Below are positions 1-64,000 of a DNA stretch of 64,000 bases, one piece after another. The stretch lies in assembly GCA_027306505.1 (NCBI GenBank), contig DAHUZP010000039.1, forward strand, positions 1-64,000, read 5' to 3'. This DNA comes from Thermoplasmata archaeon (lineage in GTDB: Archaea; Thermoplasmatota; Thermoplasmata; Lutacidiplasmatales; UBA184). Numbering within the stretch: position 1 is the first letter of the stretch; each line of letters begins with the position of its first letter. The translations under genes were made by a program, and so were the position numbers. The notes beneath the pieces were generated by a model, which ran no database searches, was not told where the DNA came from, and was given only the letters and a program-made list of their open reading frames with translations.

Positions 1-1363
1 GGCCCAGGGCTTCACCCTGACCGGCAGCATCATGGGCGCGACCTGGGTGTGCGGCAACACCTGGGTCGGCAACACCGCGGGTGGCTCGGCCATGCTGCCT
101 TACAACGCGGGCGGCAACATCCAGCTCGGTGGGGACTACTGCCCTGGCGACGCCTCTGGAATGCCAACCTACCAAGTGACCCTCGTCGAGTCCGGCCTCG
201 CAGCCGGTATCACCTGGGGAGCTACGGTCGGCACGCTCGCGGTCTCCGGTACCTCAACGGCGACCGCCAGCTTGGCCACGGTGGCAGGCCTCGAGGCGGG
301 CTACCTCGTGTGGACCGCGACCGACGTCGCGGGCTATGTGGCCGTCCCCGACAGTGGCAGCTACCTGGTGGGCTCCGGTGCGCCAATCGTGATCAACTAC
401 GTCCCGGCCCTGATCACGATCACGAGCCCTGTTGCGAACTCGGCCTACGCTGCGCCGCTCTACGGGTTCAACGTCACGTGGACGACCACCGGGCTGGGCA
501 GCTTCGGCCCTCAGCTCTCGATTGACATCGCGATCGCGGACTCCTCGGGCAACGTGGTGTCGGCGAAGGTCGCCTCGGTCGTCAGCTCAACCACGACCTA
601 CGATGAGAGCGCGCTCAGCTTTGCTCCGGGCTGCTATCAGGTCCTCGTCGGGATCTACAACGGCACCACGCCTGGAATTGGTGAGCCGTCCACCCCGATG
701 GCCTCGTGGCCTGATGTGGCCTCCCAGCCGTACTGCGTAGCGTATGCCTACTCTGCGCCCTCGGTAACGGGGGTCAGCGCTCAGGCGGCAGGGAACGTCA
801 CCATCTACTACCAGTGGGACTCCCCCCACGCGATGGCCGCCGAGTTCACGGTCTGGCAGGGCACCACGGCGGTCTTCGCGCCCACCAGCGTTTGGTCCTC
901 CGCAGGGGCGGCGTCCGGCACGGAAGTGATCGGACTGCTGCCGCAGGCGACGACCACCTACAGCGCGGTAGTCTCGGTCCAGACGGCGGGCGGCTCGTGG
1001 GTCAACTCCACGTCCACCTTCCAGGTGAACCCACCCGCGCCTCCGACCACGGTGTCGGCGCCGACCTGGTACAACACGACCAGCAACTACTACTACAACT
1101 CGACCCAGACCCTCCCTGGCGGTCTGGCGGCGAACACCCTCGGCACGATCCTGCTCGAGATTGGGATCGTGGTGGGCGCTGTCATCGGCATCATGATCGG
1201 CACCATGATGTCCCGCAAGGGCAAGGGCGGGATGAGCGGCGGAGCGAGTGGCACGGGAGCCTCGTCGGCGGCGGGTGGCATGTTCACCTGCGCAGCCTGC
1301 GATGCGAGCTTCCCCGACCAGAAGGCCCTGGACGACCACCGCAAGACCGTCCACGGGATGTAG
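1..1363 (+). CDS. Surface protein with C-terminal membrane helix and cytosolic C2H2 zinc finger (5' partial)
   Basis: The frame is open to the left edge, so the N-terminus lies outside the window. The visible part, about 450 residues, is rich in Thr, Ser, Gly, Val and aromatics and reads as repeated beta-sandwich (Ig/fibronectin-like) extracellular modules. Near the C-terminus a hydrophobic helix (around 1150-1210 nt, LLEIGIVVGAVIGIMIGTMM) is followed by a positively charged stop-transfer stretch, a Gly/Ser linker and a C2H2 finger: CAAC, 12 residues, then HRKTVH. The finger would lie in the cytosol. Established: such fingers bind zinc and often nucleic acid or protein. Inference: a surface protein anchored with an intracellular adaptor module. 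The ligand is unknown. A strong terminator follows the stop codon. Confidence 0.75.
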   Translation, partial: AQGFTLTGSIMGATWVCGNTWVGNTAGGSAMLPYNAGGNIQLGGDYCPGDASGMPTYQVTLVESGLAAGITWGATVGTLAVSGTSTATASLATVAGLEAGYLVWTATDVAGYVAVPDSGSYLVGSGAPIVINYVPALITITSPVANSAYAAPLYGFNVTWTTTGLGSFGPQLSIDIAIADSSGNVVSAKVASVVSSTTTYDESALSFAPGCYQVLVGIYNGTTPGIGEPSTPMASWPDVASQPYCVAYAYSAPSVTGVSAQAAGNVTIYYQWDSPHAMAAEFTVWQGTTAVFAPTSVWSSAGAASGTEVIGLLPQATTTYSAVVSVQTAGGSWVNSTSTFQVNPPAPPTTVSAPTWYNTTSNYYYNSTQTLPGGLAANTLGTILLEIGIVVGAVIGIMIGTMMSRKGKGGMSGGASGTGASSAAGGMFTCAACDASFPDQKALDDHRKTVHGM

Positions 1364-1391
1364 TCGGTCAGGGCTGAACCGACGCCCCGAT

Positions 1392-1447
1392 CCCCCGGCC
1401 GGAAAGGGCCGGGGGGTCGAACCCTTTCCTTTCTTTCCCTTCTTCTG
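1392..1447 (+). terminator. Hairpin plus pyrimidine tract
   Basis: A 9-bp perfect GC stem (1392-1400 with 1407-1415, loop about 6 nt) is followed by a long C/T tract (1421-1447). It lies directly behind the first gene and ahead of the convergent glyA-like gene. Confidence 0.6.
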
Positions 1448-1520
1448 GGTCTGTGCTCGCCGCTATAGGACCCATGGCTGAAGGTGGGCCTGAAGGCTCC
1501 GCGAGGGGAGCGCAGCGACC

Positions 1521-2771
1521 TCAGGTGAAGGTCATCGACCGGAACCGCCGACGAAGGAGACGGACCGAGCGGCGCACGTCCTTGCGGTCAAGGCCGGCCT
1601 GGCGCAGTAGCCCTGCGACCTTGGGCATGTCGCGTGGACGAAGACCGAGGCGGGTCGCCTCGGCGGTCCCGACCCGGCCGACGAGGTCGATGATGAGGTC
1701 CTGCTCCTCGAGCCGACGGGCGAGGCCCGCGGGACCGATGCCGTAGCGACGGCGCATCTCCGCGCCGTCCAGGTGGACCTGGTGGGAGGCCGTGTAGCCC
1801 TCCGACTTGCCTACGACCGGGAACCCCTCTTCGTCCATCGCCTTGGCCAGCGCACGGGAGTTGGCGACGACGGTGCTTGCGTATCGGGGGCCGATCCGCT
1901 CCATCTCCAGAAGGGCCTGGCCGAGCCCGGCGATGCGGTTCCAGTGCGCGTTGTCCAGGATCCGCCAGGTGAGCGCGGCGTCCATCTGCTGGAAGAGGTC
2001 CTCCCGGTCCGTGACCAGCAGTCCGCCCTGGGGGCCGAAGAGGGTCTTGTGGGTCGAACCGAAGGCCACGTCCGCGCCCTCCCGAAGGGGGTCCTGGAAC
2101 TCACCGCCCATGGTCAGCCCTAGGACGTGGGAGGCATCGTAGAGCACCAGGGCCCCCACCTCGTGGGCCACTTCGGCGATCTCCCGAAGGGGGTAGGGGA
2201 ACAGCACGAAGCTCTGCCCGAGGACGATCGCCTCGGGACGGTCACGGTGGAGCAGCGTCGCGATCTCGTCCAGGTCGGCCCGGTGGGTGAGACCGTGGAG
2301 AGGCAGGGGAAGCACGTTGTGGCCCAGGACCGCGGGTAGGAAGCCGGGGGCGTAGCCGTCGTAGCCCCCATCGTCCGGCTGGACCGCGAGATAGCGTGCG
2401 CCCCTGGGAAGCAAGGGAGCGAGGACGCACATCGAGGCCACGTGTCCTGAGAGGGGGCGGACGGAGGCGTACCGACCGTGGAGGAGGCGCGAAGCGGACC
2501 GGGCCGCGAGGGCTTCGATCTCGTCCGTGAAGCGCGTCCCCGCGTAGCCGTTGTCGACCTTCTCTCCGTGAAGGGTCTGGGCGAGGGGCAGGGTGTAGCG
2601 CCGGGACAGGTCGCTCGCGAGGTACCTCTGCACCGTCGGTGAGGAGAGGTTCTCGGAGGCGAGCAGGTTCAGGCAATCATGCGCCCGCCAGCGCTCATGC
2701 TTCGCGACGAGCTCGCGGAGCCTGGCCTCCTCGTCCTTCCCACCCTTGTGTGCTTGCCCTTGGCCAGCCAT
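1521..2771 (-). CDS. glyA: Serine hydroxymethyltransferase-like PLP enzyme
   Basis: A 416-aa fold-type I PLP enzyme of the GlyA/SHMT family, which in archaea exchanges serine and glycine using a pterin C1 carrier. Family landmarks are an LLASEN segment near residue 38, a YTLP/HGEKVDNGY region around 59-76, the PLP-ring Asp in LYDASHV (about D212) and the Schiff-base Lys in GSTHKTLFGPQGG (about K242). The length is close to archaeal SHMT (about 430). The start is supported by GAGGT 8-12 nt upstream of the ATG. It follows csl4 by 60 nt, probably in one transcript with the methylase gene. A threonine-aldolase-like activity is possible, since the sequence departs from bacterial GlyA in its C-terminal half. 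Confidence 0.8.
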   Translation of the reverse strand: MAGQGQAHKGGKDEEARLRELVAKHERWRAHDCLNLLASENLSSPTVQRYLASDLSRRYTLPLAQTLHGEKVDNGYAGTRFTDEIEALAARSASRLLHGRYASVRPLSGHVASMCVLAPLLPRGARYLAVQPDDGGYDGYAPGFLPAVLGHNVLPLPLHGLTHRADLDEIATLLHRDRPEAIVLGQSFVLFPYPLREIAEVAHEVGALVLYDASHVLGLTMGGEFQDPLREGADVAFGSTHKTLFGPQGGLLVTDREDLFQQMDAALTWRILDNAHWNRIAGLGQALLEMERIGPRYASTVVANSRALAKAMDEEGFPVVGKSEGYTASHQVHLDGAEMRRRYGIGPAGLARRLEEQDLIIDLVGRVGTAEATRLGLRPRDMPKVAGLLRQAGLDRKDVRRSVRLLRRRFRSMTFT

Positions 2772-2831
2772 GGATCTACCTCGAAGGCGGGCCCCGGTCG
2801 ATGGCCACGGGGTATCGGATCGACGGCCCCC

Positions 2832-3650
2832 TCAGCCCGAGGAGGGATCTGGGGGCGGGGCTGCGGGGGTGTTCTCGCCGGAGCTGGGGGCGTCCAGCGG
2901 GTCGTCCGGGCCGGGCTCGTGGGAGCTCCGGTCCCTTCGACCATGGCGTCCACGGTCCCCACCACGGCGGTCGTGGTCCCGGTCATGGTCCCGGTCGTGG
3001 TCCCGGTCGCGGTCGTGCCCTCGGTGGTGGCCTTCCTCGGCGTGGGACTCACCAGGAGCTCCTTCGTCCGAGGAGGGCCCGCCCTTGTGGCCGCCGTACT
3101 CCTTGGAGACCTTCCTCTGCTCGCGCCGACCGCAGCGGTTGCAGACCATCTGGCTGCCGCTGACATGGGAGAGGATGCCGTGACAGTCGGTGCAACGTCC
3201 GAGGACCACGCCGAACTCGCTCCCTTGCGTAGAGAGCTTGACGGTGGGGTAGCCCTGGAGCACCACGGCCTTCAAGATGTCCCCGATCGCGAACTCGAGA
3301 CCGAGCTCCTCGACATAGCTGTCCTTCGCCTTGGAGATGTGGACGGTGCCCTCGGGGTTCCCGGGGACGGTCCGCCCGGTCCGGGCGCTGGAGAGCACGT
3401 TGGTCACCAGCATCGCGCTCTTGATCTCCTCGATCCGAGCGTAGACCGTGTCGCCCTCGGAGAGGTGGGGGACCTCGTGGAGCGCCTGCACCGACACGGT
3501 GCGGTTCTGGGTGTCCACCTTGGGGTGGCCCAGGAGGGCCGCGTAGACCTGCCCGTTGTACTCGTATGTGCCTCGGCCCGGGACGAACTCTTCGGCGGTC
3601 CCCAGGAGGTCTCCTGGTAGGACCAGACGTTCTTCGGAGGGGTCGCTCAT
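2832..3650 (-). CDS. csl4: Exosome RNA-binding subunit Csl4 with charged repeat tail
   Basis: The 272-aa protein matches archaeal Csl4, which forms the RNA-binding cap of the exosome and recruits DnaG. The N-terminal domain is residues 8-60, the S1 barrel about 65-145, and the zinc ribbon has C153, C156, C170 and C173. Typical Csl4 ends near residue 185. Here about 85 more residues follow, including a near-perfect Asp/Arg/His run (HDRDRDHDRDHD, about 210-228) and further Arg/Asp-rich sequence. The gene sits 15 nt behind the METTL5-like methylase, in line with a shared RNA-processing operon. The tail is probably disordered and could bind RNA or partner proteins (inference). Confidence 0.9.
   Translation of the reverse strand: MSDPSEERLVLPGDLLGTAEEFVPGRGTYEYNGQVYAALLGHPKVDTQNRTVSVQALHEVPHLSEGDTVYARIEEIKSAMLVTNVLSSARTGRTVPGNPEGTVHISKAKDSYVEELGLEFAIGDILKAVVLQGYPTVKLSTQGSEFGVVLGRCTDCHGILSHVSGSQMVCNRCGRREQRKVSKEYGGHKGGPSSDEGAPGESHAEEGHHRGHDRDRDHDRDHDRDHDRRGGDRGRHGRRDRSSHEPGPDDPLDAPSSGENTPAAPPPDPSSG
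2969..3017 (-). repeat. 12-bp coding microsatellite in the csl4 tail
   Basis: A tandem repeat of about 12 bp (plus-strand unit gtggtcccggtc with variants), roughly four copies, encodes the Asp-Arg-Asp-His repeats of the Csl4 tail. Such repeats change length easily. Confidence 0.7.
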
Positions 3651-3665
3651 CGTCCTGCTCTTCCT

Positions 3666-4448
3666 TTACCTGCGTCGCAGGATCCACCGGTCGACCTCGA
3701 CCTGTCCCCGCGACTCCCGATGATGGGAGAAGGTCCGGGGAAGTGGCCAGGACGACCTTCTGTGTTCCTCGATGGTCAGATGACGCGCCATCGACCAGCG
3801 CTCTATAAAAGCTTGGGAGGCGGAGTTCGCGAGGAGGTAGAGGGCCCCTCCAGGGGCCGGGACAGGGCTTCCCGCCCCTCCCTTGGGGACTTCCAGCGTC
3901 GGACGGAGCAGGACCTCCACAGCTTCGAGGAAGGGACGGTCCGCATGACGTCGCTGGGCCCCGAAGGGGGGGTTCATCACCACCGTGTCCACCTGGGCCG
4001 GGAGCTGTAGAGGCGTCGGAGAGCCCAGCTCCGCCTCGATCCAGGTCACCTCGACCCCGGCGACGCGGGCGTTCTCTCGCGCCACGGAGAGCGCCTGCGG
4101 GTCCACCTCGACCCCGAAGACCCGTGAGGCGCCCAGCCAGGCAGCGCCGATGGCGAGCGTCCCCGTGCCGCATCCGAGGTCCACCACGCACCGGTCCCGT
4201 AGGTCCCCCCGGAGGAGCGCTTCCCAGAGGAGAGCGCTCGCCTCCTCGGCGGGCGTGGCGACCTGCTCGAGACGGGCCTCAGGGCGAGGAAAGCCCCGCA
4301 ACGAGGAGAGCCGGCGGGTGAGCTCCGCTCGTTTGAGCGGCGGGCCCTGAATGGGGGGGCGAGGAGCGGCCTCGGACGGGCCCACGGGCTCTGCTGGCAC
4401 AGGAGAGGAGGAGTTCACGCCCCGCTTGTGGGGTCGGGGTTCCGCCAT
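3666..4448 (-). CDS. METTL5-like rRNA adenine methyltransferase
   Basis: A 260-aa class I SAM-dependent methyltransferase. Motif I is DLGCGTG (residues 90-96), the acidic motif II is VEVD (about 113-116) and the catalytic motif is NPPFG (159-163), typical of N6-adenine methylases. The segment LEQVATP before motif I fits the METTL5/COG2263 group, whose eukaryotic member modifies 18S rRNA A1832 with TRM112. Residues 1-38 are a Pro-rich extension absent from the family core. The ATG at 4448 abuts the 3' end of tRNA-Leu, and its A is the likely tRNA discriminator base. In-frame GTG codons at 4418 and below are therefore plausible real starts. Downstream neighbour is csl4. Confidence 0.8.
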   Translation of the reverse strand: MAEPRPHKRGVNSSSPVPAEPVGPSEAAPRPPIQGPPLKRAELTRRLSSLRGFPRPEARLEQVATPAEEASALLWEALLRGDLRDRCVVDLGCGTGTLAIGAAWLGASRVFGVEVDPQALSVARENARVAGVEVTWIEAELGSPTPLQLPAQVDTVVMNPPFGAQRRHADRPFLEAVEVLLRPTLEVPKGGAGSPVPAPGGALYLLANSASQAFIERWSMARHLTIEEHRRSSWPLPRTFSHHRESRGQVEVDRWILRRR

Positions 4449-4567
4449 GCGGGGAGCCGGATTCGAACCGGCGAACGCCTTCGCGACGGAATCTCTTCCC
4501 CGGGGAGAGGGCGAACCTCTTTCCCGGATTTAAGTTCCGCGCCGTTCCCAGGCTTGGCTATCCCCGC
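4448..4567 (-). tRNA. tRNA-Leu(UAA) with a 36-nt intron
   Basis: The minus strand folds into a full type II tRNA. The acceptor stem is GCGGGGA/TCCCCGC (4567-4561 with 4455-4449), and the T arm is GCCGG-TTCGAAT-CCGGC. The D arm is closed by GCC/GGC, and there is a long variable arm with a CGC/GCG stem. The anticodon stem CGGAA (4539-4535) pairs with TTCCG (4491-4487), and the loop reads CTTAAA then A, giving anticodon TAA. A 36-nt intron (about 4528-4493) sits at the canonical archaeal 37/38 position. It contains CCGG segments able to form the bulge-helix-bulge cut by the splicing endonuclease. Discriminator A is 4448. CCA is not encoded. Confidence 0.93.
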
Positions 4568-4577
4568 GCGCTCGGCC

Positions 4578-4907
4578 TCAGCGGGTGGCCCGCTGTAAGA
4601 CCGCGCCGTGGGCGCCGGCGGGCACGGGAGCCGCAGGCGTCGGAGGCGGCGGGGGCGGGGTCTTCTTCGCCGACACCCGCTTCGGGAAGTACTTCAGGAG
4701 GATCACGTCGTTGACGGCCGAGACCCATCGGAACGGAACGTTCACGCTGCGCGAGCCCTCGACCAGGTACTCGCTAGGCTCGGAGACGAAGAGACCGTCA
4801 GCTCGACCCCCCTCGACGTCCAAGACGATGTTGTTGACCTTGCCGAGGTGACGGCCGTCCGGGGTGTAGATGTCGCGGTCGACGAGCTGAGTGATCTCAA
4901 CGAGCAT
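4578..4907 (-). CDS. PRC-barrel domain protein
   Basis: A 109-aa protein starting MLVEITQLVDRDIYTPDG. The PRC-barrel signature is seen as GKVNNIVLDVEGGRADGLFV followed by VPFRWVSAVNDVILL. PRC-barrel proteins in archaea are small beta-barrel factors linked to RNA processing or, in some lineages, to cell division (CdpB). The C-terminal 35 residues are Pro/Ala-rich. The start at 4907 is favoured because GAGGAG lies 7-12 nt upstream and a TATA-like TTAAAG lies about 39 nt upstream. It has its own promoter and is transcribed towards tRNA-Leu. Confidence 0.85.
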   Translation of the reverse strand: MLVEITQLVDRDIYTPDGRHLGKVNNIVLDVEGGRADGLFVSEPSEYLVEGSRSVNVPFRWVSAVNDVILLKYFPKRVSAKKTPPPPPPTPAAPVPAGAHGAVLQRATR

Positions 4908-4940
4908 GGAGGCTCCTCGAGGTATCGCACGGGAACCCCG

Positions 4941-4950
4941 CTTTAAGACT
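4941..4950 (-). promoter_or_regulatory. TATA-like element of the PRC-barrel gene
   Basis: Minus-strand TCTTAAAG about 39 nt upstream of the ATG, preceded by a purine-rich GGGAAAAG stretch that could serve as BRE. It implies a 10-15 nt leader that contains the Shine-Dalgarno site. Confidence 0.5.
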
Positions 4951-4995
4951 TTTCCCTTCGAGGCGCACGAGGGGTCGCCCTCGACGACGGCACCG

Positions 4996-6852
4996 TCAGA
5001 AGGGGCCCTTGGGGGGCGGTTCCGCGGGCCGTTGCGGAGGGGTGTCCTTGAGCTCAGTGCCCTCCGAGGAGGTCTCCTCGGCGGCCCGGCGCACCTGGGT
5101 CTGGTAGAGGCGGACCACCTCCTCGGTGGTGCTCGCCTGCTCCGCCCCCTTGTCCTCCCGCACCCGCCCGGTGAAGCGGGGGAAGTGGAGGGCCAGGCCG
5201 TAGCCCTCGCGGACCCGACCCAGGGCGGCGCGATGGATCGGCGATAGGGTGAGCTCTGCTCCGCGCAGCTCGAGCACGAGGGTCGGCCGGATCCAGACAT
5301 CGGGGGTGAGCGTGGAGAGCACCTCCTCCGGCCGCGATTCGACCTGCTTGTCCCGCAACTGCTTCGTGAGGCTTTCGAGCGTAGCGTCGTCGAACCCCGT
5401 GCCGACCTTGCAGAGCGTCGGAAAGGTCTCCTCCTGGGCGTCGTAGACCGAGACCAGGAGAGCCCCGTACCGACCGGCGCGCTTCCCCCGCCCCCAGAAG
5501 GCGCCCACGACCACCGCATCGAGGGTATCAGCGAGCTCGTGGGTGTACTCGCGCTTGTACTTGATCCACCAGAAGCCCCGGGCGCCCGCTCGATAGGAGG
5601 ACCCCTCCGCGAGTGACTTGGCCATCACGCCCTCGCATCCGTCCGTCAACGCCTGCTGGAAGAACCGTTCAGCTTCCGGGACCTGGTCGACGACCTCGCG
5701 GGTCGCGAGCTGGACCCGGTCCCCCAGCTTCACGATCCTCTCCAGGCGCTCTCGACGCTCGGGATAGGGAAGAGAGAGGACCTGCTCCTCCCCGGCGAGC
5801 AGGACATCGAAGACGAAGAACCGCACCGGCACTTCCTCCTCGAAGCGCTCCAGGTCGTACTTCCTGCCCCGTCGGCGGGAGATCTCCTGGAAGGGGCGAA
5901 GCTCGCCCGTGGTCGGGTCCACGGGGACGCACTCTCCCTCGACGATCGCCGGTCGCACCGTGAGGGCCCCGGGGAGCTCGCGCACGATCTCGGGGAACTG
6001 CGCGCTCACGTCCTCCAGGCGCCGGGAGAAGAGCCGCACGGGCGCTCCCTCCGCCGAAGGGATGTGAGCCTGGAGCCGAAGTCCGTCGTACTTGTATTCG
6101 AGCGCGGCCCGGCCTTCCATCCTCTCCAGGACGTCCTTGAGGGAGGCCTCCCGTTCGCCCAGCATGGGCCGGATCGGCTTGCCGACCTTCGCCCGCAGGC
6201 GCGCGAGAGCTTCCAGGTCGCCCGTCCTAGCCAAGGTGGAGGCGACCTCTCCGAGGTCCGAGGTCACGTTGAAGGCGCCCTCGATCACCGTCCGCGCTTT
6301 GCGGGGCTCCTCCCCTCCGTAGACCACGGCGAGCGCGTCCAGGACGGTCATCTCCTTGACCCCCAGGCGGAGCTTCCCGAGCGTGAACCGAACGAGGTAC
6401 TTCGCTTCGGTCGGCGAGGCCTTAAGGAGCAGCTTCGAGAGACGGTCGATCTTCGTCTCCTGGGAGCCCTCGCCGGACGCCTGGGCGATCTCCTTGAGCT
6501 CTCGGTAGACGTCCAGGAGAGCTAGGGGAGCTCCCCCTCCGGCCTTGCCCTGGGAACGAAGCAACGCCTCGGCGGTGGTCCCCAGGTCGCCCGAGCGGGA
6601 GGCCTCCGCCCGGACCTTCTCCTCCGAGGCGCCAGAGGCGCTCGCGAGCGCCTTTCGGGCAAGCGAGTCGGCGACCCCCAGTTCCACGCCCTCGTACTCG
6701 GGACGGAGTTGGCCCTGGAGCAGGTAGACCATCGGGGCCATGTCCTGCTCGGAGACGCCTTTGAGGTGCTCCGCCAGCAGGGCCCGGATCTCGAGCCGTT
6801 TCGTGGTGGTGGAGATCCGTTCGAAGAGGTCGGTGAGGTCAGCGAACTTCAA
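4996..6852 (-). CDS. lig: ATP-dependent DNA ligase
   Basis: A 618-aa archaeal replicative-type ligase, joining nicks and Okazaki fragments. The nucleotidyltransferase motif I is EYKYDGLR, with the adenylated lysine at about residue 254. The N-terminal DNA-binding domain occupies residues 1-220, and the OB domain includes FWWIKYKREY and later segments. Length is near the usual 560-610. I chose the TTG at 6852 because AGGAGG lies 5 nt upstream and the protein then begins MKFADLTDLFER, as in homologues. Longer versions would overlap rpe far more. The start overlaps the rpe stop by 14 nt, indicating translational coupling. The C-terminal 30 residues are charged and Pro-rich. Confidence 0.95.
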   Translation of the reverse strand: MKFADLTDLFERISTTTKRLEIRALLAEHLKGVSEQDMAPMVYLLQGQLRPEYEGVELGVADSLARKALASASGASEEKVRAEASRSGDLGTTAEALLRSQGKAGGGAPLALLDVYRELKEIAQASGEGSQETKIDRLSKLLLKASPTEAKYLVRFTLGKLRLGVKEMTVLDALAVVYGGEEPRKARTVIEGAFNVTSDLGEVASTLARTGDLEALARLRAKVGKPIRPMLGEREASLKDVLERMEGRAALEYKYDGLRLQAHIPSAEGAPVRLFSRRLEDVSAQFPEIVRELPGALTVRPAIVEGECVPVDPTTGELRPFQEISRRRGRKYDLERFEEEVPVRFFVFDVLLAGEEQVLSLPYPERRERLERIVKLGDRVQLATREVVDQVPEAERFFQQALTDGCEGVMAKSLAEGSSYRAGARGFWWIKYKREYTHELADTLDAVVVGAFWGRGKRAGRYGALLVSVYDAQEETFPTLCKVGTGFDDATLESLTKQLRDKQVESRPEEVLSTLTPDVWIRPTLVLELRGAELTLSPIHRAALGRVREGYGLALHFPRFTGRVREDKGAEQASTTEEVVRLYQTQVRRAAEETSSEGTELKDTPPQRPAEPPPKGPF

Positions 6853-7543
6853 CCCCGGCCTCCTGAGCGAGCCGCTCCCGGAGCGTTCGCAGGTTCGCCT
6901 GCGGAGAGGTCCCGTCGGCGTAGACGGAGTTCCCGCAGACGAAGAGGTTGGCCCCGCCTCGGAGAGCATACCCGATCGTCTCCACGGTGACCCCTCCGTC
7001 GACGCAGAGGTCCGCGTCGCGTCCCGACCGGTCGAGGACCTCCCGTACCTTGCGCATCTTCGGGAGGACGTCGCTGCGGAACTGCTGCCCGGAGAAGCCG
7101 GGCATGACGGTCATGACCGTCACCTCGTCGAACTCCCCCAAGATGGGCTCCACCTTCTCGAAGGGAGTATCAGGGCGCACGGCGAGTCCCGGCCTTCTCC
7201 CCAAGGCGCGCACCTCCCGAGCGAGGGCGATGGGGTCTCCCCCGGCCTCGAAGTGGAAGCAGAGCGTGTCCCCACCTGACCTCGCAAAGGCGTCGAGGTA
7301 CTTGCCCGGCTCGGAGATCATGAGGTGGACGTCCAAGGGAAGCCGGGTGCGGGCTCGGACCGCTTTCACGACCGCGGGGCCGAAGCTGATGTTGGGCACG
7401 AAATGCCCATCCATCACGTCGACATGGATGGCGTCGGCCCCCCCCTCCTCGGCCTCAAGGAGAGCGCTCGCGAGGTCCGTGGGGTCTGCCGAAAGGATCG
7501 AGGGGAGCAACCCGAATCGAGTTTGGCGGAGGGGGGAGTCCAC
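6839..7543 (-). CDS. rpe: Ribulose-phosphate 3-epimerase
   Basis: A TIM-barrel epimerase interconverting ribulose-5-P and xylulose-5-P. Signature segments are LLPSILSADP, HVDVMDGHFVPNISFGP (metal-binding His/Asp), LDVHLMI and LCVDGGV, plus phosphate-binding GGANLFVCGNS near the end. The gene carries no canonical start near the core. GTG at 7543 gives 234 aa, and TTG at 7508-7510 gives 223 aa starting LLPSILS. An ATG at 7615 lies inside the TATA element and is unlikely. It shares a divergent promoter region with the peptide-binding protein gene and is coupled to lig downstream. Confidence 0.9.
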   Translation of the reverse strand: MDSPLRQTRFGLLPSILSADPTDLASALLEAEEGGADAIHVDVMDGHFVPNISFGPAVVKAVRARTRLPLDVHLMISEPGKYLDAFARSGGDTLCFHFEAGGDPIALAREVRALGRRPGLAVRPDTPFEKVEPILGEFDEVTVMTVMPGFSGQQFRSDVLPKMRKVREVLDRSGRDADLCVDGGVTVETIGYALRGGANLFVCGNSVYADGTSPQANLRTLRERLAQEAGVEVR

Positions 7544-7616
7544 GGGCGGGCGAACGGGACTCCGTACATAATCCGGCCCGAGGGGGGAGCCCGGGGTCGA
7601 GAACCCTTTCAACATG

Positions 7617-7626
7617 GTATATATAC
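7617..7626. promoter_or_regulatory. Palindromic TATA element between rpe and the binding-protein gene
   Basis: The sequence gtatatatac is symmetric and sits between the divergent genes. It could drive both, with leaders of about 30 nt (plus) and 50 nt (minus). Confidence 0.65.
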
Positions 7627-7676
7627 TAGCACTGAGGTTAGCCGCCCGACCGGCATCCGACGGTCATCGAACGAAC

Positions 7677-10600
7677 ATGACGAGTATGGCACCCCCAGCA
7701 AGCGGAGCACCCTCGACCCCAGCGAGTTCGCCCCCGCCGAAGCGCAGCAGCTCCGGTGGCATGGGCCCATTGATCGGGATCATCCTTCTGATCGTGATCC
7801 TTGTCGTAGGCGGCGTGGGGACCTTCCTCGCCCTGCCCACGGGAACGTCGACCCACAAGGGAGGCCCGACCTCAATTCAGTCGTGTTCGGGGTTCCAGTG
7901 CACCCCACCTCCGAAGGTCAGCTATCACGACGCCAGCGTGACCTCACCCTTCTCGACCTCCCAAGCCGGTGCCTCTGTAACCTTCAGTGCATCTATCGCA
8001 CACGGCACCCCCGCGTCCTTCAAGTGGTTCTTCGGCGATGGAACCACCGCCACCACCACCTACTCGAGCACGCCCCACGTCTTCGCCTCCGCAGGAAGCT
8101 ACGATGTCTTCGTGCAGGTGACGGACACCAGCGGTATCGTGCACGACAATCTCTACTCGCTCCTTCCGTTCACGACCACCTCCTCGTACAGCGGTGACCC
8201 CCTGGGCGACCACGTCCAGACCACGGGCGCCATCGTTTCGAACTCGACCTCCACGTCCTCCCCCACCGGGACCATCCCGGCGGGCGGCGCGGTCACCCTG
8301 ATGGCCTACGTCTCCAGCCCCGCCGTGAACTCCAACACCCAGCTCACCGCGTCCGACATCTCCTTCGTGTTGCAGGGCAGCGCTTCCACCGCGTTCAAGG
8401 TCTCGGGCCAGACGGGCACGGGCCTCAACGCCTCGGCCGCGTTGCAGGCGACCTTCACGGCACAGGCGGGCGCCCCTGCGGGGTCCTACGCGATCACCTT
8501 CCAGGCGGTCAGCTCGCTGGTCACTAGCGGTGTGACCCTCAACGCCTGGAGCAACTACACCTTCACGCTGTTCCTGGGTTCATCGACCCTCGGGAACCCT
8601 CACGTGGTGGTCACGAAGTTCCCGACCTCTCCCCACCCGGGCACGATCCAGTCCTACGAGTACTACATCGGCGGGGCCGTCAGCCTGGACCCGTCGGTCG
8701 ACTACGAGACCGTCGGAGCCGAGGTCATCTACAACGTCTACGAGACGCTGATCACCTACAACGGCTCCCAGGCGGGACCCAGCCCCAACGGGTTCGTCCC
8801 TGAGGCGGCGGCGTGCGTCCCCGGGACCACCTCGGGACCTTACGGCTGCCAGACCCTCTTCGGCAGCACCCTCGTCACCAACGGCGGGTCGGACTACACC
8901 TTCGTCATCAGCGACCACGCGAAGTTCTACAATCCCTCCAACGGGGCGATCATGAACGTCTACCCCTCGGATGTGGAGTGGAGCCTCGTGCGCACCTGCC
9001 TCTTTGTCGAGTACCCGGGCGTCGCCAACAACCCCGGCTGGATCGAGTGCCAGGCGCTCCTGCCCTACAACCTCGCGAACCCCGCCTACGACAACGGGCT
9101 CCACACCCCGTGGAACAACACCCCGGCGAACCTGCTCAACGCGATGACCATCAACAGCTCCGCCGACTGCCCCACGGCAGCGATGTCGGCCCCCTACTCA
9201 GGCTGCATCACCTTCCACACGGGGCTCTCCGGAGCCATGTGGCCCGAGTTCCTTGAGCTCATGAGCGACCCGAACGGCGCGGCGATCCAGAGCTGCAAGT
9301 GGGACCAGACCCAGGGCTACACGCTCGCGGGCTGGTCGACCTGCGGAAGCCCACCCTCGCCGACCTCGGTCGCGGACAACGCCTGGGACGGCGCGATCTC
9401 CCAGGGGTCGCCCACCAGCTGGAACCAGAAGCTCGCTCAGAACATGGTCGGGAGCGGCCCGTACTACCTCGCGGCCTACTCCTACGGTCAGTCCTACGCC
9501 CTGAAGCAGAGCCCGGCCTGGAGCGGCACGACCTGCGTGGGCGGCAAGCCCAACGGCTGCCTGCCGACCGCCTCGCAGATCCAGGCGACCTACATCAGCA
9601 ACACCTGGGAGACCAGCGATACCCCGGGTCTGCAGGCCTACGCGGCGGGAACGGCCGACTACGCGAACTTCCCGTCGACCGACACCCCAACGATGTTGAA
9701 CCTGATCGCCCAGGGGAAGATCGGGGCACTCACGAACCCGACGCTGAGCATCTTCTTCACGTCGTTCAACCTGCAGTACAACATCGCGGCTGCCCAGGCG
9801 CTCACGACCCAGAAGCTGACGGCGCCGGCCTACATGATGCAGGACGTGAACATGCGTGAGTTCCTCGTCCACACGTTCCCGTACCAGACGCAGCTCAACG
9901 AGTTCGGTACCATCGACGGTATCCAGTACCAGGAGACCTACGGAGGCACCATCCCGAAGGGCATGGGCAACTTCTACCCGACCAACGTCACGTGGCCGGG
10001 CGGGGACCCTGACCAGAGCGCGTCCGATGTGGGCGGTGCGGCCTGGTGGTGGAACCAGGTCTCCACCGACACCCTCGATGGATCCGCGTGCACCACCGCG
10101 AGCCCGTGCATCTACCCGCTGGTGCTCCAGACCGGAGACCCCGCGGACCTCGCGATGTACGAGGCGTGGGCACAGTGGACGTCGAAGATCTCCGGTGGCG
10201 CGGTCCAGGCCGTGATCATCCAGGTGAACTTCAACACCCTGGTCGCCGACCTGTACGGTGCCCCCGGCTCGGGTGGGTTCGGCCAGTTCTTCCTGGGCTG
10301 GCTGCCTGACTACCCCGACCCCTCGGACTACACGGTGCCCATGATGTACCCCGACTCCACCTACACGCTGACGACGGCGTGGAACGAGGCGCTCACCGGG
10401 TCAATGGCCTACCAGAACTACATGACCCCCTGCACGGGGACGAATGCGTGGAACTACGTGGTCACCAACGCCTGCCAGGGCTGGGCCTACAAACAGATGG
10501 TCTCGCTCGCTCAGGCGGGGGACACCTGCGTGGCTCCTACGTGCACGATCGCCCAGAGGATCCAGTACTACAACGCCGCAGAGCACATCCAGAGCCAGCT

Positions 10601-10745
10601 GGCGATGTACACCTACGACTTCCAACAAGTCGGTGTCGGAACCTACGCCTCTTGGATCAACCCGGCCTCCTTCACCCCGAACCCCGTCACCCCGGGGAAC
10701 GTCTGGTGGTTCTGGAGCTACCAGGGACAGCCGATCGTCGGGTAG
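7677..10745 (+). CDS. Oligopeptide ABC transporter substrate-binding protein (family 5) with PKD domain
   Basis: 1022 aa. Residues 1-28 are Pro/Ser-rich cytosolic, an uncleaved N-terminal membrane helix spans 29-53, a PKD fold lies at about 82-155 (WFFGDGT core), and further beta-rich sequence leads to an SBP_bac_5 (DppA/OppA-like) domain from about residue 330. Segments such as YNVYETLI, DVEWSLVRTC, MVGSGPYYL and VIIQVNFNTLVADLYG are typical of this family. It would bind oligopeptides outside the membrane. The probable permeases and ATPases lie on the opposite strand 1-13 kb downstream. The start at 7677 is chosen because an upstream ATG falls inside the TATA box. A 13-bp terminator hairpin follows. 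Confidence 0.88.
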   Translation: MTSMAPPASGAPSTPASSPPPKRSSSGGMGPLIGIILLIVILVVGGVGTFLALPTGTSTHKGGPTSIQSCSGFQCTPPPKVSYHDASVTSPFSTSQAGASVTFSASIAHGTPASFKWFFGDGTTATTTYSSTPHVFASAGSYDVFVQVTDTSGIVHDNLYSLLPFTTTSSYSGDPLGDHVQTTGAIVSNSTSTSSPTGTIPAGGAVTLMAYVSSPAVNSNTQLTASDISFVLQGSASTAFKVSGQTGTGLNASAALQATFTAQAGAPAGSYAITFQAVSSLVTSGVTLNAWSNYTFTLFLGSSTLGNPHVVVTKFPTSPHPGTIQSYEYYIGGAVSLDPSVDYETVGAEVIYNVYETLITYNGSQAGPSPNGFVPEAAACVPGTTSGPYGCQTLFGSTLVTNGGSDYTFVISDHAKFYNPSNGAIMNVYPSDVEWSLVRTCLFVEYPGVANNPGWIECQALLPYNLANPAYDNGLHTPWNNTPANLLNAMTINSSADCPTAAMSAPYSGCITFHTGLSGAMWPEFLELMSDPNGAAIQSCKWDQTQGYTLAGWSTCGSPPSPTSVADNAWDGAISQGSPTSWNQKLAQNMVGSGPYYLAAYSYGQSYALKQSPAWSGTTCVGGKPNGCLPTASQIQATYISNTWETSDTPGLQAYAAGTADYANFPSTDTPTMLNLIAQGKIGALTNPTLSIFFTSFNLQYNIAAAQALTTQKLTAPAYMMQDVNMREFLVHTFPYQTQLNEFGTIDGIQYQETYGGTIPKGMGNFYPTNVTWPGGDPDQSASDVGGAAWWWNQVSTDTLDGSACTTASPCIYPLVLQTGDPADLAMYEAWAQWTSKISGGAVQAVIIQVNFNTLVADLYGAPGSGGFGQFFLGWLPDYPDPSDYTVPMMYPDSTYTLTTAWNEALTGSMAYQNYMTPCTGTNAWNYVVTNACQGWAYKQMVSLAQAGDTCVAPTCTIAQRIQYYNAAEHIQSQLAMYTYDFQQVGVGTYASWINPASFTPNPVTPGNVWWFWSYQGQPIVG

Positions 10746-10762
10746 GCACCACCGAGCACGGC

Positions 10763-10803
10763 GAGAGGGGGGCCCGTAAGGGCTCCCCTCTCGAACCCCT
10801 TCC
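10763..10803 (+). terminator. Terminator hairpin of the binding-protein gene
   Basis: A 13-bp stem (10763-10775 with 10780-10792, loop gtaa) is followed by tcgaaccccttcc. The same TCGAACCC-TTCC string follows the terminator at 1392. Confidence 0.6.
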
Positions 10804-11163
10804 ACAACCTCTTCCAAAGAATTCTGAGAGTCCCAAGCACCCCAGACCGGGCCACGCCCGATAGGGGGTCCTCATGGACGCTGGCTGGGAGCGCGGGTGG
10901 ACGGTGAGCAGCCTACCCCGTGGGGGTCCCTTTACCCTAGGGCGGCCGAAGGGTCGTCAGCGCCCTAGGAGCGCATGGGCGCCCCGCCCGGCGGGACCGA
11001 CGTTCTGCACGGACCCCGATCCTCTCTCGAGAGGATACGTAGTGTGGAGCTAACTTTGGGCGGGTGGACCCTCACCGACCCGTCGAGGTGAGAACCCCCC
11101 TACCTCATGTCGACCGTGAGGCGGGAGATGAAGCCCCCTCCCACGCCTCGTGCGAGGGTGGGG
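10793..11163. other. Long convergent intergenic region with strong hairpins; possible structured RNA
   Basis: About 370 nt without a credible reading frame. It contains a 9-bp stem CCTAGGGCG/CGCCCTAGG (10936-10944 with 10961-10969) enclosing a GGCC-GAAG-GGTC inner hairpin, and a 7-bp stem at 11019-11036 with a CTCG loop. There are also several GGGGGTCC/GGACCCC complementarities. I could not match it to SRP RNA, RNase P RNA or 5S rRNA. It may be an unassigned ncRNA or just a GC-rich spacer. Confidence 0.35.
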
Positions 11164-11784
11164 TCAGAGGAACTCCTCTGGGGGGACCGCGGCCGCGTCC
11201 TCCAGAGCGTGGCCGCTCACCCACTTCTCCCGGTCCACTTCCCAACGGCCCACCAGGAACGGGTGCCTCCAGTTGCGGTGGAAACGAGAGTGGTGCCGCA
11301 GATCCTTCGGGGGTCGGGCCCACAGGAATTGGTAGAGCAGGAAGTTGCTGTAGAGCACGAACGGGAGGGCTACCAGGGCGGTCCAGGGGACGGTCGTCTC
11401 CACGAGGCTCGCCAGGAGCATCGCGTCCAGGATGAGCATGGCAAGCCCGATCCAAGGCTTGAAGCCAGTGGCGAACGCCCAGTCCCCCCAGGTCGCGCCA
11501 GGCTCCGCCAGCGCTTTGCGACGGGCCTCGCCGCGAAGTCGAGGAGGGACGATGGCTCCTCGTGGGCGCGTGGTCTTCGGCCGGTCCTCCTCCGGTTCCT
11601 CGGAGGGGGACTCCTTGGAGGTGACCCCTTCAGCGGCGGGCGCGGGCTCCCCTGAAGGGGATCCTTCAGAGGACGGCGTCTCTGACGACTGCGTCTCTGA
11701 CGACGGCATCTCAGAGGATGGTTCCTCAGCGATGGGCTCCTTGGAGGGCGTCTCCTCCGAGAGCGGCTCCTCGGTGGGTGGCAA
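11164..11784 (-). CDS. Small membrane protein with Ser/Glu/Pro-rich N-terminus
   Basis: 206 aa of unknown function. Residues 1-75 are a low-complexity acidic Ser/Glu/Pro segment built from SSE/TPS-like repeats. A basic patch follows, then two adjacent membrane helices (about 112-150: GLAMLILDAMLLASL and ALVALPFVLYSNFLLY). The C-terminus is His/Arg/Trp-rich and ends with an acidic helix. It begins 27 nt behind the dppF-like gene and is probably the last gene of the transporter operon. Whether it serves the transporter is unknown. Confidence 0.65.
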   Translation of the reverse strand: MPPTEEPLSEETPSKEPIAEEPSSEMPSSETQSSETPSSEGSPSGEPAPAAEGVTSKESPSEEPEEDRPKTTRPRGAIVPPRLRGEARRKALAEPGATWGDWAFATGFKPWIGLAMLILDAMLLASLVETTVPWTALVALPFVLYSNFLLYQFLWARPPKDLRHHSRFHRNWRHPFLVGRWEVDREKWVSGHALEDAAAVPPEEFL

Positions 11785-11811
11785 GCTCGGCGCCTCCCGG
11801 GTCCGGGGCCG

Positions 11812-13935
11812 TCAGAGCTGGGTGTCGCCGCCCTCGTTGCTCCCGCGGCGCGTTCGCGAGCGGCCCGAAGAAGCACTGTCCTGAGCCTGAAGGGAGTCCT
11901 CCGAGAGCTTCCCCACACCACGCCAGAGGGGCACAGGCTCGTTCGGGGCAGGAGGTTCGAGGGGAGGAGACCGCACCGGGGTCTGCGGAGCGCCGACGCT
12001 GGGCAACCCCTCCGATGGGGGCGGGGGGGGGGGAGCAGGTGGGGGAGGAGGAGGTGGAGCGGCGGTCGGTGCCACGGGGGGAGGGGAGGTGACGGGGGCC
12101 GGCCCGGGGGAACCCGGTCGATAGCTAGCGAAGAAGGAGGATCGCAGTCCGCTGGACACCGAGGAGGAGGGGGAGGGGGAGGACGCAACGGGCGGGGCCG
12201 GGGGGGCAGGGGGGGCAGGGGGAGCAGGAGGTGAGGCTTCGGTCACCTCGAGGAGGGGTGGGGCGGGAGGAGCGTTGCTCTCAGGGGGGCTCGGGACTGG
12301 CGCTTCGGGCTGCGGGGTCGGCCGAGCGCCCGTCGGTGTCTGGTACGTCGGGAAGGAGAAACGGGAACGGGGCGGGGGCAGAGGCGGAGGCACTCCGGAC
12401 CCTCGAGCTGCCGCTGCGGGCTCTGGGGCCGATGGGGACGAGGAGGAAGAGGAGTAGGACGGGGCGGGGACAACGGCGGTCGTCGGGATTGAGGGCGACT
12501 CGCTCCGAGAGGCGGTGGGGCCGGCGGTTGGTAGCGGGACCCTGTCGTTCCCCTGGCGGCTGGCCCCCAGGGGCGAGTTCATGGACGCGTCCGAGGGCAG
12601 CACCGTCCCCGACGAGGAGGCCCCTCCTCGGGCGGGGATCTCCATGACGGCGGGAGAGCCAACGGCGAGCAAGCCCATCCCCGGCATGCTCTCTGTGGTG
12701 TAGAGGTGGCAGGCCACCTGATGATCCGGCTTGCCAGCGTAGACCGAAAGGGGAGGTTCCACCTTGGAGCAGACAGCCATCACCTTCGGGCAACGGGTGT
12801 GGAAGCGGCATCCGGACGGAGGCGCCGCCGGGCTGGGCACGTCCCCAGAGAGGATGATCCGTTCGCGCTTGAGCGAGGGGTCCGGGATGGGAATGGCCGA
12901 TAGCAGAGCCTGGGTGTAGGGATGGAGGGGGTTCTCGAAGAGCTCCTCGGTAGGGGCCTTCTCGACGACCTTCCCGAGGTACATCACCACCACGCGGTGG
13001 GAGATCGCACGGACCACGCTCAGGTGGTGGGAGATGAACAGGTAGGAGAGGTGCTGCTCCCGCTGGAGCCGAAGCAGGATGTTGAGGATCCGGGCCTGGA
13101 CGCTCACATCGAGCGCGCTCGTGGGCTCGTCCAGGACGATGAAATCCGGCCGAAGGGCGAGGGCCCGCGCGATCCCGATCCGCTGGCGCTGCCCGCCAGA
13201 GAACTCGTGGGGGAACCGCCAGACGTGCTCCGGGTTGAGCCCGACGGAGGCGAGCAGCTCCGCGACCCGTTGGTAGCGCTGCTTACGGCTGCCCACATGA
13301 TGGACGGCGAGCGGCTCGGAGACGATGTCCCGCACCAGCATGCGGGGCGAGAGCGAGGAGAAGGGGTCCTGGAAGACGATCTGCATCTTCCCGCGGAGCC
13401 TCCGCATCTCGTTGGAGCTGCGGCGGTAGAGGGAGTACTTCTCGGCGATCGTGTCGAGCTCCTTGAGGATCGGCTGGGCCTGCGCGTTGCCCCGTAGCGC
13501 CGCTGCGCGGTCTACGACGGCCGGTGGGACCAGTTGCTCGAGCTTCTCGTAGAGCGTCTGGAGGCGCGATTCCAGCTCGGGGGGGGGAGGATGCTCGGGG
13601 TCGAAGTAGAAGGTGTGGCCACGGGTCGGCTCGATGAGACGGAGTAGGAGCCGACCGACCGTGGTCTTCCCGCAACCGCTCTCTCCAACGAGACCGACGG
13701 TCTCGCCCCTACGGACGTCGAAGGAGACCCCGTCGACGGCGCGCACCTCGCCGATGTGCGTCGAGAGTACCCCCCCGCGCAGAGGGAAGTGCTTCTGGAG
13801 GTTCCAGGCCGAGAGGAGCAGCTCCGTCCCCGGGTCGGACTTTGCTTGGACCTTCTCCAAGAGCTCCGCGTGGGAAGACGGGGGAGGAGGAGGAACCGGA
13901 CCCAGGGCGTCCCCCGGGGACAACGTCGGGCTCAT
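11812..13935 (-). CDS. Oligopeptide ABC transporter ATPase (DppF/OppF-like) with long Pro-rich tail
   Basis: 707 aa from the ATG at 13935 (a TTG at 13953 would add six residues). The nucleotide-binding domain has Walker [10 protein letters not shown] (84-92), Q-loop IFQDP-type Q189, signature FSGGQ (246-250) and Walker B FIVLDEP (265-271). The oligo_HPY region carries four Cys around GCRFHTRCP, which in OppD-type proteins can hold a 4Fe-4S cluster. Two oddities stand out. A charged helical insert of about 65 aa lies between Walker A and the Q-loop, and a tail of about 280 aa (from residue 425) is made almost only of Pro, Ser, Ala and Gly. The gene lies 25 nt behind the dppD-like gene. Confidence 0.88.
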
Positions 13936-13960
13936 GTCCGCACGCTCTACCAACGCCCCG

Positions 13961-15541
13961 CTAATAGTCCGTCACCTCTGGCCCGTGATAGAGCCAGCAG
14001 GCGACCACATGGTCGTTCCCCTCTCGGGTCACGACCGGCAGGTCCACCTTGCATCGCTCCATCGCGAACGCGCACCGAGGGTGGAAACGGCAACCCCCTG
14101 GAGGGCGGATGAGGTTGGGCACCGAACCGGGAATGGACTCCAGCTTCTTGCTGGGGTCGTCCATCCGCGGGATCGAGGCCAGCAGTCCCTGGGTGTAGGG
14201 GTGGAGGGGGCGCGCGAAGAGCTCGCGCACTGGTCCCACCTCGACGATGTGGCCCGCGTACATCACGCAGACGCGATCGCAAACCTCCGCGACCACTCCC
14301 AGGTCGTGGGTGATGAGCAGGATCGAGGTCCCGATCCGGCTCTTGAGATTGTGCATGAGCTCCAGGATCTGGGCCTGGATCGTCACGTCCAAGGCCGTCG
14401 TGGGTTCGTCGGCGATGAGGAGCTTCGGCTCGGGGGCGAGGGCCATGGCGATCATCACCCGCTGGATCATCCCGCCGGAGAGCTCGTGGGGGTAGCCCCT
14501 GGCCACCTGGACACAGTTCGCGATGCCCACCTGCTCGAGCATGCGGACCGTCTGCCAGAAGACCTCCTGGTCGAGCGGCCTGGCGGCGTGCTTCCTCAGG
14601 AGCGGGATGGAGAGCCAGAGCCCCTTGAACTGCTCCACCCGCTCACGGACCCGGAGCGATCGGCGCAGGGGGGCCGTGCTGAACCCCGTGCGCATCTCCA
14701 GGTAGTACTGCTCGTGCACGTCGTCCCGCAGCTCGGCGAGCCGGCGCTCTCGAAGGAGGTAGGCGCGTTGGATCGGATTGACACGGAGCCGGGCAAAGGC
14801 CTTCACGACCCCGCGCACCCGCGCCTCGGGGTTCTGGGTCTGGCCCCGGAAGAGGTAGAAGAGCTCGTGCTCGAGCGATGGGACCCCCGCCACCTGCCCG
14901 ATCGTCCTCGCGACCTGGCGCAGGCGCGGCTGCCCTGGCTCCCGGGCCGCGTTGAGCAGGTCGCGCGTTGCGGCGGTCAGGTTGACCGCCCCGGGGTTCG
15001 CGGCGAGGACCGTATCGATCGTGGGGAGCGCCTGGTGGAGCAGGAGGGACTCACCTAGCTGGTGGGTGATGGAGAAGACGGGGTTCAGAGCCGCCATCGG
15101 CTCCTGGAAGATCATCGTGATCTGGGAGCCGCGAACGGCGGAGAGACGGGCCTGGGACTCCTTGATCCGCCGGAAACGCCGCCGGACCTTCGCGCGGACC
15201 GTCCCCTTGATCGGTTTGATCGAGGCTTCCCGCTCGATACGCCAGAGCAGGTTGGCCCCGGAGAAGAGGATCCGGCCCGCCTGGACACGCCCTGGGGGCT
15301 CTGCGATGAGCCGGGTGATCGAGAAGGCCGTTACAGACTTCCCGCAGCCGGTCTCCCCCACGAGCCCGACGGTCTCTCCCCGACGGACCGAGAACGTGAC
15401 GCCGTCCAGCGCCTTGACGACGCCATCATAGGTGTAGAAGTAGGTCTTGAGGTCGCGGACCTGGAGCAAGGGCGGCTCGACCCGTCCCTCGCTCTCCGGA
15501 AGGGGGGCCTGGACGTCAGCGGGGGATACCGCAGGAAGCAC
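13961..15541 (-). CDS. Oligopeptide ABC transporter ATPase (DppD/OppD-like) with large insertion
   Basis: 526 aa. Walker A GETGCGKS (62-69), Q-loop at about Q146 (MIFQEP), signature LSGGM (354-358), Walker B LLIADEP (374-380), H-loop in LITHDLG, and a C-terminal oligo_HPY segment with four Cys. In ordinary DppD about 60 residues separate Q-loop and signature. Here about 205 do, the extra part being Arg-rich and helical (residues 190-330). Start is GTG at 15541. No good ribosome-binding site is visible and no other start lies nearby. It pairs with the downstream DppF-like ATPase to power the permeases. Confidence 0.88.
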
Positions 15542-15641
15542 GGGTGCCCCGGCGCCAGGCAGCGGCGGCGCGCCCGGATCGGGCAGTGGGGAGGTCCCGG
15601 GGAAAGCCGGTCTCGGTTCGAGAGATGCGCTCAGGATCCAC

Positions 15642-17417
15642 CTACCTCCTCAGGCGGGGGTCGAGCGCGTCCCGCAGGCCATCCGACAGGAAGTTCACCG
15701 CGATGCAGAACATGAACAGGGCGAGGCCCGGGAAGAGCAGCTCCCACCAGGGGAACGGTACGTGCTCGGTCACCGTGGCGAAGAGGTCCACCCCCGAGGC
15801 TGAGCCGATCCCCACCTCATAGGAGGAGAGCACGCCCCACTCAGGGAAGGGCGCCCCGTTCGGGGTGGAGAAGAGGTAGGAACCGAATCCGAGGAAGGCG
15901 ATGCCACCGAGCACCAGCGGGATGGCCCCCACGTCCAGGGAGAACTGGACGAGCATCGGGAAGATGCTGTTCGGGATGATGTGCTTGCGAAGCACCCATC
16001 CGGCCCGCGCGCCGCTCGCCTTCGCGGCCTCGACGTACTTCTGCTCACGGGTCACGAGCACCTGGCCACGAAGGATCCTCGTGTACGTGGGCCACCACGT
16101 GATGACGAACGCTCCCATGAGCAGTCCGATGCGGACCCGCTCATCGTTCGGCAGCGACCCCGCGCCCTCGTAGAGGGTGGTCATCAGGACCAGGACCAGG
16201 AAGAAGCCCGGGATCGAGAGGAACACATCCGTGACCCTCATCACGATCTCGTCCACGAGGCCGCCCATGTAGCCCGCGAAGGTACCGAGCATCAGCCCGA
16301 GGCCAGCCCCCGCCGCGACGATCCCCGAGGAGATCGCGAGGTCCCAGGGGGTCGCGCGCACCAAGCTCGTGAAGATGTCCACATAGGAACCGGAGGCACC
16401 GCTGGTGAGCGCCATGGATCCCATGGGCACCGGGCCGGGGTTGAACGGATAGAAGGTCCAGGTAGGCGGGATGAGGTTCGTCTGGCTCGTCAACGAAGGG
16501 TCGCTGGGGGTCCCGGAGGCGTAGGGGACGCAATCTCCGGCAGGCGGGGTCGAGGCCAAGGAGGTGGGATAGACGCACTGGAGGTCGTTGGTGTTACCCG
16601 CAGGATAGGAGGGCTGGTTCTGCTGGGTGCAGGCGAAGGCGGTGCAGGGCGTGTAGGCGTCCATCACCGGGACGGTGAGATAGTCGCCATTGCAGCCACC
16701 TACCCCGCAGGCCCCTACCTGAGGAGAATAGGGGGCAAGGACGGGGGAAAGCAACGCGACCATGACGTAGAAGATGAGGAGCATGAGCCCCAGGACCGCG
16801 AGCTTGCTCTGGAAGAAGAAGTAGAGCGTCCGCTTGAGCTGGGCTAGACGGGGTGCCGGTCGATTGAGCGGGTCCCTCAGGATGAGGCCCAGGATGAAGA
16901 GGGCGGAGCCTCCGGCCCCGGCACCCACCGCGGCAGCCTCCTCAGCGAAGGCGGTGGGGGTCAGCGGGACATTGATACTGACCTTGACCAAGTCGCTGGC
17001 CGTTGCGATGTACCAGACCCCGGTCGTCCCGGTCCACGATCCCGAACCCTTCGACCCGGACAGGGTCAGGAGAGGCTTACCGTACCATTCGAAGCACTTC
17101 ACCGACTGGAAGGGATGGGATGTAGCGTTCGTCCCACCGCCCCATGGGCACTCGAAGACCTCCACGACCGTGCTCGTGTTCCCGAACTCGTAGCTGAGGG
17201 TGTACGACACCGAGGAGTTGTCACCCGGATCGGTGAACGGCAGCCCGACGGGCAGGCTCACGTTCTGAGTGAACCCCAGGGTGGTCACCGAGTAGGCCGG
17301 GGCCACCTCTCCCGCTCCGACCAGGGTCGCCGAGCCAGGGTTCATGACGAACCCCAGGAGCACCAGAGCGGCGACGACCCAGAGCAGGAACCCGATGTAG
17401 ACGAAGACCGCGCGCAT
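15642..17417 (-). CDS. Peptide ABC transporter permease (DppC-like) with N-terminal ectodomain
   Basis: 591 aa. A first membrane helix (2-24), an extracellular beta-rich domain of about 130 residues with N-glycosylation-type Asn sites, and a second helix (about 168-184) precede the usual DppC core. The core has one helix near 205-225, a long Cys-containing extracellular loop (about 230-345), then five helices. The cytoplasmic EAA loop reads AAKASGARAGWVLRKHIIPN and contacts the ATPase. Length is about twice that of typical DppC (about 300). It follows the dppB gene by 31 nt in the same operon. Confidence 0.88.
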   Translation of the reverse strand: MRAVFVYIGFLLWVVAALVLLGFVMNPGSATLVGAGEVAPAYSVTTLGFTQNVSLPVGLPFTDPGDNSSVSYTLSYEFGNTSTVVEVFECPWGGGTNATSHPFQSVKCFEWYGKPLLTLSGSKGSGSWTGTTGVWYIATASDLVKVSINVPLTPTAFAEEAAAVGAGAGGSALFILGLILRDPLNRPAPRLAQLKRTLYFFFQSKLAVLGLMLLIFYVMVALLSPVLAPYSPQVGACGVGGCNGDYLTVPVMDAYTPCTAFACTQQNQPSYPAGNTNDLQCVYPTSLASTPPAGDCVPYASGTPSDPSLTSQTNLIPPTWTFYPFNPGPVPMGSMALTSGASGSYVDIFTSLVRATPWDLAISSGIVAAGAGLGLMLGTFAGYMGGLVDEIVMRVTDVFLSIPGFFLVLVLMTTLYEGAGSLPNDERVRIGLLMGAFVITWWPTYTRILRGQVLVTREQKYVEAAKASGARAGWVLRKHIIPNSIFPMLVQFSLDVGAIPLVLGGIAFLGFGSYLFSTPNGAPFPEWGVLSSYEVGIGSASGVDLFATVTEHVPFPWWELLFPGLALFMFCIAVNFLSDGLRDALDPRLRR

Positions 17418-17448
17418 TCTATCCTGCCTACCCCCTCGTCCCCTGAGG

Positions 17449-18738
17449 TCACCCGAGTCGGACCCGTGGGTCCAAGACCCCGTAGATCACGTCCACGATG
17501 ACGTTGGCCACGACGATGATCACGGTGAAGAGCACCGTGCTCGCGAAGATCGTGCTGATGTCAGGGGACGGGAACACGGAGTAGGCGAAGAGCATGCCGA
17601 CCCCGAAGAGCCCGAAGAGCGACTCGATAATGGCGAACCCGGAGAGGAAGGCGGCGAACGTGAGCCCCAGGACCGTCACCGTGACATTGAGGGAATTGCG
17701 CCCTGCGTGATGCTTCACCACGAGGCGCTCGGGGACACCCTTGGACCGGGCCGTCCGAACGAAATCGAGGTTCATGACCTCCAGCATCGAGTTGCGGACG
17801 TAGCGGAGCAGGAGCGCGACCGTCCCGTAGGCGATGGTCAAGGCAGGGATGATGAGGCGGAGGACATGGTCCGCGACCAGGTCCCAGTAGTAGTAGCGAC
17901 CGCCGGGCATGCCCGGGGGCGGGGTGTTCTGGAGGGCGTAGATGATCCCATCGACGGTGGGGAAACCGGTGGGGTGGGTGGCGTAGATCGCGTTGGCGTA
18001 GGGGGGCTTCGCGTTCCAGAGGACGGTGGAGACGGTCTGGCCATTGACGGTGGTCACCTGCGTGTAACAGGCCTGGTCCGCGTTGTTGAGGGAAGCGTGC
18101 CAGCTACCGATGATCTGGTTGTAGGGGCTGCCGTCACAACCGCCGGAGGGGTTCACCAGCGTCAGGATGAAGAAGAGGGCCAGGATCAGCAGGGCCCCGA
18201 GCAGATACCCTGGTACCGCGAAGCCGCTGAAGGAGAAGACCCGCGACGCCTGGTCGAAGGCCCGGTTGCGGTTCACTGCGGAGAGGTTCCCCATGGGGAT
18301 CGCCATCAGGAGGATGATGGCGAGGGAGAGGACAGCCAGCTCCATGGTGTACGGAAGCCACGCCCCTATCAGGGTCGCCACCTCGCACCCTCCTTCGGCC
18401 TGCGAGACAGGTAACTGCAGGCAGGGTTTCACCTGGGGCGCATGTTGCCACATGCCATCGGCGGAAGAGTTCTGGATGAAGCCCCATTTGAACGTGAAAG
18501 AGTTGAGCAGGTAGTTGCCATACTGCTGGTAGATGGGTACGTCTAACCCGCAAATCTTCAGTTCATTGTTATAGGCCGGGGTACCGGGTTGGGGCTGGCG
18601 ACGGCTGGGCGGGATGCAGGCGGTGAGGCGCTCGGAGATCGGGACGGCGGAGATGATGATGAACGTGATCGTGACGACCCCGATCAGGACGGGGATCATC
18701 AGAAGCAGCCGACGGACGATGTAGACCCAGAGCTTCAT
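17449..18738 (-). CDS. Peptide ABC transporter permease (DppB-like)
   Basis: 429 aa. It starts MKLWVYIVRRLLLMIPVLIG, the classic DppB N-terminal helix. Further helices fall at about 118-145, 165-195, 300-320, 355-380 and 395-420, with the EAA loop around RTARSKGVPERLVVKHHAGRN. Two extracellular insertions (about 40-110 and 195-275), rich in Cys, Pro and Asn, make it longer than the usual 310-340 aa. It is the first gene of the dppBCDF-type operon, preceded by its own promoter. Confidence 0.9.
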   Translation of the reverse strand: MKLWVYIVRRLLLMIPVLIGVVTITFIIISAVPISERLTACIPPSRRQPQPGTPAYNNELKICGLDVPIYQQYGNYLLNSFTFKWGFIQNSSADGMWQHAPQVKPCLQLPVSQAEGGCEVATLIGAWLPYTMELAVLSLAIILLMAIPMGNLSAVNRNRAFDQASRVFSFSGFAVPGYLLGALLILALFFILTLVNPSGGCDGSPYNQIIGSWHASLNNADQACYTQVTTVNGQTVSTVLWNAKPPYANAIYATHPTGFPTVDGIIYALQNTPPPGMPGGRYYYWDLVADHVLRLIIPALTIAYGTVALLLRYVRNSMLEVMNLDFVRTARSKGVPERLVVKHHAGRNSLNVTVTVLGLTFAAFLSGFAIIESLFGLFGVGMLFAYSVFPSPDISTIFASTVLFTVIIVVANVIVDVIYGVLDPRVRLG

Positions 18739-18811
18739 AGGGAGCTACTTCCCGCCCCAGGGGCGTATGGAGCGTCCTCCGGGCGCTTCACCGCCGTGCG
18801 AGACTTTCTCG

Positions 18812-18822
18812 AGGTATTTATC
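18812..18822 (-). promoter_or_regulatory. TATA box of the dppB-like operon
   Basis: Minus-strand GATAAATAC lies in an AT-rich island about 80 nt upstream of the dppB ATG, implying a leader of about 50 nt. Base composition here is far below the window average. Confidence 0.65.
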
Positions 18823-18936
18823 TATTCACCTTGGTTAACGAGAGAGGACGGATTTTCGAGCCCTCCGGAGGTGCGAAAAGCCCCCCGTCTGGGCCCTGGG
18901 GAAGGACCAGCCCCCCCTACCGATTGAGCGAAGGGC

Positions 18937-20247
18937 TCAGTGGCGCTCGAAGGGGGAGAGATAGGTCAATAGCCCGTCACAGAAGAGCGTCAGGGCGAGA
19001 AGGAAGAGCACGATCCAACCAACAGGCAGGAGGTAGCCCCACCACTGGTCGGTCCCCACTCCCGGAGGGAACCACCCCATGGTCCCATTGGCGAGGACCC
19101 ACGTCCACTCCGGGAACTGATAGGACGGTAGGAGCAGGAACGCCCCAGCGGCTTGAGAGTCGTGCCCGCAGGCCGGGTTGTTCCCGGAGAGCAGGCCCAG
19201 GTACTGGTAGGCCCCCATCACGAAGAGGAGGCTGAACACCGTGGGAGGTACCTGAGCGAGAACAGCCGCGTTGCAGTTCGGCAGGATGTGTCGGAGGACC
19301 ACGCGTGGCCATCGCGCTCCCGACGCGCGGGCCGCCTCCACGAAGGGCTGCCGAGCGAGGATGCGCGCCTGGGCCCTCACGGCCTGCGCGAACGGTGCCC
19401 AGAGCACCGCGGACACCCCCACCAGGAACACCCCGAGCGCAGTTCCGGGGGGGGCCTCCGGTGTTACCACCGCCAATACCACCAGTACCACGAGGAACGG
19501 GGGGAACGAGAGCGCCCCGTCGAACAGGGGAGAGAGAACGCTCTCGGCCCATCCGCCCATGGCCCCCGCGCTCGCGCCCAGGACGGCGCCTACCAGGACC
19601 GAGAGCCCGACGACGATCGCGATGAAGAGGAGGTCCCACCGGGTCCCCAGCATCAGCCCCTCTGATACGTCGAAGCCGAGGTGGGCGGTCTGTCCGAGCG
19701 GATGGGGACCGAGGGAGAATGGGAAGAGCTGGAGCGTGGGCGCGGAGGACATCTTGCAGCGCGTGAAGACGTTCTGATCGACCGGGAGGGAGTTCGGGTC
19801 TCCGGGATAGGCGAGGGGGGCGAAGAGGCCGATCAGGACGAAGATCCCGAGGAGGGCCATCCCGGTGACCAGCGGGAAGTTCGAGAGGAGGTGAGCGCTC
19901 GACCGCCCCCAGCGCGGGTGCATCCTCCCGCGCAGCCCCTTGCGTTTCCGCCGACGCCTGGAAGCGCGCGCCAGGCCGCCCGACATGGAACCTCGGGGAC
20001 TCTTGGATTCCCCGTCCGTCCCGGGAGCGGCGGACCCTTGCTCGGCCGCCGTATCGGTCCGGACCGCCCCGCCGGCCTCCTCCGCCGGGGCATCGTGAGC
20101 CCCCACGGCGGGTTCGGTCTGAGGCGTCTTCAACGGCGGTGGCGTGATGCCCTCTCCTGTGACCCCGTTCGACAGGACCTCTTGCACCAACCGAAGGGGA
20201 GCTGGCTCTTCCTGATCGGGAGCGGGGGAAGGAGGACCGTCGTTCAC
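18937..20247 (-). CDS. Second DppC-like permease
   Basis: 436 aa from a GTG whose last bases overlap the TGA of the upstream fusion gene (GTGA), so translation is coupled. Residues 1-115 are a disordered Pro/Glu/Ala and then Arg/Lys-rich cytosolic segment. The permease core follows, with a helix at about 122-145, an extracellular segment, then five helices. The EAA loop is AARASGARWPRVVLRHILPN. It pairs with the DppB half of the upstream fusion protein. Neither gene has a dedicated ATPase beside it. The nearest ATPases are those of the downstream dpp operon. Confidence 0.88.
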   Translation of the reverse strand: MNDGPPSPAPDQEEPAPLRLVQEVLSNGVTGEGITPPPLKTPQTEPAVGAHDAPAEEAGGAVRTDTAAEQGSAAPGTDGESKSPRGSMSGGLARASRRRRKRKGLRGRMHPRWGRSSAHLLSNFPLVTGMALLGIFVLIGLFAPLAYPGDPNSLPVDQNVFTRCKMSSAPTLQLFPFSLGPHPLGQTAHLGFDVSEGLMLGTRWDLLFIAIVVGLSVLVGAVLGASAGAMGGWAESVLSPLFDGALSFPPFLVVLVVLAVVTPEAPPGTALGVFLVGVSAVLWAPFAQAVRAQARILARQPFVEAARASGARWPRVVLRHILPNCNAAVLAQVPPTVFSLLFVMGAYQYLGLLSGNNPACGHDSQAAGAFLLLPSYQFPEWTWVLANGTMGWFPPGVGTDQWWGYLLPVGWIVLFLLALTLFCDGLLTYLSPFERH

Positions 20248-23200
20248 TGCCCTCGGAACCTCCCCGCAGGGTCGAGAGCCCGCGAGAGGCCATCCCCCAG
20301 GGCGTTGACCATGACGATGAGCAGCAGGACCACGAAGGCGACCGTCCCCACCTCGAGCGATGTGGGACCGTTCCCCAGGGCGATGATGAACGCGCGTCCC
20401 ATGCCCAGGTCCGAGTAGAACCACTCCGCCACCATCTGGACGAAGAGCAGCATCGGGAACGTCGTCCCGAAGATCGTCGCGTAGACCGGTGAGACCCGAC
20501 GGGAGGCGTGGCTCCAGAGCAGACGGCGCTCGCTGAGCCCGCGGGCACGCCCCCCGACGATGCTCGGGTCGCGGGAGGCCTCTTCGGTCGCCAAGCGCGC
20601 GAAGCGCAGGAAGATCGCCGAATAGATGGCGGCGATCGGCAATCCCTGGATGAGGGTCTTGAGCAGCTCTACCGCCTCGAGCGCCCACGCCCCGTGCAGC
20701 GGGGCGTCGAGCAGCACGAAACCGGTGGGAGAGGTGTTGGAGTAGAATCCGATCCAGCTGGGTGGTGGGAAGCCTCCGTTGTTGAGCCACCAGACCACCG
20801 AGGGGAGGCTCCCCAAGAGCACGTCCCCGCCCGTGACGTCATAGTACCAGCGCCAGCCGACCCCGATCGTGAGCAGGCAGACCACGAAGATGGGGACGGA
20901 GAAGGCGACCACGCTCGCGAGCCTCGTCGATTGGTCGAGCAGGCGGCCGCGGTACCAACCCGAGAGCAGCCCCAACGGATAGCCGATGAGAGCGCTAAGC
21001 CCCACGACGACCGCGAGGAGCTCGAGGGTGTAGGGGAGGTAGGCACGGACGATCGGGTCCGTGTACCCCCCCGTGAGCAGTTGGGAGACGTATCGCCACC
21101 AGGAACCCAGGAGGCCCACAGGCCCGTGGGCGAAGACGCTAGAAGATCGCGGCACGGGAGGGTGGACCGCCTCTGGGAGGGCGACGAGGCCCAGGAAGAG
21201 CACGGAGGCCGCGGTGAGCAGCGCGGGGATGATCAGGAGGGCCCTACGCGTGGCCCAGACCGCCATGGGCCCGGGTTGCCAACGAAGGAGCTCGGAGGTG
21301 CGCCGAGCGTCCCGAAGGAGGAGCGGACGAAGCTTGCGGAGGGCGACCTCCATGGATGACCCCTTGCGCAGCTCCCGCACCAGGACCGCGACCTCGCCAA
21401 CCCCCCAGCGCGACCGCAAGGAGCGGCGCCGCACACCGCGCCGGACCGCCCTTCGCAGGACCACCACGGGGCGTCCCCAGCGATAGCTGACGGCCCCCAG
21501 GAGGAGCGCCACGAGGGGACCCCACACGTAGGGATCTCCCAGTAGGGAGAGGAGCGGAGCGAGCGCCCGTGAGATCTTCTCGAGAGCGGTGGGCGGCGGG
21601 GGCGTCGGAGGGGGAAGGAGCATCACCCTCACGAGGACCCACCCCGACGCGTTCTTGCCCGAAGGGAAGACCATGGTGACCCGGGCGGTGAAGTTCCCCT
21701 GGGAGAGGTACACGTGGGAGACCGAAGGAGCGACGGTCGAGGTCGAGCTTCCATCGCCGAAGTCCCACCAGTAGGTCGGGGCTCCTAGGGAAGCGTTGAC
21801 GCTCGCCGAGAAGGTCACGGGCAGCGGAGCGTACCCCTTCAGAGGGTTCGCGACCAGCACGACCGTGGAGGCGCCAGCGCTCGAGAGAAGGGTCTCGGAC
21901 CAGGACGCGGAATCTCCCCGCCCATCGGTCACGTGTAGGGTCGCGACGAAGATCCCGGAGGAGGCGTAGGTGTGCTGAGGCTGAATCGAGCTCGACAGGG
22001 GCGAACCGTCGCCGAAGTCCCAGCTGTACTGGAGCGCGCCACCTCCTCCTCCCGACACCGAGGGACGGAAGCTCACCGTGAGGGGCGCGGCCCCGCTCCT
22101 GGGCGTAGCGTTGAAGATGGCCTGGAACGTCGAGCTCGCCGGACGGACCACGACCTCCACATGGCTCATCGCGGTCTGGGGAGGGACCGCCGAGTCCCTG
22201 ACGGAGATCGTGGCGAGGTAGTCCCCCGGTCCCTGGTAGGTGTGGGCGCTGATGGGTGCGACGGTGCCGGGGCTGCCGTCACCGAAGTCCCACGCGTAGC
22301 CGAACGCCGGGTCCCCCCCCGAGGCGTAGCCCTGGAGCTCCACCCGAAGGGGGGCGGTCCCGTTGAGGGGAAGCGCTGAGGTCGTGAGGACCAGCGGCAG
22401 TGATGGGGGAGGGCTCCCGCCGTTCCAGACGTGGACCGACCAGCTGTCGCGCAACACCGCGCTCCCGTTCGTGCCCCAGAGGGCGAGCAGGTCGTTCGCG
22501 GTCGAGCCAAGGTCGGGGAGCAGGAGCGCGCCCTCCTCGGGTTGTGGGACCTGCGGGGTGCTCTCGAGACCCGGCTCCGTCCAGTTGTCGTCGTGGAAGA
22601 TCCAGGTGTCGTTGAGTAGGCCCAGGTCCCCTCGGCCCGAGAAGACGATGGGATCGCCCTGCGCATCGGTCGAGGCGCCCGCGTGGACCCTCGCCGGAGG
22701 GCTGGTGGTCGGGTGGAGGAGGAACCAACCACCGCTGGTCATCGCCCACGTGTCTCCCAGCGGGCCCGCGCTGCCATGACCGCCGAAGAGCACCAACCGG
22801 TCCTGATCGGCCTCCCAGACCAGGGAGGCCCCGAAACGCGCGGGCGGAGCGGTGGAGTTGGAGAAGATCCGGGTCCAGACCCCTTCCCGGAACACCCAGG
22901 TGTCGGAGAGAGGCCCACTTTGAGGGCCCGTCCCTCCGAAGAGGACCGCCCCCCCGAGCGCGGGGTCGTAGGCGAAGGAGGCCCCCCATCGGGAGGAGGG
23001 GTGGGAGGAGAGGGCGAGCTGGGTCCAGCCGGCGCCGTAGGGGACCCGGGTCCAAGTGTCGTTGAGGGCGCCCCGGGTCCCGTTCAACCCACCGAAGAGC
23101 ACGAGCTCCCCGTCCGCCTCATCCCATGCCAGGCTCGCGAGGCTGCGCCCGATGGTGCCCGGGGCGGAACCGTTGAACCATGTGGGCCCCGCGGGGACGC

Positions 23201-23627
23201 TGAAGGCGAGCTCCCAGTCGGAGAGGCAGTAGTTCCCGCACGTGCCGTTGCCTCCCACGACCTCGAGGAAGGAGTTCCCTTGCGCCTGGTAGGTCGCTCC
23301 AGCGCTGAAGGCGAAGGGGGGGCTTCCGTCCGTGGTGACCCAGGTGGACCACGTAAGCGGCCCCACGGACCCCTTGGCCGCCCCGGACCCGGGATGGGGA
23401 ACCGACCCCGTACCTCCGCGCTCCACCGCGGTAGCGATGGGGCTCCCGTGGGGGAGCGATTCTGAGGTCCACCCCCCTCCGACCGAGGTGAGAGAGGTGG
23501 GAACGCCGAGCAAGCTCGCCAAGGTCGCGAGGAGGAGGACCCAGGCGAGACGGGAAGGAAGGCGGCGCCCCTCCGAGCGGGTCAACGAACGGCGGAATGA
23601 GGGGCCTGGCGAGAACGCGGCTCCCAT
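20244..23627 (-). CDS. Kelch/PKD ectodomain fused to a DppB-like permease
   Basis: 1127 aa. Membrane helix or signal anchor at 27-45. Five Kelch-type blades run over about 155-400 (VLFGG ending strands with NDTW, SDTW, GDTW turns). Three PKD domains follow at about 411-495, 500-585 and 590-670, each with WDFGDGS. A helix at about 700-718 leads to a basic cytosolic linker (725-785), then a DppB permease (about 788-1127) with LPYTLELLAVVVGLSALIG and an EAA-like loop around GGRARGLSERRLLWSHASR. The ATG is supported by GGGAG just upstream. The ectodomain would sit over the translocation path, perhaps as a docking site for the binding protein or peptides (inference). I know of no standard transporter with this order. 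Confidence 0.88.
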   Translation of the reverse strand: MGAAFSPGPSFRRSLTRSEGRRLPSRLAWVLLLATLASLLGVPTSLTSVGGGWTSESLPHGSPIATAVERGGTGSVPHPGSGAAKGSVGPLTWSTWVTTDGSPPFAFSAGATYQAQGNSFLEVVGGNGTCGNYCLSDWELAFSVPAGPTWFNGSAPGTIGRSLASLAWDEADGELVLFGGLNGTRGALNDTWTRVPYGAGWTQLALSSHPSSRWGASFAYDPALGGAVLFGGTGPQSGPLSDTWVFREGVWTRIFSNSTAPPARFGASLVWEADQDRLVLFGGHGSAGPLGDTWAMTSGGWFLLHPTTSPPARVHAGASTDAQGDPIVFSGRGDLGLLNDTWIFHDDNWTEPGLESTPQVPQPEEGALLLPDLGSTANDLLALWGTNGSAVLRDSWSVHVWNGGSPPPSLPLVLTTSALPLNGTAPLRVELQGYASGGDPAFGYAWDFGDGSPGTVAPISAHTYQGPGDYLATISVRDSAVPPQTAMSHVEVVVRPASSTFQAIFNATPRSGAAPLTVSFRPSVSGGGGGALQYSWDFGDGSPLSSSIQPQHTYASSGIFVATLHVTDGRGDSASWSETLLSSAGASTVVLVANPLKGYAPLPVTFSASVNASLGAPTYWWDFGDGSSTSTVAPSVSHVYLSQGNFTARVTMVFPSGKNASGWVLVRVMLLPPPTPPPPTALEKISRALAPLLSLLGDPYVWGPLVALLLGAVSYRWGRPVVVLRRAVRRGVRRRSLRSRWGVGEVAVLVRELRKGSSMEVALRKLRPLLLRDARRTSELLRWQPGPMAVWATRRALLIIPALLTAASVLFLGLVALPEAVHPPVPRSSSVFAHGPVGLLGSWWRYVSQLLTGGYTDPIVRAYLPYTLELLAVVVGLSALIGYPLGLLSGWYRGRLLDQSTRLASVVAFSVPIFVVCLLTIGVGWRWYYDVTGGDVLLGSLPSVVWWLNNGGFPPPSWIGFYSNTSPTGFVLLDAPLHGAWALEAVELLKTLIQGLPIAAIYSAIFLRFARLATEEASRDPSIVGGRARGLSERRLLWSHASRRVSPVYATIFGTTFPMLLFVQMVAEWFYSDLGMGRAFIIALGNGPTSLEVGTVAFVVLLLIVMVNALGDGLSRALDPAGRFRGQ

Positions 23628-23711
23628 TTCTCCCGCGAGAACCCTCCAGCGATAAGCAGAGGTCAGCTACCCCGAACCCCCGAGGTCCGAGGGGGCTGAG
23701 GTAGGAGCGGA

Positions 23712-23720
23712 AGATATAGG
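23712..23720 (-). promoter_or_regulatory. TATA box of the Kelch/PKD-permease gene
   Basis: Minus-strand CCTATATCTT lies about 90 nt upstream of the ATG in the spacer between pth2 and the fusion gene. The rest of this 224-nt spacer shows no gene. Confidence 0.5.
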
Positions 23721-23851
23721 AGGTTGGAAGGGGGAGGCCCTGACCACGGGAACCTGGACAGGTGAGCGCCGAGCTCGGAAAGCCGCTGGGCCATGTGACC
23801 CCCTTCGCGGTAACTTCGAGGGTGCGAGCCCGCTGGGGTTCAGAGCGGTCC

Positions 23852-24199
23852 TCAAAGCAGAGGCAGGTTCCCGGTCACTCTGTCGATGGAGCTCGCGGTC
23901 CCCGGCCCGATCCCGAGCACCGTGCGGGTGCCAGGAGGGACCTCGGTGAGCCCCGCGTCCTCGACCAGGACGGTGGGCAAGCCGAGGCCCTCGGCCTTCC
24001 TGCGCAGGGCCTCGATCTCCGCGAGGGTCTCCACGCGTAGCGCGACCTTCCTCTGCCCCTGCTCCAGCCAGAGCCGGAACTCTCGGCGGCGGCGGACCTT
24101 CTCGTCCAGGACCAGCATCACCGCAGCGTGGGCGATCTGTACCGCGGACTTTCCAGCGGAGAGCCCGAGCTCCTGGCGGACCACGAGCACCATCTTCAC
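23852..24199 (-). CDS. pth2: Peptidyl-tRNA hydrolase, archaeal type
   Basis: 115 aa, the normal Pth2 length. It recycles tRNA from peptidyl-tRNA. The motif VLVVRQELGLSAGKSAVQIAHAA is typical, with catalytic-region residues such as the Lys in the GKSAVQ helix and the late D-AGLTEVPPGT segment followed by GIGP. The start is GTG at 24199 with GGAGGAGA 4 nt before it. ATG at 24193 is equally possible. It lies 19 nt behind the DUF1616-like gene and probably shares its transcript with srp54. Confidence 0.93.
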   Translation of the reverse strand: MKMVLVVRQELGLSAGKSAVQIAHAAVMLVLDEKVRRRREFRLWLEQGQRKVALRVETLAEIEALRRKAEGLGLPTVLVEDAGLTEVPPGTRTVLGIGPGTASSIDRVTGNLPLL

Positions 24200-24218
24200 G
24201 AGGTCTCCTCCGCGCCCT

Positions 24219-24773
24219 TCACCCATGGATGGCGGCCTCCCTTTCCTGCTGCGCGCGCCTCCTCTTCGCCCGGACCTCTTCAACCCTTGCTTCGAGGGCC
24301 CGTAGGTCCTCCGAGGAGGCCTTCTCCCTACGAGCTTGCCGCAAGGAGCGTTGAGCCTCGCGCTCGTCGCGCAGCAAGGACTCCAGGCGGCCGAAGGTCG
24401 AGGCGAGGTCCTCCTCCCCGGGGCTGACCGGTTCGACGAACGATGGGACCTGCGGCGGCTCTCTGGCATACGCGCCCCGGAACCACCCCAGCGCGAGGAA
24501 CACCAGGGACAGGGCGGCGAGGATCTCCTCGAGCAAGGGGTCGGCGGCGGAGGCCTGGAAGGCGTTCGAGTTCCCCAGCACGAAACCGATCACGAGCAGG
24601 AGGCCGAGACTGGAGAGGAAACCCGCGGTCACCATCTCGACCGCGGTGATCTCGGCCTTGGGCCCCTTCCAGCGCTTCTCCGGCCAGAGCGCTTTGACCA
24701 GGAGGTACCCAGGGACGAAGAAGTAGAGCAACAGCGCGACGAGCGCGAAGGGCACGTCCACGAACGTCGCCAA
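24219..24773 (-). CDS. DUF1616-like membrane protein with coiled-coil tail
   Basis: 184 aa from TTG 24773, preceded by GAGAGAGG. Three to four membrane helices: one near the N-terminus ending in YFFVPGYLLVKAL (a DUF1616-type segment), then about 48-68 and 85-103. The C-terminal 85 residues form a charged coiled coil (long Arg/Glu heptads). Function is unknown. It lies between srp54 and pth2, which may reflect membrane-protein biogenesis or just co-transcription. Confidence 0.7.
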   Translation of the reverse strand: MATFVDVPFALVALLLYFFVPGYLLVKALWPEKRWKGPKAEITAVEMVTAGFLSSLGLLLVIGFVLGNSNAFQASAADPLLEEILAALSLVFLALGWFRGAYAREPPQVPSFVEPVSPGEEDLASTFGRLESLLRDEREAQRSLRQARREKASSEDLRALEARVEEVRAKRRRAQQEREAAIHG

Positions 24774-24865
24774 CGAGAGCCTCTCTCCCCGGTGTATGGT
24801 CCTTCCGTGAGGCCCCGCCCGTGTTCCCCTCGAAGGCGATCGGATCCCTGGTCCCGTTCCCTGGC

Positions 24866-26206
24866 TCAACCCGGCTTGAGGCCGCCGGAGGCGAGCTGCC
24901 GCTCCATGTGGCGACGGAGCTTCCGGTTCGAGGCGATGCCGTGCGCCGCCCGCTTGGTCTGTTCGTAGTACTTGAGCAGGGCGCGCACCTCCTGGGGTCG
25001 GTGGCCGCTCCCGCGGGCGATGCGCTGGACCCGGTCGCCCTTGAGGATCTGAGGGTTGGACATCTCCTCCTTGGTCATGGAGTCCATGATGACCTTGAAG
25101 GAGGCGAGGCGCGCCTGGGTGTCCTCCACCTGCTGGTCGTCGATCTTCGCGGTGGCGAGACCTGGGATGAGGCTCTTGAGCTTCGAGAAGGGACCCATCT
25201 TCCCCAGGGACTCGAGCTGCACGTAGAACTCGTGGAGCGTGAACTTCCCGGTGAGGAGCGACTCCGCCGCCTTCTCCGCGTCCTCCTTCCCTTCGAGCGA
25301 CTCGAACCGTTCCAGGAGCGTCTGGATGTCCCCCATCCCGAGGAGCCGGGAGACGAACCTCGTGGGGTCGAACTGCTCCAGGTCCTCGATGTGCTCCCCG
25401 ACCCCGACGAACTGGATCGGCGCGCCGCTCCGCGCGACCGCGGAGAGCGCCCCGCCCCCCTTGGCCGACCCATCGAGCTTGGTCAGGATGACCCCGGTGA
25501 GCCCGACCGCCTTGTGGAAGGCCTCCGCCGAGCGGCCGGCGGACTGACCCATCGCCGCATCGAGGACGAGGAGGACCTCCTGGGGCTCGAAGGCCGTCTT
25601 GCATCGCTGGATCTCCGCGATGAGCTCAGGGTCCAGGTTCGACCGGCCGGCCGTGTCCAGGATGATCGCGTCCGAGCTTGGGAACTTGGCCACGCCTTCT
25701 GCCGCGATCACCTCCGCCCGGCGCTCGGCCCGGTTCGCGTAGAAGGAGGCGTTGACCCGCTTGGAGAGCTGCTCGAGCTGGTCGATCGCGGCCGGGCGGT
25801 GAACGTCCGCTGCGATGAGGGCCGCCCGGACGCCCTTCTTCTGGTAGAGGCGAGCGAGCTTCGCCGCGGTGGTGGTCTTTCCCTGACCGAAGAGCCCGAC
25901 CAGCATCACCCGTCGGGGCTTCATCTCGAAGGCCCTGTCCTCCCCCATGATCCGCCGGATCTCCTCGTAGACGATCCGGACCAGGAAGTCGCGCAGGCTC
26001 GCCCCGGCGGGAGGCTTCTCCTCCTTCGCCCGCTGCTTCACCCGGGTCGTGAGCTCGAGGGCGAGCTGGACGTTGACATCGGACTGGAGGAGCGCACGCT
26101 GGATGTCGCGGGAGACCTCGGCGAGGAGCTCCTCGTCGACCGCCCCGCTCTTCGCGATCTTCGCGAGGACGTTGCGGAGGGACTTGCCCAGGGAATCCAG
26201 CACCAT
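24866..26206 (-). CDS. srp54: Signal recognition particle GTPase SRP54
   Basis: 446 aa, full length. N domain 1-95. The GTPase has G1 GLFGQGKTTTAAK (about 104-116), DVHRPAA, DTAGR and TKLDG. The Met-rich M domain follows (about 305-430) with the SRP RNA-binding part near SGHRPQEVRALLKYYEQ. It targets nascent membrane and secreted proteins. Start ATG has GAGGT 8-12 nt upstream. A TATA-like AAAAAGGATAA lies about 60 nt upstream. It is divergent from the GltA-type gene. Confidence 0.96.
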   Translation of the reverse strand: MVLDSLGKSLRNVLAKIAKSGAVDEELLAEVSRDIQRALLQSDVNVQLALELTTRVKQRAKEEKPPAGASLRDFLVRIVYEEIRRIMGEDRAFEMKPRRVMLVGLFGQGKTTTAAKLARLYQKKGVRAALIAADVHRPAAIDQLEQLSKRVNASFYANRAERRAEVIAAEGVAKFPSSDAIILDTAGRSNLDPELIAEIQRCKTAFEPQEVLLVLDAAMGQSAGRSAEAFHKAVGLTGVILTKLDGSAKGGGALSAVARSGAPIQFVGVGEHIEDLEQFDPTRFVSRLLGMGDIQTLLERFESLEGKEDAEKAAESLLTGKFTLHEFYVQLESLGKMGPFSKLKSLIPGLATAKIDDQQVEDTQARLASFKVIMDSMTKEEMSNPQILKGDRVQRIARGSGHRPQEVRALLKYYEQTKRAAHGIASNRKLRRHMERQLASGGLKPG

Positions 26207-26336
26207 CGGATCGACCTCGCCCTCGACGTGCCCGTCGCGGCCTCAGAAGGACGGGGGACCCTGCCTTATCCTTTTTGAGCGCGGCCGAACCGGCGGTCGC
26301 CGGGCGGACAAGCGAGGAAAGTGCCGCTCCGGGGCC

Positions 26337-26343
26337 TATTTAC
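26337..26343 (+). promoter_or_regulatory. TATA box giving a leaderless GltA-type mRNA
   Basis: The element tatttac starts exactly 30 nt before the GTG at 26367, so transcription should begin at or next to the start codon. The same spacing recurs at other genes here. Confidence 0.6.
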
Positions 26344-26366
26344 GGGTCCCGCACGTGGTCGGGCCC

Positions 26367-27875
26367 GTGCCCGCCGACACCGAGGCCGAGGTCGAGGAGG
26401 TCAGACCCGGCAAAGCGCCTGTCAAGACCCCTCCCAAGCTGAACCCGGTCCGGGTCCCGATCCCCGAGGCTCCCGTGCCGGAGCGGGTGCACGACTTCCA
26501 GGAGATCCTGCACCCCTATTCCCTGGAGGACGCGGTCCTCGAGGCGAAGCGCTGCATCCAGTGCCGTCGTCCCTGGTGCGTGGAGGCCTGTCCCATCTCG
26601 CAGGACTGCCGGGAGTACATCATCCGCCTCTCCGAGCGCGACGTCGACGGCGCCGCGAAGGTCACCCTGCAGGACGACCCCCTCGCCTCCACCCTCTGCA
26701 AGGTCTGCTACCACTACTGCGAGGACTCCTGCGTGGTGAAGAAGAAAGGGGTCCCCCTGGCCATCCGGCAGCTCAAGAGGGCGGCTCTGGAGCTCGGGAA
26801 GAGCGACCTCACCTACGTTCCCCAAGCCCCCCGACGGCAACGGGTGGCCGTCGTCGGGGCCGGGCCCGCCGGGATCATGGCCGCCTGGGAACTAGGGATC
26901 CGGGGGTACTCCGTCACCGTCTTCGAGCAGGAGGACCTGTTGGGAGGGCTCATCCTTTCCATGCCTGGCTACCGGATCTCGGACGAGGACGTCCGGAAGG
27001 ACCTCGCGCGGTTCCGCGACCTCGATGTGACGTTCGTCCCGAAGACCAAGGTGGGGGTGGACACGGCCCCCGCAGAGCTCCAGAGGCAGGGGTACCTCGC
27101 GGTCCTGCTCGCCATAGGGACCCCGCTGCATCGCGACCTGCGCGTTCCGGGAGAGGACCTCCCGGGGGTCGTCCCTGCGCTCGGCATGCTCTTCGACGTG
27201 CACCGGGGCCGTCCGGTCTCGCTCGGAAAGCGGATCCTCGTTGTCGGGGGCGGCGACGTGGCGATGGACGCTGTCCGTTCCTCCCTTCGGCTCTCCCCCG
27301 GGGGCGAGGTCACGTTGGTCTACCGAAGGACGGAGGAGGAGATGCCGGCCGACCGGGAGGAGCTGCTCATGGCGAAGGACGAGGGCGTCCGGTTCCTCTG
27401 GCAGCGGTCCCCCGTGCGGATCGTCGGGCGCGAGCACGTGGAGGGGCTGGTGGTCCAGAGGGTCGAGTTGGGTCCACCCGACGCGAGCGGACGGAGGTCC
27501 CCGCGGGCCGTGGAGGGTTCCGAAGAGACCCTCCCCTGCGACACGGTCATCGTCGCGGTGGGGCAGCGGGCGGACCTCACCGGGTTCGGCTCCGAACTCG
27601 AGCTCAAGGTCACTCCCCAAGGGTGGGTCGAAGGTGAAGGACCGCAGACCGCGACAGGAGTTCCCGGGGTCTTCGCCGTCGGTGGGAAGTCCGTCGTGTA
27701 CGCGATGGCGGCGGGCACGCGCGGGGCCGAGGGGGTGGACCGCTACCTCCGGGCCCTTCGGGGGGAGGCCCCAGCTCCCCGACCCGATCCCTTCGGGGGC
27801 GATCGCCCCTTCCACCTGCCGGCCGGGTACGCGAAGTCGAACTGGAACCCCAATCCGGTCCACGGGAAGCCCTAG
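26367..27875 (+). CDS. GltA/GltD-type NADPH-dependent flavoprotein oxidoreductase
   Basis: 502 aa. An N-terminal Fer4_20 iron-sulfur domain (RCIQCRRPWCVEACP and CKVCYHYCEDSC) is followed by two dinucleotide-binding folds: VVGAGPAGIMAAWELG for FAD and ILVVGGGDVAMDAVR for NADPH. The C-terminal GVFAVGGKSVVYAMAAGTRGAE is typical of glutamate synthase small-subunit homologues. Such proteins transfer electrons from NADPH to glutamate synthase, sulfur or ferredoxin-dependent partners. No large gltB subunit is nearby, so the partner is unknown. The GTG at 26367 is chosen from promoter spacing. GTG 26355 is the alternative. Confidence 0.88.
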   Translation: MPADTEAEVEEVRPGKAPVKTPPKLNPVRVPIPEAPVPERVHDFQEILHPYSLEDAVLEAKRCIQCRRPWCVEACPISQDCREYIIRLSERDVDGAAKVTLQDDPLASTLCKVCYHYCEDSCVVKKKGVPLAIRQLKRAALELGKSDLTYVPQAPRRQRVAVVGAGPAGIMAAWELGIRGYSVTVFEQEDLLGGLILSMPGYRISDEDVRKDLARFRDLDVTFVPKTKVGVDTAPAELQRQGYLAVLLAIGTPLHRDLRVPGEDLPGVVPALGMLFDVHRGRPVSLGKRILVVGGGDVAMDAVRSSLRLSPGGEVTLVYRRTEEEMPADREELLMAKDEGVRFLWQRSPVRIVGREHVEGLVVQRVELGPPDASGRRSPRAVEGSEETLPCDTVIVAVGQRADLTGFGSELELKVTPQGWVEGEGPQTATGVPGVFAVGGKSVVYAMAAGTRGAEGVDRYLRALRGEAPAPRPDPFGGDRPFHLPAGYAKSNWNPNPVHGKP

Positions 27876-27904
27876 GGGACCACTTTCCCGGTTGTCGGGG
27901 TGCC

Positions 27905-27911
27905 CTTATCA
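27905..27911 (+). promoter_or_regulatory. TATA box of sedolisin 1
   Basis: cttatca, with TTATC at 27906, lies 30 nt before the ATG at 27936. This implies a leaderless transcript. Confidence 0.6.
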
Positions 27912-27935
27912 TGGGGTCGGCCCTGCTTCGAGACG

Positions 27936-30900
27936 ATGTCCTTCCTCCAAAGGGACCCACCCCTGTCCGGGGTGCCCTTGGACCAGGGGTCCCCGCCTCA
28001 ACCTCCCCGGGGAACCGATCCCGGTGGCGGGCGCGCTCGCTTCGCCGTTCGTCGGGGCCACGCGCGGGTCAGCGGGGGCTTCACTTCGCGCGGCCTCGCC
28101 GCCTCCATCGGTCTCCTGGGCCTGCTGATCGTGAGCACGTGGGTCCTGGCCCCTGGGCTCCCTTCGGGCCCCAACGTGCTCGAGCAGGTCGCGATCGACC
28201 ACGGGATGCTCGCCTCGTGGACGGCTGCCCGGGAGCTCGCCCTGACCGTGCAGGACCCCACCGGGCTCTTCGGGTACAATGCCGCTGACCTCGCCGCTCT
28301 CGCTTCCTCCGCTCCGGTGACCGCGTCCTACCCGGTCACCCTGGGCATCACGCTCATCCCGAACGACCCGAGAGGACTCCACGACTACGCGATCGCGGTC
28401 TCCACCCCGGGCAACCCGATGGAAGGACACTTCCTCACCTCGGCCGAGTACGACCAACGATTCGCTCCCAGCGCTCAGGAGGAGACGCACGTCGAGCAGG
28501 TCCTCGCTTCGCAGGGGTTCCGCGTGGTCGGTTCCTATCCTGACCGGACCTTCCTCGAGGTGCGGGGGACCGCCGCGGGGGCGGAGGCCCTCTTCGGCAC
28601 CACCCTCGTGCAAGGGGACCTTTACGGCCAGTCCGTGGTCCTCCCGGCGAGTGCCCCGACGCTGCCCACTTCCCTCGCGCCCGACCTCCTCTCCGTCTCC
28701 GGGCTCTCTCAGAACGCCGTCCGGTTCTCGCTCGCCTCCCTCTCCGCCCGCCCGCTGGGCGCGCTCCCCCAGGGTGGCCCATGCATCACCTCCTGCAACA
28801 CGATCTTCCCGGACTGGACGCACTTCATGTACGGCCTGGACCAGCTCTACAACGCCTCCGGACCGAGCCAGCCCCACTGGGCCCAGGGCACCTCGATCGG
28901 GATCCTGCTCTGGGCTGGAGCGGCGGGAGGTTTCAGCCCCTCCGACATCCAGACCTTCGCCCAGGGCATGTACCCCGGCAACCAACCGCTCTTCTCCTAC
29001 AACGCCTGGCCCCTGGGAGGGACCGGCCAACCGAGCTCCGCCGCCCCTTCCGACCCCAGCAACGCCCCGATGGAGCTCACGCTGGACATGGAATGGTCCG
29101 TCTCCCAGGCCCCGGGGGCGAACCTCCAGGTGGTCTACGTGCCCGAGGGCTCCTCGTCGAACGGCTACTCTCCCCAACCGGCCGACCTCGAGAACGGCTC
29201 GGCCTTTATGCTCACGCGGCCCGGGCTCGATGTCTTCACCCAGTCGTTCGGCGCTCCAGAGACCGACCAGTCGTTCCAGGCCGCGATGGACCTCGACTAC
29301 CAGAAGGCGGCGACGCTCGGGATCTCGGTCTTCGCGGCGTCGGGGGACAACGGGGGGTCGACCGGTTCCATCGGCAGTTGCACCTCCACGCCCCAGGTGG
29401 AGTATCCTGCGTCGTCCCCGTACGTGACGGCGGTCGGCGGCACGGCCCCGATCCTCAATTCGACCATCGGAGGAGGGCCCGCGACGAACCAGGGGGTCGC
29501 GAACGAACCTGCCTGGCACGGCAGCGGCGGCGGATACTCCCAGGCCTACGGCCTGCCTTCCTGGCAAAGGAGCGGATCGGCCTACCAGACCATCTCGAGC
29601 GGACCGGACCCCACCTCTCGCGGGGTGCCCGACATCGCAGGTCCCGCGGCGAATGACACGTTCTTCTACAACGGCACGATCCAGGACGGAGAGGGGACAA
29701 GCTTCGCCTCCCCCTTCTGGGCCGGCCTCATCGACGAGATGGCGGCCATCCGGGCGAACCCCCTCGGCTTCCTCAATCCCCGGCTCTATGCGTTGGGAGC
29801 GGCGGAGGACCAGGGCATCACTCCGGCGCCGTTCCGCTGGGTCACCCAGGGCCAGACCCCGGGGCTCGCTGCGAACTGCATCTACTACGCCCAGGCCGGG
29901 TGGGACCCGGTCACCGGCTACGGCGTCCCGAGGAACGCCTTCGACCTCTACGCGAGCCTGGTCGCGAGCTACATCAACGTCACGATCTCGTTCTCTCCGG
30001 ACCACGCCGCGCCCGGCTCGTCCGTCACGATCCACGTCCTCGCGATGAACGGGAGCGCTCCGCTCGCAGGAGGCACGCTCTCCGTATCGGTCTGGAGCCT
30101 CCCGCAGACGCTGCGCAAGACGAGCTTGCTGCAGACCCAATCCGTAGGGCTTGACGCTTCCGGCTCGGGCCAGGATAGCTACGCGATCTCGCTGTTCTAC
30201 CCCTACGGGCAACTGCTCGTGGTAGCCCAGATCTTCAACCGGCACGACGTAGGGAGCGCGGCCAGCGTGCTCGTGGTCTCGTTGCTCGGCTCGTCCTACG
30301 ATCTGCTCGAACCCATGCTGCAACCTCCGGTGAGCTACGCGTTCTTCGCCCTCATCATGGGCCTCGCGATCGCGCTGGGCTGGGTGCTCGGCCTCCGCAC
30401 GCCCCGTGCGAACCCGTTGCCGATCTACCGGAGGTTCCTCCCCGCCAGGTGGCGAGGTCGGCCTCCGAGCGCCGGTCCCTCCAGATCGTATCCACCTCAG
30501 GGGGCTTCAGCGTCCGCTAGTGCCCGACCCTACCCCGGCTCCACCGTGGGTCGACCCGCCGTGGCTCCTTCCGCGCGCGGAGGCCGTCCCCCGTCCGGTC
30601 CCGCCAGGGCGGCGGGGGCGGCTCAAGGGACCACGAGAGGAGCGGCGCCCGTCCGCCCCCCGCCGCTCGGCGGACGGCCCGCGACCGCGAAGAGCTTCCG
30701 CCCCTCGACCACCTCCGCCGCCCCGACGCCCACGGCGGCCTCCCGCGCCTCGCCGGGGACGAGCTCGCACGTGGCACCAGGGGTCACGATGGTCGTCCCT
30801 CCGGCACGCGCGAAGGAAACGCCCCAGGAGACCTCGAAGACGTCCACCTTGCCTCCACCCTCTTCGTCCGGGGAGCCGATCGCAACCCCCGCGATCCGGG

Positions 30901-31850
30901 AACCCACCCCCGAGGCCTCCCCATCCGTCCCCCCACCGCAGGCGACGACCGCCTCCGCGCCCGTGGGTCCGGCGGAAGTCACTTCGCCCACGTCCGGGGT
31001 GGGTAGTTCGCAGCCGAGCACCCACGAAGCTCTTCCCCAGGAAGCCGGAGCCGCCACGGAGGCTCCCGCACCATCGAGCCTTCCCGCAGCGGCCGCAGGG
31101 GAGGAGGTGGCAGCTCCGAACGAGGAGGCGAGCGCCCCCCCTCCCCAAGCCGTGTCTCCAGAGCCACCCGGGCAGGTGGAGGAGCCGGGCGAAGCGCCCA
31201 GCGCTCCCGAGCCCTCCATCTCGGGGCCTATCGCGGAAGCACAGGAAGCCCCAGCAGAGGTCCCACCGGAAACACCGCTTGCCACGGAGCAGTTTGGACA
31301 GGGGGACGCACCTACCCCGAGCGAAGTGCGGGCCCCTGCAGAGCCCCCAGAGGCCGGACCGTCCGAGGAGGTTCGGGCCCCCGTGGAGGACACGGTGCGC
31401 GAGGCCCCGCTCCCCGAAGCCCCATCGCCCGTTCACGAAGTGACCGCCGCCCCGACCTCCCCACCCGAGGCGGTGGCCGCGCCTGAGGTCGGGCCTGCGA
31501 TCGCGGCCGTCCCGGTCGCCGCCTCCAAGCGGGGCCGGGTGCGCCGCGCTCCGAGGCCCAAGGAGAAGGAAGTTCCAGCCCCGACGGCCAAGACCGTCCC
31601 GCCTCTCATCGAGCCTCCCACCGTGAGCGCTCCCGCTCCCACGCCTTCGCCCGCTCCCTCGACCCGAGGCCGTGCGCGCAGGGGACTGGTCACCCGTGTG
31701 GAGGAAGACGTGGCGAAGCTAGAGGGCAGGGTCGTACACGCCGTTCGGCCGGGAGGCAAGGTCCGTTCGGCGAGATGCCCGAAGTGCGGGAAGGCGGTGA
31801 CCCCTGGAGCGAGATCGTGTCCCTCCTGCGGGGGCCCGATGAGCACCTGA
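27936..31850 (+). CDS. Membrane-anchored sedolisin (S53) peptidase with zinc-ribbon tail
   Basis: 1304 aa. Signal anchor about 54-72, then a Pro-kumamolisin activation domain (about 100-265) and a catalytic domain (about 285-680). S53 residues are present: E380 and D384 in ELTLDMEW, the oxyanion Asp D471 in ASGDNGG, nucleophile Ser589 in EGTSFASP, and the calcium site DPVTGYG. A beta-domain (680-780) precedes a membrane helix (about 797-817). About 480 cytosolic residues follow, mainly Pro, Ala, Glu and Ser, ending in a zinc ribbon CPKCG...CPSCG at the very C-terminus. Sedolisins are acid endopeptidases. Membrane anchoring with a cytosolic finger is unusual. A second copy follows 22 nt downstream. 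Confidence 0.92.
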   Translation: MSFLQRDPPLSGVPLDQGSPPQPPRGTDPGGGRARFAVRRGHARVSGGFTSRGLAASIGLLGLLIVSTWVLAPGLPSGPNVLEQVAIDHGMLASWTAARELALTVQDPTGLFGYNAADLAALASSAPVTASYPVTLGITLIPNDPRGLHDYAIAVSTPGNPMEGHFLTSAEYDQRFAPSAQEETHVEQVLASQGFRVVGSYPDRTFLEVRGTAAGAEALFGTTLVQGDLYGQSVVLPASAPTLPTSLAPDLLSVSGLSQNAVRFSLASLSARPLGALPQGGPCITSCNTIFPDWTHFMYGLDQLYNASGPSQPHWAQGTSIGILLWAGAAGGFSPSDIQTFAQGMYPGNQPLFSYNAWPLGGTGQPSSAAPSDPSNAPMELTLDMEWSVSQAPGANLQVVYVPEGSSSNGYSPQPADLENGSAFMLTRPGLDVFTQSFGAPETDQSFQAAMDLDYQKAATLGISVFAASGDNGGSTGSIGSCTSTPQVEYPASSPYVTAVGGTAPILNSTIGGGPATNQGVANEPAWHGSGGGYSQAYGLPSWQRSGSAYQTISSGPDPTSRGVPDIAGPAANDTFFYNGTIQDGEGTSFASPFWAGLIDEMAAIRANPLGFLNPRLYALGAAEDQGITPAPFRWVTQGQTPGLAANCIYYAQAGWDPVTGYGVPRNAFDLYASLVASYINVTISFSPDHAAPGSSVTIHVLAMNGSAPLAGGTLSVSVWSLPQTLRKTSLLQTQSVGLDASGSGQDSYAISLFYPYGQLLVVAQIFNRHDVGSAASVLVVSLLGSSYDLLEPMLQPPVSYAFFALIMGLAIALGWVLGLRTPRANPLPIYRRFLPARWRGRPPSAGPSRSYPPQGASASASARPYPGSTVGRPAVAPSARGGRPPSGPARAAGAAQGTTRGAAPVRPPPLGGRPATAKSFRPSTTSAAPTPTAASRASPGTSSHVAPGVTMVVPPARAKETPQETSKTSTLPPPSSSGEPIATPAIREPTPEASPSVPPPQATTASAPVGPAEVTSPTSGVGSSQPSTHEALPQEAGAATEAPAPSSLPAAAAGEEVAAPNEEASAPPPQAVSPEPPGQVEEPGEAPSAPEPSISGPIAEAQEAPAEVPPETPLATEQFGQGDAPTPSEVRAPAEPPEAGPSEEVRAPVEDTVREAPLPEAPSPVHEVTAAPTSPPEAVAAPEVGPAIAAVPVAASKRGRVRRAPRPKEKEVPAPTAKTVPPLIEPPTVSAPAPTPSPAPSTRGRARRGLVTRVEEDVAKLEGRVVHAVRPGGKVRSARCPKCGKAVTPGARSCPSCGGPMST

Positions 31851-31872
31851 GGCTCCCCAGGAACCCTTCGTC

Positions 31873-34017
31873 ATGCGTGATCGCAGAGGAGAAGCGGAGC
31901 CCGCGGGGACCTGGCTGGGTCCTCGCTCAGCTCGAGGGCCCGTTCCCCTCCGAGCCGGGCTCGTCCTCCTTCTGTTGCTGAGCTGCGCCCTTCTCACCGT
32001 CTATCCGTCGTTCTCTGGGAGCGCCGCCACCGTGACCGCGAGAGGGCCCGCGGGACCGGCCGGCGGCTCGCGCTCGGGGACGTACGCGGAGGCCAGAGGC
32101 GTTCCTTCGGCGATGCGGTTTCCCATCGGCGGAGCAGCGGGGGACTCCTCGGCCGCGCTCTCCGCGGCAGGACCGGTGCATCCCTCTGCGGTCTCCTCCG
32201 GCCTCTTCCCGGGTCCTTTCCGCTCGATCTACGGGGTGGACGCGCTGCTCAACTCCAGCCAAGGAGCCCCTTCCACCGCTCCCAACTTCCCGGTAGGGGA
32301 GGCGATCGGCGTCCTCGCCTGGGGATGGGGGTACGACCCCACCGATCTCGCGACGTTCTTCTCCGACTACTATCCATCGTCCTTCCCGCTCCCGCACGTG
32401 GTCCCGGTCCCGATCGACGGCGCTCCTCCCCCTGGGATCAACGCCGCCGCGGACACGTCGGGGGGTTCTCGGGAGCTCACGCTCGACATCGAGTGGGCGG
32501 CCTCCATGGCCCCTGGGTCCACGATCTACGCCATCTACGCGCCTCCGGGCACCTCCGGCACCGGGAGCCCCACCGACCAGTCCCTGGAGGACGCCCTCCA
32601 CTACGCGGTAGAGATGGGGAACCTGACCGCGCTCTCCTTGTCCTTCGGGGAGCCGGAGGGGACCGACGTGCCGCTCGAGACCGTCATGGAGGAGGACATC
32701 CAGAACCTGACCGCGAACGGCACCACCGTCCTCGCGGCGTCGGGCGACGACGGCGGCTCGGCCCAGTCTCAGCCCAACCGGCCGTGCAGCGCGGGACCCG
32801 GGGTCGACTTCCCGGCGGCGAGCCCGCTGGTCGTCGCGGTGGGCGGGACCGATGCCACCTCGGGCGGCCCGGAGACCGCGTGGGACCTGAGCGGCGGGGG
32901 GGCTTCCAACGCGGGGAACGTCGCCCCCTCCTGGCAGCAGACCGGGGGCGTCGCGAGCTACCTCGCGGCCTCCTCCCCTGCCACCCGGGAAGTGCCGGAC
33001 GTCGCGGCCACCGCGGACAACAACGCCTTCTACTTCGCCGGCGCCGCGACCAACGCGAGCGGCACGAGCTTCTCCTCTCCGCTCTGGGCCGGGATCGTCG
33101 CCGACATGGCCCACGCCGACCACACCCGGTGGGGCGCGCTCGACCCTCGGATCTACCCCCTCGCCGCCGTGCACGAGGCCCAGGGCGGGAGCCCCGCGCC
33201 CTTCACCAGCGTCGACCAGGGAAGGAACTGCTACTACAGCGCCTCCCCCGGCTGGGACCGTGTGACCGGCTGGGGGACCCCGAACGCCGAGGTGTTGGCC
33301 CAGGAGCTCAACGGCACGTCCTTTGCGAGCCTCGCCGTGTTGCTGAACCCGAACCAGGGCGTCTCCTCGGGCTCGACCGTGACCGTCGAGGTCACCGTTC
33401 CCTCCGGGGGGGACGCCGGGCTCTCGGGTCGGTCGATGTCGGTGTATGTGGTCGACCCCACGAACGACTCCTGGGTCCAGCGCCTCGTCGGCACGTGCCC
33501 ATCCCCCGGCGGCTCGCCCTGGAAGGGATCGTTCGTCCTCCCCTCCTCGCTCACCGACCGGTACGTGAACGTGACGGCGGTGGTCCAGAACGGCAGCCTC
33601 TGGGGGGTGGGCACCTCCGTGCTCTCCCCTCCGCCTCCTCCCGCGCCTCCCGGTCCCTCCATATGGGACATCCTTGGAGGGTACGAGCTTCCCCTCCTCA
33701 CGGGGTTCCTGCTCCTCTTCCTCACGTTCCGGCTCATGGGAGACCGCCGACGCCACACTCGGGCGGGGCCTTCCCCCAGGGAGCTCGCGGGACAGAACCC
33801 GCTATCTCCCTCCGACCGTGGCCCCGCCCCGGAGAGCGTCGCGGGGGCCGCCCGGGCCTCGGGGGCCTCCTCCCTCTCCGCGGGTGCGCGTCCCGTCGCC
33901 GACACGTCCCTCCCCCGGGGGAGCGTGACGGAGATGACGCCCTTCTGTTGGAAGTGCGGAACGACGCTCAAGGGAGCGGAAGGCCAGTGCCCGGCGTGCG
34001 GGACACGGTTCAGCTGA
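31873..34017 (+). CDS. Second sedolisin (S53), no activation prodomain, zinc-ribbon tail
   Basis: 714 aa. Signal anchor at 27-44. The catalytic domain begins around residue 113 and holds E201 and D205 (ELTLDIEW), D292 (ASGDDGG) and Ser399 (SGTSFSSP), with the calcium site WDRVTGWG. Only about 65 residues separate the anchor from the catalytic fold, too short for the usual prodomain of about 180 aa. A beta-domain, a membrane helix (about 602-622), a shorter cytosolic linker and a terminal zinc ribbon (CWKCG...CPACG) follow. The start ATG lies 22 nt behind sedolisin 1 with AGGA upstream. It may depend on the neighbour's prodomain for folding (inference). Confidence 0.9.
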   Translation: MRDRRGEAEPAGTWLGPRSARGPVPLRAGLVLLLLLSCALLTVYPSFSGSAATVTARGPAGPAGGSRSGTYAEARGVPSAMRFPIGGAAGDSSAALSAAGPVHPSAVSSGLFPGPFRSIYGVDALLNSSQGAPSTAPNFPVGEAIGVLAWGWGYDPTDLATFFSDYYPSSFPLPHVVPVPIDGAPPPGINAAADTSGGSRELTLDIEWAASMAPGSTIYAIYAPPGTSGTGSPTDQSLEDALHYAVEMGNLTALSLSFGEPEGTDVPLETVMEEDIQNLTANGTTVLAASGDDGGSAQSQPNRPCSAGPGVDFPAASPLVVAVGGTDATSGGPETAWDLSGGGASNAGNVAPSWQQTGGVASYLAASSPATREVPDVAATADNNAFYFAGAATNASGTSFSSPLWAGIVADMAHADHTRWGALDPRIYPLAAVHEAQGGSPAPFTSVDQGRNCYYSASPGWDRVTGWGTPNAEVLAQELNGTSFASLAVLLNPNQGVSSGSTVTVEVTVPSGGDAGLSGRSMSVYVVDPTNDSWVQRLVGTCPSPGGSPWKGSFVLPSSLTDRYVNVTAVVQNGSLWGVGTSVLSPPPPPAPPGPSIWDILGGYELPLLTGFLLLFLTFRLMGDRRRHTRAGPSPRELAGQNPLSPSDRGPAPESVAGAARASGASSLSAGARPVADTSLPRGSVTEMTPFCWKCGTTLKGAEGQCPACGTRFS

Positions 34018-34040
34018 GGCCGTTCGGCTCGAAGCGTCGG

Positions 34041-34047
34041 CTTATCT
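34041..34047 (+). promoter_or_regulatory. TATA box of pheS
   Basis: cttatct, with TTATC at 34042, lies exactly 30 nt before the GTG at 34072, implying a leaderless pheS mRNA. Confidence 0.6.
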
Positions 34048-34071
34048 CCCCCTCTCCTCCTCACCGCCTTC

Positions 34072-35586
34072 GTGAACGAGGGCCCCACCCCGAGCCCGGG
34101 CACCGACCTCACGCTCACGCTCTCCGCCCTGGAGCTCTCGCTCCTCCAAGCCCTGAGGAGGTCCGGAGGCGGGCCGGTCTCGGAAGAGGAGCTGGTCCGC
34201 TCGACGGGTGCCACTCCTGACGGCGTGCGAGGTTCGCTCGAACGGTTGCGCTCGAAGCGGCTCGTGGTCCTGGAGGAGCGCCTCGAGGAGGTCCTCCGGC
34301 TCTCCGATCGAGGAACGGCGACGCTCTCGAGGGGTCTGCCGGAGCGCCGCCTGATCCGCCTGCTGCAGCAGGGACCCCGGAGCAAGCGCGAGCTTCTCGG
34401 AGAGGAGCTCTCGGAGGAGGAGTTGGCGGCCGCCGTGGGGCAGCTCCGGCGGCTGGGCAAGGTCCAGCCGGGAGAGGTCCTCTCGCTCACCGGAGAGCCT
34501 CCCGAGGAGCTTCCCGAAGAGGAGGCCCTTCGCCGCGTCCAGGAGGGCGGGAGACCGGGAGACGACACGGTCGTCCCACGGCTCGTGAAACGCGGGCTGC
34601 TGATCCGCGACCAGAGGGCCCACCGCTCCTGGCGTCCCTCTCCCGAGGGGTTGGAGCTCCCCTTGGAAGGCTCCGGGCCGACCAGCCTCGGAGCGATCAC
34701 CTCGGACCTTCTGAGAGGGGGCGGGTGGGCCAACGCCCGGTTCCGCCCGTACGACGTCCGAGCTCCCGTGCCACGGGTCCAGGGGGCCCGCGCCCACCCG
34801 TACCGCGAGTGGCTGCGGCAAGTGGAGGAGGTCCTCGTGGGGCTCGGGTTCGAGGAGTTCCGGGGCCCGTTGGTCGAGCTCGAGTTCTACAACAACGACC
34901 TGCTCTTCATGCCCCAGGAGCACCCCGCCCGCTCCATGCACGACATGTTCTTCGTCGAGGGAGCTGAAGGGCAGGGGATCCCCCCGAAGCTCCTGAGGTC
35001 CGTCGCTGCGGTCCACGAAGGGCGCCCGCTGCCCCGGCAGACCCAGCCGCTCTCATCGGGGTGGCAGACCCCGTACAAGGAGGAGGTGGCTCGGCGCGTG
35101 GTGATGCGCAGCCAGACGACCGCCGCCTCGATGCGCTATCTCGCGACGCGACCGAAGCCACCGTTCCGGATGTACTCGATCGACTCGGTCTTCCGCTACG
35201 ACCCCCTGGACGCGACGCACCTCATCCAGTTCGACCAGTGCGAAGGGGTCGTCGGTCGCCGGGGGCTCAACTTCCGGCATCTCCTGGGGCTCCTGACCCA
35301 CTTCGCGAACGCGCTGGGGATCAAGGACGTGAAGTTCCAACCCACCTACTTCCCGTTCACGGAGCCCTCCGTGCAGGGCTTCGTCCGGCACCCGAAGCTG
35401 GGCTGGGTCGAGATGATGCCCGGTGGCATGTTCCGTCCGGAGGTCCTGAAGCCCCTGGGGATCACCGCCCCCGTCGCGGCCTGGGGGATCGGGATCGGGA
35501 GGCTCGCCATGGTGGCCCTGGGTCTCAACGACATCCGGGACCTCTACCTGGACGATCTCCCCCGCCTCTCGACCTCGAGGGTCTGA
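34072..35586 (+). CDS. pheS: Phenylalanyl-tRNA synthetase alpha subunit
   Basis: 504 aa, the length of archaeal/eukaryotic PheS. The N-terminal part (1-200) has winged-helix modules that bind tRNA-Phe. The class II catalytic core contains MHDMFFVE, the motif 2 region around VMRSQTTAASMRYLA, and motif 3 AWGIGIGRLAMVALGLNDIRDLY at the C-terminus. It forms an alpha2-beta2 enzyme with PheT encoded 54 nt downstream. The start is a GTG placed 30 nt after a TATA box. Confidence 0.96.
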   Translation: MNEGPTPSPGTDLTLTLSALELSLLQALRRSGGGPVSEEELVRSTGATPDGVRGSLERLRSKRLVVLEERLEEVLRLSDRGTATLSRGLPERRLIRLLQQGPRSKRELLGEELSEEELAAAVGQLRRLGKVQPGEVLSLTGEPPEELPEEEALRRVQEGGRPGDDTVVPRLVKRGLLIRDQRAHRSWRPSPEGLELPLEGSGPTSLGAITSDLLRGGGWANARFRPYDVRAPVPRVQGARAHPYREWLRQVEEVLVGLGFEEFRGPLVELEFYNNDLLFMPQEHPARSMHDMFFVEGAEGQGIPPKLLRSVAAVHEGRPLPRQTQPLSSGWQTPYKEEVARRVVMRSQTTAASMRYLATRPKPPFRMYSIDSVFRYDPLDATHLIQFDQCEGVVGRRGLNFRHLLGLLTHFANALGIKDVKFQPTYFPFTEPSVQGFVRHPKLGWVEMMPGGMFRPEVLKPLGITAPVAAWGIGIGRLAMVALGLNDIRDLYLDDLPRLSTSRV

Positions 35587-35640
35587 ACGGAGAGCGGACC
35601 GGAAGAAGGCACGAACGGAAGGGAGTAGGAGGAACGGACC

Positions 35641-37356
35641 ATGGCGCGCTCCAACCTGTCCTTGACCCGGCTGTTCGCCCTCCTGGGGCGTGAGCTCACC
35701 GAGACCGAGCTCCGTGAGAGGCTCTTCCGCACGAAGGTGGAGGTGGACGCCTACCAAGGCACCGAGGTCACGGTGGAGGTCATGGCGGACCGGCTCGACC
35801 TGCTGGACGAGGGCGGCCTCGCCTGGGAGCTCCAAGGCGCCCGCGGGGAGGCGACGGGCCTGCCCGTGGCGGAGCTGCAACCGCCGCTCCCCCAAGTGGA
35901 GGCCCGCGTCAACGCCTCGGTGGACCCGCTGCGAAGCGAGCTCGCGATGGCCGTGGTCGTCGCCCCGGAAGGGAGCGCGGGGCTCGATGCGGGGCTCCTC
36001 GAGGAGGTCGTACGCTACCAGGAGCTGCTCCACGCATCGCTCGGCCGAGGTCGTCAGAGCGCGAGCCTCGGGCTCTACCCTCTCGACCGGCTTCGCCCCC
36101 CGTTCCATTACGCGATGGAGCCGATGGGCCAGGTGCGCTTCGTCCCGCTCGGAGGCACCGGGGAGCTGGGCGCGGAGGAGTTCTACCGAACGCACCCGAT
36201 GGCCGCGAAGTACGGCGCGCTCGGTCACCGCGAGACGTCCTGCCTCACGCTGCGGGACGACGACCGCACCGTCCTCTCCCTCCCGCCGGTGCTGAACGCG
36301 GCCGGGGCCGGGGAGATCGCCCCGGGGGGCCGCCGGGTCCTCCTGGAGGCGACCGGTACCCGACGCTCCCGGACCCGGGAGATGGTGGGCTACATGCTGG
36401 TCCCCTTCCTCGCCCGCGGCTGGAAGGCGCACCCCGTGCCTGTGCACGGGCCCCAGGGCACCGTCGACGGGACCGAGGTCCTCGCTCCTCGGCGCGTGCC
36501 CGTCGCCGCCTCCGCCCTCACGACGCTCCTGGGCTCGAGGCTCACCTCCACCGAGATCGAGCACGCGCTCCTCTCCTCTCGACTGGGCGTGGAGCGCCCC
36601 TCGGGCACGCTCATGGCCCTCGTCCCACCCTGGCGAGCGGACATCCTCGCGTCCGTGGACCTCGCCGAAGAGGTCGCCATCGCCCGGGGGTACGCGACCT
36701 TCACCCCGATCCTGCCCCCCTCCACGACGATGGGTCGCCGCCGGCCCGAGCGCCGGTTCGAGCAGAGGGTGGGGAGCGTGATGCTCGGCATGGGCTACCA
36801 GGAGCTCAACACCCAGGTCCTCCTGTCGGGCCCGTCCCTCGGCAGGTTCCACCCGCTGGAGGAGTCGCTCGCGCTGCGGAACCCGATCTCCCAGGAGTAC
36901 TCCCATGTCCGGAGCGTGCTCCGGGCGAGCCTCCTCGACGCGCTCGCCCGGAACACGGGCTCCGGCTACCCCCAACAGGTCTTCGAGGTGGGTCCGGTCC
37001 TCACCCGGGACCCGAAGGCCGAGACCGGCAGCCGCACGGAGACCCATCTCGCCCTCGTGGACGCGGGGGAAGGAGCGGGGTTCGCCCGGGCGGCGGCCGT
37101 CGCGGACCGCCTCTTCTCCCTGCTCGGGTTCGAAGCACCTCGGGAGCCGACCGAGGTCCTGGGAGCGGTCCCGGGCCGGGCCGCGCGTCTGCGGATCGCA
37201 GGGGAGACCATCGCCCTGCTAGGGGAGGTCCACCCCTCCGTGCTGGGCGAGCTCCACCTACAGGTCCCGGTCTGCTGGGTGGAGATGGACCTCACGAAGC
37301 TCGAGCGGCTCGGGGGGCTCCAGCACGTAGGCCGTGATGGAGAGGCCCGCCCGTAG
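35641..37356 (+). CDS. pheT: Phenylalanyl-tRNA synthetase beta subunit
   Basis: 571 aa, archaeal type (about 550 aa). N-terminal B1 domain, B3/B4 editing region (about 75-260, including HPMAAKYGALGHRETSCLTL), B5 domain (about 275-345), and a class II-like core with EYSHVRSVLRASLLDAL and VFEVGPVL. The ATG has GGAGGA 6-11 nt upstream. It completes the synthetase with PheS. Confidence 0.95.
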   Translation: MARSNLSLTRLFALLGRELTETELRERLFRTKVEVDAYQGTEVTVEVMADRLDLLDEGGLAWELQGARGEATGLPVAELQPPLPQVEARVNASVDPLRSELAMAVVVAPEGSAGLDAGLLEEVVRYQELLHASLGRGRQSASLGLYPLDRLRPPFHYAMEPMGQVRFVPLGGTGELGAEEFYRTHPMAAKYGALGHRETSCLTLRDDDRTVLSLPPVLNAAGAGEIAPGGRRVLLEATGTRRSRTREMVGYMLVPFLARGWKAHPVPVHGPQGTVDGTEVLAPRRVPVAASALTTLLGSRLTSTEIEHALLSSRLGVERPSGTLMALVPPWRADILASVDLAEEVAIARGYATFTPILPPSTTMGRRRPERRFEQRVGSVMLGMGYQELNTQVLLSGPSLGRFHPLEESLALRNPISQEYSHVRSVLRASLLDALARNTGSGYPQQVFEVGPVLTRDPKAETGSRTETHLALVDAGEGAGFARAAAVADRLFSLLGFEAPREPTEVLGAVPGRAARLRIAGETIALLGEVHPSVLGELHLQVPVCWVEMDLTKLERLGGLQHVGRDGEARP

Positions 37357-37366
37357 GGGCCCGACC

Positions 37367-37978
37367 ATGCCGATCGACCCGCGGATCCGGCGGGTCCAGC
37401 TCCCGATCGAGACCCCTCGGACCTTGCTGCGGCTGCCGAACCGAGGGGACGTTGCGGACCTCCGGAGGAGCTTCCGCGACCCCCGCACCGCGAGCGCGCT
37501 GGGAGCTTCGCTGCACTCGACCCAGGAGCGACGGGACCCCTCGCGCATGGTCCGCAGGACGCTCCAGGAGTACGCCCGGGGAGAGCACCTCTCCCTCTCC
37601 GTGATCGGGCGGGAGAGCGGACGCTGCATCGGCAGGGCCGGCCTTCGCGGGCTCGACTGGAAGTGGAAGAAGGTCGAGAGCCTCTCCTACTGGATGGACC
37701 CCCGATATTGGGACCAGGGGCTCACCACAGAGGCCTCGTGGTTCCTCTGTCGGGAGGCGTTCCAACGCCTGGGGATGCGGCGGATCTCCTCGTCTGCGCT
37801 CGAGGGGAACGCGGCCTCGCTCGCGGTCCTCCGCAAGCTCGGTTTCGTCCAGGAAGGGCGCGAGCGGCAAGCGGTCGTGGTGAAGGGCCGAGCGATGGAC
37901 ATGGTCCTCTTCGGGTTGTTCCGCAAGGAGCTCGTCCCTTGGAAGTCCCTCGCCTGCGCTCCCGCTCCACCCTCGTAG
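37367..37978 (+). CDS. GNAT N-acetyltransferase (RimJ/RimL-like)
   Basis: 203 aa. The start pattern IETPRTLLRLP is typical of RimJ/RimL-type acetyltransferases. Acetyl-CoA-binding strand and helix residues appear in WDQGLTTEAS and the C-terminal ALEGNAASLAVLRKLGFVQEG. Likely substrates are protein N-termini or small amines, but none can be deduced. ATG 37367 is favoured by AGGGG just upstream and a 10-nt gap after pheT, so it is probably cotranscribed with pheST. Confidence 0.88.
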   Translation: MPIDPRIRRVQLPIETPRTLLRLPNRGDVADLRRSFRDPRTASALGASLHSTQERRDPSRMVRRTLQEYARGEHLSLSVIGRESGRCIGRAGLRGLDWKWKKVESLSYWMDPRYWDQGLTTEASWFLCREAFQRLGMRRISSSALEGNAASLAVLRKLGFVQEGRERQAVVVKGRAMDMVLFGLFRKELVPWKSLACAPAPPS

Positions 37979-38036
37979 CCCCAGGTGGAGGAACGGGCGC
38001 GCGCCTGCCGTCTCCTCCGGCCCCGCGCACCGGAAA

Positions 38037-38045
38037 CCTACAAAG
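38037..38045 (+). promoter_or_regulatory. TATA-like element of the Nudix gene
   Basis: ctacaaag with its TA at 38039, 29 nt before the ATG at 38068. It fits a leaderless transcript. Confidence 0.45.
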
Positions 38046-38067
38046 GGGCAGGGACCCTCGAGCGGGC

Positions 38068-38616
38068 ATGACGACCGACCGACGATTCTGTCGGTTCAAC
38101 CGGTCCCCCGAGACCGCGGCCTTCAGCATGAATGAGGTCCCCCCTGAGGGGCTCTGCCTCTCCGCCTTCGTCCTGCTGACCTCCACTACCCGGCCGACCG
38201 CCGTGCTGATGGGCCGCATGGACCCGAAGGCTCCCTGGGACCACCTGGGGGCCCTGGACCCGAGCCGCGTGGAGGCCCATCGTCACGCATGGATGCTTCC
38301 CTCCTCGCATCTCATCTTCCGGGAGTCCCCGCAGGAGGCGGCGGAGAGGGTCGTTCGCGAACAGCTCACCCTGCCCAAGCTGCCTCTGGAGGGACCGCAG
38401 GTGGTCTCGGAGGTGTACGCCCCTCGACGGTTCCCGGACCGTCCGGCCCACTGGGACCTCGAGTTCCTCTTCCGAGGGACCCTGGAGGAGAGCCGGCGCC
38501 CCACCTCTCCCGCCTGGAGCGCGCTCGAGTTCGTCGACACGAGAAAGGTCCGGCGCGAGGAGATCGCCCGCTCCCACGAGGACGTGCTGGCCTCGGCCGG
38601 CTTCACTGTGAGCTGA
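38068..38616 (+). CDS. Nudix-fold hydrolase
   Basis: 182 aa. A degenerate Nudix box is seen as RESPQEAAERVVREQLTL (about 88-105), in which the usual REx2EE core is partly replaced (VVREQ), preceded by a strand with HLGAL. The late part WDLEFLFRG matches the beta-sheet of the fold. Such proteins cleave nucleoside diphosphates linked to another moiety. With the catalytic Glu set weakened, a non-catalytic role is possible. Its 3' end overlaps the convergent membrane gene by 14 nt. Confidence 0.72.
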   Translation: MTTDRRFCRFNRSPETAAFSMNEVPPEGLCLSAFVLLTSTTRPTAVLMGRMDPKAPWDHLGALDPSRVEAHRHAWMLPSSHLIFRESPQEAAERVVREQLTLPKLPLEGPQVVSEVYAPRRFPDRPAHWDLEFLFRGTLEESRRPTSPAWSALEFVDTRKVRREEIARSHEDVLASAGFTVS

Positions 38617-40729
38617 GCGAGCCCCGGCTCGCGGCGGGGGCCGCCTCGGCGGGGGCGGGCCTCGCCCGGTGGGCCATCGGAAGCTCGCGGTCCTTTCGGG
38701 GCACGCGGGGATGTCCCAGACGTTCCAGCACCCAGTGCCTGACGTCACGGATGTAGAGGTTCCCGTAGGGGCAGGCCTCGACACAGTTGCCCACCCCGCA
38801 GCACTTCGAGCTCCGGAAGTACCCCTTCTGCCGGAAGTGTCCGGGCATGTCGACCAGACCCACGGGGCACTTCTTCGCGCAGTCGAGCGTGGTGCACCGC
38901 TTGCACACCTCCCGGTCCCGTACCTGCAGTCGGAAGAACCCCAGGCTCTGGAAGAACTGCACGATGAGCCCCGTGTAGCACCAGCCCATCGTGACGCAGC
39001 TGTAGGTCCCGGTGTAGGGGATCGTCACGAAGACCAGGTACCACATCACGTTGAACGAGAGAGCGAAGAAGAACACGCTCGGGTCCGCTCCTCCGATAAG
39101 GACGTTCAGGCGCCCGATCTGGTCCAGGTAGGAGAGCGCGGTGAACCCGGCGAGGGCGGTCATGACGGTGGTCGAGGTCACCTTGAAGAGACCGGAGAAG
39201 CGACTGCTGAGGTACTTGCGGGCGATCGGCGAGGAACGGTTGAAGGAGCTCATCGCGTCGAAGGTGGTCCCCTGGAACATCACCGGGGCCATGCAGAACG
39301 CGGAGCAGATCCATCGCCGTCCGAAGAGGACCGAGAAACCGGCCATGAGGACGTAGGTGACCCCGATCACCAGGAGGAAGGCCGGGGCGACGGCGGCCGA
39401 TCCCAGGCCCATGCTCCAGCCAAGGAGCGGGACCGCGGTGCCGGAGGGCGCGTTGGGCAGGACCCTGTGGAAGTAGAGGCTCGGGAACCAGACCACGAAG
39501 GCCCCGTAGAAGATCAGCATCAGGGCCAGGCGGGCACGGTTCTCCACCGAGCGGCTCTCTCGGACCTTGAAGAGGACGAGGGTGCCCATCTCCACGCCCA
39601 TCATGAGCAGGAACCAGGTCGAGCTGCTGACCAGCGACAACCACCAAAAGCCGTTGGAGACCGCGTTCGCGAGGATCGTCGTCGCGCTCCCTGAGAGGGG
39701 CGCAGAAGGCAGGGCCGCGAGGAAGTCCGCGGGGTCCATCACGATCTCGAGCACCGCGCCCATGAAGAGCTCGGCCACGAAGATGGTCGAGAGGAGCGCG
39801 AAGGTCCAGCGGGGGCGCAGGGTCCAGGGGACCCCCGGCCCCACCTGGAAACGCTCCGGGACGACCACCAGATCGAAGAAGAGCGCCATCTCGAAGAGCA
39901 CCGAGAGGGTGAAGACGAGGCCTGAGCCGTCGGTCAGCCAGAGGTAGAGGCCCACCATCATCAGAGCGTAGACCGAGAGGAGCCCGAGGAAGTAGGCGGA
40001 GAGGACCGGCGCGGACTGCCGGTGCTGGTAGAGGTGCTCCATGACGAAGATGACGATCCCGATCATCATCGCGCTCCCCAGGAGCAGGGCCGTGTCGACC
40101 GGGCCCGGGCCGGAGAAGGCCGGAGGGGAGGCGAACATCAGGACCGCCTGCGCGAGGAGAAGCCCCACGACGGGCCGGGGGAGCTGCTTGCGGAGCAGGT
40201 AGGCCGTGAGCCCCATCTCGAGGGCCATGGGGAAGAGGAACCAGGCCGAGTCGACCCCGAGCACGACCGCCTGGGGGATGGAGGAGGCCGCAGAGGGGGA
40301 GAGCGTGCCGTTGGCGAGCTGGAAGGTCCAGCCCATCAGGAACTCGTTGAAGACCACGAGGGCCAGGATCGCGAACGCGAAGAGGTGCCGACGCTGGAGC
40401 GGAGCGGGCCGGTAGGCCTCCTTCTGCAGCATCCGGGCCTGCGCGTCCTTGAGGAAGACCCCGAAGACCGGGAAGACGCTCACGGACATGATCGCGCTCG
40501 CGACCCAGAGCGCTTCGACCAAGCTCGCGCGGCCCGGATGGAGGAAGTAGAGGAGCGCCCCTCCCAGCATGGCGATCATCATCACCAGCAGGAAGAGGAC
40601 CGTGGCCGCGCTCGTGCGCGTGCGCGCTTCCGCGGCCCATTTGATGAGGTAGGCCGTGATCACGGCCATCAACGACGCGAAGAGGATCAGGATCAGCAGG
40701 GAGAAGAAGGAAAGGTCGAAGGAGGACAC
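38603..40729 (-). CDS. Polytopic membrane protein with C-terminal ferredoxin-type clusters
   Basis: 708 aa. About 13-14 membrane helices cover residues 5-600. A Cys motif in a loop (RWICSAFCMAP, about 460) resembles NapH/NosR-type redox loops. Another pair occurs in SCVTMGWC. The C-terminal cytosolic domain carries CKRCTTLDCAKKCP and CCGVGNCVEACP, enough for two 4Fe-4S clusters. It probably moves electrons across or along the membrane. It starts 4 nt behind the LGACCST membrane protein gene, so both are expected to act together. The partner enzyme is not visible. Confidence 0.85.
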   Translation of the reverse strand: MSSFDLSFFSLLILILFASLMAVITAYLIKWAAEARTRTSAATVLFLLVMMIAMLGGALLYFLHPGRASLVEALWVASAIMSVSVFPVFGVFLKDAQARMLQKEAYRPAPLQRRHLFAFAILALVVFNEFLMGWTFQLANGTLSPSAASSIPQAVVLGVDSAWFLFPMALEMGLTAYLLRKQLPRPVVGLLLAQAVLMFASPPAFSGPGPVDTALLLGSAMMIGIVIFVMEHLYQHRQSAPVLSAYFLGLLSVYALMMVGLYLWLTDGSGLVFTLSVLFEMALFFDLVVVPERFQVGPGVPWTLRPRWTFALLSTIFVAELFMGAVLEIVMDPADFLAALPSAPLSGSATTILANAVSNGFWWLSLVSSSTWFLLMMGVEMGTLVLFKVRESRSVENRARLALMLIFYGAFVVWFPSLYFHRVLPNAPSGTAVPLLGWSMGLGSAAVAPAFLLVIGVTYVLMAGFSVLFGRRWICSAFCMAPVMFQGTTFDAMSSFNRSSPIARKYLSSRFSGLFKVTSTTVMTALAGFTALSYLDQIGRLNVLIGGADPSVFFFALSFNVMWYLVFVTIPYTGTYSCVTMGWCYTGLIVQFFQSLGFFRLQVRDREVCKRCTTLDCAKKCPVGLVDMPGHFRQKGYFRSSKCCGVGNCVEACPYGNLYIRDVRHWVLERLGHPRVPRKDRELPMAHRARPAPAEAAPAASRGSLSSQ

Positions 40730-40733
40730 GCGT

Positions 40734-42179
40734 TCACCTCGAGGGGACCGCCGCCGTAGAAGGGTTCACGGCAGAGCCCCCCTCTCCTGCTCCCGAGGAG
40801 CCGAGGGTCGTCCCTGCGGCCTCGCTCGTGCGGCCCCCTAGGGCCGACACGGCAGACGCGGTCGCTTCCGTTACCACAGCGCTGGAGAGCTCGGGTTCCC
40901 GTAGGAGCGACAGAAGACCCTTCGGCCGCAAGGCGAGCAGGATGGAGAAGCACCCCAGGAGCGCGTAGAACAGGGCCCAGGTCAAGCCCAGCATCGGCGC
41001 GGAGAGGGCAGGGAGCCGAGCGCCGCCCATGGAGGCCGGGACGCCCTCCGCCCCCAGGACCTCGTTCCCGAGTCCCGCGAGCCCCCAACCAGTGAGAGGT
41101 GGAGGTACCCCTACCGCCAGCGACAGCCCGCAGACCAGGAGCAGCACTCGGTAGATCGGGACCAGGCCCTTGAGGCCGGGCCGCGCGGCGAGGGTCACCA
41201 GGACCGCAGGGAAGAGGGCGGCCGCGACGGCCGTCAGGCCCACGAAGGGCCGCTGAAGGATCCCGCCGACGACCAGCGCCGTCTCCGCCCCAGGTGCGGC
41301 GGGCAGAGCCCACTCGATCAGGACCGAGAGGGACCAGAGCGTTCCGGCGATGAGGAGGAGTGCCCGGAACGCGCCGACGACCCAGCGGGGCCAGCGCTGG
41401 CGCCTCTCGGCGGTCCCCGCGTGGGAGCGGTCGCGGTCGCGAGAAGAGGCGAGAGCGCCTGTGGGGCGACCGTTCGCAGAGGGGTCTGGCGCGTCGCGGG
41501 GCGTCCGGGACCGACGCCGTTCGGGGGTGCTCTGAGGTGAGAGGTCACCAAAGATGGCGAGGAGGTGCTCCTGGGCCAGCAGAGCGACCCCGAGGATCGC
41601 GATCTGGAAGACGTTCAGGAACCAGCTGTTGGCGAGCACCGCATCGTAGGTGGTGCCGCTCGCCTGGGCGACGGCCCCGATCCCCGCTGCGGCTGCGGCG
41701 CTCGTCGAGCAGCAGGCCCCCAGCGTGAGCAGCGCGATCATGGCCGGGGTCATGCCGGCCGTGAGGCTCACCGCTCCGGTACCCGGGCCTGCTCCGGAGC
41801 GCTCCGCCCTACGGTCGGAGAGCAGGCGGGAGGCGAGCACGACACCGGCGCCCATGCCAATCCCCACGCCGGTCGCCACGACGATCATCGAGAGGGTCGC
41901 GAGATAGGGAAGGACCAGGATGCCTCCCGGCCACTCCACGAGCAGCGCCGGGTAGTCCCACGAGGCCTGCGCGTAGGGGTTCGAAAGGACCTGGACGGTG
42001 AGCCCGCTCACCTTCTCGGGCAAGAACTCCAGCATGAGCCCCGCGTAGAGGGAGATGAGCGCGTAGGCGACCCCGATCCCCACGGCGAGGGCCTTCGCGC
42101 CCCGGCTCCGCAGCAAATCCCGGGTGTGGAGAAGGGCCAGCAGGTCGCGGAGACCCGATTCCCGACCGCCGGAGCTCAT
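40734..42179 (-). CDS. LGACCST-motif membrane protein A (long form)
   Basis: 481 aa of no family I can name. Six helices in the N-terminal half (about 30-50, 85-115, 140-165, 180-200) include the segment GMTPAMIALLTLGACCSTSAAAAAG with a conserved Cys-Cys-Ser-Thr. A charged Arg/Ser/Asp linker (about 210-260) is followed by four to five more helices and a Ser/Ala-rich tail. The N-terminal half is clearly paralogous to the 242-aa protein beyond the IS element. Paired Cys in a helix could bind copper or a cluster (inference). ATG is 30 nt after TATGTA. It is coupled to the polyferredoxin gene. Confidence 0.82.
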   Translation of the reverse strand: MSSGGRESGLRDLLALLHTRDLLRSRGAKALAVGIGVAYALISLYAGLMLEFLPEKVSGLTVQVLSNPYAQASWDYPALLVEWPGGILVLPYLATLSMIVVATGVGIGMGAGVVLASRLLSDRRAERSGAGPGTGAVSLTAGMTPAMIALLTLGACCSTSAAAAAGIGAVAQASGTTYDAVLANSWFLNVFQIAILGVALLAQEHLLAIFGDLSPQSTPERRRSRTPRDAPDPSANGRPTGALASSRDRDRSHAGTAERRQRWPRWVVGAFRALLLIAGTLWSLSVLIEWALPAAPGAETALVVGGILQRPFVGLTAVAAALFPAVLVTLAARPGLKGLVPIYRVLLLVCGLSLAVGVPPPLTGWGLAGLGNEVLGAEGVPASMGGARLPALSAPMLGLTWALFYALLGCFSILLALRPKGLLSLLREPELSSAVVTEATASAVSALGGRTSEAAGTTLGSSGAGEGGSAVNPSTAAVPSR

Positions 42180-42203
42180 CCCAGGTCGCGACGCGAGCCG
42201 GGG

Positions 42204-42209
42204 TACATA
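42204..42209 (-). promoter_or_regulatory. TATA box of LGACCST gene A
   Basis: Minus-strand TATGTA begins 30 nt before the ATG at 42179. It lies between the gene and the left IS end and has not been disrupted. Confidence 0.65.
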
Positions 42210-42246
42210 CAGCTTCCAGATGGTGGGCCGTACGAGAGAGGCCCGG

Positions 42247-42254
42247 GGGGTCCG
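42247..42254. repeat. Left copy of 8-bp target-site duplication
   Basis: GGGGTCCG directly before the left inverted repeat. An identical octamer directly follows the right repeat (43584-43591). Confidence 0.8.
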
Positions 42255-43583
42255 GGTACTGTACGAGGGTCTGTTGATTTCCGATAGGGACAGTCAAGCA
42301 GGGACTACCGCCCTCATGTACCTTCCCAGCGAGGTCTGGTAGACCCACGGGCGAGTCTTCCGGACCAGGAGGAGGAGGACTAGGTTCCTCAAGCCGCTCC
42401 CCCAATGCGCCCAGATCCGTTTACAGCGGTGGGCCACCATCCCCATGATCCTCTCGATGCCGTTCGAGGTGGACGGCATCCAGATGCCCCACACCGCGAG
42501 CTCCGCGAAGACCACCACGGAGCGTCCCTCGTTGCGGAGGAGCTGGGCGGCCCGAAGATGTCCCGCCTCCTGTAGCTGCCCCGCCAAGAGCCCCATCTCC
42601 GCCAGGGTCTCCTTCACCCGTCGGGCGATCGCCTCCCGGTCCCCGTCCTCGGTGTGCTTCTTCACTGAGGCCCGCAGGTGCCCGAGCGTACCCCTCAACC
42701 GCCTCGTCCATCGCTCACGCTCCGTCGGAGGGAGGAGCGTTCCCGACGGGCCGACCAGAGCACTGTCCACCTGCCGCACGAAGTGGAGGATGCATCCCTG
42801 GTACGCCCAGCAGGCGATCGTCAGGAGCGAGGGGTCCCGGTCCGAGACCAGAAGCTCCACTCTCTCCCCATCCAGGACCTTCGCGGCCGCTCCGTCCACC
42901 TCGACATTGACGAACTCGCAGCGGTGCGTCTCGGGGTCCTGCCGGATGGCCACGTGGACCGCGTGCTGCCCTCCCCTCTTCTGGCTCCGCACGAACGTGC
43001 TATCGGGCTGGTGGACCCCTCCGGAGGACCGAGGAGGCATGGCCTGGTGGATCTCCTCCACGCGAGAGGCGAGCTCTTGGACGATCCCCCAGATGGTGGG
43101 GAACGGGACCCTCACCCCGAGGGCCATCTCGAGAGAGCGCTGCGCTTCCCGGTAGGTAGTCCGGGTGGCCTCCTCCGCCGCGGCCACCCGGAGCTCGGGT
43201 GTGTAGCGTCGCTTGCCCAGGTGGATGGCCCGAATCAGAGGGGAGAAGGTCTCCCCCGTGACCTTGTCTAGAATCCGCTGGACCCGGAAGGTCAGCTCCC
43301 CCAGACGACTGACCAGGGTGCGGAGGTACCCACCAATCCGTACGAACCGATGCGTGCCGTCCTCCAGAAGGAGCTTCCGAAGCTCGTAGACGAGGTCATC
43401 CTCCGCCTCCCGGAGGATGTCGCCGAAGGCGCGGGCTCCCCTCGACTGGGCCCGTCGGGCGAGTTCGCTAAGGTCTATCCGCTGTCCGGTATTCGCTATC
43501 GTGGGTCTCCTCTCCTGTGGGTCTCTCAGTCCCCATCAGGAGAGGGGGTCCTCCCCAAAATCAACAGACGACCATACAGCACT
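42255..43583 (-). mobile_element. 1329-bp insertion sequence, IS256/ISH6-like
   Basis: Imperfect terminal inverted repeats of about 26 bp (42255-42280 and 43558-43583) share a perfect 12-bp inner block GTCTGTTGATTT and an outer GT-CTGTA block. They are flanked by an 8-bp direct repeat. A single DDE transposase is read leftward. Eight-bp duplications and repeats of this length are usual for IS256- and ISH6-type elements. The element sits between two divergent paralogous membrane genes. Confidence 0.9.
42294..43187 (-). CDS. DDE transposase of the IS element
   Basis: 297 aa from GTG 43187. The presumed catalytic triad is Asp in HQPDSTF, Asp in LVSDRDPSLLT and Glu in SNGIERIMG, with CILHFVRQVD between, resembling the IS256/ISH6/MULE group. 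The same frame stays open upstream to 43535 (116 more codons that read as protein, for example AEDDLVYELRKLLLEDGTH and GKRRYTPELRVA) but without ATG, GTG or TTG. An ATG at 43536 with a GGGGAGG upstream starts a frame offset by one base and stops after 22 codons. The intact protein may therefore be about 413 aa and either frameshifted by mutation or made by +1 frameshifting. Confidence 0.85.
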   Translation of the reverse strand: MAAAEEATRTTYREAQRSLEMALGVRVPFPTIWGIVQELASRVEEIHQAMPPRSSGGVHQPDSTFVRSQKRGGQHAVHVAIRQDPETHRCEFVNVEVDGAAAKVLDGERVELLVSDRDPSLLTIACWAYQGCILHFVRQVDSALVGPSGTLLPPTERERWTRRLRGTLGHLRASVKKHTEDGDREAIARRVKETLAEMGLLAGQLQEAGHLRAAQLLRNEGRSVVVFAELAVWGIWMPSTSNGIERIMGMVAHRCKRIWAHWGSGLRNLVLLLLVRKTRPWVYQTSLGRYMRAVVPA

Positions 43584-43591
43584 GGGGTCCG
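43584..43591. repeat. Right copy of 8-bp target-site duplication
   Basis: GGGGTCCG directly after the right inverted repeat, identical to 42247-42254. Confidence 0.8.
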
Positions 43592-43631
43592 CTCCCCGAC
43601 CCTGGCTGGGAGGTCCATCCCCCGGTTGAAG

Positions 43632-43639
43632 CCTTATGC
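43632..43639 (+). promoter_or_regulatory. TATA box of LGACCST gene B
   Basis: ccttatgc, with TTATG at 43634, lies 32 nt before GTG 43666 and 40 nt beyond the IS duplication. The ATG at 43636 falls inside it and is not the start. Confidence 0.55.
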
Positions 43640-43665
43640 GCTGCCCCCGCCCTGGCTCTTGCACC

Positions 43666-44394
43666 GTGACGACGACGGCGCCGGAGCGCGGTCCCCCCGA
43701 CACCCCCGGTCTCCCGGCTCGTCTACGGCACGTCGCAGGGCTCCTTTCGCTCTCCACCACCCGCGCTCTCCTCCGGGACCGGAGGCGACACACCTTGGTC
43801 GCGCTCATCGGAGGGATCTACCTGATGCTGGCGCTGGTCATCGGAGAGATGCTGGTCTTCCTCCAGACCGGTCCTGGGTACCTGCTCATCACCGATTCCT
43901 GGGCCCTCGCTCCGGCCCACTGGGCCTACCCGGCCGTGGAGGTGGTCGCCCCAGGGGTCGTCCTGGTGCTGCCGATCCTGGGCACGATCACGATGCTCGT
44001 CGTTTCCACGGGCGTGGGGCTCGGGATGGGCGCGGCCATCGTCCTCGCCCGCGGATGGGCCCGGGAGCGGCGTTCCAGGGTGATGAGCTCGAGCGGGGCA
44101 TCTTCGATGTTGGCGGGCCTCACCCCGATCATGCTAGGCCTTCTCACGCTGGGGGCCTGCTGTTCGACCGCCCTTGCGGGGGCGGCGGGCTTCGGTGCCC
44201 TGACCCGGGCGGGCACGGCCGCCGGGAACCCGCTCTTCACCAACCTCTGGGCGCTAGCGGCCTTCCAGATGGTCATCGTCTGGGTGGCCCTGGTGGCGCA
44301 GGAGCAACTCTTCCGACTCTACCTCACGGTGGTCCGCGACGCTCCTCCTGCGGAACCCAACGCTCCATCCCCCAGCACCGCTCCATCGGACTGA
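43666..44394 (+). CDS. LGACCST-motif membrane protein B (short form)
   Basis: 242 aa. Helices at about 45-65, 85-120, 138-165 and 185-207. GLTPIMLGLLTLGACCSTALAGAAG aligns with the segment in the long paralogue, as does the preceding VVSTGVGLGMGAAIVLA. It lacks the second half of the long protein. GTG 43666 is chosen from promoter spacing. The gene is divergent from the long paralogue and, without the IS, the two starts would be about 150 bp apart. Confidence 0.8.
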   Translation: MTTTAPERGPPDTPGLPARLRHVAGLLSLSTTRALLRDRRRHTLVALIGGIYLMLALVIGEMLVFLQTGPGYLLITDSWALAPAHWAYPAVEVVAPGVVLVLPILGTITMLVVSTGVGLGMGAAIVLARGWARERRSRVMSSSGASSMLAGLTPIMLGLLTLGACCSTALAGAAGFGALTRAGTAAGNPLFTNLWALAAFQMVIVWVALVAQEQLFRLYLTVVRDAPPAEPNAPSPSTAPSD

Positions 44395-44428
44395 TCCGAC
44401 CGGCGGCGGGGGGTCCTACCAGGAAGGC

Positions 44429-45001
44429 TCAACGGGACCCGCGGACGACGGCCGCCCCAGGGCAGATGGGCCGGAAGGCGCAGTGCGCGCACTTTCCCGG
44501 CGACGGGTCCATCTCTCCCCGGTACGGTCGTCTCCACGAGGCGATCGCGTCCAGCACCTCCGCCCGACCCGCGGCCCCCCAAGGGACACGGAACTCGGTG
44601 CCGTCCCCGTAGATCAACAGCCCGTAGGGAGGGACCGTGCCGAGGTTCTCCTCGATGAGCAGGCAGTAGGCGAGGAGCTGGACCCGGTGGGAGGGGTAAG
44701 GCGAGCCTTGCCGTGGGGTGCGGCCGGATTTGATCTCCACCGGGACCATCCGCCCATCCTCCAGCCGACGTAGCTCGTCCGGTCTCCCGCGAAGCCGATA
44801 CCGGGAGGAGGAGAGGAGCGGCATCCCTCCCTTCGAGGCGAGGTCCACCGCGACGACCGGGTTGTAGCGCAGCGGAGGGCGAAGGGCCCTGTAGAGGGCC
44901 CATGCGGCGACCAGCCCGACCACCAAGAGGGCGACCTCCACGAGGAACAGCGGGGACCCGATGGGGGGAAGGGCGAGGGGCGGGCCGGTCAATGCCACCA
45001 T
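44429..45001 (-). CDS. Cas4-like nuclease, C-terminal half with N-terminal membrane helix
   Basis: 190 aa. Membrane helix at about 17-38. Then come the PD-(D/E)XK active-site residues D75 (GRPDEL), E89 and K91 (VPVEIKSGR), the QxxxY motif Q108-Y112 and three Cys (C171, C174, C180 in CAHCAFRPIC), as in the iron-sulfur clusters of Cas4/AddB-type nucleases. The conserved His and the first cluster Cys are missing here. They are encoded in the overlapping upstream gene. ATG 45001 overlaps the end of that gene by 13 nt. The 3' end faces the LGACCST gene B at 34 nt. No CRISPR or other cas gene is in the window. Confidence 0.82.
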   Translation of the reverse strand: MVALTGPPLALPPIGSPLFLVEVALLVVGLVAAWALYRALRPPLRYNPVVAVDLASKGGMPLLSSSRYRLRGRPDELRRLEDGRMVPVEIKSGRTPRQGSPYPSHRVQLLAYCLLIEENLGTVPPYGLLIYGDGTEFRVPWGAAGRAEVLDAIASWRRPYRGEMDPSPGKCAHCAFRPICPGAAVVRGSR

Positions 45002-45276
45002 CCGAGCCAGAAGGTCAGGGCGGCCAGCACGCCGAGCGCGAGCAGCAACAAGACGGCATAGGGCGCGCGCCGGGCGTGATGAGCCGTGGCGTGCTCCGAT
45101 TCCATCCGGGCGTGGAACATCTCCCCGTAGAGGTTCGCCTCCGTGCGTGGAGGGGCGTTCCATCCCTCCGGGAGGTGCTCAGGGTGGCGCCTCCAGAACC
45201 ATGCCCTTCTACAGTAGGTGAAGTCGCCGAGCTCGCTGGGCGTCGCCCAATCCCGATCGCTCCCGGCCGGGTCCAC
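44989..45276 (-). CDS. Cas4-like nuclease, N-terminal half with C-terminal membrane helix
   Basis: 95 aa. It begins with the Cas4-type N-terminus TPSELGDFTYCRRAWFWRR, giving the first cluster Cys (C22), and the conserved active-site His in GEMFHARM (H55). One membrane helix at about 71-93 then ends the protein. Together with the downstream overlapping gene it completes one nuclease domain around a helix-loop-helix hairpin. Start GTG 45276 lies about 28 nt after a TATA element. It could be a genuine two-subunit enzyme or one gene broken by a frameshift or sequencing error inside the hairpin. Confidence 0.8.
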   Translation of the reverse strand: MDPAGSDRDWATPSELGDFTYCRRAWFWRRHPEHLPEGWNAPPRTEANLYGEMFHARMESEHATAHHARRAPYAVLLLLALGVLAALTFWLGWWH

Positions 45277-45547
45277 GGTGTGCTCCAGCCCCCCCGGAAT
45301 ATTTGGGGTAGGAGCTCCAGTAACCCCTCACGGTTCGGCCCCTCGATGGCTCACGCTACGAGGGGCCCGCCACGTCGACGCGGTCCAGGACCGGCTTCCC
45401 AAGCTCTTCGACACCCCCCTCTGGTCGGAGATCCCCCTCTGGGACGCCTACCAGGCGACCACGGACTACCTGACGCACGAGGTCAACGTCAACCCGGACC
45501 GGGAGCGAGCATTCGAGCGGGCGGCAGCCGGGGCCCTGCTCGCCTGA
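45218..45547 (+). CDS. Doubtful small hypothetical protein
   Basis: An open frame of up to 109 aa. Only its second half (from about 45360: HVDAVQDRLPKLFDTP onward, ending AFERAAAGALLA) looks protein-like, amphipathic and acidic. No start codon lies in frame after the TATA element, and the first half overlaps the split nuclease in antisense. It may be a remnant of a lost gene. Confidence 0.3.
   Translation: MKSPSSLGVAQSRSLPAGSTVCSSPPGIFGVGAPVTPHGSAPRWLTLRGARHVDAVQDRLPKLFDTPLWSEIPLWDAYQATTDYLTHEVNVNPDRERAFERAAAGALLA
45297..45305. promoter_or_regulatory. AT-rich TATA element upstream of the split nuclease
   Basis: ggaatattt on the plus strand (AAATATTCC on minus) lies 22-30 nt upstream of the GTG at 45276. 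It could also fire to the right. Confidence 0.55.
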
Positions 45548-45586
45548 TGGGAAAGGACAATGCGCCCGTGATCCTCGGGGGGCAAC

Positions 45587-46564
45587 ATGCCCACCCAGGG
45601 AGGCCATCCCGCCACCCGCCCCCTCTCCGGGGCCGAAGGTGACCTCCTGCGACGGGCGGTCGGGCGAAGTCAGAGGTTCGTCTGGACCTACGTCCTCATC
45701 GTCATCGCCTGTGTGGGATCAATCCCGCTCCTGTTCCTCCCCTTCGGGTTCGTCTCCCCGGGGTTTCGCTCGTGGTGGTACGACGGGCCGGTCGGGCTGT
45801 TCGGCGGGGTGCTTGCCCTCGTCGGACCCATCTTCCTCCTCTTCGCGGCCGTCCAGGTCTACACTACCCGGACGTATCGTACGCAGGTGCAGACGGTCCT
45901 GTCGGACGGAAAGGTGCGTGAAGTGCGGGGAACCGTCCGCAAGACCTCGTACCGTGGAAAATGGGTCACCGTGCGCTCGATCATGGTCGGAGATGACAAA
46001 CTCTCTCTCGATGACGATGGCAACCTGTGCGACGGGCAGTCAACGAGAACATTTCGCCAAGTGAAGGACGGGTCCAGCGTGCAGCTCGAGTACGTCCTGG
46101 CCCACGTCATCCGGGATGGCCTGGCCGTTGGCTGGCTCCTTTGTGTCGATGGGCAGGCGCTCCCCTCCCCTCAGCGCATCACCTGGGAGTCGACGGCCGA
46201 CCTCCCACCCCCTTCTCCCCGCTTGCTCGCGGGGGACCTTGCCGCGTCGGCTGCTCAGGGGAGGTTCGTCCTCACGATCGAGCGCGTGGGTACCGTTTTC
46301 GAACGAGAGGCTCCCGGCCGCCGCTCGCTGTCGCTCGGCGGAGTAATCGCAAGCGGGAGCGTTCGAAGGGGAGAGACGGTCCGACTTAGGCCAGGCCCCG
46401 GATCGCAGAGCTCAGAGCGTTCGGTCAAGGTAGAACGCATCTTCCCCGGCACGGGGGGGCGATATGTGGAGGCCGCCTCGGCCGGCCAGAGCGTGAACCT
46501 CGTCGTGTGGGGCTTGGGTCCGGACGAAGTGAAGAGCGGCGACGCACTGGTTGCCTCGCCCTGA
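45587..46564 (+). CDS. Membrane protein with EF-Tu domain-2-like barrel
   Basis: 325 aa. Two membrane helices (about 31-55 and 66-92) form an N-terminal hairpin. Residues 95-205 form a beta-rich middle domain. Residues about 227-325 follow the pattern of the second domain of EF-Tu-type GTPases: FVLTIERVGTVFERE, then [19 protein letters not shown], then VKVERIFPG, AASAGQSVNLVVWGL and VKSGDALVA. No GTPase domain is present. Start ATG at 45587 follows the small frame by 39 nt. Function is unknown. Such barrels bind tRNA, proteins or membranes in other contexts. Confidence 0.75.
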   Translation: MPTQGGHPATRPLSGAEGDLLRRAVGRSQRFVWTYVLIVIACVGSIPLLFLPFGFVSPGFRSWWYDGPVGLFGGVLALVGPIFLLFAAVQVYTTRTYRTQVQTVLSDGKVREVRGTVRKTSYRGKWVTVRSIMVGDDKLSLDDDGNLCDGQSTRTFRQVKDGSSVQLEYVLAHVIRDGLAVGWLLCVDGQALPSPQRITWESTADLPPPSPRLLAGDLAASAAQGRFVLTIERVGTVFEREAPGRRSLSLGGVIASGSVRRGETVRLRPGPGSQSSERSVKVERIFPGTGGRYVEAASAGQSVNLVVWGLGPDEVKSGDALVASP

Positions 46565-46578
46565 TCCGCGAGGTCCAG

Positions 46579-47012
46579 TCACCTTCGCCTTAGAGAAGCC
46601 GAGTCCCACCGAGCGACCTCAATGATTCGCCGAAACCCGTCAGCCCTCGGTGATGGGAGCGGTCCGAGGCGACCCACAATCTCGGAGTGGGTCGCCGGGG
46701 GTACTTGGAAGAGCCCCATGAAGTCTCGAGCATCGTCCCAGGTCATGTCGTCGGGAAAAACTCCTTCTTGGTCTTCCACCGGGGCCACGTACTGGGGCGG
46801 ACACCCTTCGAGGAACTTGTCCTCCGGGATGAACCCATAGGTGACCGTCGAAATTCGTACCCGTGGTCACGATAGGCACTTGCGTGAGGGTTGCGAGCTC
46901 CACTCGTGGGCTGTGCGATGAGACCCCGAAAGATGGCGATCTTAGCTCGAACGGGCTCCTTCCATTGCGGCTCTAGAGTATCCAGCGAGGGTTGGATGAT
47001 ACGTCCTAGCAC
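46579..47012 (-). pseudogene. Frameshifted hypothetical gene
   Basis: Two frames on the minus strand join into one protein-like sequence. GTG 47012 starts LGRIIQPSLDTLEPQWKEPV and continues to AYRDHGYEF at about 46850. A frame shifted by one continues TYGFIPEDKFLEGCPP through MTWDDARDFMGLFQV to 46579. Each frame is nonsense on the other side of about 46,850. A one-base indel (mutation or sequencing error) explains this. The region is lower in GC than its neighbours. The product, about 143 aa, is not recognised. Confidence 0.55.
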
Positions 47013-47023
47013 CGCACGGCCCG

Positions 47024-47033
47024 CATTTTATGA
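47024..47033 (+). promoter_or_regulatory. TATA box of the Kelch/Ig-like surface protein gene
   Basis: cattttatga lies about 38 nt upstream of the ATG at 47066, implying a leader of about 8-10 nt. Confidence 0.6.
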
Positions 47034-47065
47034 GGCGCGGCTCATCCCGCCGCCCCGGAAGCCCC

Positions 47066-50000
47066 ATGTCCGAGACCTTCTCATCACCGATCGCTCGAAA
47101 GCGCCGAAAGCTCTCCTGGTGGACCCCCTTCGCTGCGATGGGGATCCTCGGTATCCTTCTCTTTTCCTCGGGCCTGCTCGTGTCCTCCGCCCACCAGGGC
47201 GCGTCCACGACGGCGGTGAAGGTCGGTAGCGGCATCGCGACCTCCTCTTCCTTCCAAGCCCCTGGCGGCGCGATCTCCAACCCATCGGTGAGCGCCCAGC
47301 AACTTCGTGCAGCGACGGCGTCGCTCGAGGACGGTCAGGGTCCTGCCGACGGGCACGCCGCCCGGTGCTCGTCGAGCGCGCCCTCCACCTCCGTCGCGTG
47401 CGACCTCCAGCCCTCGGTCACCTCCGCTCCCACCCCGGGCTGGCAGGAGCTCAACACGCCCGCGGGCCGCTACGGCGCGACCATGACCTACGATGGGGCG
47501 GACCACTACGTCCTGCTCTTCGGGACCGGGAGCTCCAACTACGCGGCCGCAGACACCTGGGCGTTCGCGGGCGGCTCGTGGAGCATCGTCCACACGGTCA
47601 CCGCCCCTCCGGCCCGCGTCTCCCCCATGATGGCCTACGACCCCGCCGATGGCTACGTGGTCCTCTTCGGCGGATGGGGCGGCAACTACGGGCCCTCCGA
47701 GTACGGCGACACCTGGACCTACGTGAAAGGGGTGTGGACCGAGCTCTACACCCCGACCGCACCCTCCCCCCGCGACTCCGGGGCCATGACGTGGGACGCG
47801 AAGGATGGCTACCTCGTCCTCTTCGGTGACTACGCCGGGGACAACGATACCTGGACCTTCGTCGCAGGATCGTGGACCCCCCAGATCGCCCCCAGCATGT
47901 GCACGGGACCCGGTGGGCCCACCCCCTGTCCCTCGGGACGGGAGGACGAAGGCCTCACCTACGACGCTCACGACGGGTACGTCCTGATGTTCGGCGGAGA
48001 GAGCTCGAGCGTGTACCTCAACGACACCTGGAGCTACGTGGGCGGAAAGTGGACCGAGCTCATCTCGCCGTCCACCTGCCGCCCGACTACGTGCCCCTCC
48101 GCTCGTTACGAGCTTTCCCTCACCTACGACAGCGCTGACGGGTACGTGGTGCTCTTCGGCGGTTACGACGGCAGCGTGGACCTCGGTGACACCTGGTCCT
48201 TCCAGGCCGGGACCTGGACCCAGCTGCTCGTCAGCGGCTGCACCCCGGCCACCTGTCCGTCGGTCCGCTCTGGCGCAGCGATGACCTACGACCCGGCTGA
48301 CGGCGACGTGGTGCTGTTCGGTGGGTACTCCCAGCATGTCGACACCTGGTCCTTCGTGGGCGGGACCTGGTCCCCGGTCACCCCGAACGCCCCCTCCGCC
48401 CGATGGTCGGCGAGCATGGCCTACGATCCCGCGGACCGGGAAGTGGTCCTCTTCGGAGGCGACGACGGCTCGCTGCTCCAGGACACCTGGGCGTTCCGTG
48501 GTGGAAGCTGGACGCCGGTCATCACCTCTGGGGAGTGCACCGCGACCGGCTGCCCCGCGGCCCGGTCGGGGAGCAACATGACCTATGACGCCGCGGATGG
48601 ATACCTGGTCCTCTTCGGAGGACAGGGCGCCGCCGGCAACCTCCGCGACACCTGGAAGTTCGTGGGAGGCAGCTGGACCGAGCTCATCGCGGGCTCCGCC
48701 TGTTCGCCGACCACCTGCCCCACCGCACGGTACGGCATGTCCCTCGCCTGGGACCAGGCCGATGGCTACGTAGTGCTCTTCGGCGGGATGAGCGGCGCGA
48801 CGCTCCAACAGGACACCTGGTCGTTCTCGGCCGGTGCCTGGACCGAGCTCATCGCCGGAGGGAGCTGCACCGCAACGACCTGCCCGTCCGCCCGTGCGGG
48901 CGCGGGCCTCACCTATGACGGCGCGGATGGTTACCTGCTGCTCTTCGGAGGCTTCGCCCCGGCCCCCGTGAACGACACGTGGAAGTTCAACGCGGGTGGC
49001 TGGAGCGAGCTCCGGGCGCCCACCTCGTGCACGGGTGCCTCGCCTTGCCCCTCTCCCCGGGGATCGGCCGCCCTCTCCTACGACGCCAACCTGGGGCGCG
49101 TGGTCCTCTTCGGAGGCATGGGCAGCGCGGGCCAGCTCTCCGACACCTGGGAGTTCGCGCTCGGACAGTGGTCCTCGGTGAGCTCGCGCTACCCTCCGAC
49201 CGCGCGGTCCGGGGCGGGGCTCGTCTACGATGGAGCCCAGGGACGTACCCTGCTCTTCGGAGGACAGGCCGCGATGCCGCTCGGCGACACCTGGAGCTTC
49301 CAGGTCCCCTTCTTTGCGAACGCCCCGACCGTCTCCCCGACCGGGTCCTACGACGCGGGACAATCCGTCGTGTTCCAGGCGACCGCGACCGGCGGGAGCC
49401 TCGCTGGGAGCCCCTCCTTCTACTGGCAGGGACTGCCCGCGGGCTGCTCGGTCGCGGGACCGTCCCCCTTGGTACCCTGCCAGCTCACCACCAACGGCAC
49501 CTACTTCATCACGGTGGTCGCGATCGACAGCGACGGAAGTCCGGCCTACACCTCGAACTTCCTCGTGATCACGGTCAACCCCGACCCGGTGGTGACGCTG
49601 AGGAGCAGCTCCGCTCGGCTCGACCTCGGGCAGACGACGAACCTGACCGCCTCCACCGCGTGGGGATCGGCGGTCGTGAGCTACGCCTGGAACGGACTAC
49701 CGCCCAGCTGCGTCCCGACAGGAGCGGCGACGGTCCTCTGCACGCCCGCCTCGACCGCCGACCTCGGGACCTGGACGGTCTCGGCCAGCGTGACGGATGC
49801 CAGCGGCACCATCTCCCCGCCCGCCTACGTCGGGCTCACCGTGCTCACGGACCCCACGGCCTCCGTCGCCTTTGAGAGCCGCACGTCCCTCGATATCGGA
49901 CAGTCGGTACTCCTCTCTGCGAACGCGAGCGGCGGAAGCGCCCCCTACGCCTACCAGTGGACCGGGCTGCCCGCGGGCTGCGCGAACGACACGGCCACCG

Positions 50001-51442
50001 TGGACTGCAGGCCCACCGGCGCCGCAGGGACCTTCACTCCCTCCGTCCAGGTCCGCGACGCGAACGGGATGGCCACCGCTGCCGCCAAGGGCGTCCCCTT
50101 CACGATCTACGCCGACCCCACGGTCTCGGCGCCCTCGATCACGATCTCGCCCTCGGGAGGCCCTGGGTCCCAGGTGACCGCAGGGACCTCGATCGTGATC
50201 TCGGTCACCTCGACCGCGGGAGCGGGAGGGGCGACGTACGCCTGGTACGGTCTGCCTCCCGGCTGCGCGCCGGCCTCCAACGTGTCGACCCAGGTGACGT
50301 GCGCTCCCACCGCCATCGGGAGCTTCCCGATCTCGGCCGCCATCAAGGACTCCAACGGGGTCAGCATCCAGGGCACCACGACCGTGCTCTCCGTCGTGGC
50401 CCCGGCCGTCCCGCCGGCCCCCGCGCCCATCACCGTCATCGTGGGCGCGAGCCCCATGACGACCGATGTCGGGGGCAACCTCACCTTCGTGGCCACCGCG
50501 ACGGGCGGTTCCGGGCCGCTCACCTACTCGTGGACGGGTCTCCCCAGCGGATGCAGCCCCGCGAACACCGCGACGCTCTCCTGCACGCCCGGCCAGCCGG
50601 GGTCCAGCAGCATCACCATCACCGTCTCCGATGCCGGCGGCGCCCAGGCGAGCTCCCAGGTGGGAGTGGTCGTCTACCCAGCGCTCAAGGTCACCTCCTT
50701 GGGCGTCTCCACGACCTCGCCGGTCCTGGGAGGCACCGTGACCTTCTCGGTCAACGTGGAAGGGGGGAGCGGGGCCTACATCTACAGCTGGTCCGGACTT
50801 CCCGCGGGATGTCCCGGAGGGAACACCCCGACCCTGACCTGCGTCCCCAGCCAGACCGGTTCCAGCGCGGTCCAGGTCGTGGTCACCGACTCCACCGGTG
50901 CCGCCGCCTCCTCCCCGCTGGTGGACCTCAGCGTCTCCGCCGCGCCCACTCCGGCCTTCGACCAGGGAGCGAACGGGCTCGACTGGGCCCTCTTCTTCCT
51001 CGTGGTGGTCGCGGTGCTGCTGAGCCTCCTCGCGCTGGTCCTCAGCCTGAGGAGGGGCAGGGAGCCGCGCGGTGGAGGGTCGCACCGCCCCCGGGCTGAG
51101 CCTGCCCCGACCCAGGAGCCCCCGGCTCCCCTGGCCGTACCGGGCGCCCCCGCTTCCTCGGCCGGCCCACCGCCCGGTGCGGCGGACCCCAAGCCTTCGC
51201 AGGAGCCCCCCGCCAAGACCCCCATGGGCTCGGGACCCATCCCCACCTCGGACCCCGGACCTTCCTCGGCTTCGGGAACGAACGGGGCAGCGAGCCCTCC
51301 GGCTCCCAAGTCGCTCGGCTCACCCACCTTCCCCTACGTGCCCGAACGGAGACGCTGGATCGAGGGAAAGGGCGACCGCCCGGCGCCTGAGGGGTCGGAG
51401 TACTCCGAGGACGAGCCCACGGACCCCACGCCGACCGACTGA
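47066..51442 (+). CDS. Giant surface protein: Kelch repeats, Ig-like repeats, C-terminal membrane anchor
   Basis: 1458 aa. Signal anchor at about 19-42. Twelve Kelch-type blades span about residues 125-755, each with a V-LFGG-type strand and DTW turn and many with a two-Cys insert (CTxTTCP-like). Six Ig/PKD-like repeats follow (about 760-1300). Each carries W-x-GLP-x-GC and a second Cys 8-15 residues later, so a disulfide per domain is likely. A membrane helix (about 1303-1327) and a cytosolic tail of about 130 Pro/Ala/Ser residues close the protein. No zinc finger is seen in this tail. Probably a cell-surface adhesin or glycan-binding protein (inference). It is monocistronic with a hairpin terminator. 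Confidence 0.85.
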   Translation: MSETFSSPIARKRRKLSWWTPFAAMGILGILLFSSGLLVSSAHQGASTTAVKVGSGIATSSSFQAPGGAISNPSVSAQQLRAATASLEDGQGPADGHAARCSSSAPSTSVACDLQPSVTSAPTPGWQELNTPAGRYGATMTYDGADHYVLLFGTGSSNYAAADTWAFAGGSWSIVHTVTAPPARVSPMMAYDPADGYVVLFGGWGGNYGPSEYGDTWTYVKGVWTELYTPTAPSPRDSGAMTWDAKDGYLVLFGDYAGDNDTWTFVAGSWTPQIAPSMCTGPGGPTPCPSGREDEGLTYDAHDGYVLMFGGESSSVYLNDTWSYVGGKWTELISPSTCRPTTCPSARYELSLTYDSADGYVVLFGGYDGSVDLGDTWSFQAGTWTQLLVSGCTPATCPSVRSGAAMTYDPADGDVVLFGGYSQHVDTWSFVGGTWSPVTPNAPSARWSASMAYDPADREVVLFGGDDGSLLQDTWAFRGGSWTPVITSGECTATGCPAARSGSNMTYDAADGYLVLFGGQGAAGNLRDTWKFVGGSWTELIAGSACSPTTCPTARYGMSLAWDQADGYVVLFGGMSGATLQQDTWSFSAGAWTELIAGGSCTATTCPSARAGAGLTYDGADGYLLLFGGFAPAPVNDTWKFNAGGWSELRAPTSCTGASPCPSPRGSAALSYDANLGRVVLFGGMGSAGQLSDTWEFALGQWSSVSSRYPPTARSGAGLVYDGAQGRTLLFGGQAAMPLGDTWSFQVPFFANAPTVSPTGSYDAGQSVVFQATATGGSLAGSPSFYWQGLPAGCSVAGPSPLVPCQLTTNGTYFITVVAIDSDGSPAYTSNFLVITVNPDPVVTLRSSSARLDLGQTTNLTASTAWGSAVVSYAWNGLPPSCVPTGAATVLCTPASTADLGTWTVSASVTDASGTISPPAYVGLTVLTDPTASVAFESRTSLDIGQSVLLSANASGGSAPYAYQWTGLPAGCANDTATVDCRPTGAAGTFTPSVQVRDANGMATAAAKGVPFTIYADPTVSAPSITISPSGGPGSQVTAGTSIVISVTSTAGAGGATYAWYGLPPGCAPASNVSTQVTCAPTAIGSFPISAAIKDSNGVSIQGTTTVLSVVAPAVPPAPAPITVIVGASPMTTDVGGNLTFVATATGGSGPLTYSWTGLPSGCSPANTATLSCTPGQPGSSSITITVSDAGGAQASSQVGVVVYPALKVTSLGVSTTSPVLGGTVTFSVNVEGGSGAYIYSWSGLPAGCPGGNTPTLTCVPSQTGSSAVQVVVTDSTGAAASSPLVDLSVSAAPTPAFDQGANGLDWALFFLVVVAVLLSLLALVLSLRRGREPRGGGSHRPRAEPAPTQEPPAPLAVPGAPASSAGPPPGAADPKPSQEPPAKTPMGSGPIPTSDPGPSSASGTNGAASPPAPKSLGSPTFPYVPERRRWIEGKGDRPAPEGSEYSEDEPTDPTPTD

Positions 51443-51459
51443 GAGCCAAGGAGCGGCAT

Positions 51460-51507
51460 CGCTCCCTGCCGCCGGCCAAGTCCTGCGCCCGGCAGGGAGC
51501 CTCCTTG
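51460..51507 (+). terminator. Hairpin after the surface-protein gene
   Basis: An 11-bp stem (gctccctgccg with cggcagggagc, 51461-51471 and 51490-51500) is followed by ctccttgc. The remaining spacer to 51623 shows no gene. Confidence 0.5.
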
Positions 51508-51623
51508 CGGGGGAAGAGGGGCCGGGAGCGAGCGCGCTCGCGGAGGCGGGAAGGGGCCCAACGGGAGGTCCGAGGAGAGGCCGGCGCGGTGACTTCATCT
51601 GCCCGCTCCCACCTTCCCGACCG

Positions 51624-53321
51624 ATGGCCTCCTCGGGTCGAGGGTCGAAGCGCGCCCCACGCTCCTCCGAGGAGCAGCGCTGGAGGAAGGAGGTCGAGGA
51701 GAAGTTCCCCTCTTCCGGAGAAGGGGCGTCCTCGCCGCCCCGGCTGGGTCTTCCGGAGGACGATGAGCCCCTCCACTACGAGGACCGCCTAGGCTTCCCC
51801 GGCCGCCCGCCCTTCACTCGAGGGGTCCAGCCGACCATGTACCGGGGGCGGCTCTGGACCATGCGCCAGTACTCCGGGTTCGGGACCGCGGAGGAGACGA
51901 ACGCCCGCTTCCGCGACCTGCTCCAGCACGGACAGACCGGGCTCTCCGTCGCCTTCGACCTTCCGACCCAGGTCGGCTACGACCCGGACCACGCCCGGTC
52001 CCGAGGAGAGGTCGGGCGATGTGGCGTGTCGATCGCTACGGCCGCCGACATGGCGACCCTGTTCCAGGGGATCCCGCTCGATCGAGCCACGGTCTCGATG
52101 ACCATCAACGCGACCGCGACGATCCTCCTGGGCCTCCTGGTGAACGTCGCGGAGGCGAACGGGGTGCCTCGCGCGAAGCTCGGAGGCACGGTCCAGAACG
52201 ACATCTTGAAGGAGTACGCGGCGCGGGGGACCTACATCTACCCGCCTGAGGCCTCCCTCCGCCTCACCGCGGACCTCATCGAGTTCACCACCCGGGAGAT
52301 GCCTCAATGGAACGGGATCTCCGTCTCGGGCTACCACATGCGGGAGGCGGGCGCGACCGCCGCCCAGGAGGTCGCCTTCACGCTCGCGGACGGTCTCGCC
52401 TACGCGCGGACGGTCGCCGCTCGTGGCCTCCCCGTCGACGAGTTCCTCCCCAGGGTCTCCTTCTTCTTCTCCTCCGACCGGAACTTCCTCGAGGAGATCG
52501 CCAAGTTCCGCGCCGCCCGTCGCCTGTGGTCCGACCTCACCCGGGAGAAGCTCGGAGCGAGGTCCGCCCGGGCCCGGGAGCTACGATTCCACACCCAGAC
52601 GGCAGGGTCCTCCCTCACCGCCCAACAGCCCGAGCTCAACGTGGTCCGTACGGCCCTGGAGGCGCTCTCGGCCGTGCTGGGGGGCACGCAGTCCTTGCAC
52701 ACCAACGCCCTCGACGAGGCCCTGGGGCTCCCCACCTCCTCCTCCGCGCGCCTCGCGCTCCGGACGCAGCAGCTGCTCGCCGAGGAGAGCGGCGTCGCCA
52801 ACACCGTCGATCCGTTGGGCGGGGCCTGGGCCATCGAGGAGCTCACCGACCAGGTCGAGGAGGGCGCACGCCGCTACCTGGACCAGATCGAGGAGATGGG
52901 CGGCGCCCCCGTCGCCGTCGCGCGCGGGTTCTTCCAGAAGGAGATCGCCCAGGAGGCCTATCGCAAGTCGCGCGCCCTGGAGTCCGGCCGCGAGGTGGTG
53001 GTCGGCGTCAACGTCCACACCGAGGGGAGCCCGACCTTCGACCTGTTCCCGGAGAAGGGCCGGCGCCCGGGGAGGTCCCGGGGCCAGAGGATCTCCCCCG
53101 AGCTCGAGAGGAGGGCCCGCCGGACCATCGCTTCCTGGAGGGAGAGGCGCGACCGCGCCGCGACCGAGCGGGCGTTGGAGAAGCTCCGGAAGGGGACCCT
53201 GGCGGGAGAGAACGTGATGCCATTCGTGCTCGAAGCGCTGAGAGAGAAGGCGACGCTGGGGGAGGTCGCCGCCCTCTGGAGAGGGATCTTCGGGGAGCAC
53301 TCCCCGTCCCGGGAATATTGA
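51624..53321 (+). CDS. mcmA1: Methylmalonyl-CoA mutase, large (catalytic) subunit
   Basis: 565 aa, the size of archaeal split mutases that lack the B12-binding domain. It isomerises methylmalonyl-CoA and succinyl-CoA in propionate metabolism. Segments include MRQYSGFGTAEETNARF, LSVAFDLPTQVGYDPDH, MTINATATILL, NGISVSGYHMREAGA and HTQTAGSSLTAQQPELN, all canonical. The small cobalamin-binding subunit is not in this window. The start at 51624 gives the usual N-terminus, and a weak TATA (TTCATC) lies 30 nt upstream. The epimerase gene follows 50 nt downstream. Confidence 0.95.
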   Translation: MASSGRGSKRAPRSSEEQRWRKEVEEKFPSSGEGASSPPRLGLPEDDEPLHYEDRLGFPGRPPFTRGVQPTMYRGRLWTMRQYSGFGTAEETNARFRDLLQHGQTGLSVAFDLPTQVGYDPDHARSRGEVGRCGVSIATAADMATLFQGIPLDRATVSMTINATATILLGLLVNVAEANGVPRAKLGGTVQNDILKEYAARGTYIYPPEASLRLTADLIEFTTREMPQWNGISVSGYHMREAGATAAQEVAFTLADGLAYARTVAARGLPVDEFLPRVSFFFSSDRNFLEEIAKFRAARRLWSDLTREKLGARSARARELRFHTQTAGSSLTAQQPELNVVRTALEALSAVLGGTQSLHTNALDEALGLPTSSSARLALRTQQLLAEESGVANTVDPLGGAWAIEELTDQVEEGARRYLDQIEEMGGAPVAVARGFFQKEIAQEAYRKSRALESGREVVVGVNVHTEGSPTFDLFPEKGRRPGRSRGQRISPELERRARRTIASWRERRDRAATERALEKLRKGTLAGENVMPFVLEALREKATLGEVAALWRGIFGEHSPSREY

Positions 53322-53371
53322 AGAGCATCTTCGGGACATCTGGAGAAGATCCCCCAAGAGGCACGAGGAAG

Positions 53372-53884
53372 ATGAGCGAAGAGAGAGCGGGCGGCCCGAG
53401 AGTTCCAGCGACCGGGGGCCTGCCGCCTATCGGCCGAGAGGAGGACGAACCCCTCGCGCGCGGCCTTCCGGTGGACCACCTGGGCATCGCCGTCTCGGAC
53501 CTCTCCCTCGCGGTCCCTTCCTGGGAGATCGCCCTGGGGGGAGAGGCCTCCCCGCCCGAGCTGGTCCCTTCCCAGAAGGTCCGCGTGCAGTTCCTGGAGG
53601 TCGGAGAGACCCACCTGGAGCTCTTGGAGCCAACCTCCCCGGAAGCGACCATCGCCAAGTTCCTCGAGAAGCGCGGAGGAGGGCTCCACCACATCGCCTT
53701 CCGCGTTCCCGACCTCAGCACGAAGCTCGCCGAGCTCACCGCCCACGGGACCCGTCTCATCGACGCCGTGCCCCGTCCCGGGGCGCGCGGCCGTCTGGTC
53801 GCCTTCGCCCACCCCGCCTCCTTCGGGGGGGTCCTTACCGAGTTCGTCCAGGAGACCCATGGGACCCACGGAGGCGCGCGATGA
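53372..53884 (+). CDS. mce: Methylmalonyl-CoA epimerase
   Basis: 170 aa. A VOC/glyoxalase-fold metalloenzyme. The sequence VDHLGIAVSDL holds the first metal His, VQFLEVGETHLELLEPTSPEATIAKFLEKRGGGLHHIAF the others with its catalytic Glu, and GVLTEFVQ closes the fold. It interconverts (S)- and (R)-methylmalonyl-CoA and supplies the mutase. Residues 1-30 are an extra Pro/Gly/Glu-rich leader. The ATG has GAGGA about 7 nt upstream. Its TGA overlaps the enolase ATG (ATGA). Confidence 0.93.
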   Translation: MSEERAGGPRVPATGGLPPIGREEDEPLARGLPVDHLGIAVSDLSLAVPSWEIALGGEASPPELVPSQKVRVQFLEVGETHLELLEPTSPEATIAKFLEKRGGGLHHIAFRVPDLSTKLAELTAHGTRLIDAVPRPGARGRLVAFAHPASFGGVLTEFVQETHGTHGGAR

Positions 53885-55269
53885 GCCCCGAGGAGCGATC
53901 TCAGCTCCCCCCAATCCCTCCCGCCCCCCACGCACCACCCGCGGGACCTACCGCCCCCGGGTCCGCGGGCACCGGCGGGTCCCGGAGGGCCCCTCCGTCC
54001 CCGTTCTCGCACGGCCCCTCGACCCATGGGGGCTCCCTCCCCTCGGCCATCATCGCCCACGCTCGCCTCCTCCGGGTCTTCGACAGCCGTGGGAACGCGA
54101 CGGCGGAGGCCTACCTGTCCACCGCTTCCGGAGCACTAGGGCACGCCGCCGCTCCCAGCGGTGCCTCCACCGGAGCGACGGAGGTGCACGCCTTCCCCGA
54201 GGGAGGGGTGCCCGTCGCGCTGGAGCGGTTCCAACGCAAGGTGGCGGAGCGCCTGATCGGGTTCCCGATCGACGACCAGGACGGGTTCGACCGCCTGCTC
54301 AAGGAGTTGGACGGAACGAGCGAGCTCTCGAACCTGGGGGGGAACACCACCACCGCGCTATCCATCGCCTACGCCGACCTGAGGTCGAAGGTCTGGGGCG
54401 TCCCGCTCTGGCGCGCGATCCCCGGCTGCCCGTCCGAACCCCGGTTCCCTGCCCTGGTGGGCAACGTGATCAACGGGGGGGCCCACGCCGTGGGAGGACC
54501 CGAGATCCAGGAGTACATCGCCTTCACCGAAGCCCCCGATCCCGGGAAGGCCGTGGAGGCGGCGGTGGCCGTTCACCGGGCCGTGGGGAAGCGACTTCGC
54601 GAGAAGTTCCCGAAGGGGGCCCTGGGACGCGGGGACGAGGGCGGCTGGGTCGCCCCGATCTCCAGCGTCGAAGCTTTGGAGGTGCTCTCGGTGGCCTGCC
54701 ACGAGGTGCACGACGAGCGGCACGCCCAGGGGGTCTCCGTCCGCCCGGGGCTCGACCTCGCCGCGAGCGAGTTCTACCGCAAGGGGCGTTACGTCTACCG
54801 CGACCAGACCCTGGACCCGGACGGTCAGGTCGCCTTCGTTTCGAAGCTCATCGAGCGCTACGGGCTCGCCTACGTGGAGGACCCCTTGGAAGAGGGGGAC
54901 TTCGCGGGGTTCGCACGGCTCACCTCCCGCAGCGCCCGTGGGGGGAACCCCCTCATCGTGGGGGACGACCTCTACACCACCCATCCCGCACGCCTGGAAC
55001 GGGGCCTCCGGGAGGGGGCCGGCAACGCGGTCCTGCTCAAGGTGAACCAGGTGGGGACCCTGACCGACACCCTGCGCTGCGTGGAGCTCGCCCGGAAGGG
55101 GGGGTGGTCGACCGTCGCCTCCCACCGCTCCGGCGAGGTACCGGACGCCTGGCTCGCCCACCTCTCGGTCGCTTTCGGTAGCCGGGGGATCAAATGCGGA
55201 GTCCTCGGCGGCGAACGGATAGCCAAGCTTAATGAATTGGTACGACTCGCGGCCTCCCCCACACCATGA
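53881..55269 (+). CDS. eno: Enolase with Pro-rich N-terminal extension
   Basis: 462 aa. All catalytic and metal residues are recognisable: GGAHAVGGPEIQEY, GDEGGW, the metal Asp in RPGLDLAASEF, Glu in VEDPLEE, Asp in VGDDLYTTHP, Lys in LLKVNQVGTLTDT, His in ASHRSGE and Lys in GERIAKLNEL. It converts 2-phosphoglycerate to phosphoenolpyruvate. About 55 residues rich in Pro, Ser, Gly and Ala precede the normal start region (HARLLRVFDSRGN). No better in-frame start exists nearer the core. It overlaps mce and rpsB by four bases at each end, so it is translated in a coupled operon. Confidence 0.95.
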   Translation: MSPEERSQLPPIPPAPHAPPAGPTAPGSAGTGGSRRAPPSPFSHGPSTHGGSLPSAIIAHARLLRVFDSRGNATAEAYLSTASGALGHAAAPSGASTGATEVHAFPEGGVPVALERFQRKVAERLIGFPIDDQDGFDRLLKELDGTSELSNLGGNTTTALSIAYADLRSKVWGVPLWRAIPGCPSEPRFPALVGNVINGGAHAVGGPEIQEYIAFTEAPDPGKAVEAAVAVHRAVGKRLREKFPKGALGRGDEGGWVAPISSVEALEVLSVACHEVHDERHAQGVSVRPGLDLAASEFYRKGRYVYRDQTLDPDGQVAFVSKLIERYGLAYVEDPLEEGDFAGFARLTSRSARGGNPLIVGDDLYTTHPARLERGLREGAGNAVLLKVNQVGTLTDTLRCVELARKGGWSTVASHRSGEVPDAWLAHLSVAFGSRGIKCGVLGGERIAKLNELVRLAASPTP

Positions 55270-55931
55270 CCCCTGACGACCTACAGGCCGCCGCCTCGCC
55301 CACCCCCATGGCCCTCCCGTCCGACCGGAGGGGCGAAGGGGACCTGCTGATCCCCGAGGACACCTACCTGACCAGCGGGGTCCACATCGGCACCCAGCAG
55401 AAGTCCGCCTCGATGCGGAAGTTCATCTTCAAGATCCGATACGACGGGCTCTACGTCCTCGACATCAAGGAGACCGACCGCCGCATCCGGCTCGCGGCGA
55501 AGTTCCTCTCCCGGTTCCCCTCGGAGAAGATTCTCGCGGTCTCGCAGCGCCAGTACGGGCAGAAGCCCGTGCGCACCTTCGCGAGGCACGTGGGGGCGAT
55601 GACGCTCTCCGAGCGGTTCGTGCCCGGCTCGCTCACCAACCCCAACCTGCCCGGCTTCGTGGAGCCGAAGGTCCTGGTGGTCTCCGATCCCGCGACCGAC
55701 ATGCAGGCCCTCTCCGAGGCGCTATCGGTGGGGATCCCCGTGGTCGGGTTCTGCGACGTCAACAACGACACCCGCTACGTCGACCTGGTCATCCCGGCCA
55801 ACAACAAGGGGCGCGCGTCGCTGGCGACGCTCTATTGGCTGCTCTCCAGGGAGCTCCTCCGGGAGCAGGGGAAGCTCACCGCCGAGACCCCCTTCTCGCT
55901 CACGGTCGAGGACTTCCAGGCGGCCCTCTAG
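55266..55931 (+). CDS. rpsB: Ribosomal protein uS2
   Basis: 221 aa, archaeal S2 of the small subunit. Typical parts are TYLTSGVHIGTQQKSASMRKFIF, GLYVLDIKETDRRIRLAA, RQYGQKPVRTFARHVGA, FVPGSLTNPNL, EPKVLVVSDP and the Cys-containing GFCDVNNDTRYVDLVIPANNKGRAS. The first 25 residues are poorly conserved and an internal ATG (MALPSD, 55308) could also serve. Close linkage with eno is common in archaea. Confidence 0.96.
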   Translation: MTPDDLQAAASPTPMALPSDRRGEGDLLIPEDTYLTSGVHIGTQQKSASMRKFIFKIRYDGLYVLDIKETDRRIRLAAKFLSRFPSEKILAVSQRQYGQKPVRTFARHVGAMTLSERFVPGSLTNPNLPGFVEPKVLVVSDPATDMQALSEALSVGIPVVGFCDVNNDTRYVDLVIPANNKGRASLATLYWLLSRELLREQGKLTAETPFSLTVEDFQAAL

Positions 55932-56214
55932 GGCGTGGACCGTGGCCCCCGGGGGGGCGTTGTGGACAGGGTTCCCGAGCCCGCCAAGGGCCGAAGGGTC
56001 GTTCATCGCCCCACACAGATACGGTCGGTGACACGTCCACCAGCACGTATGTTAGATGTGAACGATTTTCCGGCCTGTCCAGCTAGGCTTCCGGGGGGTA
56101 CAATAGTCCTTTTCTACCTTCCACGGAGTGTGCATAGACGCGTTCCAGGGGGGACGGGGGATTGTCGGCGCGCTACGCACAGGTCGGGAGACCTACGCAT
56201 TACCTTCGTAGGGC
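55932..56214. other. AT-richer leader region upstream of tfb, with hairpin before the start
   Basis: 283 nt without a gene. It is less GC-rich than its surroundings and has several possible promoter-like runs (cgtatgttag, tacaatagtcctttt). A 6-bp hairpin CCTACG/CGTAGG (56192-56197 with 56207-56212, loop 9) ends two bases before the tfb ATG and could affect initiation. Confidence 0.4.
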
Positions 56215-57243
56215 ATGAGCACACGTGCACCTCCGCAGGTCCCGCTCCGTTCCGACGCGGGCGAGGAGCTCTGTCCGGCCTGCCGCTCGCTTCATCTCAC
56301 CCGCGACGAGCTGAGGGGTGAGGTCGTCTGCGATGACTGTGGACTGGTCCTGGACGGGAGCGCCCTGGTCTCCGACCGCGGCGGGCGCGTGCGGGGCGAG
56401 GACAACGGGCGCGTGGCCCTGGGCTACGGACCCGCGACCTCGAACCTCCTGCCGGACAAGGGGCTCTACAGCGAGATCGGCTCCCCGGGTCGGGACTTCC
56501 AGGGGAACGCCCTCTCCCGCCACGCCTCGCTCAAGTTCTACCACCTGAGGAAGCTCAACCACCGCCTGAGGACCGTCCGCACCCACCAGAGGAACCTGGT
56601 GGTGGCGCTCGCTGAGCTCAACCGCCTCGCGAGCGTCCTCGGCCTCTCCCGCGAGGTCAAGGAGTCGGCCACGTTCATCTATCGCAAGGCGCTCGAGAAC
56701 AAGGCGACGCGCGGGAAGAAGATCGTCTCCCTCGTCGCGGCGAGCGTCTACGCGGCCTGCCGGCAGTGCCGGGTGCCGCGCACCATGAAGGAGATCATCG
56801 TCCACTCGAAGGCGAGCAAGATCGAGGTCGGACGGGCCTACACGGTCCTCGCCCGCGAGCTCCACCTGGCCCTGCGGCCGATCGAGCCCCGGGACTACCT
56901 CGTACGCTTCACGCAGGACCTGAACCTCTCCCGGGAGGTCCGTCAGAAGGTCCTGGAGCTCCTCGCCCGGGTGGAGAAGGTCTACTCCACCAGCGGGGTG
57001 CTTCCGAACGGCGTGCTCGCGACGATCATCTACATCGCCTGCAACAGCCTGGGTGAGCCGCGCAGCCAGGACCGGATCGCGGCCGTCGCGAACGTGACGC
57101 CCGTCACCATCCGCAACCACTACAAGGAGTTCCTGGACCTTCTGGGGCTGCCCCGCGTGACCGGCGGGACCCCCCCGGTCCGGTCCTCCCCTCCTGTCGC
57201 CGCGGGCCAGGGCGGGTCGAACGTGCTCGGCACGGCCCACTGA
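56215..57243 (+). CDS. tfb: Transcription initiation factor TFB
   Basis: 342 aa. N-terminal zinc ribbon with C20, C23, C39 and C42, B-finger region about 50-90, then two cyclin-like repeats (about 110-200 and 205-300) that bind TBP and BRE DNA. The segments LVVALAELNRLASVLGLSREV and ATIIYIACNSLGEPRSQDRIAAVANVTPVTIRN are typical. It recruits RNA polymerase to TATA promoters. The last 40 residues are a Pro/Gly-rich tail. Archaea often have several TFBs and this may not be the only one. Confidence 0.96.
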   Translation: MSTRAPPQVPLRSDAGEELCPACRSLHLTRDELRGEVVCDDCGLVLDGSALVSDRGGRVRGEDNGRVALGYGPATSNLLPDKGLYSEIGSPGRDFQGNALSRHASLKFYHLRKLNHRLRTVRTHQRNLVVALAELNRLASVLGLSREVKESATFIYRKALENKATRGKKIVSLVAASVYAACRQCRVPRTMKEIIVHSKASKIEVGRAYTVLARELHLALRPIEPRDYLVRFTQDLNLSREVRQKVLELLARVEKVYSTSGVLPNGVLATIIYIACNSLGEPRSQDRIAAVANVTPVTIRNHYKEFLDLLGLPRVTGGTPPVRSSPPVAAGQGGSNVLGTAH

Positions 57244-57316
57244 CCCGCTAGCGAGCCTCCCGGGGAGCCCCTCCCGTTCCCAAAAGCGGATTACCGCTCG
57301 TCGTCTCCAGGAGCGG

Positions 57317-58555
57317 ATGGCCACCGTCCCAGCGCTCTCCTACTCGGGCTTCCACGCCTACACGGAGTGCCCGCTGCGCTGGAAGTACCTCTACATCGAC
57401 CGGATGCCGACCGCGCCCCGGGGGTACTTCTCCTTCGGCCGGTCGGTGCACTCCGCCCTCGAGGAGTTCGTCAAGCCCCTCACGAAGCTCTCGACCCTGG
57501 GGGCCGTTCCCTCCGGCGGGAGGGCCCAGCGAACGCTGGGGGAGTTCGACGAGTCGCCCGCTCCCGCCGAGACCCCCCCGGAGCCCGCGACGCCCACGCT
57601 GCTCGCGGTGGAGGAGCTCCTGGAGGTCTACCGCAGGGTCTGGGTCTCGGAAGGCTACCTCTCCCCGGAGGACGAGAAACGCAACTTCGACCTTGGGGCG
57701 GACCTCCTGCGGCGGTTCCATGCCCTGTTCGTGTCGGCGCCTCCCAGGCCCGTCGCGGTGGAGCAGGAGCTCGACGCCTCGGTCGACGGGATCAAGATCC
57801 ACGGCATCCTGGACCGGATCGACGAGACCCCGAAGGGCGGCCTCGAGGTCCTGGACTACAAGACTTCGAAGCAGCTCTCCTGGCAGGAGGCCCGCACCTC
57901 CGACCAGTTGACCCTCTACCAGCTCCTGGTCGAGAAGAACTACCCTAGGCCGGTCGAAGCTCTCACGCTCTACCATGTGCGCACCCTCTCCCCCCTGCGT
58001 ACGCCCCCCCGCGGGACGGAGGAGGTGGAGGACCTGTCCACCAGGCTGGGCGAGGTGGCGGACGGGATCCGCACCGAGGTCTACGACCCCCGTCCCGGAC
58101 CGTACTGCAATCGATGCGACTTTCGGGCGATCTGCCCGGAGTGGAAGGAGATCCCCGAGCGCGAGCGGGAGAGGATCCGAGAGCTCGTCGAACGCTACGA
58201 GGAGCTCAAGCGGCGAGGCGAGGGTCTGCGCAGGGAGATGGAGGGGGTCGCGAGCGAGCTGCACGCGGCCTCCGAGGAGCTCGGGGTCCACCGCTTGACC
58301 TCCAGGGGGTCCACGATCTACCGGAAGAAGGAGACCCGGTGGGTGTTCCCCCCGGAGCAGGTGCTTCCGGTCCTGCAGGAGGCCGGCCTGCTGCCCCGAG
58401 TGGCCCGGCTCGACGGGGACCAGCTGTCACGGCTGCTGAGCGACCCCAAGGTGCCCGCTTCCGTCCGCCGTTCCCTGCGGGGGCAGGGACGTCGCCAGGC
58501 CGAGTGGTCCCTGCGCTACGAGGGCCCCACCGGTGAATCGGACGTCTCAGAGTGA
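57317..58555 (+). CDS. RecB/AddB-family PD-(D/E)XK nuclease with iron-sulfur Cys motif
   Basis: 412 aa. It starts SYSGFHAYTECPLRWKYLY (first cluster Cys, about 18), with the conserved His in GRSVHSALEEF, Asp in HGILDRIDE, the D-x-K motif in EVLDYKTSK and Q-x3-Y in QLTLYQLL. CNRCDFRAICP near residue 265 completes the four-Cys set. A charged coiled coil and a DNA-binding-like C-terminal region follow. Such proteins act in DNA end processing and repair. Unlike the split Cas4-like pair at 45 kb it is a single soluble chain. A TATA-like ttacc lies about 26 nt upstream. Confidence 0.88.
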   Translation: MATVPALSYSGFHAYTECPLRWKYLYIDRMPTAPRGYFSFGRSVHSALEEFVKPLTKLSTLGAVPSGGRAQRTLGEFDESPAPAETPPEPATPTLLAVEELLEVYRRVWVSEGYLSPEDEKRNFDLGADLLRRFHALFVSAPPRPVAVEQELDASVDGIKIHGILDRIDETPKGGLEVLDYKTSKQLSWQEARTSDQLTLYQLLVEKNYPRPVEALTLYHVRTLSPLRTPPRGTEEVEDLSTRLGEVADGIRTEVYDPRPGPYCNRCDFRAICPEWKEIPERERERIRELVERYEELKRRGEGLRREMEGVASELHAASEELGVHRLTSRGSTIYRKKETRWVFPPEQVLPVLQEAGLLPRVARLDGDQLSRLLSDPKVPASVRRSLRGQGRRQAEWSLRYEGPTGESDVSE

Positions 58556-58698
58556 CCTCTCATCCGTTCTCCTTCGATCCGGAGCAGAGGTGGAACGCTA
58601 GGGGGCTGCCCCGTCCGGAGGGCGCTAGAAAGCAGCTTCCCCCCGGGAAAGGCCCCGCGCGCGAAATCCACAAGTACTGACCCCCATCCTGCAAGGGC

Positions 58699-58749
58699 AG
58701 GCGATGATGTCCGCCTGAACCGCCCACCCGGGGCTGATGACATCTAGCG
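58699..58749 (+). promoter_or_regulatory. Fluoride riboswitch (crcB RNA aptamer)
   Basis: The sequence matches the crcB-motif layout. GGCG/CGCC forms P1 (58700-58715), and GATGTC pairs with GACATC of GCTGATGACATCTA (P2). GCCC/GGGC forms the third helix, and the conserved AAC and CTGATGA elements are in place. It lies 45 nt upstream of a crcB gene. A 6-bp GGCGCC hairpin (58765-58781) between aptamer and start may be the expression platform. No U-tract follows it, so control of translation is more likely than termination (inference). Confidence 0.93.
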
Positions 58750-58794
58750 GGGACCGGGTGCAAGGGCGCCTCCACGGCGCCGGATAGGGCGGAC

Positions 58795-59196
58795 GTGAAC
58801 GAAGGGCAGTTGGAACTGGTGGCGCTGGTCGCCACGGGGGGCGCCATCGGAAGCGTCGCCCGCTACGGGCTGAGCGGTCTCCTCAGCCGGGGCGACTTCC
58901 CCTGGGGCACCTTCGCGGTGAACCTCACCGGGACCTTCTTCCTCGCCTTCCTCTACTTCCTCTCGCTCGGACGGGGGCTGCTCTCCTCCAACGTACGCAC
59001 TTTCCTCTTCGTCGGGTTCTTCGGGGGGTACACGACCTTCTCCACCTTCGGTCTCGAGACGGTCAACCTGGCCCGGGGAGGGTCGCCCACCCTCGCCCTG
59101 TGGAACTTCGTGCTGAACGCGGGGTTCTGCGTCCTGGGGGCGTTCTTAGGAGCCTTGGTGGGCCTCTGGATGGGAGGAGCGTCCGAATGGAACTGA
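58795..59196 (+). CDS. crcB: Fluoride channel CrcB/Fluc
   Basis: 133 aa, four membrane helices. Family motifs GGAIGSVARYGLSG, WGTFAVNLTGTFFLAFL and FFGGYTTFSTFGLETVNL (pore Phe box and Thr/Ser track) are intact. It exports fluoride as a dual-topology dimer. Start is GTG. Expression should rise with fluoride through the upstream aptamer. The next gene overlaps its end by 10 nt. Confidence 0.95.
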   Translation: MNEGQLELVALVATGGAIGSVARYGLSGLLSRGDFPWGTFAVNLTGTFFLAFLYFLSLGRGLLSSNVRTFLFVGFFGGYTTFSTFGLETVNLARGGSPTLALWNFVLNAGFCVLGAFLGALVGLWMGGASEWN

Positions 59197-59516
59197 AGGA
59201 GAAGGCGGTCCGCCTGAAGATCTACCTCGGGGAGTCGGACCGGTACCGGGGCGTGCCCGCCTACCAGGCCGTCGTCCACCATCTCCGGGAGAAGGGGTTC
59301 TGGGGCGCGACGGTGTATCGAGGGATCTACGGCTACGGCAAGAGGAGCCTGCTGCACTCCGCCTCGGTCCTTCGTCTGAGCGAGGACCTTCCGCTCATCG
59401 TCGAGGCCGTGGAGGACGAGGACAAGGTCCTCTTGGTCATCCCCGAGCTCAGCAAGATGGTCAAGGGCGGGCTCATCACCGTGGAGGACGTGAGGGTCCT
59501 CCGTCACCTGGGCTGA
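59187..59516 (+). CDS. DUF190 protein, companion of CrcB
   Basis: 109 aa, a PII-like alpha/beta fold family often found beside crcB. The segments RLKIYLGESDRYRGVPAYQAVVHHLREKGFWGATVYRGIYGYG and LPLIVEAVEDEDKV are typical. The ATG lies inside the end of crcB with GGGAGGAG 6-13 nt upstream. Its role in fluoride resistance is unproven. It may regulate or stabilise the channel. Confidence 0.9.
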   Translation: MELKEKAVRLKIYLGESDRYRGVPAYQAVVHHLREKGFWGATVYRGIYGYGKRSLLHSASVLRLSEDLPLIVEAVEDEDKVLLVIPELSKMVKGGLITVEDVRVLRHLG

Positions 59517-59564
59517 GCCCCGCACGCCGGAAAGGGTCCCCTCGGGCGCCCTTCGGCGCCGCTC

Positions 59565-60191
59565 TCACGCCGGAGGGGCGGAGGAGAGGTAGTTGGAGTC
59601 CACGTAGACGTGGACGGTCGAGTTGCCGGTGGTCGTCCAGAGGAAGGTGTAGTACGAGGTGTACTGCGCGGTGTAGGTGAAATAGGCCGACGAGGTGGGT
59701 CCCTGCAGGTCGTAGACGGGGTTCTGCATCCGCTGGGTCCAGGTCGCGGGGTTCGGCCCGTCCACGATGATACTGAAGAGGACCGCCTCCCCATAGGGGG
59801 CCGTCACCGAGAAGTTCCCGGTCACCACGTCGTCCCCGTCGATCATCCCCGTCACCCCTGTGCTGTTGTCGCCAGCGACGAGCAGGGTCTTGGTGTAGGT
59901 GAGCGGGTCGGGCGCCGGCTGGGCCGTGTTGGTGAGCTCCGGATAGATGACCGCGGTCACGAGCCCGACCATCCCGATGATCAGGGCCGCCCTCACCGCC
60001 TTCACGTAGAAGTTGCGGCGACGGGGGGTGCTGATGGTCCACTGGAAGAGCTGGTGCGCTGGACGGAGCCATCGAGGGAGCTGGACCTCTCCGCTCGGAG
60101 GCGGGGACGAGGTGGGGGCTGAGGGGGGGGCCGCGGCGCCCGGGGACGGGCCCGCCGGTCCCTCGGACCGCAGCGGGGGCTCCGATGCCAT
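59565..60191 (-). CDS. Single-pass membrane protein with small ectodomain
   Basis: 208 aa, not recognised. Residues 1-40 are Pro/Ser/Ala-rich and cytosolic, followed by a basic segment (PRRRNFYVKAVR). One membrane helix spans about 68-86, then an extracellular beta-rich domain of about 115 residues with many Tyr and Thr (YFTYTAQYTSYYTFLW) follows. A TATA-like TCTTAAAG lies 27-29 nt upstream of the ATG. It is transcribed towards the crcB operon (convergent). Confidence 0.72.
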   Translation of the reverse strand: MASEPPLRSEGPAGPSPGAAAPPSAPTSSPPPSGEVQLPRWLRPAHQLFQWTISTPRRRNFYVKAVRAALIIGMVGLVTAVIYPELTNTAQPAPDPLTYTKTLLVAGDNSTGVTGMIDGDDVVTGNFSVTAPYGEAVLFSIIVDGPNPATWTQRMQNPVYDLQGPTSSAYFTYTAQYTSYYTFLWTTTGNSTVHVYVDSNYLSSAPPA

Positions 60192-60297
60192 CGGCCCCTG
60201 CGGGGAAGAGGGCTTTAAGAGGCCTTCTCACGGGCCCACGGGTCCGGGGTCCAGAGGGCAGGGGCGACCCAGGAGCCCCCGCTCGAGCCGGTGGGGC

Positions 60298-60933
60298 TCA
60301 GGCGTAGAGGGAGCAGATGTAGCAGTAGTATCGACCGTACTGCGGGACGAAGGTCGTGGGCTTCCCGCAGCGGTGGCAGAACGGAGGGGAGCCTGAGGAG
60401 GAGGCCAGGGGGGCTCCCACGGCGTAGCTCTGCATCGGGGCCACCATGTACATCGGAGCCGGGGCGTAGGCGACGCCTCCGGCGGGGAGCATGCCCACCG
60501 TCCCCATCGCCATAGGCACGCCCATCATCGGCGAGGCGCGCTCCCGCTCGGCCTCGCCGAGCTTCACGTAGGCGATGATGTAGAAGATCCCCGTGATCAG
60601 GAACCCGAAGATGAGGCCCAGGATCCCGAGGAGGATGGTCGGCGCCTTCGCGCCGGAGTAGTCCCCCCGCTTCGTCCGCTGGTAGCTCAGCGCGAAGGCG
60701 ACGTAGAGCATGAGGACCGTGAAGCCGATGATCAGCGCTGCGACGAGCGCGAACGAGACGAGGACGAACCCCACCAAGAGGAAGAGGAAGGCGAAGAACA
60801 GGATCGCCGCGCTGCAGAGGATCTGGAAGATGAATCCCAGGAGGATGAACGTCTCGGCGTCATGCCCCGCGTTGGTTTGGACCGGCACGGTACCCATCAC
60901 GGGCTGTGGATACACAGGTTCAAGAGGCTCCAT
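60298..60933 (-). CDS. Four-helix membrane protein with C-terminal zinc ribbon
   Basis: 211 aa from ATG 60933 (AGG directly upstream; a 22-residue longer version is possible). Helices at about 28-50, 53-78, 97-120 and a hydrophobic loop. A Met/Pro/Ala-rich linker follows, and the last 30 residues hold CHRCGK and CYIC, a four-Cys zinc ribbon. Function unknown. It is a further example of a membrane protein ending in a cytosolic zinc module. Confidence 0.75.
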   Translation of the reverse strand: MEPLEPVYPQPVMGTVPVQTNAGHDAETFILLGFIFQILCSAAILFFAFLFLLVGFVLVSFALVAALIIGFTVLMLYVAFALSYQRTKRGDYSGAKAPTILLGILGLIFGFLITGIFYIIAYVKLGEAERERASPMMGVPMAMGTVGMLPAGGVAYAPAPMYMVAPMQSYAVGAPLASSSGSPPFCHRCGKPTTFVPQYGRYYCYICSLYA

Positions 60934-61039
60934 CCTGCGCTTAAGCGTTGGGATGGTGGCGGGCCTTCCCCCGGGAAGGCTTGGCCCGGGGCCCTCCACC
61001 GCATGGCGGTCCCCCGACGACCCCAGAAGGGCCGAGCCC

Positions 61040-61951
61040 TCAGTACTGGCCGGAGAAGTTCGCGAGGACCTCGGACGCGAAGCTCGGGTCCTCGAAGTAG
61101 CTCACCTTCCCCGGAGTGTAGACGTCCAGCTGAGGGATGTGAAGGTCGGGGAACAGGTAGGAGTGGTTGTGCGGGATGTCCTCCGCGGAGGGGGCATCGA
61201 CCAGGCCGTCGTTCGCGTGGCCGGAGAAGTAGGCCATCGCCCAGGCGGGGTTCGCGTAGCCGACGTACACCAGCCACTCGGCCCCCGGGTAGTTCGCGAG
61301 CGCGTTGGGGACGTAGGCATGCATCGCGGCGAGGAACGGAGAGCCTTCGGACATCTCCGCCGCCTCGTACCCCGATAGGTTGAGCCAGGGTGTGAGGGCG
61401 GTCACCGGGGCCCCGTCCAGGGGGGAGGCCAGGAAGATCACGTTCTGGAGCGTCACGTTCGGCAGCCGCACGTGCTCCAGCATGTACTCGGTGACGAGTC
61501 CGCCCATGCTGTGCCCGATGATGTCCATGGTGACCGAGCGGTGGGCGAAGGCCTCGCCCAGGACCTTCCCGAGCTCCAGCCCGACGGTCTCGATCGGCGT
61601 CTCGGTGGTCCCGAAGAAGGAGCTGTCGGTGTAGGTGGTCCCGTTGCTGAAGGCGAGGGTGAAGGTCCCGTAGTAGGAGACGACCCCCACCACGTACCCC
61701 GCGTTCACGAGCTGCTGGTAGACGTTGACCCCGTAGGTCCAGACCGAGTAGGCGGGGACCGGGCTGGGGTCGTAGCCGTGGACGAGGATGACGTAGGTCG
61801 GGTTCGAGACCGGATGATGGGGAGCGAGGGACGAGGAGGCCCGCGCGGAACCACCGGGCAGCATCCCGGGGAGGGCGAGGACCGTCGCGGCGACCAGCAG
61901 GACCGCGACCGAGACGAGCGTCCCGAGGGTCGTCACCCTGGAGGCAGACAC
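61040..61951 (-). CDS. Secreted lipase/esterase-like alpha/beta hydrolase
   Basis: 303 aa. N-terminal signal or anchor helix (about 8-30) ending near ARASS. The alpha/beta-hydrolase core begins VILVHGYDP (oxyanion strand). The nucleophile elbow is GHSMGG (Ser at about 147), with a likely acid in NVIFLASPLDGAP and downstream Asp residues, and His in a late loop (DIPHNHSYLFPDLHIP). It resembles EstA/LipA-type triacylglycerol lipases and PGAP1-like enzymes. The GTG start lies about 28 nt after a TATA element. Confidence 0.85.
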   Translation of the reverse strand: MSASRVTTLGTLVSVAVLLVAATVLALPGMLPGGSARASSSLAPHHPVSNPTYVILVHGYDPSPVPAYSVWTYGVNVYQQLVNAGYVVGVVSYYGTFTLAFSNGTTYTDSSFFGTTETPIETVGLELGKVLGEAFAHRSVTMDIIGHSMGGLVTEYMLEHVRLPNVTLQNVIFLASPLDGAPVTALTPWLNLSGYEAAEMSEGSPFLAAMHAYVPNALANYPGAEWLVYVGYANPAWAMAYFSGHANDGLVDAPSAEDIPHNHSYLFPDLHIPQLDVYTPGKVSYFEDPSFASEVLANFSGQY

Positions 61952-61970
61952 AGGCCCGCGAGTTGCCGTA

Positions 61971-61979
61971 CGGTATTTG
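61971..61979 (-). promoter_or_regulatory. TATA box of the lipase-like gene
   Basis: Minus-strand CAAATACC about 28 nt before the GTG at 61951, again consistent with a leaderless mRNA. Confidence 0.5.
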
Positions 61980-62362
61980 GTGGTTTGTCCAGCCGCACGC
62001 CTGCTCAGTCTGACGGGTGCGGCGGCAGGGGTGGGGGGCCCTGCACGGAGGGAAACGACGGTGGCGCAGGTGGCTCCGAGGAAGGGGATGCGGCTGCCTC
62101 GGAGGGACGCGCCTACTACCTGTTCCTCAAACCGCCGTCAGTCCGGGCCCGACGCGAGCAAGGCCCCGAGGACCAAGATGGCGAGAGGGGTCCTCGTGCG
62201 AGGAGGGAAAAGTCCCTCCACGTCTGGGAGACGCTCGCCACGGTTGGAGGAGGGGGGGTTCCCCCGACGGGAGCTCTGGAGAGCCCTGGGGCCCTTGGCA
62301 ACTATCGTCAGGACCGACCAACTCGCCGCATTCACCTATGTCCCACAGGGCACAGGAGGTCC

Positions 62363-62415
62363 GGGCGGTGCGGGAGGTGCAGGAGGTGCGGGCGGCGCGG
62401 GAGGTGCGGGCGGCC
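62363..62415 (+). repeat. 9-bp tandem repeat
   Basis: About six copies of a unit close to gggaggtgc (variants gggcggtgc, aggaggtgc, gggcggcgc). In one frame it would encode Gly-Gly-Ala runs. Confidence 0.7.
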
Positions 62416-62526
62416 GCCGGCGGGCGTGGGTCGGGTTCGCACCGGGTCCGAAGGGGCCCGAAGGCACGGCCTCCTCTTGGGACGGGGTAGGTGCACCACC
62501 CGTCGGGGTTGGCGCTCAGGAAAGGG

Positions 62527-62534
62527 AAATATGG
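62527..62534 (+). promoter_or_regulatory. TATA box of purP
   Basis: aaatatgg begins 27 nt before the ATG at 62554. Confidence 0.55.
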
Positions 62535-62553
62535 CCCGTAGGTTGGCGCCGCA

Positions 62554-63624
62554 ATGGGAGCCCCGAAGCTCGCGACCGACCAGGTCCTTGAACCCCTCAA
62601 GGGACGCGACCCGACCATCGCCACGATCTGCTCCCACTCGAGCCTCCAGATCTTCCATGGGGCACGTCTCGAGGGATTCCGGACCCTGGGGATCGCCCGG
62701 GGGAGCCCTCCCCGCTTCTACGACGCCTTTCCTCTCGCGAAGCCCGACCTGTTCCTGAACCTCCCAAAGGTGAGCGAGCTCGGCGGGCACGCCGATCGCC
62801 TGCGCAAGGAGGCCGCGGTCCTGGTCCCCACCGGTTCGTTCGTGGAGTACGTGGGCCCCGAGCGCTTCTCGAAGCTACCGGTGCCGGTCTTCGGCAACCG
62901 CAGGGTGATGGCGTGGGAGTCGGACCGGGAGAAGGAGAGGGTCTGGCTGGAGGGGGCGGGCGTCCGGATGCCCCGGAAGTACTCCGATCCCTCGGAGGTG
63001 GACGGGCCCGTGATCGTGAAGTACCACGGGGCGAAGGGAGGACGCGGCTTCATCCTCGCGAAGAACCGCAAGGACCTCGAGAGCTACAAGATCACGGAGC
63101 CCCACGTCATCCAGCAGTACGTGATCGGCACGCGGTACTACATCCACTTCTTCTACTCGCCGCTCAACGACCGCGGCTACCGCTGCGGTGACGGGTCCCT
63201 GGAGCTCCTGGGGATGGACCGCCGGGACGAGGCGAACATCGACGAGCTCTACAAGCTCGGCAGCCAGGAGGAGCTGCTCAAGTCGGGGATCCGTCCCACC
63301 TTCGTCGTCACGGGCAACGTCCCCGTCGTGATCCGTGAGTCGCTGCTCCCGGAGGTCTTCGAGATCGGCGAGCGGATCGTGGAGAAGTCGATCGAGCTCT
63401 TCGGAGGGATGGTGGGACCTTTCTGTGTCGAGGGGATCATGACGGAGAAGCTCGAGTTCTACGTCTTCGAGATCTCGACACGCATCGTCGCTGGCACCAA
63501 CGTCTACATCAGCGGCTCTCCCTACTCGGACATGGTCGCGCCCGGCCTGTCGACCGGTCGACGCATCGCCCTCGAGCTCAAGCGGGCCCGGGCCGAGGAC
63601 CGCCTCGCCGAGGTCCTCAGCTGA
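62554..63624 (+). CDS. purP: FAICAR synthetase PurP (ATP- and formate-dependent)
   Basis: 356 aa, the archaeal ATP-grasp enzyme that formylates AICAR to FAICAR with ATP and formate in purine synthesis. Landmarks are ATICSHSSLQIFHGARLEGFRT at the N-terminus, the ATP-grasp central segment VIVKYHGAKGGRGFILAKN, YVIGTRYYIHFFYSP, and the metal-binding end GPFCVEGIMTEKLEFYVFEISTRIVAGTNVYISGSPYS. PurP occurs only in archaea, supporting the assignment of the window. Confidence 0.96.
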   Translation: MGAPKLATDQVLEPLKGRDPTIATICSHSSLQIFHGARLEGFRTLGIARGSPPRFYDAFPLAKPDLFLNLPKVSELGGHADRLRKEAAVLVPTGSFVEYVGPERFSKLPVPVFGNRRVMAWESDREKERVWLEGAGVRMPRKYSDPSEVDGPVIVKYHGAKGGRGFILAKNRKDLESYKITEPHVIQQYVIGTRYYIHFFYSPLNDRGYRCGDGSLELLGMDRRDEANIDELYKLGSQEELLKSGIRPTFVVTGNVPVVIRESLLPEVFEIGERIVEKSIELFGGMVGPFCVEGIMTEKLEFYVFEISTRIVAGTNVYISGSPYSDMVAPGLSTGRRIALELKRARAEDRLAEVLS

Positions 63625-63741
63625 ACCCGGGCGGGCGATGCCACTTCATGCCGTTCCCTGGGACCACCCGGGGACCTTCCGGACAGCCCCGCGGGGCCGA
63701 CCCTCGGAGCGGCGGACGCCAGGCCGCCCGGCCCCCCCCTC

Positions 63742-64000
63742 ATGACGGAGATGCTGGTGGCCCGTGGGCTGGGCCGGATCTATCGATGGCGCGGAGGACA
63801 GCACGAGGCCCTCGTCAACGTGGACCTGTCCGTCCCGAAGGGGGTCGTGCTAGGGCTGCTCGGTCGCAACGGAGCGGGAAAGACCACCTTCGTCCGCATC
63901 GCTGCCACCTCGCTCATGCCGACCTCGGGGAGCATGGAGGTCCTGGGACACGACGTGGTGCATGCGGCGGCGGAGGTCCGAGCCCGGATCGCCGTCATCC
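63742..64000 (+). CDS. ABC transporter ATP-binding protein (3' partial)
   Basis: The first 86 residues of an ABC ATPase that runs off the right edge. It starts MTEMLVARGLGRIYRWRGG. Walker A is GRNGAGKTTFVR, followed by PTSGSMEVLGHDV, typical of drug- or lipid-type exporters of the CcmA/DrrA group. The signature, Walker B and permease are not visible. A GTG/ATG choice does not arise because the ATG at 63742 fits the family start. Confidence 0.85.
   Translation, partial: MTEMLVARGLGRIYRWRGGQHEALVNVDLSVPKGVVLGLLGRNGAGKTTFVRIAATSLMPTSGSMEVLGHDVVHAAAEVRARIAVI

Follow-up and report, generated by a model that had tools for sequence, protein, structure and literature searches.

Cas4 nucleases are known for their part in CRISPR spacer capture, and for the solo-Cas4 proteins we know of no role that has been agreed upon so far. 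The archaeal DNA analysed in the current study (the window, the whole stretch of 64,000 nt) carries two overlapping genes that together resemble a Cas4 nuclease, and it thus raises the question of whether such an enzyme can be divided over two small membrane proteins or whether the locus merely records a broken gene. A sequence-only reading of the same DNA had described two overlapping minus-strand ORFs of 95 and 190 aa, and their coordinates, lengths, strand and 13-nt overlap were all confirmed, as was the numbering of every residue to which it assigned a function (C22 and H55 in gene 1; D75, E89, K91, Q108xxxY112, C171, C174 and C180 in gene 2). Its description of gene 1 as ending, and of gene 2 as starting, in a membrane helix was borne out by hydropathy. 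The features of the locus are as follows:

45276..44989, minus strand: gene 1, GTG start, 95 aa; Cas4-like N-terminal part followed by a C-terminal transmembrane helix
45001..44429, minus strand: gene 2, ATG start, 190 aa; N-terminal transmembrane helix followed by a PD-(D/E)XK core and Cys171/174/180
44989..45001, minus strand: overlap of gene 1 and gene 2, 13 nt; gene 2 in the -1 frame
45001..45057, minus strand: predicted transmembrane helix of gene 1 (approximately residues 74-92), ending 3 residues before the C-terminus; from hydropathy
44894..44950, minus strand: predicted transmembrane helix of gene 2 (approximately residues 18-36) with a positively charged segment behind it; from hydropathy and charge
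45211..45213, minus strand: codon for Cys22 of gene 1, predicted Fe-S ligand; invariant in the f1, bacterial and fused forms
45112..45114, minus strand: codon for His55 of gene 1, predicted active-site His; conservation 96-100%
44729..44779, minus strand: D75, E89 and K91 of gene 2, PD-(D/E)XK metal-binding and catalytic residues; 97-100% in three groups
44666..44680, minus strand: Q108xxxY112 motif of gene 2; conservation 100%
44462..44491, minus strand: Cys171, Cys174 and Cys180 of gene 2, predicted Fe-S ligands; 100% in the f1 and fused forms, 93% in bacteria
45298..45304, minus strand: TATA-like AAATATT, approximately 25 nt upstream of the gene 1 GTG, recognised from sequence

The AAATATT element is consistent with a leaderless archaeal transcript that would cover both genes, which remains an inference. 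Profile comparisons assign the two proteins to different parts of the same nuclease models. Pfam PDDEXK_1 (PF12705) is tiled by the pair, with model positions 3-59 covered by gene 1 (E 9e-4, score 19.7, slightly under the gathering cut-off) and positions 113-247 by gene 2 (E 1.6e-11, score 45, above the gathering cut-off of 22). Gene 2 also scores 24.1 against Cas_Cas4 (PF01930; cut-off 22.7) and 61.1 against the NCBIfam cas4 model TIGR00372 (cut-off 65), on which the gene 2 of one Chloroflexota pair reaches 72.5. The latter model is matched by 13 of 18 gene 1 proteins of the window's archaeal family, and in the Chloroflexota pair it is tiled from 2 to 48 by gene 1 and from 53 to 179 by gene 2, so that the gene boundary and the membrane helices come to lie between positions 48 and 53 of Cas4. 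As judged from these matches, the resemblance of the pair to Cas4 is far beyond chance.

Residue conservation was compared in three groups, namely the split genes of the window's archaeal family (termed f1), the bacterial split genes and the fused, single-gene forms. C22 is invariant in all three, R24 is present at 100% in both split groups, and D75, K91, Q108 and Y112 are present at 100% across the groups, while the values for H55 and E89 are 96% and 100%, respectively, in 33 family members and 96-100% and 97-100% across the groups; the His is absent from one duplicate copy (L070). The C-terminal Cys trio of gene 2 is conserved at 100% in archaea (f1 and fused forms) and at 93% in bacteria. 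The catalytic H, D, E and K of Cas4, together with its QxxxY motif, are all present but distributed over two chains, and all four conserved Cys of the Cas4 family are present as well, C22 in gene 1 and C171, C174 and C180 in gene 2. Concerning topology, gene 2 has a mean charge of +3.9 after its helix and is approximately neutral before it, and in nearly all members gene 1 extends only 0-5 residues beyond its helix. By the well-established positive-inside rule, this pattern would locate the catalytic parts of both proteins at the inner membrane face, so that the topology signals fit the location which had been proposed for them.

Within family f1, both genes are present, and in the same relative frame, in 33/33 loci that are readable through the junction. 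A single uninterrupted gene in close relatives had been named beforehand as the observation that would overturn the proposal; when this was looked for, every one of the readable family loci was found to be split, and single-gene homologues were encountered only in other families. Gene 1 is under purifying selection (dN/dS <0.45 in 9/9 pairs compared) and was found by profile (E<=4e-10) in 76 of the 101 family genomes sampled. Since it was not detected at this threshold in about a quarter of the sampled genomes, the pair is to be regarded as common but not universal in the family, and it should be added that many of the genomes are incomplete.

The search of genomes for the two-gene arrangement, which the sequence-only reading had put forward as a check, revealed the pair in the archaeal family, in Chloroflexota, in Patescibacteria and on two Planctomycete plasmids. 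A scan of genome contigs yielded only 4 loci, the first bacterial cases among these. Gene 2 or a relative is present in 75 of 251 sampled genomes of Chloroflexota (the phylum of L033), and a recognisable gene 1 is adjacent at 25 of 32 bacterial loci, two of them in Patescibacteria; the relative frame of the bacterial pairs varies (0, 1, 2). A genome-wide search for gene 1, covering the seven bacterial loci at which no gene 1 is adjacent and two further Chloroflexota genomes, recovered it in 9/9 cases, across a gap of approximately 0.7 kb in three and at a separate locus in six Chloroflexota genomes. In one of these (G611) the two genes lie approximately 2.8 Mb apart on a single 3.3-Mb contig, and in the other five unlinked cases the halves are situated on different contigs of draft genomes. 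Gene 1 was present in all 19 gene-2 genomes tested (E<=6e-16), while no convincing gene 1 was found in any of 20 Chloroflexota genomes without gene 2, where three weak matches (E 4e-4 to 1e-2) were obtained. The co-occurrence is associated with a Fisher p of 1.5e-11, or of 2.6e-8 if the weak matches are counted; these values overstate the significance because kinship between the genomes was not corrected for, and the retention of unlinked halves is the stronger point. Halves that reside at different loci and always co-occur support the view that the two would be separate partner proteins.

The plasmids, Paludisphaera PALBO2 and Singulisphaera pSINAC03, are finished RefSeq sequences from isolates, and the pair overlaps by 4 nt on them (gene 1 was translated for Paludisphaera only). 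RefSeq labels gene 1 as a hypothetical protein and gene 2 as a PD-(D/E)XK nuclease, and half of the enzyme has therefore been overlooked. Genes for a MobF relaxase and a DNA methylase lie near the pair on both plasmids (L162/L163, L164), neighbours that hint at an involvement in transferring or protecting DNA.

In other families of the archaeal class the two halves are found in a single protein of approximately 330 aa (L076-L125, for example L089), composed of the N-terminal half, four predicted transmembrane helices and the C-terminal half, and full-query matches in one open frame were obtained in most of the class families sampled. The profiles match opposite ends of these fused proteins, that of gene 1 the N-terminal end (4-47) and that of gene 2 the C-terminal end (193-331). 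Structure prediction of a fused form gave a pLDDT of 86.7 and a pTM of 0.73, and its nearest solved structures are those of Cas4. Two fused proteins of approximately 540 aa (L079 and L091) have eight predicted transmembrane helices, as though the hairpin had been repeatedly duplicated between the nuclease halves. In the best tree, the f1 and bacterial (Chloroflexota) split forms group together against the fused forms with a support of 98/100, a topology hinting at one split followed by transfer between domains, although the alternative tree uniting the archaeal forms was not rejected (AU p 0.33).

Based on these findings, we propose that the two genes encode separately translated subunits of a single membrane-anchored Cas4-like PD-(D/E)XK nuclease, with an active site and an Fe-S cluster that would be rebuilt at the inner face of the membrane, and we assign this reading a probability of roughly 0.78, bearing in mind that the complex, the cluster, the activity and the role are all inferred. 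The gene 1 product would cross the membrane once with its N-terminus inside and contribute the active-site His along with the first Cys of the cluster, while the gene 2 product would start outside, cross inward and contribute three Cys in addition to the QxxxY motif and the catalytic D/E/K. Together the helices may then form a hairpin that unites the halves at the cytoplasmic face, and from the united halves both the active site and the four-Cys Fe-S cluster would be rebuilt. Translation of gene 2 probably proceeds by coupling or re-initiation at the gene 1 stop, which would yield matched amounts of the two subunits. A joined-chain model was built on a bacterial pair whose halves lie in one frame (L158, with the stop read as Gly); it reached a pLDDT of 72 and a pTM of 0.51, with the N-terminal 26 residues below 50 and the alignment partly misplaced, and this poor model was set aside, carrying no weight for or against assembly.

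The possibility that the split is a sequencing or assembly error, or that the locus is a decaying pseudogene of a single-gene nuclease, gains some support from the single-gene homologues of other class families and from an internal stop in a few family copies. It is refuted by the conserved split, which is identical in 33 genomes and recurs in finished plasmids of isolates, and it does not accord with purifying selection on gene 1 or with intact catalytic residues, so that its chances are negligible. Programmed -1 ribosomal frameshifting, by which one protein would be produced from both frames, has in its favour that gene 2 lies at -1 in all 33 family loci and that the overlap extends open for long upstream in these GC-rich genomes. 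However, a slippery heptamer of the form X XXY YYZ occurs in the overlap of none of the 33 f1 loci, and the junction, taken as the stretch from 31 nt ahead of the gene 1 stop to 8 nt beyond it, is strongly enriched in start codons, which are present in 32/33 loci where 11.7 would be expected from downstream codon use, with an ATG nearby in 18/33 (2.2 expected). These starts often overlap the stop as ATGA, GTGA or TGATG, the overlaps in f1 relatives being mostly 1, 4, 16, 19 or 25-28 nt and always 3n+1, and ATGA and TGATG overlaps likewise give the -1 frame. Frameshifting, moreover, cannot explain the varying frame of the bacterial pairs or halves at different loci, and we consider it very improbable. 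On this comparative evidence the split is real, and neither a frameshift nor an assembly error.

Accepting two genuine proteins still leaves room for a gene 1 product that acts only as a regulator or membrane tether of a gene 2 enzyme. The catalytic D, E and K and three of the four Cys do all reside in gene 2, and gene 1 is tiny; yet gene 1 shares homology with the N-terminal region of Cas4, of which it retains precisely the Cys, Arg and His, and in the fused homologues the two halves stay together on a single chain, making a purely accessory gene 1 unlikely. Somewhat further from our expectations is a membrane-bound Fe-S protein that uses the fold for DNA binding or sensing rather than for cutting: no function has been shown and membrane anchoring is unusual for this fold, but the catalytic residues are near-invariant and would not be required for binding alone. 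The two-subunit nuclease is accordingly the reading that we retain in what follows.

Genera g1 and g3 apart, the majority of f1 loci show the gene order (tyrS)-rpl7ae-rps28e-rpl24e-[gene 1-gene 2]-ndk-tsaC, a ribosomal-protein neighbourhood indicative of a long-resident chromosomal gene rather than of a defence or mobile island; the window's own genus has the pair in another place. The L7Ae/S28e/L24e genes of these relatives also mark the host as an archaeon. A conserved functional partner was sought in the ribosomal-protein neighbourhood of f1 and none was named by context, and among the neighbours of the fused forms no gene was common to more than 6 of 20 loci. The sequence-only reading had also stated that no CRISPR array or other cas gene is present. 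This holds for the window, in which neither a repeat array (throughout its 64,000 nt) nor a cas ORF near the pair was seen, but not for the genome, where cas1 is encoded on another contig (G000:C5:188289-189167) and the organism is therefore not free of CRISPR genes. An association of the pair with CRISPR was rejected, given the absence of an array from the window and the sparseness of cas1 in the family (only 18/101 genomes, against 76 with gene 1). A divergent copy in a genome of the same genus (L037, G002, contig C54, approximately 933-3365), whose gene 1 match contains an internal stop, neighbours a 577-aa ORF matching both Cas4 and Cas1, the sole CRISPR-linked neighbour seen. The window's genome also encodes a second Cas4-like protein that is unsplit and devoid of membrane helices (L075, G000:C61:134896-135270), similar proteins being found in relatives. 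Elsewhere in the window, two membrane proteins with a common TLGACCST motif and no Pfam match (40734-42179, minus strand; 43636-44394, plus strand) flank a transposase-like ORF (42294-43187), and 47030-51442 encodes a predicted surface protein of 1470 aa in which kelch-like and GLPxGC-type units are repeated and which has a membrane anchor at its C-terminus.

As to function, the most likely task of the enzyme, by inference, would be the trimming or degradation of DNA ends at the inner membrane face. The chromosomal setting in f1 speaks for a housekeeping function, either the repair of DNA or its clearance at the membrane, and we infer that the pair may serve there in repair or in the clearing of incoming DNA independently of CRISPR, although any one specific role stands well short of an even chance. 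A role in DNA transfer remains possible in view of the two plasmids.

The closest known systems differ from the pair in its defining features. Solo-Cas4 proteins (COG1468 / PF01930 / TIGR00372; PMC5704561) share with it the PD-(D/E)XK core, QxxxY, the four Cys, a location outside CRISPR loci and frequent occurrence in archaea, whereas the window pair consists of two genes, and in it two inserted membrane helices separate the His from the catalytic core. The survey (Hudaiberdiev et al. 2017, PMC5704561) attributes four Cys to all Cas4 proteins, and its main text mentions neither membrane helices nor a split. The single polypeptide characteristic of the Cas4 family is lacking in the pair, all 33 family loci having two genes. 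By sequence and by fold, the fused relative is matched best by the CRISPR Cas4 structures 8d3l, 7mi4/7mi5, 4ic1 and 4r5q; in each of these the solved protein is one polypeptide, which in 8d3l and 7mi4 functions together with Cas1-Cas2. The product of the window locus, in contrast, is anchored in the membrane and divided over two genes that have no link to cas genes. Further points of comparison are ACE1, an Argonaute-associated Cas4 family protein in which we know of no membrane helix, and the nuclease domains of Dna2 and AdnAB-type enzymes, which contain Fe-S clusters. ACE1 (9iab, 9iac) likewise represents the Cas4 family outside CRISPR and is a weak fold match, but is a single chain in the deposited structures, while the Dna2 and AdnAB-type domains (5eax, 6ppu), which share a RecB-like nuclease fold as judged by fold match, belong to large helicase-nucleases rather than to small membrane subunits. 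The fused class protein with four or eight helices has both halves and identical residues, and differs from the pair in being a single chain with two or four helix hairpins in the insert. In the literature accessible to us (open-licence papers only) no description of a membrane, split or two-gene Cas4 was found, and no published description of the fused 4-TM/8-TM protein was found either; the two-gene membrane Cas4-like enzyme is thus apparently undescribed.

Taken together, and from sequence comparison rather than biochemistry, it is likely that these proteins constitute an undescribed and widespread membrane branch of Cas4, made as a single chain of four or eight helices in the majority of the class families sampled and as an obligate two-subunit form in one archaeal family, Chloroflexota, Patescibacteria and Planctomycete plasmids, in which nuclease and Fe-S cluster would be assembled only upon helix pairing and the halves can be unlinked yet kept. 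The occurrence of this branch in the majority of the families sampled from an archaeal class, as well as in several bacterial phyla, suggests that, for the role of solo-Cas4, one should look to DNA handling at the membrane. The split renders the proposal testable, as neither the active site nor the predicted cluster should exist unless the two short membrane proteins come together, and the co-occurrence of the halves in genomes where they are unlinked provides natural evidence of their partnership.
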